37,004 nt of DNA, taken from positions 1 to 37,004 of IMG/VR virus record IMGVR_UViG_3300008448_000277; one strand, written 5' to 3'. The notes beneath the pieces were generated by a model that did not search any database, was not told the DNA's origin, and saw only the letters and a program-made list of their open reading frames with translations. Shown here one piece after another: positions 1-37,004 of the stretch. Source of the DNA: a virus. Position 1 is the stretch's first letter, and each line of letters begins with the position of its first letter. Made by a program: the position numbers and the translations under genes.

Positions 1-114
1 ACTCGTGCGCATTTCCGAGGCTGCAAACTTGCACGAGATGAGCAAGTGGGCGTTCAACGAACGCACCAAGGTGTTGATCGCTGGTTCGCCAGACGTCTGC
101 GCCATCAATCCCAA
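1..114. repeat. Left copy of 114-bp terminal duplication (circular-assembly overlap)
   Basis: Bases 1-114 are identical to 36891-37004. Both copies lie inside the primase-helicase gene, and removing one restores a single open frame across the join. This is what the overlapping ends of a circular or circularly permuted genome look like, giving a unit length of 36,890 bp. A true direct terminal repeat inside a coding region is possible but less likely, because P22-type headful packaging gives permuted ends. Confidence 0.95.
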
Positions 115-709
115 GTACGGACAGAAGTATTCTGTGCGGATGTATTGTGGTGTGATAATCACAACCAACCACCTTGCATCGGGCATCTACATCCCTCCAG
201 ACGACAGGCGTTATGACGTTATCGAAGCATCCACCATGGCGGAGATGCAGTTGGCCAGCGAGGAATCTCGCAGAGCGTACTTCTCCGAGTTGTGGGATTG
301 GTTCTTGGACGGCGGTTCGACGCACGTGGCTGCGTATCTGCACGAACGCGACATTTCCGAATTCAGCGCCAGCAACGGGCAGCGCAAAACCGAAGCGCAC
401 AAGACGGTTGTGGCGGGTGGCATGGCGGGTGACGCTTGGTTGGATGATATTCTGGACGAGCTTGGGCAACCCGTTGCTGTGCGTGCCGATTGGATTATTA
501 CCCGTGCCGTGGCGGTGGGCGAGAAAGAAGCCGATGTGAAGCGCAAGCTGGCCAATTCGATCGGGCGTGTGGGCTACGTTATGTTCAAGAATGTGGCTGT
601 GAAAGACGGGCGTTGGAAAATTAGTGGCAAAAAGGTGACGGTGTACGTTAAGGCTGGAACCCCAGCGAACTACGATCCGACGAAGGATCTGGACAAGGAG
701 ATATTTTGA
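1..709 (+). CDS. PrimPol-helicase, C-terminal part (continues from 35425-37004)
   Basis: This is the C-terminal third of the 724-aa primase-helicase that starts at 35425; the frame runs across the circular join. It holds the rest of the SF3/VirE-like ATPase core. Seen are a Walker B-like segment (VRISEA, residues 491-496 of the whole protein), a sensor-like IITTN stretch and a DDRRYD segment that could supply an arginine finger. The last ~150 residues, ending in a Lys-rich segment, are probably a helical or winged-helix tail. The stop at 707-709 overlaps the ATG of the next gene (ATGA). The part here has no start of its own; an apparent GTG near base 5 is an internal Val codon. Confidence 0.9.
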   Translation, partial: LVRISEAANLHEMSKWAFNERTKVLIAGSPDVCAINPKYGQKYSVRMYCGVIITTNHLASGIYIPPDDRRYDVIEASTMAEMQLASEESRRAYFSELWDWFLDGGSTHVAAYLHERDISEFSASNGQRKTEAHKTVVAGGMAGDAWLDDILDELGQPVAVRADWIITRAVAVGEKEADVKRKLANSIGRVGYVMFKNVAVKDGRWKISGKKVTVYVKAGTPANYDPTKDLDKEIF

Positions 710-906
710 TGACATTCATCGTGAAGATTGAAAAGGTTGGAGAAGGGTTCTCCGTGCACAACCAAGAAAAGACCGTGGAGGCGCGGTTCGATTCTGCGTC
801 GCCTTGCGGAAAGATGATGGGCGACAAGCAAGTCGCCTATGCCAAAGCGAAAATCGCCAAACAAACCATGACGCTGTTGGGATTGGTGAAGCACAAGGGG
901 TGGTGA
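709..906 (+). CDS. Small protein of unknown function, 65 aa
   Basis: I do not recognise this 65-aa protein. It starts at ATG 709, overlapping the primase-helicase stop as ATGA, with a strong AAGGAG eight bases upstream (695-700), so translation is probably coupled to the primase. A TTG three bases earlier is less likely as the start. The product is basic (many Lys), with a beta-rich N-terminal half (TFIVKIEKVGEGFSV) and a C-terminal helix, and has no membrane segment. Its place directly after the helicase suggests a replication accessory role, but that is inference from position only. Confidence 0.75.
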   Translation: MTFIVKIEKVGEGFSVHNQEKTVEARFDSASPCGKMMGDKQVAYAKAKIAKQTMTLLGLVKHKGW

Positions 907-907
907 G

Positions 908-1273
908 ATGATGGAAGAGCGCCAACCACAACGCCGACGCAAGTCCGCAGAAGTGGCATTCGAACAAAAGCAGTGGCAGGAACGCCTCGATGCTCACTTC
1001 GCCCGTGCACTGGAGGCGATGGGCAGCCCTGAGTATTTCAAGCTTGCGGATGTTTTGTGGCACATTGATGAGAGTGCGGAAACGTCCATCGAGCGGTCTT
1101 CGCTGCGACGCAATGCCACGGCTGCACTCCAACGCCTTGGTTGCGAAAAGATGCTGAATCCGAATGCATCGGATGGGCGGTGGAACTTTGAGTTTGGGGC
1201 TGCGTTTGTGTTCTGTAAAAAAGGCTGTCCGATTTTGGATCGCTGGGGTGTGAAACAGGAGGTTGGATTGTAA
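908..1273 (+). CDS. Unknown protein, 121 aa, last gene of the replication operon
   Basis: The function is not recognised. The ATGATG start at 908 lies one base after the previous stop, and GGGGTGGTGAG upstream can serve as ribosome-binding site. The first ~45 residues are very charged and helical (an Arg-rich stretch QRRRKSAEVAFEQ), followed by a region with regular helices and a C-terminal segment FVFCKKGCPILDRWG with two Cys. A DNA-binding role is plausible from the basic N-terminus and from its position next to the helicase, but there is no family evidence. It is followed by a 358-bp gap. Confidence 0.75.
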   Translation: MMEERQPQRRRKSAEVAFEQKQWQERLDAHFARALEAMGSPEYFKLADVLWHIDESAETSIERSSLRRNATAALQRLGCEKMLNPNASDGRWNFEFGAAFVFCKKGCPILDRWGVKQEVGL

Positions 1274-1400
1274 GACCGACGTCCGCATATATGCCAGCGG
1301 GCTGGTGTTGTGATGGAAAGTTCAAATGCGAGCGATGTCATTGATTTATAAAGGTATTTCGCTGTTCGCGGGGTGTGGTTGGTGCACTCCGTCGTGTGGG

Positions 1401-1514
1401 AAATCCCCGTGAAATCGGTCTCTACTCCTTCCTTATAGAATATTATATATTAAGTAAAAGGGTAATAAATAATAATAAGGGAAAGCGTAGGGTAAGCCTG
1501 TTTCACGGGGATTT
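1401..1514. repeat. Symmetric AT-rich structure with 14-bp inverted repeat; candidate origin or operator
   Basis: AAATCCCCGTGAAA at 1401-1414 is answered by its exact reverse complement at 1501-1514. Inside these arms are pyrimidine-rich (CTCTACTCCTTCCTTAT) and purine-rich (AATAAGGGAAAGCGTAGGG) stretches, with a very AT-rich centre (about 1433-1478). The same 14-mer occurs a third time at 33463-33476 inside the leftward control promoter. The architecture resembles that at 23281-23380. A protein-binding site for replication initiation or late gene control is inferred. Confidence 0.6.
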
Positions 1515-1555
1515 TTATCGCTTGGAAAATATTTCACGTTGGTGCGATCTTTTGC

Positions 1556-1584
1556 TTGCTTTTTATCTTTTTATGGGGCATAAT
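1556..1584 (+). promoter_or_regulatory. Predicted late promoter upstream of terminase genes
   Basis: TTGCTT (1556-1561), 17 bases, CATAAT (1579-1584). The -10 is followed by TCC, as in the copy at 12958-12986. This is one of six near-identical promoters in the genome and lies 48 bases before the small terminase ATG. It should drive the packaging and head genes. Confidence 0.75.
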
Positions 1585-1631
1585 TCCATTTGTGAATAGG
1601 AAATTTTCCTCTAACCAACGGAGAACATAAT

Positions 1632-2003
1632 ATGTCAGGTGGCGGTGGACCAAGAACAGGAGCAGGGCGACCACGAGGCTCCAAGAACAACATGACAAAG
1701 GCAGCGATCGAAGCTGCCAAAGAGCAGGGCGTGCTTCCACACGAGTGGCTTTTGAGCGTAGCCCGTGGCGACGCCATTGAACAGAAGCGTTACGAGATCG
1801 TACGCGACAAAGACGGAAACGAGATCGACAAGATCGTCATGACCGAAATGATTTACCCCGACATCGGATTGCGGATGGACGCAGCCAAAGCAGCAGCCCC
1901 ATTCTACGCACCGAAGTTGGCCACACAAGTAATCTCGATGCAAGGCGGCACAGAAGCGATGATCGAGATGATGAAGATTTTCTCCGAGAGACTGCCTGTA
2001 TGA
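1632..2003 (+). CDS. Terminase small subunit
   Basis: The 123-aa product is probably the small terminase, which recognises phage DNA and recruits the large subunit. It starts with a Gly/Arg-rich segment (GGGGPRTGAGRPRGSKNN) like an AT-hook, typical of many small terminases, followed by helices (TKAAIEAAKEQG, RMDAAKAAAPFYAPKL) and a C-terminal tail. The ATG at 1632 follows GGAG. The stop overlaps the large terminase ATG (ATGA at 2000-2003), which is the usual arrangement of this gene pair. The call rests on the motif and on position. Confidence 0.85.
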   Translation: MSGGGGPRTGAGRPRGSKNNMTKAAIEAAKEQGVLPHEWLLSVARGDAIEQKRYEIVRDKDGNEIDKIVMTEMIYPDIGLRMDAAKAAAPFYAPKLATQVISMQGGTEAMIEMMKIFSERLPV

Positions 2004-3361
2004 ACGCTGTCGCTGAACACCAACAAGAGTTGAGTCCTGCCTATGCGCAGGATTTGGCACGTTGGTATGCTTTGAAAGAGCATAATGTTCAGACAGCATT
2101 GGTAAACGACAAGGTGCGATTCAAAGTCGTCCCAGCTGGACGTCGTTCTGGCAAGACCGAGCGAGCAAAGCGGTTCATCATCCGTGAAGCGTTGCGGGCG
2201 TGTGGAGCATACTTCGTCGCAGCACCGACACGTGACCAAGTGAAACGCATTTATTGGAACGATCTGAAGCGCTTGGCATTCTGCAGCATCATGCCCGACA
2301 AACCAAGCGAGTCCGACCTCATCATCCGCTTCCCCAACGGAAGCACAATCAGCCTCATCGGACTTGACCAACCACAGCGGATGGAAGGTTCTTTCTGGAC
2401 AGGCGGCATCATTGACGAGATCGCTGACGTGCGGGAAGGCGCTTGGGAAGAGAACATCAGTCCTGCATTGGACACTTTCAACCCTACGATGCCAGACTTC
2501 AAGCCTTGGTGCTGGTTGATTGGTGTGCCAGACGGGCTGAACCATTACTACGACATGGCTGAGTACGCACGCACGAGTGGCGATCCAGACTGGAAGTTGT
2601 ACACGTGGAAGTCTGCGGACATCCTTCCTCCAGAAACGATCCAAGCTGCCAAGCGTCGCATGTCGGCAAAGCAGTTCAAACAAGAATACGAAGCGTCGTT
2701 CGAAACGGCATCTGGTCGTGTTTATGAGGACTACGACACGTTCCTCAACTCAACAGAAGAGACAATCAAGCCTCACGAACAGCTAATGTGGCACCACGAT
2801 TTTAACTACACCCCAATGAGCTCTGCTGTGGGCGTTCGTCGTGGCAACAACTTCTTCATTCTGGACGAGATCGTCCTTGAGTCAGCCGTTGCGCGTCAGT
2901 CAGCCGTGGAGTTCTGCGAGAAGTTTAAGAACCATCAGAACAAACACGTGTTGATGTACGGCGATCCAGCAGGGCGTGCAGGCGAGAAGCATGGACACGC
3001 ATCGGACTACACCGAGATGGAAGTTGTCCTGCGTCGCAACGGTTGGAACGTAGAGCGTCGCGTGAAGAATGCTGCACCCGCCATTCGCGATAGACAGAAT
3101 GCCGTTCGCGCAAAGATCTGCAACGCAGCTGGTGAACGTTCGCTGTTCGTCAATCCTGCATTGGCACCATACACACACAAGGGTTTGGCAACCGTGCAGA
3201 TCAAGAAGGGTTCGACGTTCATGGAAGAGGACAGCCAATACCAGCACATCACGACAGCCGTTGGCTACTGTGTTGACTACGAATGGCCAATCCGAGCAGA
3301 GCGCAAGAACGACGAAGCGCGTCCGATTCCTTCAATTAACCATTTCAACAACAGGAAGTAG
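2000..3361 (+). CDS. Terminase large subunit (packaging ATPase-nuclease)
   Basis: This 453-aa protein powers DNA translocation into the prohead and cuts the concatemer. The ATPase half shows a Walker A (PAGRRSGKT, residues 45-53) and a Walker B (GGIIDE, 136-141). The C-terminal nuclease half has the RNase H-type acidic positions expected for terminases: D267 in HHDFNYTP and D322 in MYGDPAG. The length is close to the usual 450-500 aa. It overlaps the small terminase by 4 bp and is followed by the portal after 2 bp. With P22-type neighbours, headful packaging is likely, which agrees with the circularly permuted assembly. Confidence 0.95.
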   Translation: MNAVAEHQQELSPAYAQDLARWYALKEHNVQTALVNDKVRFKVVPAGRRSGKTERAKRFIIREALRACGAYFVAAPTRDQVKRIYWNDLKRLAFCSIMPDKPSESDLIIRFPNGSTISLIGLDQPQRMEGSFWTGGIIDEIADVREGAWEENISPALDTFNPTMPDFKPWCWLIGVPDGLNHYYDMAEYARTSGDPDWKLYTWKSADILPPETIQAAKRRMSAKQFKQEYEASFETASGRVYEDYDTFLNSTEETIKPHEQLMWHHDFNYTPMSSAVGVRRGNNFFILDEIVLESAVARQSAVEFCEKFKNHQNKHVLMYGDPAGRAGEKHGHASDYTEMEVVLRRNGWNVERRVKNAAPAIRDRQNAVRAKICNAAGERSLFVNPALAPYTHKGLATVQIKKGSTFMEEDSQYQHITTAVGYCVDYEWPIRAERKNDEARPIPSINHFNNRK

Positions 3362-3363
3362 CC

Positions 3364-5475
3364 ATGAGCAGAATGTCAAAAGAAGAACGTCTCGCAGCTG
3401 TCCACGAAGAGGCAATGCGCGAGTTCGAGAACATTCAAACATCTGTTCGTGATGAGCGGTTGCAGTGTCTGCAAGACCGTCGCTTCTACTCCATCGCTGG
3501 TGCACAATGGGAAGGTCCACTCGGAGCGCAGTTCGAAAACAAACCACGTTTCGAGGTGAACAAGATTCACCTTTCCGTCATCCGCATCTTCAACGAATAT
3601 CGCAACAACCGCATCACAGTCGAGTTCGTTAGCAAAGAAGGATCTGAGAACGACAAGCTGGCGGACACCTGCGCAGAACTGTATCGTGCTGATGAACAAG
3701 ACAGCTGCGCTGAGGAAGCGTACGACAATGCATTTGAAGAAGCCGTTGGTGGCGGGTTTGGCGCTTGGCGCTTGCGAACGGAATATGAAGACGACGAGGA
3801 CGATGAGAACGAGAAGCAACGCATTCGCATCGAGCCGATCTTTGATGCAGACTCAACAGTGTTCTTTGACCTGAACGCCAAACGACAAGACAAGAGCGAC
3901 GCACGTCGCTGCTATGTGTTGACCGCTATGACGCGTGAGGCTTATGCAGAAGAGTTCGGTGAGGAAGACTTCGCCTCGTGGCCAAAGCGCATCTTCCAAC
4001 GTCAGTTCGACTGGCTCACACCAGACTTGGTTTATGTTGCTGAGTTGTACAAGATCGAGGAGCAATCCGAAACAGTCCACATCTACGAAGGACTTGATGG
4101 GCAAGAGAAGCGTGTGCGCGACTCTGACTTGGAGAACGACGACACACTTGAGGACACGCTGCACGCAACGGGCTTCCGTGAAGTTCGTCAGAAGAAAATC
4201 AAAACCAAGCGCGTGCACAAGTACATCATGAGTGGCAAAGGCATTTTGGAAGACTGCGGATACATCGCTGGTAAGTGCATCCCGATTGTTCCTGTGTACG
4301 GCAAACGCTGGTATGTTGACAATGTTGAACGCTGCATGGGTCACGTTCGTCTTTCCAAAGACAGCCAACGCCTCAAGAACATGCAGATCAGCAAGCTGGG
4401 CGAGATTAGCGCATTGGGTTCGACCGAGAAGCCGATCTTCACGCCTGAGCAAATTGCGTCGCACCAAATCATGTGGGCTGAAGACAACATCAAGAACTAT
4501 CCATACTTGTTGGTCAACCCCTTGACGGACGGCAATGGCAACGTGACATCCGTTGGTCCAGTCGCTTACACCAAGGCACCAGACATTCCTGCTGCGATGG
4601 CTGCACTGCTCCAGATGACCGAACAGGACATGCAAGATATGCTGGGCAACCAACAAGCGGGTGAACAGCTGCAACCGAACATCAGCGGCAAAGCCGTGGA
4701 GCTGATCCAAGGTCGGTTGGATATGCAGACGTTTATCTACATGAGCAACATGGCCAAAGCCGTTAAGCGTTCTGGCGAGATCTGGTTGAGCATGGCGCGC
4801 GAGATCCTTGTTGAAGAAGGGCGCAAGTTGAAAGGCATCGGCACACAAGGCGAAATGAACAAGATAACGCTGGTTCAGCCAATGATTGACGAGAAGACTG
4901 GCGAAATGAAATACGACAACGATCTGTCCGATGCGGACTTCGATGTCGCGGTTGATGTTGGACCAAGCTCCGCAAGCAAGCGCCAAACAACAGTCCGCAG
5001 CTTGACTGGCATGATGCAGATCAGCCAAGACCCTGAGACCGTACAAGTCCTTGGTGCGATGGCGATGATGAATATGGAAGGTGAAGGCATTGGCGAAGTG
5101 CGAGACTTCTTCCGCAAGAAATTGGTGCGCATGGGCGTTGTTAAACCAACGGACGAAGAAGCGCAACAGCTGCAAGCTGAGGCACAGAACCAACAACCAG
5201 ACCCACAAGCGCAGTTCTTGCAAGCGTCAGCCGAACAAGCGCAAGCGCAAGCAGCCAAGTCCCGTGCAGATACGGTGCTGGTCATTGCCAAGTCTGAAGA
5301 AACGAAAGCCAAAACGGCTGAGACGTTGTCCAACATGGATCTGGCTCATCGTCAGCATTTGTTGGAAACGGTCAAGACTCTTGGCGAAATGAATATGAAC
5401 CAAACTGCTCCACAGGAAGGCGGTGGCGAGATGCCGCAACAGCAACCTGATATGAGTCAGTTTGGTCAACAGTAA
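3364..5475 (+). CDS. P22-like portal protein
   Basis: This 703-aa protein forms the dodecameric portal ring through which DNA enters and leaves the head. Its size is close to P22 gp1 (725 aa). The N-terminal part (KIHLSVIRIFNEYRNNR, acidic stretch EYEDDEDDENEKQR near residue 140) and the overall layout match the P22 portal family. The last ~100 residues are Gln/Ala-rich and coiled-coil forming, as expected of the C-terminal helical barrel seen in P22-type portals. It follows the terminase and precedes the scaffold, the canonical order. A long antisense frame opposite this gene is a shadow. Confidence 0.93.
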   Translation: MSRMSKEERLAAVHEEAMREFENIQTSVRDERLQCLQDRRFYSIAGAQWEGPLGAQFENKPRFEVNKIHLSVIRIFNEYRNNRITVEFVSKEGSENDKLADTCAELYRADEQDSCAEEAYDNAFEEAVGGGFGAWRLRTEYEDDEDDENEKQRIRIEPIFDADSTVFFDLNAKRQDKSDARRCYVLTAMTREAYAEEFGEEDFASWPKRIFQRQFDWLTPDLVYVAELYKIEEQSETVHIYEGLDGQEKRVRDSDLENDDTLEDTLHATGFREVRQKKIKTKRVHKYIMSGKGILEDCGYIAGKCIPIVPVYGKRWYVDNVERCMGHVRLSKDSQRLKNMQISKLGEISALGSTEKPIFTPEQIASHQIMWAEDNIKNYPYLLVNPLTDGNGNVTSVGPVAYTKAPDIPAAMAALLQMTEQDMQDMLGNQQAGEQLQPNISGKAVELIQGRLDMQTFIYMSNMAKAVKRSGEIWLSMAREILVEEGRKLKGIGTQGEMNKITLVQPMIDEKTGEMKYDNDLSDADFDVAVDVGPSSASKRQTTVRSLTGMMQISQDPETVQVLGAMAMMNMEGEGIGEVRDFFRKKLVRMGVVKPTDEEAQQLQAEAQNQQPDPQAQFLQASAEQAQAQAAKSRADTVLVIAKSEETKAKTAETLSNMDLAHRQHLLETVKTLGEMNMNQTAPQEGGGEMPQQQPDMSQFGQQ

Positions 5476-5522
5476 ACGGAATCCGCTAGTCCGTCCTATC
5501 TAGCGAGTAAAGGAGTTTGAAG

Positions 5523-6401
5523 ATGAACGAAGAAGAGTTAGCAGCACAACAGGCAGAGCAAGCAGCTGCAGCAGCGGAAGCTGAACAACAGTTGGAAGTT
5601 GCGGTTGGAACCGAAGAGGAAACTCAAGGCGAAAACGGCGAACAACAACCAGAAGCAGAAGACGTTGTCGTGACGATTGCTGGGGAATCGCCTACCCAAG
5701 AAGAAGAGGAAGCTTCCAAAGCACCTGAGTGGGTGCGTGAGTTGCGGAAGAATCATCGCGAGACTTTGCGCAAGAACAAAGAACTCGAAGAGAAGTTGGC
5801 AGCCGTTGCTGGTGCGCAGTTAAAACCTGTCGACCAACTTGGAAAGAAGCCTTCTCTGGAGGACTTTGATTATGACACAGAACGATTCGAAATCGAACTT
5901 GAGAAATGGTATGACACCAAGCGCGTTATCGAAGAGAATCTGGCCAAGCAAAAGTCGGAGCAGGAAAACCAACAGAAGGCTTGGCAAGCGAAGTTGGTCG
6001 ATTATGGCAAAGCCAAAACGGCACTGAAAGTCAAAGACTTTGAAGACGCTGAATTGATTGCACAAGACACCCTTTCTGTGACACAGCAAGGTGTCATCCT
6101 GCAAGGTGCCGAAAATCCTGCGTTGGTGATTTATGCACTCGGAAAGAACCCAAAGCGTGCTAAAGAACTTGGTTCAATAACAGACCCCGTGAAATTTGCT
6201 TTCGCGGTTGCTAAACTGGAGACTCAATTGAAAGTAACTAACCGTAAAGCTACAACTGCACCTGAGAAAACGATCCGTGGCACGGGTTCAACATCTGGAG
6301 CGGTTGACTCACAACTCGAGCGTCTGCGCAATGAAGCTGAAAAGTCTGGTGACTATTCCAAAGTCATCGCTTACAAGAATCAGAAGCGTCAGGCAAAGTA
6401 A
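5523..6401 (+). CDS. Scaffolding protein (P22 gp8-like)
   Basis: This 292-aa, very acidic and helical protein lies between portal and coat, where P22 has its scaffold (303 aa). The first 60 residues are rich in Ala, Gln and Glu. The middle is highly charged with coiled-coil character (ELRKNHRETLRKNKELEEKL). The C-terminus is a basic helical segment ending DYSKVIAYKNQKRQAK, like the coat-binding helix-turn-helix of P22-type scaffolds. I chose ATG 5523, which follows AAAGGAG by seven bases; an upstream TTG at 5517 would fall inside that spacer. It should guide coat assembly and leave before DNA packaging. Confidence 0.88.
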   Translation: MNEEELAAQQAEQAAAAAEAEQQLEVAVGTEEETQGENGEQQPEAEDVVVTIAGESPTQEEEEASKAPEWVRELRKNHRETLRKNKELEEKLAAVAGAQLKPVDQLGKKPSLEDFDYDTERFEIELEKWYDTKRVIEENLAKQKSEQENQQKAWQAKLVDYGKAKTALKVKDFEDAELIAQDTLSVTQQGVILQGAENPALVIYALGKNPKRAKELGSITDPVKFAFAVAKLETQLKVTNRKATTAPEKTIRGTGSTSGAVDSQLERLRNEAEKSGDYSKVIAYKNQKRQAK

Positions 6402-6426
6402 ATTTTTAATTCGATAGGAAATTATC

Positions 6427-7695
6427 ATGGCTAATGCTTTTAACAAAGAAGAACGCATCGCGTTCGAAACGATCTTGGAAGGTTTCCAAGACGCATTGGT
6501 GCTGTCTCGTGCGGCATCTGTTTACTCAACACAATCGACAATGATGGAGCGTGCGGCAGACACAATCTGGCGTCCACAACCTTACATCGCTCAGTCATTC
6601 ACAGGCACCGACATGACGTCCAACTTTAAGGACTTCACGCAGCTGTCTGTTCCAGCGACATTGGGATATAGCAAGGCTGTTCCATGGGCGATGACCGCAA
6701 AAGAACTGCGTGATGCGTTGCAAGAACAACGCTTGGGCGACGCTGCCAAGCAGAAACTCGCATCCGACATCAACGTGGCTTTGATGGCTGTTGCAGCTAA
6801 CCAAGGCACTCTGGTTGTTAAGCGCACGACCGCTGCGACGGGCTTCGACGACGTTGCACAAATGGACACAATCATGAACGAACAAGGTGTACAGGCGTTC
6901 GATCGCTTCGCTGCATTCAGTTCGCGTGATTACAACAACATGGCAAGCAACTTGGCCAGCCGTGGCACGATGCAAGGAAAGCCCGTTACTGCGTACGAAA
7001 AGGCTTATGTCGGCAACATCTCTGGCTTCGAAACATTCAAGCTCGACTACGCAAACCGCTTGACCGCTGCTGGTGGTGTAACTGTAACCGTGAACGGTGC
7101 GAACCAGTACTACACACCGACGGCAACTTCGACTGCGTCTACTGGTGAAGTTGCGAACGTGGACAATCGTTACCAAAACTTGACCATTACAGTTACATCT
7201 GGCACGGTAAAAGTTGGCGACGCATTCACGATCGCAGGTGTGAACGCTGTTCATCATATCACCAAGCAAGACACTGGTCAGCTGAAAACCTTCCGTGTAA
7301 CCGCAATCATCTCTGGTGCAGGCGGTTCTGGTGTGGTTCAAATCAGTCCTCCAATCATCTCTGGTGGCGGTTCGACGGACGCTGAGTTGGAATACCAAAA
7401 TGTGACTGCAGCCCCAGCCAGTGGCGCAGCTATCACTTGGTTGAACACAGCGGCGTCTTACATCAACCCATTCTGGCAAAAAGACGCCTTGGAGATCCTT
7501 CCAGGACATTATGCAGTTCCAGAAGATGCGGGAACAGCGGTGATGCGCGCAAGCACAGACCAAGGCATCGAGTTGGTCATGCAAAAGTTCTACGACATCA
7601 ACACAATGAAAACCAAGTATCGCTTGGACACATTGTTCGGTGTTGTGAACAAACAACCTGAAATGTCAGGCATCATTCTGTTCAGTCAGACTTAA
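6427..7695 (+). CDS. P22-like major coat protein
   Basis: This 422-aa major capsid protein is about the size of P22 coat (430 aa). It has the same kind of sequence: a segment with ADTIWRPQPY near residue 45, an AKELRDALQEQRLGDAAKQKLASDINVALM helix region, and an inserted beta-rich domain around residues 215-310 (VDNRYQNLTITVTSGTVKVGDAFTIAGV) that corresponds to the coat I-domain. It is preceded by an AGGAA ribosome-binding site and followed by a strong UUCG hairpin (7708-7729). That hairpin may set the high level of coat mRNA compared with the genes downstream. Confidence 0.94.
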   Translation: MANAFNKEERIAFETILEGFQDALVLSRAASVYSTQSTMMERAADTIWRPQPYIAQSFTGTDMTSNFKDFTQLSVPATLGYSKAVPWAMTAKELRDALQEQRLGDAAKQKLASDINVALMAVAANQGTLVVKRTTAATGFDDVAQMDTIMNEQGVQAFDRFAAFSSRDYNNMASNLASRGTMQGKPVTAYEKAYVGNISGFETFKLDYANRLTAAGGVTVTVNGANQYYTPTATSTASTGEVANVDNRYQNLTITVTSGTVKVGDAFTIAGVNAVHHITKQDTGQLKTFRVTAIISGAGGSGVVQISPPIISGGGSTDAELEYQNVTAAPASGAAITWLNTAASYINPFWQKDALEILPGHYAVPEDAGTAVMRASTDQGIELVMQKFYDINTMKTKYRLDTLFGVVNKQPEMSGIILFSQT

Positions 7696-7707
7696 TGATG
7701 GTGTGGT

Positions 7708-7729
7708 TGGGAAGCCTTCGGGCTTCCCA
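7708..7729 (+). terminator. UUCG tetraloop hairpin after coat gene
   Basis: A perfect 9-bp stem, TGGGAAGCC / GGCTTCCCA, closes a TTCG loop. The downstream bases (CTTGTTTAACC) are only moderately T-rich, so it may be a leaky terminator or an mRNA-stabilising end rather than a full stop. It lies 12 bases after the coat stop codon. Confidence 0.75.
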
Positions 7730-7755
7730 CTTGTTTAACCAACTTGGAGAATTAT

Positions 7756-8157
7756 ATGAAAAACGCAACCATGGTATACAAAAGTCCTGGTCCGCACGAG
7801 ATCCACGGAGGAAACTTCGATTACAAGATCATCGACGCAGACGAGGAAGGTGCTTTAGAGGCTGCGAAAGCAGACGGTTGGTGCCTAACTACCGACGAAG
7901 CCAAAGAATCGTCTAAAACAGCGCCTATCGACCAAGAAACGACACGTGCATTCCCAGACTCGCCAATCGACTTCCGCACCATCGCTGAAGTTGACCGCGA
8001 AATCAAAGCGGCGAATGCTGGGCTGGATAAACAACCACCTACGCGCGAAGAACTTGAGACAAAAGCGAAGGAGTTGGGTATCACAACGCAGGCCAATATG
8101 AAGGACGCAACCATCGCCAAGAAAATTGAAAACGCACTTACTGGGGGTGTAAAATGA
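7756..8157 (+). CDS. Structural-region protein with C-terminal HeH/LEM-like motif, 133 aa
   Basis: This small protein sits between coat and the head-completion genes. Its N-terminus (MVYKSPGPHEIHGGNFDYKI, starting at residue 6) is a pattern I know from phage head-region proteins of unknown role. The C-terminal ~35 residues (PTREELETKAKELGI followed by DATIAKKIENAL) look like the HeH/LEM helix-extended loop-helix fold, which often binds DNA or protein. Start: ATG 7756 after TTGGAGA; a TTG at 7744 lies before this ribosome-binding site. A head assembly or decoration accessory role is inferred from context. Confidence 0.75.
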   Translation: MKNATMVYKSPGPHEIHGGNFDYKIIDADEEGALEAAKADGWCLTTDEAKESSKTAPIDQETTRAFPDSPIDFRTIAEVDREIKAANAGLDKQPPTREELETKAKELGITTQANMKDATIAKKIENALTGGVK

Positions 8158-9071
8158 TAATCCCACCACGTTTACAGGAAGTCGACATCAAGGCTAACGG
8201 CGGTGTTGCGTCTATTTGGTGTGAAGACATGGACGCAATCGGTTTGTCTATGTCAACAACTGCACTAGCTGGGCACACTGTTGTTTTTGAGGTGTCAAAC
8301 AATGCGGAGTTAAATGCGGACACCCAACTGCCATCTGGTGGCAATTGGTATACGGTTCAAGCTCAACGCACTAACGCGGCAACTATCGAAACGGGTGCCG
8401 CGGCGTTGGCGACCACCCCAGTATATGGTTGGGTGATCCCAATTTCTGGGTGGCGGTTTTTTCGAGTCCGTGCAACTGCACATACATCGGGATCTGCCAC
8501 ATGGATGTTGATGGCAACTCGTGGTTCTAATTCAATGATGCCTAATACAGGGACCACCACTATTTCTGGTTCGGTGTCGCTAACTGGCACAGACTTGGCG
8601 ACAGTTGGGCAAGGTGCTGAAGATGCAGCAGCAGCAGGAAATGCTGTTCGTGTTGGCGGCAGGGTTCGCACTGCGTCATTAACTACATTGGTTGCTAATG
8701 ATTCTGCAGATATGACGATGACGACTGCTGGGCAACAATTAGTTAAAATCGGCGGCTTGGCAGAAACAACTTGGAATGCCAGCTTGGTGCTAACAACTAC
8801 AACGGCAGCAGCGTTAGCAGCGGCAGGCGGAGCGGTCTTAAAACGCCACATTACTGGCGTTCAAGCGATTAACACGGGCGCGGCAGCCGTTGATTTAATT
8901 ATATTGGACGGAGCGACTGAGCGCTGGCGCTTATCGCTGCCGATTAATGTGCCAGTTGCCATATCTTTTGACGCCTCACATTTAGTGACAACAGCAAACA
9001 CGGCACTGAATGTTAATTTATCAGCAGCTGGAACGGTGCGCATTAACGCGCAAGGTTACACAGCAGCATAG
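8154..9071 (+). CDS. Probable virion (decoration/fibre-like) protein, 305 aa
   Basis: The family is not recognised. The protein is rich in Thr, Ala, Ser and Val with alternating beta-type sequence throughout (for example TTTISGSVSLTGTDL), no catalytic motif and no membrane segment, as in phage decoration or fibre-like proteins. It overlaps the upstream gene by 4 bp and lies within the head-completion cluster, where other P22-like phages carry optional decoration genes. It uses TTA and ATT codons more freely than its neighbours, which may show that it was acquired separately. Confidence 0.65.
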   Translation: MIIPPRLQEVDIKANGGVASIWCEDMDAIGLSMSTTALAGHTVVFEVSNNAELNADTQLPSGGNWYTVQAQRTNAATIETGAAALATTPVYGWVIPISGWRFFRVRATAHTSGSATWMLMATRGSNSMMPNTGTTTISGSVSLTGTDLATVGQGAEDAAAAGNAVRVGGRVRTASLTTLVANDSADMTMTTAGQQLVKIGGLAETTWNASLVLTTTTAAALAAAGGAVLKRHITGVQAINTGAAAVDLIILDGATERWRLSLPINVPVAISFDASHLVTTANTALNVNLSAAGTVRINAQGYTAA

Positions 9072-9081
9072 GGGAACAATC

Positions 9082-9567
9082 ATGGGATGGACGAAGCGTG
9101 AATACATCATCCAAGCATTTGAGGAAATTGGGCTGGCGTCCTATGTTTACGATTTAACGCCTGAGCAGCTGCAATCTGCACTCCGTCGTCTTGATTCAAT
9201 GATGGCTGGATGGAACGCCAACGGCATTCGCGTTGGTTGGCCATTGCCTTCGACCCAAGACGCAAGCGACATCGAAACACAAACAAATGCACCAGACATC
9301 GCCAACGAAGCAATTTATTTTGGGCTGGCGATTCGACTTGCACCAAGCTACGGCAAAGTTGTTTCGCCAGAAACGAAGCAAATGGCTGATGCGTCGTACA
9401 GCAATCTGTTGAATCAAACGTCTGAGCCTCCTCCGCAGCGCCAATATCCAGGAACGATGCCGCGTGGTGCAGGCAACAAGACTTGGAGAAATTACAACAA
9501 CCCGTTCGCAACAAACCCCGTTGATCCACTCGCGGCTGGCGCGGACAACGAAATTATATTGGAGTAG
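9082..9567 (+). CDS. P22 gp4-like head-tail adaptor (packaged-DNA stabilisation)
   Basis: This 161-aa protein matches the P22 gp4 family (166 aa), the first tail-machine protein to bind the portal after packaging. Visible family features: an early helix followed by LQSALRRLDSMMAGWNANGI (residues 34-53), an ANEAIYFGLAIRLAPSYGK segment, and a C-terminal PGTMPRGAGNKTW turn very like the MPTGSGN region of P22 gp4. ATG 9082 is used, with GGGGAA upstream. It is followed three bases later by another small structural gene. Confidence 0.88.
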   Translation: MGWTKREYIIQAFEEIGLASYVYDLTPEQLQSALRRLDSMMAGWNANGIRVGWPLPSTQDASDIETQTNAPDIANEAIYFGLAIRLAPSYGKVVSPETKQMADASYSNLLNQTSEPPPQRQYPGTMPRGAGNKTWRNYNNPFATNPVDPLAAGADNEIILE

Positions 9568-9570
9568 ACC

Positions 9571-10026
9571 ATGCCAACAATCAATCAATTATCATCTCTG
9601 GACACGGTCTCTTCAAGCGATCAGGTTCCAGTTTATTCCAACGAACAAGGCGACGCACGCAAAGCGTCCATGGCAACCATTGCCAAATTCTTGAAGACGC
9701 TGATGACTTCCAGCGACAACATGGTGACGCAATATGCAGCTCCATCTGCAACTGGGTTCACCGTTCAGGTTCAAGATGGACCAGACAACATTTGGTTGGT
9801 GTTAACACCGACTGGCGGAATGTCCTCTGGCATGATTAAGATGCCTTACGTTACGAACGCGCTTGACCGACAAGAGATCCTTGTCACAACAAGCCAGACC
9901 ATCACAGCATTGACCGTGAATGCAAACTATGCAAACACGGTTGGCGCACCAAGCACCCTCGCAGCAGGGGAATATTTCAGAATGCGATTCGAAGCTGTCA
10001 CCGACACTTGGTATCGTGTAGGATGA
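9571..10026 (+). CDS. Small structural protein, 151 aa, unknown
   Basis: Between the gp4-like and gp10-like genes lies a 151-aa protein. It begins MPTINQLSSLDTVSSSDQVPVYS and includes GDARKASMATIAKFLK, a pattern common near the N-terminus of phage tail or neck proteins. The C-terminal part is beta-rich (IWLVLTPTGGMSSGMIKMPY, YANTVGAPSTLAAGEYFRM) and may form a small knob. The precise role is unknown; it is probably a virion protein by position. Confidence 0.75.
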   Translation: MPTINQLSSLDTVSSSDQVPVYSNEQGDARKASMATIAKFLKTLMTSSDNMVTQYAAPSATGFTVQVQDGPDNIWLVLTPTGGMSSGMIKMPYVTNALDRQEILVTTSQTITALTVNANYANTVGAPSTLAAGEYFRMRFEAVTDTWYRVG

Positions 10027-10036
10027 GGAGAATAAA

Positions 10037-10453
10037 ATGCCAATCGTAAACAAATCAGGTCACACAACGATAGACGTCCCAGTCGGTCAAAAAGTAATAG
10101 TCGGAACACTTGGAAACGGCTGGGCTGTTGTGTTTTCATCAAACAAGCCAAGTTCACAGCCAGAGCAATTTTATGAACTTGGTCGCGTTCAGAATGGATC
10201 TAAGGTATTTGGGCCATTTACTTCTGAGTGCCGACTCGACATACAAGCGCCAATCGGCAGCGCGTGCGAATACGCAGTCGGGGTTAGCCCAAGTTTGTCG
10301 ACAGTCGGTGTAAAATCAACTGGTCAACTTGCAACCCCGAATCTTTCTGCAGACCCAGCGGGTGCGACAAAGGGGGATTTTTACTTCAACTCAACGACAA
10401 ACAAACTCAAGGTGTTCAACGGAACTGCTTGGGAAACGATAACCTCTGCTTAG
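10037..10453 (+). CDS. Small structural protein, 138 aa, with fibre-like C-terminal motif
   Basis: The function is not recognised. The N-terminal half is beta-rich and may form a small sandwich. The C-terminus carries GDFYFNSTTNKLKVFNG and ends in AWETITSA, a motif widely found in phage tail fibres and neck proteins as a short strand-turn repeat. ATG 10037 follows a GAGGAGAATAAA ribosome-binding site. It lies directly before the gp10-like gene in a closely packed run of head-completion genes. Confidence 0.72.
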   Translation: MPIVNKSGHTTIDVPVGQKVIVGTLGNGWAVVFSSNKPSSQPEQFYELGRVQNGSKVFGPFTSECRLDIQAPIGSACEYAVGVSPSLSTVGVKSTGQLATPNLSADPAGATKGDFYFNSTTNKLKVFNGTAWETITSA

Positions 10454-10462
10454 GACTTTAGT

Positions 10463-11866
10463 ATGCAAATTCCAATCATCAACGGGATATACACGGATGC
10501 TAATGCAGACTTCCGCACCGCATATCCGCACAACCTGATCCCTGTTCCGAAGCAAAACGGAATCTCACAGGGATATTTGCGTCCTGCTGATGGTTTGGAA
10601 GTTGTAGCGACGGTTGGTGGGATTGATCGCGGAGGAATCAATTGGAGCGGGACTTGTTATCGTGTTTGCGGATCCAACCTGATACGCGTTGACGCAAACA
10701 ACAACACGACCATCCTAGGCAGCGTTGAGAATGACGACATGCCCGTGTCAATGGCTTATTCGTTCGATCGCCTTGCAATTGTGTCCAACAGGAAGTTGTT
10801 TTACTACAGCAACGGAGTGATGTCTCAAGTGACGGACTCTGACCTTGGAAGCGTCATTGGTGTGACTTGGATTGACGGGTATTTCCTTCTGACAGACGGA
10901 ACGTCTATGATTGTCACGGACTTGTCAGATCCGTACTCTGTCAACCCGCTTAAATACGGATCTGCCGAAGCAGACCCAGACCCAATAATGGCTGTGGAGA
11001 AGTTTCGCGGCGAGTTGTACGCCATTGGTCGATATACGATTGAAGCGTTTCAAGACGTTGGCAACTCTTTGTTCCCATTCCAGCGCATTCCAGGAGCACT
11101 CATCACGCGCGGTGCAATCGGTCGCAAAGCAGCATGCGTGTTCATGGACACATTTGCGTTTGTCGGAAGCCGTCGCAATGAGCCGCTTGCTGTTTGGTCT
11201 GGAATGAACGGCTCCACGGTAAAGTTGTCAACACGAGAGATTGACCAGATTTTGCAAGGCTATTCGGAATACGACTTAATCTCGTGTGTTGTTGAAGCCA
11301 AGATCGAAGACAACCACCAGTTTCTTTATGTTCACCTGCCTGACAAAACACTGGTTTATGATGCTGCAGGATCTGCCGCTGTTCAAGAACCCGTTTGGTT
11401 CACACTCGGAAGCGGCAACGACGAAGACAAAACATACAGAGCTCGCTTCATGGTGTGGTGCGACAACAGATGGACGTTCGGAGATCCGACAAAAGCGCAG
11501 ATCGGGACATTCACAAACAAGGTTTCAAGCCATTATGGCGAGGTCGTTGGTTGGGAATTTGGCACGCAGATTGTTTACAACGAAGGCAAAGGGGCTTTGA
11601 TCCACGAACTTGAGCTTGTAACGCTTTCTGGTCGTGTCGAATTTGGTGCAGACCCTGTTGTTTGGACGTCTTATTCCACAGACGGCACAACTTGGAGCCA
11701 AGAGCATCCAAAACGTGCTGGCAAAACAGGCGAGAGAAACATCAGGTTGTCTTGGCTGCAGCAAGGAAACTTCCGTCAATGGAGAATCCAGAAGTTTCGT
11801 GGCACGTCTGAGGCTTTCTTGTCGTTTGCTAAGCTCGAGGCACGCATGGAGGCGCTAAATGTCTGA
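10463..11866 (+). CDS. P22 gp10-like tail hub protein (packaged-DNA stabilisation)
   Basis: This 467-aa protein corresponds to P22 gp10 (472 aa), which forms the hub below the gp4 ring and closes the portal channel. The match rests on length, place (gp4, then gp10) and family-type segments: N-terminal QIPIINGIYTDANADFRTAYP, LRPADGLE near residue 40, a beta-propeller-like run of repeats (LIRVDANNNTTILGSV, LFYYSNGVMSQVTDSDLG), and RGAIGRKAACVFMDTFAFVG around 220-240. It overlaps the next gene by 8 bp. Confidence 0.88.
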   Translation: MQIPIINGIYTDANADFRTAYPHNLIPVPKQNGISQGYLRPADGLEVVATVGGIDRGGINWSGTCYRVCGSNLIRVDANNNTTILGSVENDDMPVSMAYSFDRLAIVSNRKLFYYSNGVMSQVTDSDLGSVIGVTWIDGYFLLTDGTSMIVTDLSDPYSVNPLKYGSAEADPDPIMAVEKFRGELYAIGRYTIEAFQDVGNSLFPFQRIPGALITRGAIGRKAACVFMDTFAFVGSRRNEPLAVWSGMNGSTVKLSTREIDQILQGYSEYDLISCVVEAKIEDNHQFLYVHLPDKTLVYDAAGSAAVQEPVWFTLGSGNDEDKTYRARFMVWCDNRWTFGDPTKAQIGTFTNKVSSHYGEVVGWEFGTQIVYNEGKGALIHELELVTLSGRVEFGADPVVWTSYSTDGTTWSQEHPKRAGKTGERNIRLSWLQQGNFRQWRIQKFRGTSEAFLSFAKLEARMEALNV

Positions 11867-12614
11867 CCAATTGCCACTTAACAGGCAGCTTCTTGCTCAG
11901 TTCCTGCCAAATCCACAACTAATCCGTGCATTTGAGAATCTATTCAGCGCGGTGTATGTGGAAGGGGCTTCAAACTTGCAAGATCTTCAGGTAGATTCCC
12001 AGTCTGCGCAGCTGAAAGCTGGTGAGGCGTTGGAAAAGTTGGCTGACGTTGCCAATTTACTTGCGTCCGTGCTTCTGCACCCATTGAAGGAACAAACTCA
12101 AACGGAACAAACATTTTATCCAATCAAAGAACTTTCGCAAACAGAACAGCAGTTCTTTCCAGCGACATTCGAATGGCAACAACAGCAGAATTTGGACGTT
12201 GCGCGGCAGCAGGTTCAACAAGATGTTTATACACCTCCAAACGCACTCAATTCGTGTGCAGAGCAGGTTTATTCATCTGGATCTTGGAACCCTACAGTCT
12301 CTTCAACTTCTGGCTCTATAACATCGTATTCCGTGGCATACGCAAAGTGGATCAGAATAGGCGACTTGTTGTTCGTTAATTTCAACTTGACGATTACGAA
12401 CAACGGAACGGGCGGTGGAGCAATTCTTCTTTCGCTTCCATTTGCATCAAAAAATGCAGAGATCGGAAAGTTTAGGGAAGGTGCTGCAACAGGCAAAATG
12501 GGTGCCATAGTGACTTCAGCAGGTTCAAATTCTGCAGCTATGGTGTTTTACGACAACGGGTATCCAGGAGGAGCGTCTTACTCTCTGACTGGCAATTTAA
12601 CATATAGGATATAA
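11859..12614 (+). CDS. Candidate tail needle or short fibre protein, 251 aa
   Basis: This gene lies where P22 carries the tail needle gp26, but I do not see clear sequence similarity. The first ~75 residues are helical (LNRQLLAQFLPNPQLIRAFENLF, then a run of heptad-like Leu/Ala), suggesting trimerisation and attachment to the hub. A Gln/Thr-rich linker follows. The last ~115 residues are beta-rich (SYSVAYAKWIRIGDLLFVNFN, LTITNNGTGGGAILLSLPF), like the jelly-roll knobs of fibres and some needles. It overlaps the gp10-like gene and is followed 2 bp later by another small gene. Needle versus fibre is unresolved. Confidence 0.6.
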   Translation: MSDQLPLNRQLLAQFLPNPQLIRAFENLFSAVYVEGASNLQDLQVDSQSAQLKAGEALEKLADVANLLASVLLHPLKEQTQTEQTFYPIKELSQTEQQFFPATFEWQQQQNLDVARQQVQQDVYTPPNALNSCAEQVYSSGSWNPTVSSTSGSITSYSVAYAKWIRIGDLLFVNFNLTITNNGTGGGAILLSLPFASKNAEIGKFREGAATGKMGAIVTSAGSNSAAMVFYDNGYPGGASYSLTGNLTYRI

Positions 12615-12616
12615 TC

Positions 12617-12952
12617 ATGGCCATCACACTCAAAAACATCATCCCACGCAAATTGGCAGAAAATGCAGCGACAACGCAATACACAGCGACAAACTGCAAA
12701 ACTGTGATTGACAAGTTCACGGCGACCAACACCACCGCTGCACCAGTCACCGTGGACGTGTATCTTGTTGCATCTGGCGGAACGGCTGGCGCGGCAAACA
12801 AAGTTGTTTCTGCAAAGTCTATTCAGGCGGGCGAGACTTACACATTCCCAGAATTGGTTGGTCAGTCCCTAGAGAATGGCGGGTTCATTTCTACGACCGC
12901 TGGTGCAGCAACTTCTCTCGTAATCAGCGCATCTGGCAGAGAAATTACTTAA
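12617..12952 (+). CDS. Small beta-rich virion-type protein, 111 aa
   Basis: This 111-aa protein has regular beta strands (TVIDKFTATNTTAAPVTVDV, GETYTFPELVGQSLENG, ATSLVISASGREIT) and no enzyme motif. Such small Ig-like or jelly-roll proteins are common in phage neck and tail clusters. It starts with MAITLKNIIPRK. It is the last gene before the promoter at 12958, so it closes the first part of the late block. The function is unknown. Confidence 0.7.
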   Translation: MAITLKNIIPRKLAENAATTQYTATNCKTVIDKFTATNTTAAPVTVDVYLVASGGTAGAANKVVSAKSIQAGETYTFPELVGQSLENGGFISTTAGAATSLVISASGREIT

Positions 12953-12957
12953 AATTG

Positions 12958-12986
12958 TTGCTTTTTAGGTTAAAATACGTCATAAT
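12958..12986 (+). promoter_or_regulatory. Predicted internal late promoter
   Basis: TTGCTT (12958-12963), 17 bases, CATAAT (12981-12986), followed by TCC as in the terminase promoter. It sits immediately after the stop of the 111-aa gene and should start a transcript for the hydroxylase, the acetyltransferase and the ejection genes. Confidence 0.75.
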
Positions 12987-13048
12987 TCCGAGCAGTTGAG
13001 ATTCTTTGAGTGACCAACCGCTCGTACAACCCTGAAAAGGAGACTGCT

Positions 13049-13630
13049 GTGAAGCATTTTCAAAGAATCTCGAGTGGAATCGACACAAGCCTTTTGGTCT
13101 TGGCAATCAATCGCGCTGCCAAGATGTCAGATGTGTGGAAAGAAGACACATACCTTCGTGATTATCCGCAAGGTCCATTTGGCGACACAGAATCCATCAT
13201 CCTGCGATTCCCCCCTCGCTCTGTTAAAGAAACAGAAGAAGAGTTGCAGAATCATCTAAGCGCAGTTGACCAGCACGAGAATGTTGACCAACCAATTTTC
13301 AAACTCCTTCCAGAATTCCGTCCCGTTATTTTCAGCTTAATGGCAGCCGTGCAAGGTGAACGCCTTGGTCGCTGCATAATCAACAAGTTGAAATCTGGAG
13401 GTCGAATTTATCCGCACGAAGACACCCCTGCACACGCAGAGTATTGGGACAGATTCCACATCGTGCTTCAGGCTGGTCCAGGATCTTTGTTTCGTTGCGG
13501 AGACGAACAGGTCAACATGATGACTGGCGAGGTTTGGTGGTTCAACAACCGCATTGAACACGAAGTCTTCAACAATTCAGCAGACGACAGAATCCATCTT
13601 GTCGTGGACATTCGGACGTCTAAGCCATGA
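13049..13630 (+). CDS. Aspartyl/asparaginyl beta-hydroxylase-like 2OG-Fe(II) oxygenase
   Basis: This 193-aa protein has the features of the aspartyl/asparaginyl beta-hydroxylase family, which uses 2-oxoglutarate and Fe(II) to hydroxylate protein side chains. Seen: the metal-binding HxD (H123-E124-D125), the distal His in IEHEVFNN (H171) and the 2-oxoglutarate-binding Arg in DDRIHLVVDI (R181). I chose GTG 13049, which follows AAAAGGAG by six bases. A GTG at 13010 has no such site. It overlaps the GNAT gene by 4 bp. The substrate is unknown; being in the virion cluster, it may modify a structural or host surface protein (inference). Confidence 0.85.
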   Translation: MKHFQRISSGIDTSLLVLAINRAAKMSDVWKEDTYLRDYPQGPFGDTESIILRFPPRSVKETEEELQNHLSAVDQHENVDQPIFKLLPEFRPVIFSLMAAVQGERLGRCIINKLKSGGRIYPHEDTPAHAEYWDRFHIVLQAGPGSLFRCGDEQVNMMTGEVWWFNNRIEHEVFNNSADDRIHLVVDIRTSKP

Positions 13631-14082
13631 TAACAGTCCAACTAGAATCTTTCGCTGAAAGACTTGCTGAGTTCAAGCCGTTGTTCCCTCTTCACTGGGA
13701 AGAACTCGCTCTAAACAAAGATAAAGTCCCTCTGGATCCGCAATACGACATTTACATCGCCCGTGAACAGCGTGGCGAATTGATTTTCGCAACTATGCGA
13801 GAGCTTGGCGCGCCAATTGGATATTTCATCGGCTTTATCGCTCCAGGATTGCACTACAAGACTTGCTTGACTTGCACAATGGACATATTTTACGTTCACC
13901 CTGAAAAGCGCGGTGGACGTTGCGGCATCAAGTTGTTCAAATTCGTCGAAGCAGAATTGAAACGAAGAGGTGTGCAACGTTGGTTCGTCGGATCCAAATG
14001 CCACGCTGATGCTAGTTGGTTATTTGAGCACCTTGCATTTGACAAGGTCGAAGTGTATTATTCCAAGTGGTTAGGAGAATAA
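13627..14082 (+). CDS. GNAT-family acetyltransferase
   Basis: This 151-aa protein has the GNAT fold: the acetyl-CoA-binding motif A appears as MDIFYVHPEKRGGRCGIKLF (R/Q-x-x-G-x-G-like, around residues 80-101), followed by a helix (FVEAELKRRGVQ) and the motif B-like region WLFEHLAFDKVEVYYSKWL. Similar acetyltransferases are often found beside internal virion or ejection genes in podophages. The acceptor is unknown: it could be a virion protein, a host protein or a small molecule. The 4-bp overlap with the hydroxylase suggests that the two are made together. Confidence 0.85.
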   Translation: MITVQLESFAERLAEFKPLFPLHWEELALNKDKVPLDPQYDIYIAREQRGELIFATMRELGAPIGYFIGFIAPGLHYKTCLTCTMDIFYVHPEKRGGRCGIKLFKFVEAELKRRGVQRWFVGSKCHADASWLFEHLAFDKVEVYYSKWLGE

Positions 14083-14083
14083 A

Positions 14084-14719
14084 ATGGTAGCAGCAGCAGT
14101 CGTCGGAGCAGCAGTCGTCGGAGGTGTTGCGTCATCAATGTCGCAAAAATCCGCAGCGAACTCTGCAGCAGATGCACAAACACAATCTGCACAAATGGGT
14201 GTTGAGGAACAACGTCGTCAATTTGATGCAATTCAAAGTCTGATGAAGCCATATGTAAACACAGGTCTCGGTGCACTTACTGGGCAGCAAAATCTTCTTG
14301 GGTTGAATGGCAATCAAGCCCAAATGGACGCCATCAACGGCATCAAGAACGGCTCGCAGTTCCAAGTGTTGCAGAAACAAGGAAACGATGCAATCTTGCA
14401 GAATGCAGCTGCAACAGGCGGTCTTCGTGGCGGAAATGTGCAAGGTGCACTCGCCCAGTTTAGTCCGCAAATGCTTCAGCAGCTAATCCAACAACAATAT
14501 CAGAACCTTGGCGGATTGTCAACGATGGGACAGAACTCTGCAGCGATGGTCGGAACTGCTGGACAGAACTCTGCCAACCAAATCTCCAATTTGTTCCAGC
14601 AACAAGGGGCTGCAACAGCGGGTGCGTATTTGGCCTCTGGCAAAGCAGACGCTCAAATGTGGAACAGCATGGCGCAAGGCGTTGGAACGTATGCTGGCAT
14701 GAAGTCTGGAGGATTTTAA
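14084..14719 (+). CDS. P22 gp7-like ejection protein
   Basis: This 211-aa protein resembles P22 gp7 (229 aa), one of three proteins ejected with DNA to form the trans-envelope channel. Matching features: a hydrophobic Ala/Val N-terminus (AAAVVGAAVVGGVASSM), a segment around residues 48-65 (FDAIQSLMKPYVNTGLGAL), an AATGGLRGGNVQGALAQFSPQM motif like ATGGL...L..IAPQ in P22, and repeated QNSAN segments. It is the first of three adjacent ejection genes, followed by the next gene after one base. Confidence 0.8.
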   Translation: MVAAAVVGAAVVGGVASSMSQKSAANSAADAQTQSAQMGVEEQRRQFDAIQSLMKPYVNTGLGALTGQQNLLGLNGNQAQMDAINGIKNGSQFQVLQKQGNDAILQNAAATGGLRGGNVQGALAQFSPQMLQQLIQQQYQNLGGLSTMGQNSAAMVGTAGQNSANQISNLFQQQGAATAGAYLASGKADAQMWNSMAQGVGTYAGMKSGGF

Positions 14720-14720
14720 A

Positions 14721-16184
14721 ATGGATCCTATCAATTACGACATCAACGTCGCAACCCCATTCCAAGCTGGGTTGCAGGGCTTCCAAGGCGGTTTGGCGAT
14801 CTCTGACGCCCTTCGCCAGCAGAAGCTTGTGCAACAACAACAACAACAACAGCAAATAATGCAGAATGATCTTGGCTTGCTTGCTGCAAATCCAAGTCCG
14901 ACAGCGACAGATTATGCAGCGATGATGACGAAATATCCGCAGCTTTCGGATCATTTCAAGAAGTCTTGGGACGTGCTAAGTGCAGACCAGCAGCAAAACA
15001 AGTTGCAGAACGCAACGCAGGTGCACGCAGCCTTGACGCAAGGACGTCCAGATGTAGCCGTTCAGCTGATGCAGAATCAAGTGGACGCTTACAAAAACTC
15101 TGGAAACGACAAAGAGGCGCAAGCTGCAGACACGATGCGCAAGCTAATTCAACTAGACCCTTCTACAGCCCGAACTACTTCTGGCTTGCTTTTGTCGAGC
15201 ATAATGGGGCCAGACAAATTTGCATCAACATTTAACACACTTGGAAACGAAACTCGTGCGCAAGACCAAGCTCCTTCTGCACTGGAGAAATCCCGTGCAG
15301 AAGCAAAAAGTGCAACGTACAAAGCGCAAGGCGACGCCTATCTGCCACAGCAACAAGCTGCAGCAACACAAGGTGCAGTATATGGTGCGCAAATTAAGGG
15401 TTATGAAGCGGCCAACACACCACAGAAACTTGCTCTTGAAAACAGCCAGACTCGCGCGCAGATCCAAAATCTCGACAGCACGATTGCGGAACGGGCTGCT
15501 CGACTCAACCTTGACACGGACAAATTTAAGTCCGACGTTCAGATGCAGTTGTACAAATTGAATCCTGCAAACAATTTGGACGACCAAGCTAAAAAGCTAA
15601 TCAACGACAACGTTGTGGCTTCGACAGCATCAAACCAAGCTGCGCAACAAATGATTGGCTTGGCCGACAAGCTAGAGACTTCTGGCGCTTCTTCGGGTCT
15701 TGGCGCAAAAGGTGCAGAGTTGTACAAATCATTGACGGGCAATCAAGATGCCATAACCCAGCTTCGCCAAGAATACACCCGCTTGCGCAGCACACAGGTC
15801 TCTAAGATGCTTCCTCCTGGAGCCGCATCCGACAAAGACATCGCCTTGGCAATGGCGGGATTCCCATCAGACCAATCAGATCCAAAAACAATGGCGTCCT
15901 TTCTTCGTGGGATGGCCAAGTTGCAACAGGTTGAAGCAGCATCCAAATCTGCGCAAGCGGAATGGGTCAATTCAGTCGGCCACATGGGCAAGCCTAAGCA
16001 GGACATTGAAATCAACGGCATAAAAGTCCCAGCTGGAACCAACTATGCAGATTTTTCATCTCAGTTTATCAACAAAATAGCAGACGATAAGGCTGCTGCT
16101 TCTGCAGCACAGGCTGCTCAAGGAAGAAGCTACATGCGCTTTGGAAGTCAACCGAAGCAAAATGACGCAGGGGGCGACTGGTAA
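14721..16184 (+). CDS. P22 gp20-like ejection protein
   Basis: This 487-aa protein is in the position and near the length of P22 gp20 (471 aa). It is mostly helical and rich in Ala, Gln and Asn, with a run of eight Gln at about residues 38-45 and long amphipathic helices later (NLDSTIAERAARLNLDTDKF). There is no catalytic motif. It is likely ejected into the cell envelope with the gp7- and gp16-like proteins. Its stop overlaps the start of the gp16-like gene. The call rests more on context than on sequence. Confidence 0.75.
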   Translation: MDPINYDINVATPFQAGLQGFQGGLAISDALRQQKLVQQQQQQQQIMQNDLGLLAANPSPTATDYAAMMTKYPQLSDHFKKSWDVLSADQQQNKLQNATQVHAALTQGRPDVAVQLMQNQVDAYKNSGNDKEAQAADTMRKLIQLDPSTARTTSGLLLSSIMGPDKFASTFNTLGNETRAQDQAPSALEKSRAEAKSATYKAQGDAYLPQQQAAATQGAVYGAQIKGYEAANTPQKLALENSQTRAQIQNLDSTIAERAARLNLDTDKFKSDVQMQLYKLNPANNLDDQAKKLINDNVVASTASNQAAQQMIGLADKLETSGASSGLGAKGAELYKSLTGNQDAITQLRQEYTRLRSTQVSKMLPPGAASDKDIALAMAGFPSDQSDPKTMASFLRGMAKLQQVEAASKSAQAEWVNSVGHMGKPKQDIEINGIKVPAGTNYADFSSQFINKIADDKAAASAAQAAQGRSYMRFGSQPKQNDAGGDW

Positions 16185-19100
16185 TGGGAGCCAAAGAATA
16201 TTTCGCCTCTGCATTGCAGAACCCAAATGTGCAAAAGATGCTCGACTTGCTTGGTCACACGGAAGGCACGGACAAGTTGTATGGATACAAAACACTTGTT
16301 GGTGGGAAAAAGGTTGACGATCTTTCTTCTCACCCAAACATCGTGGGTTTGACAACCAAAGATGGTCCGTCAACAGCTTTCGGTCGTTACCAAATTACAG
16401 GAACGACGAATCGTGGCTTGGAAAAACAGTACGGCATCGTTGGGATGTCTCCGCATGCACAAGACTTAAAAGCGGTTGCACTTATGGCGCAGCGCGGCGC
16501 ACTTAAAGACGTCATGAAAGGCGACTTCTCGGGTGCAATAAACAAGCTTGGCAGCGAATGGGCTTCTTTGCCAACGTCAACAACTGCCAATCAGGGACAC
16601 AAGTCGTGGCAAGATGTGCAAAAGTTCTTGGGTGCAAAGCCGACGACGACTTTCTCTGGCGGAACGAAGAATCCAGTTATGCCGTCATACATCGGCGCTG
16701 GCGAATTCCAAACAACTTTCCAACAACAACTTGCAGCGTCACAACCAAGTCCATCTGAACAAATAGCGAATGTTTATCAAGCCTATCAATCTGGCGACAT
16801 GACACCAGAGGAAAAAGCACATTTTGAGCAAGACGTAAAATCTGGAAAGATGATGCTTCCTCGCGGAGCTTCGTTGCAAGAAAGCAGGGCTGCGGATTTT
16901 GCTGCTCCGATTCAGGCGCCACAGGGTGTGCTTAGTGCGTATCAGTCTGGTGAAATGACTCGCCAAGAGAAGATGGACTTCGAGCGCGATGTCGCAGCTG
17001 GCGCGGTTAAGGTTCCACAAGGCTTTCAAATAGAAAAGACAGAGTCGCTTGGTGTTTTTGGCGGAATAAAAGAGGCGTTCACAGGGAACGATCGTCGCAC
17101 CGCTCAAACGGATGCTCTGCCAGACTGGACTGGCATGCCAGAATTGAGCGACTTCTCAAAGGCTGGCTTGAAAACTGGCATTGGCACGATGTTCTCTTCT
17201 CCAGCGGAAACAATCCAAGTAATCAAGGCTAATTATCCTGGAGTCGAAGTAACACAAGACGCAAAAGGCAACTATTTGATGAAGTCTTCCAAAGACGGTC
17301 AAATGTACGCAATAAAACCTGGATTCCAAGTTGGCGACATCCCTCGTGCACTTGGCGGGATTCTTGCATTTACACCAGCTGGTCGTGCAGAAACGATTCT
17401 TGGATCCGCAGCAGGTTCGGCTGCAACGCAAGCAGCGATCGAAGGTTCTCAAGCTGCAACTGGCGGCGAATTTAACACAGGAGAGGTGTTAACTGCAGGT
17501 GCCCTTGGGGCTGCTGTTCCAGCTGCGATAAACACCGTTAAAGCTGTTGCTGCACCTGTTAAAACGGCTATCAATTCAGCCCTTGGGCGTGAGGCTCCAG
17601 TTGCTGCGGAAGCGTTGCAGGCTGGCAAACAGGGTGTTGCTGCGGTTGACCAAAAAATCGCGCAAGCAGCGGACGACGTTCGTGCACCGACACAAACGCC
17701 AGCACCAGAAGTTCCTCAACCTGTGCCAGTCGCACCAATGACTGGGGAAGAGTTGGCGACAACGGCAAGAACAGCAGCGGAAGGCGGTTTTGGAAGTAAA
17801 AAAGCAACGCAAATCCTTGCTGAACAAGCTGCTCCAGACATTAAAACTGTTGACGCTGCAAAGCGTCTTGGGATTGAAGACTTCTTGCAACCTGACCACG
17901 TCACAACCAATCAGGCTTATCGCGAGTTGTCTCAGGCTGTTAAATCAATTCCTGGATCCGAAGCGCGTGCTGCAGAAATGCAAGGTCTTGAGCAAATTGG
18001 CAAGCGTGCAAACAACCTAATTGACGACATTGGCGGAACAACAGACCTAAGTACACTGGATGTGAATATAAAATCCGCCATGCGCTCAACACAACAAGAG
18101 TTGGAAGGAAAAGCGAACCAACTTTACGGGCAGTTGCGCGAATCCATTCCTGCCAAAGCTGAAGCACCCGCTCCGAATGTGCTCAACTTTATCGCCAAGC
18201 GTGCAGACGAACTCGGTGGTGCAGAAAACCTTTCCCCGATGGAACGCACCATCATGAAGAAGCTGTCGCCACGGGGTGATGGCCAAGCTGCAGTGTCGCA
18301 ACCACTTGAATCGATGAATGTTGGCGGGGTTAAGTTCTCTGAGCTTCCACCAAACATCCAACAACAAATCCAAAGCAAACTTGGAGGTGCGATAGAATCT
18401 CCTGTTGTTGCAAAACAACCGACTTACGCCCTGCTTGACGATGTTCGTCGAGACCTGACTGCAGCACGCATCAAGGGTCAAGGCGCGTTCAAAGATGCTG
18501 ATGCTGGACTTATTAAGAAGTTGGAATTCGAGTTGAAAAAAGACCAAGCTGCTGTTGTAGAACAACACGGCATGGGCGATGTTTTCAAGGCTGCTCAATC
18601 GGCTGTTGCGATTCGCAAGGGCTTGGAAGACGACATGATTTCGTTGTTCGGCAAGGAAATGGACAAGTCTATAACGCCCGCAGTCAGCGGTGCTGTAAAG
18701 GCTCTTCCTGCTGGCGATGCATCTAAGTTCATCAAGCTAATCAAGTCTGTGCCAGAAGAAATGCGCCAACAAGTCGTTGCAAGCGGATTGTCAACAGCAT
18801 TTGGGAAACAAACCCAAAATGGCGCTTTGAATTTCAACACATATGCAAATTGGTACGAAGGATTGTTAAAAAACAAACAGTCTTACACAGCGGTGATGTC
18901 AAATCTTCCAGCTGGTGCACGCAAACAGTTGAGCGATCTGTATCGCGTTTCCAAAGGCGTTTCGGCAGCAACCAAAGAACGAATTACAACGGGTCGTATT
19001 CAAGCCGTGGCTGAACAACTAAAAGGTGCTGACAATCTTGTGAGCAATATTTACGGGTTAGCCAAACGCGCTTCCGCTGGCGTTGCGGCTGAAGCAATAA

Positions 19101-19429
19101 CAACACCCCTTGGCATTCCTGGATCTGGAATCGCTGCAGGCATCGCATCCGCTCTGACAAAGGGCAAAACGCAAGTGATGAAAGCTGCTGATGCTCTAAT
19201 CGCTTCGCCAGAGTTTGCTGAAGCTGTAAAAGCAGCAGGGACGTCTGGTGAAAAAACGGCTGTTCGCAAACTTGCTTTCAGCAAGGCTTTCACCAAATAT
19301 GTTCGCGCACTTGGCAATCCAAAAGCATTAAGCAACAGGGAGAAATGGATTGTGTCAATGATTCAAACTGAAAATGCAATGAACCAAAACAAACCAACTA
19401 AGAAGGAGAAAAACCATGCAGGAAATTAA
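16184..19429 (+). CDS. gp16-like ejection protein with N-terminal GH104 lytic transglycosylase domain
   Basis: This 1081-aa protein is much longer than P22 gp16 (609 aa) and carries its own peptidoglycan-cutting domain. Residues ~15-150 match the lambda R endolysin fold (GH104): the catalytic Glu is in HTEGTD (E27), with DDLSSHPN, TAFGRYQI and ASLP segments in the same order as in lambda R. It is followed by two copies of an AYQSG(D/E)MT..EK motif (about residues 195-285). The remainder is a long Ala-rich helical region (TPAGRAETILGSAAGSAATQ) and coiled-coil stretches to the C-terminus. It probably opens the cell wall during DNA ejection. Confidence 0.82.
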   Translation: MGAKEYFASALQNPNVQKMLDLLGHTEGTDKLYGYKTLVGGKKVDDLSSHPNIVGLTTKDGPSTAFGRYQITGTTNRGLEKQYGIVGMSPHAQDLKAVALMAQRGALKDVMKGDFSGAINKLGSEWASLPTSTTANQGHKSWQDVQKFLGAKPTTTFSGGTKNPVMPSYIGAGEFQTTFQQQLAASQPSPSEQIANVYQAYQSGDMTPEEKAHFEQDVKSGKMMLPRGASLQESRAADFAAPIQAPQGVLSAYQSGEMTRQEKMDFERDVAAGAVKVPQGFQIEKTESLGVFGGIKEAFTGNDRRTAQTDALPDWTGMPELSDFSKAGLKTGIGTMFSSPAETIQVIKANYPGVEVTQDAKGNYLMKSSKDGQMYAIKPGFQVGDIPRALGGILAFTPAGRAETILGSAAGSAATQAAIEGSQAATGGEFNTGEVLTAGALGAAVPAAINTVKAVAAPVKTAINSALGREAPVAAEALQAGKQGVAAVDQKIAQAADDVRAPTQTPAPEVPQPVPVAPMTGEELATTARTAAEGGFGSKKATQILAEQAAPDIKTVDAAKRLGIEDFLQPDHVTTNQAYRELSQAVKSIPGSEARAAEMQGLEQIGKRANNLIDDIGGTTDLSTLDVNIKSAMRSTQQELEGKANQLYGQLRESIPAKAEAPAPNVLNFIAKRADELGGAENLSPMERTIMKKLSPRGDGQAAVSQPLESMNVGGVKFSELPPNIQQQIQSKLGGAIESPVVAKQPTYALLDDVRRDLTAARIKGQGAFKDADAGLIKKLEFELKKDQAAVVEQHGMGDVFKAAQSAVAIRKGLEDDMISLFGKEMDKSITPAVSGAVKALPAGDASKFIKLIKSVPEEMRQQVVASGLSTAFGKQTQNGALNFNTYANWYEGLLKNKQSYTAVMSNLPAGARKQLSDLYRVSKGVSAATKERITTGRIQAVAEQLKGADNLVSNIYGLAKRASAGVAAEAITTPLGIPGSGIAAGIASALTKGKTQVMKAADALIASPEFAEAVKAAGTSGEKTAVRKLAFSKAFTKYVRALGNPKALSNREKWIVSMIQTENAMNQNKPTKKEKNHAGN

Positions 19430-21092
19430 GTCGCCATATCCCCAGTTCTTTGATTCACTTGGTGCACCGTTAAATGGCGGTCAAGTCTACATCGGAGTCG
19501 CATCTCAAAATCCGATGACCTCACCAACACCAGTGTTCTGGGACTTTGAGGCGACGCAGCCAGCTGCTCAGCCGTTGCGCGTTCAGAATGGTGTAATTTG
19601 CCGTGCTGGCACCCCTGCCAAGATTTACACTTCTTCGGAAAATTACTCGATTGCAGTCAAAGACCAAAAAGGGCAGTTGTTGTACAGCCAGAAAAAATCA
19701 GACTCAGATCCTTCTTTGCGATCGGATCTTGCAGCGTCTTCTGGCAGTTCGCTTCTCGGTTGGATCCAAAGTGGAACAGGCTCAGTCGTTCGCACTGTGC
19801 AAGAGAAGTTGCGCGAATGGGTTTCGTTGCGCGATGTCAATGCTGCTGGCGACGGCTACACAGACGATCTTGCAGCGGTCAACCAAGCCATCAACAACAC
19901 CTTCGATAAAGAACCTATTTTGACGAAAGGCTTGACGTATTTCTTGTCTGCCAAGCCAACCAACCCGCTTGGCAAAAAGTTCTGGCAAGGCGGTCGTTTG
20001 TTGATGAACGCTCCACAAGGAGGTCAAGTGCAAATAAACACATACGGCGACGGGGACGACAAAGTCATCCTTGGCAAAGAATACATGTATCGCATTTGGA
20101 AACGCCTTGAGGTGAACAACTCCCAACTTACAGGTTTTATTTATGGCGACTCGACCGTGGCAACGGCTGCGAATGGCGGAGGCTATGCTGGCGCGACTTT
20201 CGAACCGCAAAACTTGTTGAAGTTGATGCTTGCACGCAAGGGCATGATTCTTCCTGCAGCATTCATCAACCGTGCAATTGGAGGCTCAAGCGTTTATCAA
20301 ATGAACGCAATGCCAGACTTGCTTCCAGATGGGTCAACAGATGTGTTCATCATCAAATACGGCATCAACGATGCTGGTCGCGGATTGTCGCAGTTCGCAA
20401 TAGACCTTCGCACCAAGCTTGCAGAGATCCGTGCCAATGGATTCGGTACCGTAAACAACTTGACAATCGTGTTGATGATGCCTTCAGCCACGTATGACCC
20501 ACAGCACGGCCGCGCGTCTCCTTGGTATGAGCAACTTCGTGGAGTCTACGTCCAGGCTGCGCGCGACTATAAGTGTGTGTTGTTTGATACCTACGCCTAT
20601 TTGCGCGATGTCGATTGGGCTGCGACTTACATGATGGACAACCCGTTCAGCAATGGCCAAGGTGTTCACCCAACGTCAATCATGCAAAACATGATTTGGG
20701 CAGGTTTGGTTGACCATCTATTCACGCCATCTGAGATGTTGATGTATGCACAAGTTCAAGAAGTTCCATTGACGCTTATCACGGTAACGAACTACGGAAC
20801 CCCATTCAAAAATGCCACTGTTTCAATGGGTTTAGACGGTTATGTGGCTATGTCCGGACTAGTCAACCTAAACGGTATGACTGCGCCAAATGCAATTGCA
20901 CAACCGCCGTTTCCATACTTTGCGGCCGCTGCGAACAATGATGACTTGTTCTACTGTGTCAATAATACAAATACGCCGGCTATTGTTAGGCATAATAGTA
21001 CTAACAGTAATTTGGAACTGTTCTACGTTCCGGCTGGTTGCTTGTGGATTAGTTTAAACGGTGTGCGTTATAAAGCGAGGAATCGACCATGA
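19416..21092 (+). CDS. Tailspike: P22-type head-binding domain with SGNH esterase domain
   Basis: This 558-aa tailspike begins with the P22 head-binding domain (residues ~1-100: YPQFFDSLGAPLNGGQVYIG, then SENYSIAVKDQKGQLLYS). A short pectate-lyase-like start follows (LRDVNAAGDGYTDDLAAVNQ, 138-157). The catalytic part is an SGNH hydrolase: block I GDS (244-246), block II IGG (288-290), block III GIND (316-319) and block V VHP with H418. Such domains deacetylate surface polysaccharide. The usual Asp three residues before the catalytic His is Gln here (Q415). The C-terminus is a beta-sandwich candidate. It overlaps the preceding gene by 14 bp. Confidence 0.87.
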   Translation: MQEIKSPYPQFFDSLGAPLNGGQVYIGVASQNPMTSPTPVFWDFEATQPAAQPLRVQNGVICRAGTPAKIYTSSENYSIAVKDQKGQLLYSQKKSDSDPSLRSDLAASSGSSLLGWIQSGTGSVVRTVQEKLREWVSLRDVNAAGDGYTDDLAAVNQAINNTFDKEPILTKGLTYFLSAKPTNPLGKKFWQGGRLLMNAPQGGQVQINTYGDGDDKVILGKEYMYRIWKRLEVNNSQLTGFIYGDSTVATAANGGGYAGATFEPQNLLKLMLARKGMILPAAFINRAIGGSSVYQMNAMPDLLPDGSTDVFIIKYGINDAGRGLSQFAIDLRTKLAEIRANGFGTVNNLTIVLMMPSATYDPQHGRASPWYEQLRGVYVQAARDYKCVLFDTYAYLRDVDWAATYMMDNPFSNGQGVHPTSIMQNMIWAGLVDHLFTPSEMLMYAQVQEVPLTLITVTNYGTPFKNATVSMGLDGYVAMSGLVNLNGMTAPNAIAQPPFPYFAAAANNDDLFYCVNNTNTPAIVRHNSTNSNLELFYVPAGCLWISLNGVRYKARNRP

Positions 21093-21346
21093 TGGACCAA
21101 CAAATAATTAACATCCTTATTGGGGTGGTGGGCACGGCAGGTGGTTGGTGGATGAAGGTCATGCACGAATCACTTAAGGACCTTCAAAAAGAGGATAAAG
21201 CTCTTGCTGATAAAGTGGCAAAAATTGAAGTCCTCGTTGCAGGTGATTACGTAAAAAAGGAGGAGTTTAGTAAAATGGCCGACGCCTTGTTTGCTAAGCT
21301 TGACCGTATTGAAGATAAACTCGACGGAAAGGTAGATAAATCATGA
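21089..21346 (+). CDS. Small membrane-anchored coiled-coil protein, possible holin
   Basis: This 85-aa protein has one N-terminal membrane segment (about residues 6-24, INILIGVVGTAGGWWMKVM) and then a charged coiled coil (LKDLQKEDKALADKVAKIEVL), ending in a Lys/Asp-rich tail. It overlaps the tailspike by 4 bp and the endolysin by 4 bp. Such proteins before an endolysin are often labelled holin or holin accessory, though one membrane segment and a long coiled coil fit an accessory role equally well. Confidence 0.7.
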   Translation: MMDQQIINILIGVVGTAGGWWMKVMHESLKDLQKEDKALADKVAKIEVLVAGDYVKKEEFSKMADALFAKLDRIEDKLDGKVDKS

Positions 21347-21723
21347 ATATTTTTTCTCAGAAGTCGGAAGACCGCATTGTTGGCGTCCACCCAGATTTAA
21401 TCAGGGTCGTACGACGAGCACTCCAACTTTCAGAAGTCGATTTTGCGGTGCTTGAAGGGCTTCGCAGCAAGGAGCGTCAGACTCAACTTGTCAAAAGTGG
21501 TGCAAGCATGACCATGAATAGCCGTCATCTAACTGGCCATGCCATTGACCTTAGTGCTATCGTCGATGGCCAAGTTAGATGGGATTGGCCTCTCTACCAC
21601 AAAATAGCTAAGGCAATGAAGCAAGCTGCTGCTGAATTGAACGTCCCAATTGAGTGGGGTGGTGATTGGCGCAAATTCAAAGACGGTCCACATTTTCAAC
21701 TGCCTTGGAGGAACTACCCATGA
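21343..21723 (+). CDS. M15-family peptidase endolysin
   Basis: This 126-aa endolysin is of the VanY/L-alanyl-D-glutamate peptidase type, like the T5 and A500 endopeptidases. Metal ligands are visible: SRHLTGHAID (H62 and D69 of the SxHxxGxAxD motif) and H117 in GPHFQL. D108 in WGGDW is the usual catalytic acidic position. It has no signal peptide, so it needs a holin. It cuts peptide cross-bridges of peptidoglycan. The genes on both sides overlap it by 4 bp. Confidence 0.9.
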   Translation: MNIFSQKSEDRIVGVHPDLIRVVRRALQLSEVDFAVLEGLRSKERQTQLVKSGASMTMNSRHLTGHAIDLSAIVDGQVRWDWPLYHKIAKAMKQAAAELNVPIEWGGDWRKFKDGPHFQLPWRNYP

Positions 21724-21941
21724 AGAAAAAAGTTTGGTGGAAGTCAAAGACTCTTTGGACCAACGCAGTTGTTGGCGCGCTGGTTGCGTTGGAAGCAAAG
21801 ACAGATTTGCTGCAGCCATTCCTGCCAGTAAATTTTTATGCAGCAGTTGCTGTTGCATTGCCAGTGCTAAACTCTGTGCTGCGTGTTATTACGTCAACGG
21901 GTTTGATAGTTAAGGAGGACGATAATGCTGTTCAACCTTAG
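21720..21941 (+). CDS. Small membrane protein, probable holin
   Basis: This 73-aa protein starts with KKKVWWKSKTLW, followed by two hydrophobic stretches (NAVVGALVALEA and VNFYAAVAVALPVLNSVL), a layout common to small phage holins next to endolysins. ATG 21720 overlaps the endolysin stop and follows CTTGGAGGAACTACCC, a good ribosome-binding site; an earlier in-frame ATG at about 21666 lies inside the endolysin and is less likely. The holin call competes with the 85-aa protein at 21089; either or both could act. Confidence 0.75.
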   Translation: MKKKVWWKSKTLWTNAVVGALVALEAKTDLLQPFLPVNFYAAVAVALPVLNSVLRVITSTGLIVKEDDNAVQP

Positions 21942-22431
21942 AACAACGCTCATTGCTTTGGCGATCGGCTTTGCGCTTGGTGCGCTTCCTGCTTGGCATT
22001 TCACTGCAAAGTATAAAGATGCTTCGTGGACCGCATCAATCGAAAAGCAAAAGGTGGAAGCTGCCAAACAACTCAAAGACGCAACGGATCGCGCACTCGC
22101 TGCGGAACGGCTGCAAAACGATTTATCAACCAAACTGGAGATATTACATGTTGAAACAAATAAAAAGCTCAATGGCGTTCTTTCTGATAACCGCAAGTTG
22201 TCTGCTGAGCTTGGCGGGTTGCGCGACCCAGGACGTAGGTCGAGTTGTACAAACACCGTGTCCTCCAACTCCTCAGCCCCCAGCAATCCTAAAGACACAA
22301 CCTCCGACAGCCGACTTTCAGATGAGGCTTCGAACTTTCTTCTTGAGTTCGCCAGAGACGCAGATTCAGCAGCAGAATATGCAAAAACCTGCCACGACTG
22401 GGCAGAAGAACTAGGCAAGCTGCCTAAATAG
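21925..22431 (+). CDS. Rz-like inner-membrane spanin
   Basis: This 168-aa i-spanin has an N-terminal membrane anchor (residues 8-25, TLIALAIGFALGALPAWH) followed by a long periplasmic coiled coil (WTASIEKQKVEAAKQLKDAT and on). It overlaps the previous gene by 17 bp. With the lipoprotein encoded inside it in another frame, it would fuse inner and outer membranes in the last step of lysis. An i-spanin argues for a Gram-negative host. Confidence 0.88.
   Translation: MLFNLRTTLIALAIGFALGALPAWHFTAKYKDASWTASIEKQKVEAAKQLKDATDRALAAERLQNDLSTKLEILHVETNKKLNGVLSDNRKLSAELGGLRDPGRRSSCTNTVSSNSSAPSNPKDTTSDSRLSDEASNFLLEFARDADSAAEYAKTCHDWAEELGKLPK
22148..22414 (+). CDS. Rz1-like outer-membrane spanin lipoprotein, embedded in Rz
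   Basis: This 88-aa protein lies wholly inside the Rz gene in the +1 frame, the classic embedded Rz/Rz1 layout. It has a lipoprotein signal: a basic start (MLKQIKSS), a hydrophobic stretch (MAFFLITASCLLSLAGC) and a lipobox LAGC at residues 22-25. A Pro-rich segment (PCPPTPQPPAILKTQPPT) follows, as in lambda Rz1. ATG 22148 was chosen because it opens the signal peptide, with CTGGAGATATTAC upstream as ribosome-binding site. Confidence 0.88.
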   Translation: MLKQIKSSMAFFLITASCLLSLAGCATQDVGRVVQTPCPPTPQPPAILKTQPPTADFQMRLRTFFLSSPETQIQQQNMQKPATTGQKN

Positions 22432-22499
22432 CAGCTATAAAGTGTTAGAATGCTGCAGGACGCTGTAAAAATACTTTCGCAAGGGTTTGTATAGACAGA

Positions 22500-22531
22500 C
22501 CGTTTTAAAAGTGTTAAAACGGTGTCTTTTT
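22500..22531 (+). terminator. Rho-independent terminator ending the late/lysis transcript
   Basis: A 9-bp stem CCGTTTTAA / TTAAAACGG (22500-22508 and 22514-22522) with a 5-base loop is followed by TGTCTTTTT. It stands between the rightward lysis genes and the converging leftward genes. In the leftward direction the T-run is poor, so it may stop that transcript less well. The 3' T-run touches the stop codon of the leftward gene at 22531. Confidence 0.8.
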
Positions 22532-22788
22532 CACGTTAAAAGTTCTATCGCTGCGCTTTCTATCTCAGCCGTGCTTTCTTCGTCTAGTTTTCGCTCTAGC
22601 CACTCAGCTTTTCTGCCTCTTCGATCCAGCACATCGAACTCCAGTTCGCAATATCCATAATAATCCAAGTCGCTTGGTGCAGTTTCTGCACTCCCACTCC
22701 AAGGCGGTTCGTTGTGGAAATAGGTCACTTGTATTTGGCAAGGGATTCCACAAATCCTGTGGTCGAACGTCAATAGCGGTTTGCTCAT
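22531..22788 (-). CDS. Unknown small protein, 85 aa, last leftward gene
   Basis: The protein is not recognised. The start is ATG at 22788, behind a strong AAGGAG; the longer frame to 22866 runs over the preceding gene and lacks a site. The product has two Cys in HRICGIPCQIQV, a Trp/Ser/Tyr-rich acidic middle (PSDLDYYGYCELEFDVLD) and a charged C-terminal helix. It overlaps the upstream 58-aa gene (ATGA). It belongs to a three-gene cluster under the promoter at 23228-23256. Confidence 0.75.
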   Translation of the reverse strand: MSKPLLTFDHRICGIPCQIQVTYFHNEPPWSGSAETAPSDLDYYGYCELEFDVLDRRGRKAEWLERKLDEESTAEIESAAIELLT

Positions 22789-22961
22789 TTGCAAACTCCT
22801 TCTCCGTTGTACGCTGGCCAGCCTTTGGTGCCGTTTGTTTGTTTGTAAATTTTCACCATTTCGCAATAGTTGTCTTGCTCTTCTTGCTTGCTTTCGTAGT
22901 CAAGATTACCGATAATGCCGAACAGCAGAAAAATGATGATGATTGCGATGATGGTTTTCAT
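22785..22961 (-). CDS. Small membrane protein, 58 aa
   Basis: This short gene has an ATG at 22961 behind AAGGAGTTCTTCAA and a stop overlapping the next ATG. The N-terminus is a strong membrane segment (KTIIAIIIIFLLFGIIG, residues 2-18), followed by a short charged domain with two Cys (C33, C57) and a GWPAYNGEGVCK end. It is probably anchored in the inner membrane with a periplasmic tail. A role in superinfection exclusion or host takeover is only a guess. Confidence 0.75.
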   Translation of the reverse strand: MKTIIAIIIIFLLFGIIGNLDYESKQEEQDNYCEMVKIYKQTNGTKGWPAYNGEGVCK

Positions 22962-23182
22962 TTGAAGAACTCCTTCTTAATCTCTTTCTGTGCGCCAGAA
23001 GATGCTTGAACAGGCAAGCCCTGAACGTCGCGCATTGCTGCGTAGTCAGGATTGTTTTTTACTTTGAACCAAGACTTGTCAGAGCACACCAAAACTTGTG
23101 AGCCATCGACAAGCTCTTTGTGAATGGTAAACACCCCGTCTTTGTGGTCAATTTTCAACAGCACCGCGTTGTCGTCTTTCAT
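22958..23182 (-). CDS. Unknown small protein, 74 aa
   Basis: No family is recognised. The 74-aa product is beta-rich (AVLLKIDHKDGVFTIHKEL, SQVLVCSDKSWFKVKN) with a basic C-terminus. It starts at ATG 23182, directly downstream of the leader motif AACTCAGAAAGGAAG shared with four other genes. It overlaps the 58-aa gene by 4 bp and is the first gene of the three-gene cluster. Confidence 0.75.
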   Translation of the reverse strand: MKDDNAVLLKIDHKDGVFTIHKELVDGSQVLVCSDKSWFKVKNNPDYAAMRDVQGLPVQASSGAQKEIKKEFFK

Positions 23183-23188
23183 GTCAAC

Positions 23189-23202
23189 TTCCTTTCTGAG
23201 TT
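23189..23202 (-). promoter_or_regulatory. Shared 5' leader with ribosome-binding site (copy 1)
   Basis: Reads AACTCAGAAAGGAA on the minus strand, seven bases before the ATG at 23182. The same block precedes the starts at 31920, 32428, 33418 (minus) and 33957 (plus). The GAAAGGA core is the ribosome-binding site; conservation of the extra AACTCA suggests a translational enhancer or regulator site. Confidence 0.7.
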
Positions 23203-23227
23203 ATCCGATCTTTCAGACCGTATTGCA

Positions 23228-23256
23228 ATTATGCCTTGGTTTTTGCAAAAAGGCAA
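23228..23256 (-). promoter_or_regulatory. Predicted leftward promoter for the small-gene cluster
   Basis: On the minus strand: TTGCCT (23251-23256), 17 bases, CATAAT (23228-23233). It matches the other five promoters. It lies between the small-gene cluster and the symmetric repeat at 23281-23380. Confidence 0.72.
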
Positions 23257-23280
23257 CAAATTTACAAAATATTTTAAGGT

Positions 23281-23380
23281 GACCGTGTTCGACCGTGTTG
23301 CTATCTCTCCTAACCCTTTAATTATATTACGATATTTTATTTATAGGATAAGAGAGAAGTAGACACGGCCACACACGGTC
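23281..23380. repeat. Symmetric 100-bp structure with paired 10-bp iterons; candidate replication origin
   Basis: Left arm: two tandem 10-bp units GACCGTGTTC and GACCGTGTTG (23281-23300). Right arm, reverse complement of 23361-23380: GACCGTGTGT and GGCCGTGTCT. Both arms continue inward with CT-rich stretches (CTCTCCTAACCC; CTCTCTTATCC on the other strand) and meet in an AT-only centre (about 23314-23345). The whole is nearly symmetric about 23330. The right arm includes the stop codon of the helicase gene. An origin or initiator-binding site is inferred. Confidence 0.6.
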
Positions 23381-24905
23381 AGCCGAACATCGAAAGCCCC
23401 TTATCAATGATTGTGGATGCAATGTCTTGCTTGGCGGTGAGTGCTCTGATGACGTGTTCGTCGATCGTGCCTTTGGCAGCGATGTTGATGTAGGTCACGT
23501 TTTTCTTCTGACCAATGCGGTGTGCACGGTCTTCTGATTGCAGACGATCGCGCAACGAGAAGTTGTTGCTGAAATAAATGACATAACTCGCAGCGACAAG
23601 GGTGATCCCCGTTCCACCCGCTTGTTGGTTTCCGACAAACACCTGCGCACTTCCCCGTTCGAAGGATTCGATCGCCTTGGTGCGGTCTGATGAAGACACC
23701 CCGCCATGGTATTCAACGCTTTCGATCTTCTCTGCTTTCAGCCGCGCAACGATGTCTTCGATTTCGATGCGGTACCTTGCCCAGATGATGATCTTCTCTC
23801 CGCTTTCTACGATGGTTTTAACACGTTCTACAAGGAGATCCAACTTTGGGTTGTCGCCTTCTATTCGCACAGGCTCTTCCGACATCGGATGGATGTAATA
23901 TCCGCTTGTTATCTGAGCCAACTTGGTGAATGCTGCCAACTTGTTGAAAGGCGTTTCCTCGCCTTCGAAAACCAAGCGGCATTCTTTCTCTGCCTTTTTG
24001 TACACATCAATCTGCTGGCGAGTCATGCTGAACACAAGTGTTTTGTAGATCTTTTCTGGCAGGTCCAAGCAGTCTTTCTTGAGGACACGGAAGCTGTGTG
24101 GTGCGATTAGACTGCTCAACTTCTCCAAGTTTCTGTACTTCGGTCTTCCTCCAACACCCTTTGCGACAACCTGCGGGGTGCGATTCGTGCCGCTGCGCTG
24201 TTTGATTGCGCTCAGCAATGGGTTTCCTTCCTGAAGCATTTCCGCATATTCTGCTTTGAAAGCATAATAGCTTGATGTTCCAAGGATGTGTTCATCCAAG
24301 AAACTAAATTGGCTAAAAGCATCGAAAGGCGAGTTGTTGATTGGTGTTCCACTCATGATTCTGCGCCAATAGCTTAGGCTTCTCAGCTTCATCAGATTCT
24401 TGGTGCGCAATGCACTTGGATTTTTGTAAGCGTCAGACTCGTCCGCAACGACCATCGAGCGTCTTGATCCAAGCAGGAATTTGTAAGCGAACTCGAATCC
24501 CTTTTTCGTTTGCAAGGCTTCGTGGTTCATCGTAAGAATGCGCAACACTCCATTGATTGGTGTGTCGAAAAGACCGTCCAAGTCTTCTTTTTCCTGTTTG
24601 TTTTGCGAAGAAGACCAAGCAGCGGACTTGTAGCGAACCCAGTCTGGCATGTGCTTTGGCAACTCCATACGAGTCCAGTTTGTGTGCACACCATTCGGTG
24701 CAAGAACGAGAACCGCGTCGCAGTCGTTCGAAGACCAAAGATCAGCGACATTGTTGATGATGATCCAAGTCTTGCCAGTGCCCATCTCGGCAAGCAAAGC
24801 GAAAGCCTTGCTCCTGCCGTGCTTGGTCAAACAATCCATCTGATGGCGATAGGGCGTTGTTTTGAATTTGCTCATCGTTTCAGAGCGTTGCGAAGATGTT
24901 TCCAT
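23379..24905 (-). CDS. SNF2-type SF2 helicase
   Basis: This 508-aa helicase has Walker A (EMGTGKT, residues 40-46), a Walker B/motif II DESD (155-158), motif III SGTPINN, and the C-terminal helicase part with QSEDRAHRIGQ (motif VI), typical of the SNF2/Rad54-like branch. Phage members of this branch serve in replication, recombination or restart. The ATG at 24905 follows AAGGAG by eight bases; an internal ATG (residue 11) has no such site. The start overlaps the nuclease gene by 34 bp, so the two are probably translated together. Confidence 0.93.
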   Translation of the reverse strand: METSSQRSETMSKFKTTPYRHQMDCLTKHGRSKAFALLAEMGTGKTWIIINNVADLWSSNDCDAVLVLAPNGVHTNWTRMELPKHMPDWVRYKSAAWSSSQNKQEKEDLDGLFDTPINGVLRILTMNHEALQTKKGFEFAYKFLLGSRRSMVVADESDAYKNPSALRTKNLMKLRSLSYWRRIMSGTPINNSPFDAFSQFSFLDEHILGTSSYYAFKAEYAEMLQEGNPLLSAIKQRSGTNRTPQVVAKGVGGRPKYRNLEKLSSLIAPHSFRVLKKDCLDLPEKIYKTLVFSMTRQQIDVYKKAEKECRLVFEGEETPFNKLAAFTKLAQITSGYYIHPMSEEPVRIEGDNPKLDLLVERVKTIVESGEKIIIWARYRIEIEDIVARLKAEKIESVEYHGGVSSSDRTKAIESFERGSAQVFVGNQQAGGTGITLVAASYVIYFSNNFSLRDRLQSEDRAHRIGQKKNVTYINIAAKGTIDEHVIRALTAKQDIASTIIDKGLSMFG

Positions 24906-25300
24906 TGTTCTTTCTCCTTAATTGGTTTCGTTGTGCACCAAGTGCATTGTTCAATCAGTTCGTCTACGGTCATGTTGTTTATCGAGTCTGCGTGCACCCC
25001 AGAAATTAAGATCCATCGCTTGTCAGTAACAATCAGAAAATAGCCTTTGCCACCAGCCTTTCTATGGCGCAAGAACCAATTCATTTGCGACTGCGACACC
25101 CTGTGGTTTGATCCGAATAACGGTGTCGTCGCTCTGACAGGTTCTTTCGGTGATTTCTGCTCTATCCAAACCTCCGTGCCTTCGATGCAAGCGTTTATGT
25201 CTGGCATCCCATCAACAACAACATTTTCCACCCTGTCTATCCTGTCCCTTGGCTCAGGGACATTTTTGCGAAATAGCTTGTAATCTGCTGACTCAGACAT
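24872..25300 (-). CDS. VRR-NUC-like PD-(D/E)XK nuclease
   Basis: This 142-aa protein resembles VRR-NUC or Holliday-junction-resolvase-like phage nucleases: GMPDIN (active-site Asp), EVWIEQKSP (the E-x-K-like strand) and SQSQMNWFLRHRKAGGKGYFLI (the QxxW/L helix after the active site) occur in the expected order. It may cut branched or structured DNA during replication and packaging. It overlaps the polymerase gene by 8 bp and the helicase gene by 34 bp. Confidence 0.82.
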   Translation of the reverse strand: MSESADYKLFRKNVPEPRDRIDRVENVVVDGMPDINACIEGTEVWIEQKSPKEPVRATTPLFGSNHRVSQSQMNWFLRHRKAGGKGYFLIVTDKRWILISGVHADSINNMTVDELIEQCTWCTTKPIKEKEQWKHLRNALKR

Positions 25301-28055
25301 CTAGTCGTCTCCACTTTGTTATGAAAGCATATCGAATGCCGTTGAAGAACTTCGCACGCACAAGCAGGTGAGCGCCAACGGGCGTTTTCTCAAGCAACTC
25401 TTTGCCGATGCGTGCATAATCGAATCGCCCAATGCGACCGCCAATCATGTCCGTGTCGTCGCGCAACCGCACATCAACAAAGTCCAATGGACCAGTTTCC
25501 ATCTTTCCGTTGCGCTTCTTGACATTCACCTCTTCGTTTGCGTTACGGGCGTTCTTTTGGATCAATTCTGCAATGAACACACGCTCTTCTTTGTGTGGGA
25601 TTCCTTCTCGCAAGTCAACAACATCCCATATCTTGCCAGCAATTCCGTGGGCAATTGGATCTTCGTACAGATGTTGGTATTTGGCGTGCATCGGGAAGAT
25701 TTCTGCGAAGATGTTTTCAGCTTTCTCGACATCTGCAATCTGCTTGGCGGTCAAGGTTCCAGCATCACGGGCTGCGATCAGCTTTGCAGCTTTGTTTTCG
25801 CCAATGCCTTTCAAAGCCGTGAACCCGCCATACAACTTCCCGTCTTGAGCAGACCAATTTTCAAGTGACTTTGTGATGTCGAACGGGATGTACTCAATTC
25901 CCTCACGCGACATTTCACGAAGCAACTCAATTGCACTGTCTTCGTCTTTGGCGTTGCGCAGATTCGCAGCTGCAAACTCCAGCGGGTGGTGCGCTTTCAA
26001 GTAAGCAGTCCAATAGCTGATAACCGCATAGCTGTACGTGTGCGCCTTGTTCATCTGCCAAGCACCCATCGCATTGATAAGCTCCCAAACTTCCCGTGCG
26101 GATTCTTCTGGGATGTCTTGCGACGTTGCACCCTCCAAGAATGGAGGTAAAAACTTCTGGAAGAACTCAACACCTTGACGCTTGGAGATCGCCTTGCGCA
26201 CGAACGATGTTTCGTCCCAGCCGAACTTGCCAATATCGCGAACAATCGCAAGGGTGTGCTCTTGGTACAACGGCAAACCGTATGTGTCAGCCATAATCGC
26301 CTCAACACGCGGATGCAATGGCTTGTAGCTTTCTCCATTGTGGCGTGCAATGTACTTCTGCACGACGCCAGAACCGAATGGACCAGGACGAGCCAACGCT
26401 GTAACAGCGTCAATTTGCGTCAAGTCTTCAAAGTGGATCTGTGTACTAATTTGGCGCAGGGCGTTTCCTTCGAATTGGAAAATACCGCACATGCGTCCTT
26501 GGTTGAAAACATCGTATGTCGCAGGATCGTCGAACGGTAGGTTGTACCAGTCAATATCAACACGGCAATCTTCAAGCACACCAAGCGTGCGCAAGCCCAA
26601 AACGTCGATCTTCAACAACCCAACCGACTCAGCAGAGTATTTGTCCACGTGCGCAATGCCATTCCCGTCAACCGTGCAATAGTTGATGATTTCGTCATTA
26701 CAAACCAACAACCCCGCTGCATGAACGCCCGTGTGCGACGCATGACCTTCCAGCAGCATTGCGGATATTGCTTGTGGATATTGCTTGATGAATTCGCGTC
26801 CTGGATCTGTCTCTTTCAGTGTGTCTTCCAAGCAGTTGTTTGCACGCGAGTCCGCCATCCCACGCTCAATCATCGCAACCTTTACCGCACCAGTCGCTGC
26901 AGGAGGAATGTTTAGGGCTTTGCAAACTTGGATCAATGCGGAACGGGGCTTAAACTGGCTGACTGTCCCGATATGGGCGACGTTCATCTGGCCATACTTT
27001 TCAGCCATATAATCGAACACCATTTTTCGCTTGTCGTCTGGGAAGTCCAAGTCAATATCGGGCAAGTCCGTGCGACTCACGTCGATGAATCGTTCGAAGA
27101 ACAACTTCGGAGGAATTGGGTCAATCTCCGTGATGCGTGCCGTGTAGCAAACCAACGAACCCGCTGCTGAACCACGACTTGGACCAACCAACATGTGTTT
27201 CTTTGCATAGTGAACCATGTCCGCAACGATGATGAAGTAGGACTCGAAGTCTTTGCTGCGTATTAGGTTTAGTTCGTATTGCAAGCGATCTTCGTATTCC
27301 TGCGTCCAACGGCTTTCCATTCCACGCAGTTTGATGCCTTCTCTGCAAATTGATTCCAAGTCTCCTTCTGCACGGATCATTGGGGCGTGCGGCAATTCCA
27401 AGTCCTTGCAAAGATCCGCAATTTCCTGCGCAACGTCTTGGTGTTTAAGTTCTTCCAAAATCCATTGGGGCGTTGCTTTCAAAGAACTGCGAGAGGCGAA
27501 CTCGTACGCATCTTTGTCCTCTTTGTAGGAATAATTGTTGTCCGACGTCTCAACAACTTTCAATCCCATTTTGGCAGCGACAGACAACTTGCGTGCGTTC
27601 AATATCCTGCTGGATGGGTTTGTGTCGATGTAAGCGCCAACCTCTGCCAAGAAGTTTTCGTCCGTCAAATCGCCAGCGAACTTGAGGATGTTTTCTGACA
27701 TATTGACAACGTCTTTCTTGTACAATCTTGGGACGCTGCCTTGGCGTGTTGCAATGGGCTGTAGGTGCGATTTAGACGTCGCTCTGTATAATTCGCTCAA
27801 CCCTTGTTTATTTCTCGCTATGAACCACATCTTGTGTGTTAGATCGTCGTCGCTGACGACAACCGAAACGCCAAGCATCGGCTGGATCCCTTCTTTCTTG
27901 CAAGCATTGAACCAATTGATGTGCCCCCAAGTGCTGTCTTCGTCAACGATCGCAGCTGCAGAGCACCCAAGCTCTTTGAGCCTTTTTACAACCCTGCTGA
28001 TTGGAGCAAAGGTTTGCCCGAATGTGTATTCGGTTCTGATTCGTAGTTGTATCAT
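25293..28055 (-). CDS. Family C (DnaE-type) DNA polymerase
   Basis: This 920-aa protein is a DNA polymerase III alpha-type enzyme. Visible: the palm motif GPSRGSAAGS (291-300), the two catalytic Asp in PDIDLDF (332-338), the third Asp in LLKIDVLGLRTL (D484) and a helix-hairpin-helix (GFTALKGIGENKAAKL). The N-terminal PHP domain is kept in outline, but its metal ligands are lost (HxH reads RTE, the TDH-like motif reads VDED), so no proofreading is expected from it. It is shorter than E. coli DnaE (1160 aa) and lacks room for the C-terminal tau-binding domain. Proofreading is probably supplied by the DnaQ-like gene nearby. It overlaps both neighbours. Confidence 0.96.
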   Translation of the reverse strand: MIQLRIRTEYTFGQTFAPISRVVKRLKELGCSAAAIVDEDSTWGHINWFNACKKEGIQPMLGVSVVVSDDDLTHKMWFIARNKQGLSELYRATSKSHLQPIATRQGSVPRLYKKDVVNMSENILKFAGDLTDENFLAEVGAYIDTNPSSRILNARKLSVAAKMGLKVVETSDNNYSYKEDKDAYEFASRSSLKATPQWILEELKHQDVAQEIADLCKDLELPHAPMIRAEGDLESICREGIKLRGMESRWTQEYEDRLQYELNLIRSKDFESYFIIVADMVHYAKKHMLVGPSRGSAAGSLVCYTARITEIDPIPPKLFFERFIDVSRTDLPDIDLDFPDDKRKMVFDYMAEKYGQMNVAHIGTVSQFKPRSALIQVCKALNIPPAATGAVKVAMIERGMADSRANNCLEDTLKETDPGREFIKQYPQAISAMLLEGHASHTGVHAAGLLVCNDEIINYCTVDGNGIAHVDKYSAESVGLLKIDVLGLRTLGVLEDCRVDIDWYNLPFDDPATYDVFNQGRMCGIFQFEGNALRQISTQIHFEDLTQIDAVTALARPGPFGSGVVQKYIARHNGESYKPLHPRVEAIMADTYGLPLYQEHTLAIVRDIGKFGWDETSFVRKAISKRQGVEFFQKFLPPFLEGATSQDIPEESAREVWELINAMGAWQMNKAHTYSYAVISYWTAYLKAHHPLEFAAANLRNAKDEDSAIELLREMSREGIEYIPFDITKSLENWSAQDGKLYGGFTALKGIGENKAAKLIAARDAGTLTAKQIADVEKAENIFAEIFPMHAKYQHLYEDPIAHGIAGKIWDVVDLREGIPHKEERVFIAELIQKNARNANEEVNVKKRNGKMETGPLDFVDVRLRDDTDMIGGRIGRFDYARIGKELLEKTPVGAHLLVRAKFFNGIRYAFITKWRRLDV

Positions 28056-28327
28056 GTGTATACCTTTATTTCGTTACAATGGACGAATTCCTGCCAAGCT
28101 GGGCATTCTTCCGTGCGTTCTTGGCCAACATAAACTTCGCAATAAGGAATGTCTTCTGTCGTGTTAAGGTTGTTGCAATTTCGACAAGACCAACCTCCAT
28201 AATGCGACTCCCATTGTTGATCGACGATGTTGCTTCCGTTACACCTGCCTCCGCCAAACCTATGCGGGAATCCGTAGGCTCCACAGTTGCAGGTGTACTC
28301 ACCTTTGCGTTGTTTACGCTTGCCCAT
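28052..28327 (-). CDS. Cys-rich, probably zinc-binding protein, 91 aa
   Basis: This protein has nine Cys and several His (C13, C15, C29, C48, C51, C63, C75, C84 and others) in the order CNCGAYGFPHRFGGGRC ... WSCRNCNN ... YCEVYVGQE. I recognise the CGAYxFPHRFGGGxCxG pattern as a common small phage family of unknown role. It overlaps DnaQ by 14 bp and DnaE by 4 bp, so a place in the replication complex is plausible. There is no strong ribosome-binding site, so it may depend on coupling. Confidence 0.78.
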   Translation of the reverse strand: MGKRKQRKGEYTCNCGAYGFPHRFGGGRCNGSNIVDQQWESHYGGWSCRNCNNLNTTEDIPYCEVYVGQERTEECPAWQEFVHCNEIKVYT

Positions 28328-28859
28328 TCAACTGCTCAAAAAAGTTGTCTGTTTTCAGGACTTCGTAAAGCGCAAGCACATCGTCCAAGGCTCTGTGCGT
28401 TTGAGCCAGCGGTTTGCCAACGACTTTTTCGTACAACTGCGTCAACTTCGGGCGACGACCGAACATCGGTGTGTACTCCTGCACCGTGCAGATCGTTGTT
28501 TCTGGCCAAACAAAGTCTTCGCACCCAGCACGCAGCAAGTCGTTCTTCAGCATGCCAGAGTCGAACGGGGCATTGTGGCAAATGAGCATTGTGGCACCTT
28601 CGAAAAAGGCTTTCAGCTGCGGAAGATATTCTGAGAATGTTGGTTTGCCAACCAGATCTTCATTCTTGATGCCAGTGATTTTGGTTATTTGTGCTGATAT
28701 TTCTTCGTTGGGATTCAGCAGCTGCGACAACTCTGCGACAACCCCAGTTTCATCAACGACAATCGCACCCAATTCAATTATTTTCGGTTGCTTGGAGACG
28801 TCTGCAGAAGAGGGAAGCAACAGCCCCGTTGTTTCTGTGTCGAATATGATTGCTCTCAT
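28314..28859 (-). CDS. DnaQ-like 3'-5' exonuclease (epsilon-type, DEDDh)
   Basis: This 181-aa exonuclease has all three Exo motifs: FDTETTG (D7, E9), HNAPFD (D100) and THRALDD (H155, D160), giving the DEDDh class. It probably serves as the proofreading subunit for the DnaE-type polymerase encoded just downstream. The polymerase's own PHP domain looks inactive. It overlaps the DUF6378-like gene by 4 bp and the Cys-rich gene by 14 bp. Confidence 0.93.
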   Translation of the reverse strand: MRAIIFDTETTGLLLPSSADVSKQPKIIELGAIVVDETGVVAELSQLLNPNEEISAQITKITGIKNEDLVGKPTFSEYLPQLKAFFEGATMLICHNAPFDSGMLKNDLLRAGCEDFVWPETTICTVQEYTPMFGRRPKLTQLYEKVVGKPLAQTHRALDDVLALYEVLKTDNFFEQLNGQA

Positions 28860-29158
28860 TTTTGTTCTCCTTCTGGTGAATCGGGAAGCATCAACCCATT
28901 GAGCATCGACATATAAACCGCTGCGTCGTGCGCTGAATCTTCGTGTTGTAAGTTTGTGTTGGCCAAGCGTGTCGCCTTAATCATCGACATCAAGAACAGG
29001 TGCCACTTGTTGTGGTCGTCTGCGGTCTTCAGCGTCACGCCATTTGGAAACATTTCCGCCATCACATTGCCGATGATGAGGTAATTGTTGCCATAAACCT
29101 TTGCACGCTCTTTGAATGTTGCGAGCATTTGTTCCATTACTTTGTCTGCTGTTTGCAT
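28856..29158 (-). CDS. Small phage protein resembling DUF6378, 100 aa
   Basis: This 100-aa protein has the sequence KVYGNNYLIIGNVMAEMFP followed by a helix-rich part and HEDSAHDAAVYMSML, matching a widespread phage family that I tentatively place with DUF6378. The role is unknown; the D-rich HEDS..D motif is reminiscent of small helical nucleotide-binding proteins such as MazG-like enzymes. I chose ATG 29158 behind AAAGGT; the longer frame to 29272 runs back into the HAD gene. Confidence 0.75.
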   Translation of the reverse strand: MQTADKVMEQMLATFKERAKVYGNNYLIIGNVMAEMFPNGVTLKTADDHNKWHLFLMSMIKATRLANTNLQHEDSAHDAAVYMSMLNGLMLPDSPEGEQK

Positions 29159-29160
29159 GA

Positions 29161-29631
29161 TTAAACCTTTGGTGCTGTGTAAGCACAAACATTGTGGATT
29201 GAACGGACTTTGGCTGGTATGCCGTGGTCCAAGTACATTTGAACGACATCTGGACGATCGTCGTAGGCGCAAACCACCTTGCTCATGTCGACATCATACA
29301 GATTGGCCAGCCAACCTAGTTGCTTGCTCTTCAGCTCCACGGACGGGCAATGGTCGTTGTTGTTGCGCATCACAAGCGAGTGGTAATTGATGTGTTGACG
29401 CTTCAACCATTCCGCAGTAAGTGCAGAGTAATGCACGGGGCGTGCTGTCAGGATGATGATTTCATGCGAATGGTTTTTGAACAAGTCCTTGTTGCCAGCT
29501 TTGTCAAATCCGCTCAACGAATGGTATTCGTGGTAACGTTCGAGCGGATCTGTCTTTTGCCAATTGATGTTGGCGATGCGCCAGCTGTCGTCTGCGATGC
29601 AGTTGTCGAGGTCAAGAATAACGTAGCTCAT
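29161..29631 (-). CDS. HAD-superfamily phosphatase, polynucleotide-phosphatase-like
   Basis: This 156-aa protein has the HAD signature motifs: DLDNCIADD (nucleophile D7 and D9), TARP (motif II, T62), K101 and AYDDRPDVV (motif IV, D124/D125). The short cap and the sequence DDRPDVV resemble the 3'-phosphatase domain of T4 polynucleotide kinase and 5'-nucleotidases. The substrate could be a nucleotide or a DNA/RNA end. It overlaps the ThyX gene by 4 bp. Confidence 0.85.
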   Translation of the reverse strand: MSYVILDLDNCIADDSWRIANINWQKTDPLERYHEYHSLSGFDKAGNKDLFKNHSHEIIILTARPVHYSALTAEWLKRQHINYHSLVMRNNNDHCPSVELKSKQLGWLANLYDVDMSKVVCAYDDRPDVVQMYLDHGIPAKVRSIHNVCAYTAPKV

Positions 29632-30350
29632 TTTTGCTCCTTGCGCATTTTGTCAACAATTTTCAGCAACTCGCCTTTCTTGAGCAGGTTGCTGCCGTAT
29701 TCGCGTTGGGCAAACGCTTCAATCTCTGCGAAGTAATCTCGCCCTTGTTGGAACAAGAACTTCTCTGTCCAAGGGTGAACCTTGAGAACTTCGTCCACCA
29801 TCGCATTGACGACTTTCTGGTACTCGCCCTGTGTGCGACCGCCCGTGCGTGACTTGGCCAATTCGACGAATGTTCGCAGGTTAAACTTGCACACGATGTT
29901 GGTGCTGATGTTGGTGGGAAGAATCCCACGAGCATCTTCGGGTGCTTGCCCCCAAGCGACCATCTGGTTGTAAGTCGCCTTGGTCAGTGCTTGAAAATCC
30001 GCCAACAGCTTCATCACTTTCGGGTCTTCACGATTGCGGTCTGTATAAATGTACTCAAACTCGCCCATGTCCAGCACCCGCATTGTTTGCTGTGCATAGG
30101 AAGCAGCGCGGGTGCGAACCTGCTGATGGGTGTATGCACGGCTTACGCCTTCCACAAGGAACACGTAGTCCACGAACTCCCAGCTGCTTGGGATTGTGTT
30201 GGCCATGTATTCAAGCTCTTTCAGCTTGTCTTCTTGGCTCTTGCTGCGGATTTCGTCGAGCAATCCAGGAGACAGCGTCAAGCGAGTCGCCTTGGTGAAC
30301 AGCAGCAGGTTTTCCGCACCCTGTGTGTGGTTGATTAATGTTACTTTCAT
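29628..30350 (-). CDS. thyX: ThyX-type flavin-dependent thymidylate synthase, divergent signature
   Basis: This 240-aa protein aligns with ThyX over most of its length: FLVEGVSRAYTHQQVRTRAASYAQQTMRV (residues 64-92) for the signature region, NLRTFVELAKSR (157-168) and TQGEYQ (173-178). ThyX makes dTMP from dUMP with FAD and methylene-tetrahydrofolate. The signature RHRx7S is RTRx7T here: the His is T80, the Ser is T89, and the Tyr after the conserved R91 is V92. The activity may be kept, lowered, or changed to another pyrimidine. It overlaps genes on both sides by 4 bp. The symbol is given for family membership, not proven function. Confidence 0.85.
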   Translation of the reverse strand: MKVTLINHTQGAENLLLFTKATRLTLSPGLLDEIRSKSQEDKLKELEYMANTIPSSWEFVDYVFLVEGVSRAYTHQQVRTRAASYAQQTMRVLDMGEFEYIYTDRNREDPKVMKLLADFQALTKATYNQMVAWGQAPEDARGILPTNISTNIVCKFNLRTFVELAKSRTGGRTQGEYQKVVNAMVDEVLKVHPWTEKFLFQQGRDYFAEIEAFAQREYGSNLLKKGELLKIVDKMRKEQK

Positions 30351-30715
30351 TTTGAGTTCTCCGTGTAATCTTCATTAAACCACTTTACATTTCCGTCTGA
30401 GAAGTGCACGGCAATTTCGTGGCCATCCTCCATCCACCCGTGACGGAGCTCTTCGAATTTCTCTCCGAGTTTAGCCCCATAAACGTGCGGGAATGGAAAA
30501 CCGTCAGATTCACACACTTGGCTCCATCTGTCTCCGCAACAAGGGCAGTCTCTTTCGTCTTCACAACCGTCGAAATATATTCCGATTGTCTCTGCCTTTG
30601 CATTTGCAGAATCTGCGTCTTCTGCCTCAACCACAACGTGGTGTGTTATTCCTTCGCTCTTTGAGAAGTCAAAACTTCCCCCAGAGTTATTTTGCGAAAA
30701 GTGAAAGAATTTCAT
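30347..30715 (-). CDS. Conserved phage protein with CPCCGDRW motif, 122 aa
   Basis: This 122-aa protein has ITHHVVVEAEDADSANAKAETIGIYFDGCEDERDCPCCGDRWSQV, a pattern I know from phage genomes but without known function. The Cys pair in CPCC with the preceding Cys may bind zinc. The N-terminal half looks like a small ferredoxin-like fold. It overlaps ThyX (4 bp) and the ATPase gene (4 bp), so it is co-translated with both. Confidence 0.82.
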   Translation of the reverse strand: MKFFHFSQNNSGGSFDFSKSEGITHHVVVEAEDADSANAKAETIGIYFDGCEDERDCPCCGDRWSQVCESDGFPFPHVYGAKLGEKFEELRHGWMEDGHEIAVHFSDGNVKWFNEDYTENSK

Positions 30716-31920
30716 AATGGATCCCCAGTTAATTGCTCACCCAATGAGCAGATTTTGTCAAACAAATAATTTTGCATCGAACGAGAACAGTCTGAAAATC
30801 CTTCGTCCAGATGCAAAAACTCTTCATAGATTGCCGCTGCAACCTGCTTCGTGCCTTGCAAGAAAAGGCGTTTGGCGAGAAAGCACTTGTCGTTTTCAGC
30901 CAAGCCAAGAACCCCTCCTCCAAGCGAATCTACAACGACAATCGGGTGTCCAGAAACATCAACACCAAGAACATTTTTCACAAAGGCTTTTGCAGCTTCC
31001 AGTTGCTTCACCTCAACAGCGTTCAACTCTGACTGAACGATGTCCTCTGCTTTTTCACAGAACTTGTTGTAAAGTGCAATCATTGATTGATTCGCTGCAT
31101 CAGATTTGTCAAACGAAAACTTCGCAACAACCTGCATAAAAGCGTCTGACGGTTGGAAGCCAACGTCCGAGAAGTCTAAGTCGCTTTCAAGAAAGTCTGG
31201 TCCTGCAAACAAAACACTTTCGATGATGGATTGGTCTTGGCAAGCAGCAATCGATTCTTTCAGGGCGTCCGTGAAATAGAAGTTGTATTTCAAAGTTCTG
31301 TCTTCAGTCAGCTCGACTTTGTTCGTTATGTTGTATGTGAACAAGGTGTATTTGCGGAGATCTTGAACACGTACACCTCGATAGAAAACGCTTGTGGAAT
31401 GACCGCTGTGAACGTCCACCTTGTTCAAGCTTGTCACGATTGGAACTTCCAAGAAAACATTGCTTTTGTTTTTGAATGCTTCGTGAAAATCTTCCCCGTC
31501 AACAATCACAGCCGTGCCATCTTCGACTGCTGGATCTGACTCGCTTTCTTCGCACGAACCGCCTTCGTCAAGCATGTTGGAATAGATTTCGCGGAAAGCA
31601 TTCTCGACACTCCAATTCTTGCCGAGTTCTGTGGTGAACCCTAGCTCTTGATGCTTCTCTTCACCACGCGGGTTGCGGGTGACCATGCAAACCAAGCGGA
31701 ATTCTTCGCCCCTGATGGTTGTGTCCTCTGCGATAAAAGAATATTCTTCTCCGTTGGAAAGGATCTTAATGCTGATGTTGTTGCGAACCAACACGGCTAT
31801 TGCATACTTCAACCCCGTTCCAAAGTAGCCGATTGGCGAATTTGTTTCCTTGGCGGAAACGCCAAATGTGGTTATAGAACGCGGGTCTATTGACGCCTTG
31901 TTTCTGAATATGACTTTCAT
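30712..31920 (-). CDS. GHKL-type ATPase-like protein, 402 aa
   Basis: The ATP-binding features are of the gyrase/Hsp90/histidine-kinase fold: FGVSAKETNSPIGYFGTGLKYAIAVL (residues 19-44), with the G2-box-like GYFGTGLK, and AFREIYSNMLDEGG (108-121), which looks like the N-box helix (E-x3-N-x2-D). The order is G2 first and N-box second, the reverse of normal GHKL proteins. The C-terminus has AAIYEEFLHLDEGFSD, which could be an HExxH-like remnant. Similar proteins occur in other phages but their role is unknown. ATG 31920 follows the shared leader. Confidence 0.75.
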   Translation of the reverse strand: MKVIFRNKASIDPRSITTFGVSAKETNSPIGYFGTGLKYAIAVLVRNNISIKILSNGEEYSFIAEDTTIRGEEFRLVCMVTRNPRGEEKHQELGFTTELGKNWSVENAFREIYSNMLDEGGSCEESESDPAVEDGTAVIVDGEDFHEAFKNKSNVFLEVPIVTSLNKVDVHSGHSTSVFYRGVRVQDLRKYTLFTYNITNKVELTEDRTLKYNFYFTDALKESIAACQDQSIIESVLFAGPDFLESDLDFSDVGFQPSDAFMQVVAKFSFDKSDAANQSMIALYNKFCEKAEDIVQSELNAVEVKQLEAAKAFVKNVLGVDVSGHPIVVVDSLGGGVLGLAENDKCFLAKRLFLQGTKQVAAAIYEEFLHLDEGFSDCSRSMQNYLFDKICSLGEQLTGDPL

Positions 31921-31927
31921 AATAATT

Positions 31928-31941
31928 TTCCTTTCTGAGTT
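31928..31941 (-). promoter_or_regulatory. Shared 5' leader with ribosome-binding site (copy 2)
   Basis: AACTCAGAAAGGAA on the minus strand, in front of the GHKL-like ATPase ATG (31920), identical to the copies at 33426 and 33936. Confidence 0.72.
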
Positions 31942-31978
31942 TTGGCGAGGCTGTTCCGCAGCCCCCACGGTTTTCTAT

Positions 31979-32428
31979 TTAAACAGCAAGTTCTTCTTGC
32001 TTTACAACATTGAACACGAACGATTCGCCTTCGTGTTCGAATGTCGCTTCGCCATCTTTCTTCAATTGCGCACGGAAGTCGATGTGCTTGCTCATCGGCA
32101 AGCCAAGTTTCTTGAAAGCTGATGCGACTGAACGGTAGATGCCGTATTCGCCCACAGACACATTCGTGCGGACTGCACGCGATGTCGCGATTTCTTTGTT
32201 GGTCCAAGTTGCTGCGGTTGCTGCACTGCGGGTTGGGTCTGTTGCTTTCTGTTCCTGCTTTTCCATTTTCGGTTCCTCAACTGGTTGGGTTGGTTGCTGC
32301 GCGATGCGGGCTGCTAACAATTGCTCTTCGCCTTTGGCGCGGCTGGCGAACTTGCTTGTGTTCTTGCCAGTCAAAGAGTTGTACTCTGCCAACATCTCTG
32401 CAGTTGTCATGTCTGATACTTGTTTCAT
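31979..32428 (-). CDS. Unknown protein, 149 aa
   Basis: The N-terminus (MTTAEMLAEYNSLTGKNTSKFASRAKGEEQL) follows a pattern seen in many phage proteins (TTxEL..YN....KF.DR..AE). It is followed by a Gln/Pro-rich linker (RIAQQPTQPVEEPKMEKQEQKATD) and a C-terminal domain (SVGEYGIYRSVASAFKKLGLPMSKHIDFRAQ). The linker separates two small domains, probably DNA- or protein-binding. I chose ATG 32428, eight bases after GAAAGG; a GTG at 32437 lies inside that leader. Confidence 0.78.
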   Translation of the reverse strand: MKQVSDMTTAEMLAEYNSLTGKNTSKFASRAKGEEQLLAARIAQQPTQPVEEPKMEKQEQKATDPTRSAATAATWTNKEIATSRAVRTNVSVGEYGIYRSVASAFKKLGLPMSKHIDFRAQLKKDGEATFEHEGESFVFNVVKQEELAV

Positions 32429-32436
32429 GTTAATCA

Positions 32437-32448
32437 CCTTTCTGAGTT
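32437..32448 (-). promoter_or_regulatory. Shared 5' leader (copy 3, slightly changed)
   Basis: AACTCAGAAAGG on the minus strand, followed by TGATTAAC before the ATG at 32428. The block is kept except for the two A after GG. Confidence 0.68.
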
Positions 32449-32473
32449 AGTCCAGCGTTTGTTGCTGTAAGAG

Positions 32474-32502
32474 AATTATGCAACATCTGTTGCAAAAAAG
32501 CA
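32474..32502 (-). promoter_or_regulatory. Predicted leftward promoter for the replication operon
   Basis: On the minus strand: TTGCTT (32497-32502), 17 bases, CATAAT (32474-32479). Inside the spacer is TTGCAACAGATGTTGCA, with the inverted pair TGCAACA / TGTTGCA, a possible operator. It stands between the oxidoreductase stop and the 149-aa gene, so it should start the leftward replication transcript. Confidence 0.75.
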
Positions 32503-32506
32503 ACAA

Positions 32507-33418
32507 CTATTTTGAAAATATTTTGCTTTTTTCATAAGCGTTTGAATTCATTAGCTTTTTCAACACACCAATGTCGTGCAGGACGTCGTCAAGCAGGATG
32601 TTACGCCACGTCCCGAAGCGTCCAAGGCTGTAGATTTGCAGCTTTTGTGTTGCTTGGAACATGAAGTTCTTGCGCCAAACGTCGTCGATCCGAGCGATCT
32701 TCCCATAGCGTTGGCTGACTTTTTCTATAGCCTCGCAGTCTTCGGGAACAAGACCAAACGCGCTGAAGAAGTCGTATTCGTCAGCCTCATCAACGTACTC
32801 CGCAATCAGCAAGTCGCCCGTGATGCTTGCGCGATAAAGGTTGGTGGCCAATGATGGGAAGTAGATCGACTGAAACACATCCGCTCCAGGAACACGCCAG
32901 CGTCGCGCCACGATTGGCGCAAAGGGAAAGTCAGGTGCTGCTTCGACAAGCCCAGCATCAAGCTCCGAACCTATAAATTGCATCATCACTTTCATCGGCA
33001 GGGTGCTGATGATTGGGTCTTTTTCCGCCAACACCTGCCCACGGTCAATCTTGTGATTCCAAACCACACGACCAGCGCAACGATCCGCCAGCTGCGCAAC
33101 AAAGTCTTCTGGTGCGATATAACGATCGCTGGCTTCCAAGTTCCAGACGCTTCGGTCTGCCAAGCGACCGACAACCTTGCGGCTGTACCAGTTTGCAAGC
33201 TGAATGCTTGGGGACACGTTCTTGCCGTCCAACCAAAGTCCTTTGTGTACGCGAACCTTGCGGAAGTCAATGCCGACTGCGTCGCCAACGTCTGGTGTGC
33301 GGAAACGCAGCACAGCCTTGTGTTGTGATTGAGACTCGTCGCCAGCCTCTAATATAGTCGCACGCTGGAAGTGGCAACCAGCAAGAAGACCCGCGATGCC
33401 TGCTCCGTAAATTTTCAT
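32507..33418 (-). CDS. FAD/NAD(P)-binding oxidoreductase-like protein, 303 aa
   Basis: This protein starts with a Rossmann dinucleotide-binding motif right at the N-terminus (IYGAGIAGLLAGCHF, residues 3-17, GxGxxG) followed by an acidic end of strand two (TILEAGDES), typical of FAD-dependent oxidoreductases, amine oxidases and UDP-galactopyranose mutases. The middle and C-terminal parts (GKIARIDDVWRKNFMFQATQKLQIYSLGRFG) resemble phage homologues of unknown substrate. It is the first leftward gene after the divergent control region, with its own leader motif. A role in sugar, nucleotide or base modification is inferred at best. Confidence 0.75.
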   Translation of the reverse strand: MKIYGAGIAGLLAGCHFQRATILEAGDESQSQHKAVLRFRTPDVGDAVGIDFRKVRVHKGLWLDGKNVSPSIQLANWYSRKVVGRLADRSVWNLEASDRYIAPEDFVAQLADRCAGRVVWNHKIDRGQVLAEKDPIISTLPMKVMMQFIGSELDAGLVEAAPDFPFAPIVARRWRVPGADVFQSIYFPSLATNLYRASITGDLLIAEYVDEADEYDFFSAFGLVPEDCEAIEKVSQRYGKIARIDDVWRKNFMFQATQKLQIYSLGRFGTWRNILLDDVLHDIGVLKKLMNSNAYEKSKIFSK

Positions 33419-33425
33419 AACAATT

Positions 33426-33439
33426 TTCCTTTCTGAGTT
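33426..33439 (-). promoter_or_regulatory. Shared 5' leader with ribosome-binding site (copy 4)
   Basis: AACTCAGAAAGGAA on the minus strand before the oxidoreductase ATG (33418). Confidence 0.72.
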
Positions 33440-33451
33440 GATTGAACCATA

Positions 33452-33480
33452 ATTTTGCCTGAAAATCCCCGTGAAAGCAA
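33452..33480 (-). promoter_or_regulatory. Predicted leftward promoter overlapping a 14-bp operator candidate
   Basis: On the minus strand: TTGCTT (33475-33480), 17 bases, CAAAAT (33452-33457). The spacer and -35 contain TTTCACGGGGATTT (33463-33476), the same word as the inverted pair at 1401-1514. A protein bound here would block or activate the leftward promoter. Confidence 0.72.
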
Positions 33481-33508
33481 CAGTTTTATAAAATATTTTT
33501 AAAAATAG

Positions 33509-33537
33509 TTGCTTTTCCTGAAAAATTGGCGGATAAT
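33509..33537 (+). promoter_or_regulatory. Predicted rightward promoter of the early/middle operon
   Basis: TTGCTT (33509-33514), 17 bases, GATAAT (33532-33537), followed by TCG. It lies 53 bases before the first rightward ATG (33590). Confidence 0.77.
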
Positions 33538-33589
33538 TCGTTCCAAGTCCAGTCTGTCCGATTGGACTTTGTGAAAGGAAAACTTAGAA

Positions 33590-33934
33590 ATGAAGACTGC
33601 AAAAGTATACATAACACAAGTGCCGCATCGGAGAGATCCCGATACGAATGCTTTTGTGCCAACAGTTAATGTGTCGCCAGCAGCTGAACACGGAGAAGTG
33701 GTTGTGATGATGCCGCCAAGAGCAGCGTTCCACGCCACCACGGATCTTGTGAACCAGATGAAGGTGCACTTAAAAGACTATGACTACGAAGCTGGCGACA
33801 GCCTTGTGGCCATGGGAGACCCCGCTGTAATTGCCGTTGCGTGCGCTATCCTCGGAAAGATGCACGGCAGGTTCGCGGTGTTAAAGTGGGACAGGAACGT
33901 GGGTCGGTATTTGCCGTCTCACATCAGTGTGTAA
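33590..33934 (+). CDS. Unknown protein, 114 aa, first gene of the rightward unit
   Basis: No family is recognised. The first half is beta-rich (AKVYITQVPHRRDPDTNAFVPTVNVSPA) and the second half holds AGDSLVAMGDPAVIAVACAILGKMHGRFAVLKWDRNVGRY, possibly a helix followed by strands. AAAGGAAAACTTAGAA precedes the ATG at 33590. The position directly after the promoter is typical of early regulatory or host-takeover genes; function unknown. Confidence 0.78.
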   Translation: MKTAKVYITQVPHRRDPDTNAFVPTVNVSPAAEHGEVVVMMPPRAAFHATTDLVNQMKVHLKDYDYEAGDSLVAMGDPAVIAVACAILGKMHGRFAVLKWDRNVGRYLPSHISV

Positions 33935-33935
33935 C

Positions 33936-33949
33936 AACTCAGAAAGGAA
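33936..33949 (+). promoter_or_regulatory. Shared 5' leader with ribosome-binding site (copy 5)
   Basis: AACTCAGAAAGGAA on the plus strand before ATG 33956, the only rightward copy of the block. Finding it on both strands suggests a functional element, not a local duplication. Confidence 0.72.
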
Positions 33950-33955
33950 AATTGT

Positions 33956-34462
33956 ATGAGTATTTCGTTAGATGATATGACAACGCTTGCCAGAGCATTG
34001 TTGGACGCCGATCAGGAGATCGACCAAGCCGAACAATCGCTCAAGGAGGCAAAAGAGCGTGCGCGGGTTTTGCGAGAAGAGACAATCCCAAGTGCGATGC
34101 AAGAACTAGGTCTTGAAGAGTTGAAGCTGAACACAGGACAGAAGTTAAGCATCAAGCAAGAGGTGTATGCTTCAATCCCCGCTGCAAACAAGGAAGCTGC
34201 TTACGATTGGCTCAACACCAATGGTTTCGGCGGTCTTATCAAGGTTGAGGTGGCAGCAGACTTCCGCAAAGGCGAGCAAGAAGTCGCGATGCAGCTGTTC
34301 AATCGTTTGCAAGAAGAAGGCTTGCAGGTTCACTTTGACCAAGGTGTGCACGCGCAAACCCTCAAAGCGTTCTTGAAAGAACAGTTGTCAATCGGCTCCA
34401 ACATCCCGTTGGATCTGTTCGGTGCACGTCCAGTTTGGACAGCAAAAATCTCAACCAAGTAA
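33956..34462 (+). CDS. Unknown helical protein, 168 aa
   Basis: The N-terminal ~60 residues form a coiled coil (ALLDADQEIDQAEQSLKEAK, then RVLREETIPSAMQEL), followed by a mixed domain (KLNTGQKLSIKQEVYASIPAANKEAAYDWLNTNGFGG) and a conserved-looking C-terminal half. Similar genes occur beside SSB or primase genes in other phages, which suggests a replication accessory. No enzyme motif. Confidence 0.75.
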   Translation: MSISLDDMTTLARALLDADQEIDQAEQSLKEAKERARVLREETIPSAMQELGLEELKLNTGQKLSIKQEVYASIPAANKEAAYDWLNTNGFGGLIKVEVAADFRKGEQEVAMQLFNRLQEEGLQVHFDQGVHAQTLKAFLKEQLSIGSNIPLDLFGARPVWTAKISTK

Positions 34463-34476
34463 AGGAAATAAACATC

Positions 34477-35253
34477 ATGGCTACTAAACCACAAAATCAA
34501 GTTGAAGAAGTAAAAAACACAGCATTGGCTGCAGTCGCGGTCGATTTCGCAGCGGACGCTGGCATGGGCATGGAGGGTGCGGACAAAGACAGCTTTGCCA
34601 TTCCGTTCATCGCCTTGTTGCAAGGCTTGTCACCACAGCTGGAAACGGTTGACGGTGCGCGTCCTGGATTGTTCATCAACACAATCACCAATGAGTTGTA
34701 CAAAGAAGTTCTCGTGATCCCTTGCGCGTATCAACGTCGTTACTTGCGCTGGGCACCACGCGACCAAGGTGGCGGCTACAAAGGCGAATACAACCCTGTG
34801 GAAGTCGAAACTGGCAAAATGGCGGGCGTGTCGCAAAATGCGGAAGGTCATTTGACGATGGACGGAGATGAGTTGAAGGACACCCGCAACCACTTCGTCT
34901 TGGTGCAATCCGAGAACGGCTCATGGCAACCTGCACTGCTGTCTTTGTCAAGCACGCAAATCAAGAAGTCCAAACGTTGGATGTCCCGCATCCAAGGCAT
35001 CGAACTGCGCACGCCAGAAGGCAAGCCGTTCACACCACCTTCGTTCAGCCACATCTACAAGCTGAAGTCCGCCAAGGAAGAAAACAGCAAGGGTGCTTGG
35101 TGGGGGGTTGATGTGGACTTGGTTGGTCAGGTGGAAGACGCTGAGACCTACGCCCGTGCCAAAGAGTTCAGCAAGCAAGTTTCCGCTGGTGAGGTGAAAG
35201 TTCAAGAACCAGTCAGCGACGCAACTGCTGCTGGTGGCGACGAACGCTTCTAA
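34477..35253 (+). CDS. Candidate single-stranded DNA-binding protein, 258 aa
   Basis: I do not recognise a defined family, but three features fit an SSB: a middle domain of alternating strands and loops (YKEVLVIPCAYQRRYLRWAPRDQGGGYKG, near residues 75-105), aromatic and basic residues there, and an acidic end finishing in DERF, like the acidic tails with terminal Phe of SSB and T7 gp2.5. It precedes the primase-helicase. Start: ATG 34477 after AAAGGAAATAA; an earlier frame from 34435 overlaps the upstream gene. A terminator-like hairpin follows at 35268. Confidence 0.62.
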   Translation: MATKPQNQVEEVKNTALAAVAVDFAADAGMGMEGADKDSFAIPFIALLQGLSPQLETVDGARPGLFINTITNELYKEVLVIPCAYQRRYLRWAPRDQGGGYKGEYNPVEVETGKMAGVSQNAEGHLTMDGDELKDTRNHFVLVQSENGSWQPALLSLSSTQIKKSKRWMSRIQGIELRTPEGKPFTPPSFSHIYKLKSAKEENSKGAWWGVDVDLVGQVEDAETYARAKEFSKQVSAGEVKVQEPVSDATAAGGDERF

Positions 35254-35267
35254 TTCTTTCAACAACT

Positions 35268-35296
35268 GGGCGTCCGCTTCTTGGACGTCCTTTTCT
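35268..35296 (+). terminator. Rho-independent terminator between SSB-like gene and primase genes
   Basis: GGGCGTCC (35268-35275) pairs with GGACGTCC (35283-35290), 8 bp with one G-U pair, loop GCTTCTT, followed by TTTTCT. It probably ends part of the transcripts, so the primase would be made at lower level than the upstream genes. Confidence 0.8.
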
Positions 35297-35306
35297 GGAG
35301 ATCGTC

Positions 35307-35432
35307 ATGGCTGAAGATGCAAACGAGCAACCAATGTGGGAACACTTCTGCGAAGAAGAACAGTGCATAATTGGCGTTGCGAAAGGTGAACCCTGCAATT
35401 GGTGCGAAAAAAGAGAGGAAGAAAATGGATGA
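35307..35432 (+). CDS. Small Cys protein, 41 aa, overlapping the primase start
   Basis: This very short gene starts at ATG 35307 after CTGGAG and ends in the first codons of the primase-helicase (8-bp overlap). The product has four Cys in the layout C-x4-C-x9-C-x2-C (FCEEEQC then EPCNWC), which fits a small zinc-binding knuckle. Similar short proteins with GKGEPCNWC-like ends occur next to primase genes in other phages. It may assist primase; that is inference. Confidence 0.75.
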   Translation: MAEDANEQPMWEHFCEEEQCIIGVAKGEPCNWCEKREEENG

Positions 35433-37004
35433 GCAAAAAAGAATAACACTTGAATTTGCACAGAAGTACGCAGGGATGGGATGGCAGGTTTTCCCGCTGC
35501 ACTCAATAACGGATGCGGGCTTGTGCACGTGTGGCAATGCACAATGCTCAGATGCTGGCAAGCACCCACGATTGTCACGCGGATTGAAAGAATCGACGAC
35601 AGACCCCGCCAAAGTTCAAGAATGGTTCGGTGCGGCTGCACCACTCAGCAACATCGGCATTGTCACGGGCGAGATTAGCGGGTTGACCGTGATCGACATC
35701 GACATCGGAGAAGGCAAGTTCGGCGCAGAGTCTTGGGCAGAAGCGATTAAAGACCACGGTGAACCAAACACCCTGATAGCGCAAACGGGTTCTGGTGGAA
35801 TGCATGTTTTGTTCCAATATAACAGCGCATTAAAAACAGCAAGCAACATTCTCGGAAAGGGCGTGGACTGCCGCAACGACGGAGGCTACATTGTCGCTGC
35901 TCCGAGTCGCCATCGCTCTGGCGGCGTTTATTCTTGGTTGAATTGGGGAGAGTCGTTGGCCATTCTCCCGTCGCACCTTTCCCGTCGTAAAGAAAGCCGT
36001 GGGCGACCACGAAGTGACGACATGTACAGAGGCAAATATACAATCGAGCAGGTTGCCAGCATGCTTGAGGTTGTCCCGTCCGACGACAGAGACTTGTGGA
36101 GAAGTGTTGGAATCATCCTAGGGCGAGAGTTCAATCGTGTGGATGAGGCTTGGTCTGTCTATGAGGATTGGGCGTCTAAAACGGGCGGTAAAAAAGGCAG
36201 GAATCACGACGAGATTATGCGTGAGGCGTTCTACGAATTGTCACAGCTGCAATCCGACAAGCCCCTTTCCATCGGCACAATCGTCAAGGCTGCGATAGAC
36301 AATGGCTGGGCGCCAAAAAGCGGTGAAGTCCCGCTGGGCAACTTCGTGTATTACGGTCCAGGAAACAACTACATCTATCGACCAACAATCTCCTATTGGA
36401 TTGCTGCTGCTGTGGACGCTGCTGTGTCTCCGATAAACGACAATGGCAAAATCATCAAAGCCAGCGAATGGCTCAAATTGAACCAATTGTGCACAAGCAT
36501 GACGTGCGACCCTGCAATCGAGGAGGATTATGTTAAAGGCTACGACTGCCGCAATGGCGAGGTGGTGTCTATTGGCGGCGCTGCGTTGTTCAACAGTTAC
36601 CGCAAACCGACCATCGAACTTGGCGTGGCGAAAATGGCAACACCCTTCTTGGATCACGTTCACAAAGTCTTCAACAAGACAGGCGACGCAGACCAATTCC
36701 TAGACTACATGGCGCACCGCGTGCAAAAGCCTTGGGAGAAGCCCCGCTTCGCCCTGCTTATAGCGGGTGGACAGGGCGTGGGCAAAGACACAGCCGTGGA
36801 GTTTTGTTGTCCTGCGATTGGCGTGTGGAACGTGGCGAACATCGACCCAGCTGCATTCGAGTCGTCGTTCAATGAGTACGCTTCCGCAACACTCGTGCGC
36901 ATTTCCGAGGCTGCAAACTTGCACGAGATGAGCAAGTGGGCGTTCAACGAACGCACCAAGGTGTTGATCGCTGGTTCGCCAGACGTCTGCGCCATCAATC
37001 CCAA
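35425..37004 (+). CDS. PrimPol-helicase (bifunctional primase/polymerase with SF3-type helicase), N-terminal part
   Basis: This is the first 526 codons of a 724-aa protein that continues at bases 1-709 of the circle. Residues 1-180 are a PrimPol domain: CTCGNAQCSDAGKHPR (34-49, Cys and GKHPR), catalytic DID (91-93, in VIDIDIG) and TGSGGMH (121-127). Residues ~205-290 resemble PriCT-2 (IEQVASMLEVVPSDDRDLWRSV). From ~440 comes a helicase core with Walker A (AGGQGVGKDT, 447-456). It makes primers and unwinds the fork. ATG 35425 is preceded by GAGAGGAAGAAA. The window cuts it at the 3' end only because of the 114-bp overlap. Confidence 0.93.
   Translation, partial: MDEQKRITLEFAQKYAGMGWQVFPLHSITDAGLCTCGNAQCSDAGKHPRLSRGLKESTTDPAKVQEWFGAAAPLSNIGIVTGEISGLTVIDIDIGEGKFGAESWAEAIKDHGEPNTLIAQTGSGGMHVLFQYNSALKTASNILGKGVDCRNDGGYIVAAPSRHRSGGVYSWLNWGESLAILPSHLSRRKESRGRPRSDDMYRGKYTIEQVASMLEVVPSDDRDLWRSVGIILGREFNRVDEAWSVYEDWASKTGGKKGRNHDEIMREAFYELSQLQSDKPLSIGTIVKAAIDNGWAPKSGEVPLGNFVYYGPGNNYIYRPTISYWIAAAVDAAVSPINDNGKIIKASEWLKLNQLCTSMTCDPAIEEDYVKGYDCRNGEVVSIGGAALFNSYRKPTIELGVAKMATPFLDHVHKVFNKTGDADQFLDYMAHRVQKPWEKPRFALLIAGGQGVGKDTAVEFCCPAIGVWNVANIDPAAFESSFNEYASATLVRISEAANLHEMSKWAFNERTKVLIAGSPDVCAINP
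36891..37004. repeat. Right copy of 114-bp terminal duplication
   Basis: Identical to bases 1-114; see the left copy. It lies within the primase-helicase gene in the same reading frame. Confidence 0.95.

Follow-up and report, generated by a model that had tools for sequence, protein, structure and literature searches.

Does a phage whose replication gene lies elsewhere begin DNA copying at the 3' end of a helicase gene? This question is raised by a 102-bp dyad at positions 23280–23381 of a 37,004-base IMG/VR virus record, the whole of which is called the window here. Two tandem 10-bp units of the form GRCCGTGTnn oppose two inverted ones about a common centre. The outer and inner unit pairs are both symmetric about 23330.5, unit starts are spaced exactly 10 bp apart on the left and right sides alike, and the outer arms reach the full 102 bp (23280–23381) once the flanking T/A is included. 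An earlier note, made from the letters of the sequence, had described a nearly symmetric structure of about 100 bp with paired 10-bp iterons and a right arm that takes in the helicase stop codon. Both observations were confirmed, with 2 + 2 units on a single axis and the stop codon within the outermost right unit. The centre, which had been called AT-only, is AT-rich (AT fraction 0.80 across the central 44 bp) but carries a CG dinucleotide on the axis at 23330–23331. The parts of the dyad and its adjoining features are as follows.

23280–23381, no strand: whole inverted-iteron dyad, predicted origin, the P1 copy (from the dyad/tandem score and simulations)
23281–23288, plus strand: outer left unit GACCGTGT; the 10-bp repeat GACCGTGTTC occupies 23281–23290
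23291–23298, plus strand: inner left unit GACCGTGT; the 10-bp repeat GACCGTGTTG occupies 23291–23300
23301–23317, plus strand: CT-rich left inner arm, pairing with the purine-rich right inner arm
23318–23346, no strand: AT-rich centre, presumed to melt, with CG on the axis
23347–23360, plus strand: purine-rich right inner arm
23363–23370, minus strand: inner right unit GGCCGTGT, inverted
23373–23380, minus strand: outer right unit GACCGTGT, inverted, overlapping the SNF2 helicase stop codon
23379–24905, minus strand: gene of the SNF2-family helicase, with the dyad at its 3' end
23228–23256, minus strand: sigma-70-like promoter (TTGCCT-17-CATAAT) adjoining the dyad

The dyad is real and stands far above chance. 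Its score, which combines dyad and tandem repeat, is 16.4, against a maximum of 13.9 in simulations (0/300 local-Markov whole genomes reached 16.4). None of 200,000 shuffles of the 102-bp sequence contained 2 + 2 units, and four of the five GRCCGTGT occurrences in the 37-kb genome fall within the dyad. A search of Rfam with the element returned no match. As a single strand, the dyad folds with z-scores of –6.3 as DNA and –8.3 as RNA. The strong RNA fold, and a location flanked by the helicase stop and a promoter-like site, could point to transcription control, with the dyad acting as a long hairpin terminator or as a regulator site that insulates the adjoining promoter from helicase transcription. 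However, there is no T-run terminator, the element of one relative (G006) sits between divergent genes, and the unit sequence is conserved beyond what pairing demands and tracks the Prim-Pol winged helix described below. We regard transcription control as quite improbable.

The promoter block beside the dyad (23227–23276) recurs in similar, inverted form at 33489–33538, and a leader of near-identical sequence (AACTCAGAAAGGAAA...) stands ahead of several genes (33420–33440 and 33935–33955, also 23177–23203, 31915–31941 and 32423–32449). By their sequence, the leaders and the recurring block suggest a repeated promoter-leader cassette. The 920-aa gene near the dyad (25293–28055, minus strand), which had been taken for the Prim-Pol–helicase, encodes a DnaE-type polymerase; this 37-kb phage has its own DnaE-type polymerase together with a polymerase exonuclease subunit (28314–28859, minus strand). 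The Prim-Pol–helicase is instead encoded by the gene that spans the record ends, which carry a 114-bp repeat, so that the record reads as circular. GC skew, which the earlier note had named as a check, decides nothing: the cumulative minimum lies at 33.47 kb, away from the dyad, and the maximum at 22.25 kb, and both are uninformative on the origin because they coincide with switches in gene direction.

We drew relatives of the SNF2 helicase from IMG/VR and collected further same-arm elements by pattern search. The window and its relatives, nine records in all, hold a single GGCCGTGTG-type element each (9/9), which is an inverted pair in every case. The iteron arms are conserved at the window's site in two phages with helicases 83% (L013) and 81% (L091) identical to that of the window. 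Other same-arm elements lie upstream of terS (L094, L104, L120 and, with another terminase, G002) or near the Pam3_gp32 gene (G006 and G007), and the site at the helicase 3' end is empty in L001–L010. Such variable positions and empty sites, like the TGG...CCA ends of the element, would fit a MITE-like miniature element, mobile among the intergenic sites of phages and bounded by terminal inverted repeats. This explanation is extremely improbable, given that each record holds a single copy, no target-site duplication was seen by eye, pattern matches in a scan of GTDB bacterial genomes all lack the AT-rich centre, and arm sequence tracks the class of the replication protein. Cultured phages and plasmids, searched at the DNA level, yielded nothing related to the element.

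The positions upstream of terS also raise the possibility that the element is a packaging site, pac or cos, to which the small subunit of the terminase would bind. In many relatives the dyad immediately precedes terS, about 440–650 nt ahead of terL, and in one relative an HNH-like gene adjoins the element. Against this, the same-arm records have related replication genes and different terminases: the large terminase of the window has no match in G002 or G007 and is 45% identical in G006, and yet the GGCCGTGTG arms are kept. TerS was rejected as the dyad binder on these grounds. Moreover, about 15 kb separate the window element from terS, and the same build occurs in pRN1, a plasmid without a terminase. 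A packaging site is therefore very unlikely.

The candidate binder is a 724-aa Prim-Pol/SF3-helicase/winged-helix protein, whose gene starts at about 35425 and crosses the record ends. We read its domains from an aligned close homolog (L165, in G002), which contains Prim-Pol (PF09250) and SF3 (DUF5906) domains and matches PriCT-2 weakly. A structure model predicts a winged helix for the C-terminal domain (pLDDT 78), and Foldseek comparison with the PDB returned many winged-helix regulators, all below significance (best E 0.34). The relevant features, including a second dyad discussed below, are these.

5–709, plus strand: C-terminal part of the Prim-Pol/SF3-helicase/winged-helix protein
527–568, plus strand: recognition helix EADVKRKLANSIGR, as predicted for the C-terminal winged helix
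908–1273, plus strand: 121-aa winged-helix protein standing on its own, paralogous to the C-terminal domain of the Prim-Pol protein (model pLDDT 85)
1401–1514, no strand: second AT-centred dyad, 114 bp, with AAATCCCCGTGAAA arms and weak tandem units, the P2 copy

Just downstream (3') of the Prim-Pol gene, 14 of 24 relatives (L357, L358, L364–L374 and L376) encode the winged-helix domain a further time as a separate protein of about 100–120 aa, and the idea that the paralog is specific to the window and G001 was dropped. One relative (L364) has two such paralogs. By analogy with P4 Cnr, which is a regulator, the paralog is possibly a copy-number regulator. A 138-aa ORF (28856–29272) had been considered as the iteron binder, being 34% identical in G026 and 51–72% elsewhere. 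It was dropped because its best family match, a weak one, is DUF6378, which we take to be a MazG-like family.

Searching with a covariance model built on the GGCCGTGTG element gave few matches among other relatives because the arms differ by clade, and we therefore used a sequence-blind dyad scan instead. Many phages that share related large terminases have an AT-centred dyad ahead of terS, and its arms are clade-specific (CTATGCT, CTGTAG/CTACAG or AACCCGAG). Of the 24 relatives of the Prim-Pol protein examined, almost every one whose sequence extends far enough 3' has an AT-centred dyad with lineage-specific arms, for the most part at +30 to +2500 bp from the primase stop. With motif cores that were picked after inspecting the arms, and in counts that ignore shared descent, at least two CGTGT cores occur in 9/9 elements paired with the helix class ADV[KR]RKL..IGR.GY versus 0/7 for other helices (Fisher 9e-5), and RRACKT cores occur in 4/6 elements of a second class, [GS]D[VI]KRK..SM.R, versus 0/10 of the rest. 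At the level of sequence, the arms track the predicted recognition helix of the Prim-Pol winged helix.

The CTACAG-type relatives also have a separate TGTC...GACA hairpin of 73–90 bp near the terS-side dyad, with arms that vary but match; Rfam gave no convincing match for these hairpins.

L267, 5901–5990: TGTC...GACA hairpin
G043, 22238–22327: TGTC...GACA hairpin
G045, 17686–17758: TGTC...GACA hairpin

The earlier note knew of no named phage origin with this build, but precedents exist in the stem-loop of BPP-1-type phages (PMC4234260) and in the origins of PICIs (PMC6092414). Replication of pRN1, a Sulfolobus islandicus plasmid, depends on a 100-nt stem-loop that follows its Prim-Pol/SF3/winged-helix gene on the 3' side and also works when displaced; its authors described it without iteron structure, could not identify the sequence that the replication protein binds there, and suggested that BPP-1-type phages likewise have a stem-loop origin (PMC4234260). 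In pRN1 DNA we found two tandem TGTCCA units per arm, at a 9-bp lag, opposing two inverted ones, with a similar arrangement in pRN2. These tandem units had gone unreported by the pRN1 authors. Like the pRN1 element, the window dyad is about 100 bp long, with arms of about 20 bp, an AT-rich middle and two tandem units per arm, and its genome likewise encodes a Prim-Pol protein with an SF3 helicase and a C-terminal winged helix, the last predicted in the window. The two differ in unit sequence and lag and in host replicon, pRN1 being an archaeal plasmid, and also in place: the pRN1 element lies directly 3' of the replication gene, a location that is typical of this type but not required, whereas the window dyad is at 23.3 kb and the Prim-Pol gene ends at 709.

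Bordetella phage BPP-1 has a 104-bp dyad of 2 + 2 TGCCTCGTT units between primase and terS. The pRN1 paper places the BPP-1 stem-loop at the primase 3' end, and it may differ from this dyad (PMC4234260). BPP-1/BIP-1 resembles the window as a Prim-Pol/PriCT_2/SF3 phage with two tandem units per arm; its unit sequence is another, and its dyad is still near the primase. The pRN1 protein matches the SF3 family PF19263, and among cultured phages with this family the dyad scan placed BPP-1, Mae-JY02 (a Microcystis phage; dyad 128 bp 3' of the primase), R9Y3, J2, Asa16, Lilbooboo and Shawty above their own null. Armstrong, Dismas, Adonis and IME-EFm5 were marginal, and K289, iEPS5 and JCL1032 showed no such dyad against their own null. 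Two inverted-iteron dyad copies, several kb apart, were observed in Microbacterium phage Armstrong (W11, L283), Arthrobacter phage Asa16 (W21, L334) and Streptomyces phages Lilbooboo (W12, L284) and Shawty (W24, L337).

Two further systems were compared by description only. PICI origins, including those of SaPIs, consist of two iteron sets flanking an AT-rich region, as in the window, and PICIs have a primase and an initiator that are sometimes fused (PMC6092414). They differ in being satellites with the origin immediately 3' of the initiator gene; the window phage has its own terminase and structural-size genes, and its element lies at the helicase end. Phage P4 alpha is a multifunctional primase-helicase whose C-terminal winged-helix domain binds origin repeats (PMC4234260). 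The window protein shares the primase-helicase with a (predicted) C-terminal winged helix, but P4 alpha has a Toprim primase and the window protein a Prim-Pol domain, PF09250.

Several points count against reading the window dyad as an origin. Roughly 14 kb separate it from the Prim-Pol gene, and the usual origin place, 3' of the Prim-Pol gene and upstream of terS, holds the second dyad (1401–1514). The skew minimum, though confounded with gene direction, is elsewhere, such a dyad is missing from K289, iEPS5 and JCL1032, the Foldseek matches of the winged helix fall short of significance, and the helix-iteron counts carry the limits given above. The second dyad scores 14.7, below the 16.4 of the 23280–23381 dyad, and it is the latter that contains the units matching the Prim-Pol helix class. 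We infer that the 23280–23381 copy, more than the 1401–1514 copy, is active as the origin.

Together, these results make four initiator sites around a melting region, as the earlier note had proposed, the best-supported reading: the build is that of the proven pRN1 origin, of BPP-1 and of other Prim-Pol/SF3 phages, and almost all relatives of the Prim-Pol protein carry AT-centred dyads. The 102-bp dyad is very probably a place where the phage begins DNA copying. As an origin it is of a known kind, here duplicated and moved from beside the replication gene to the 3' terminus of the SNF2 helicase gene. The C-terminal winged-helix domain of the Prim-Pol protein would bind the four GRCCGTGTnn units, two per side and on the same helix face. 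SF3 hexamers would then assemble as two opposed rings and open the AT-rich centre, the Prim-Pol domain would prime bidirectional synthesis, and the phage's own DnaE-type polymerase would extend the primed strands. We infer each of these steps, from binding through SF3 loading, melting and priming to DnaE extension, and consider it likely that the dyad is an origin bound by this winged helix, with opposed SF3 rings and bidirectional synthesis.

Few origins of Prim-Pol phages are known, and the dyad provides a concrete, testable candidate with a named putative binder. One design links three origins that have been described apart, namely the pRN1 stem-loop, the BPP-1 stem-loop and the iteron origins of PICIs. 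More tentatively, inverted pairs of tandem 9–10-bp iterons around an AT-rich core may be the common origin design of Prim-Pol/SF3/winged-helix replicons, from phages and satellites to archaeal plasmids, with a readable helix-iteron code; in this phage the design would be duplicated and relocated, with its copies split between the Prim-Pol protein and the winged-helix paralog. The pairing of helix and iteron offers a sequence-based prediction of origins and of origin compatibility.
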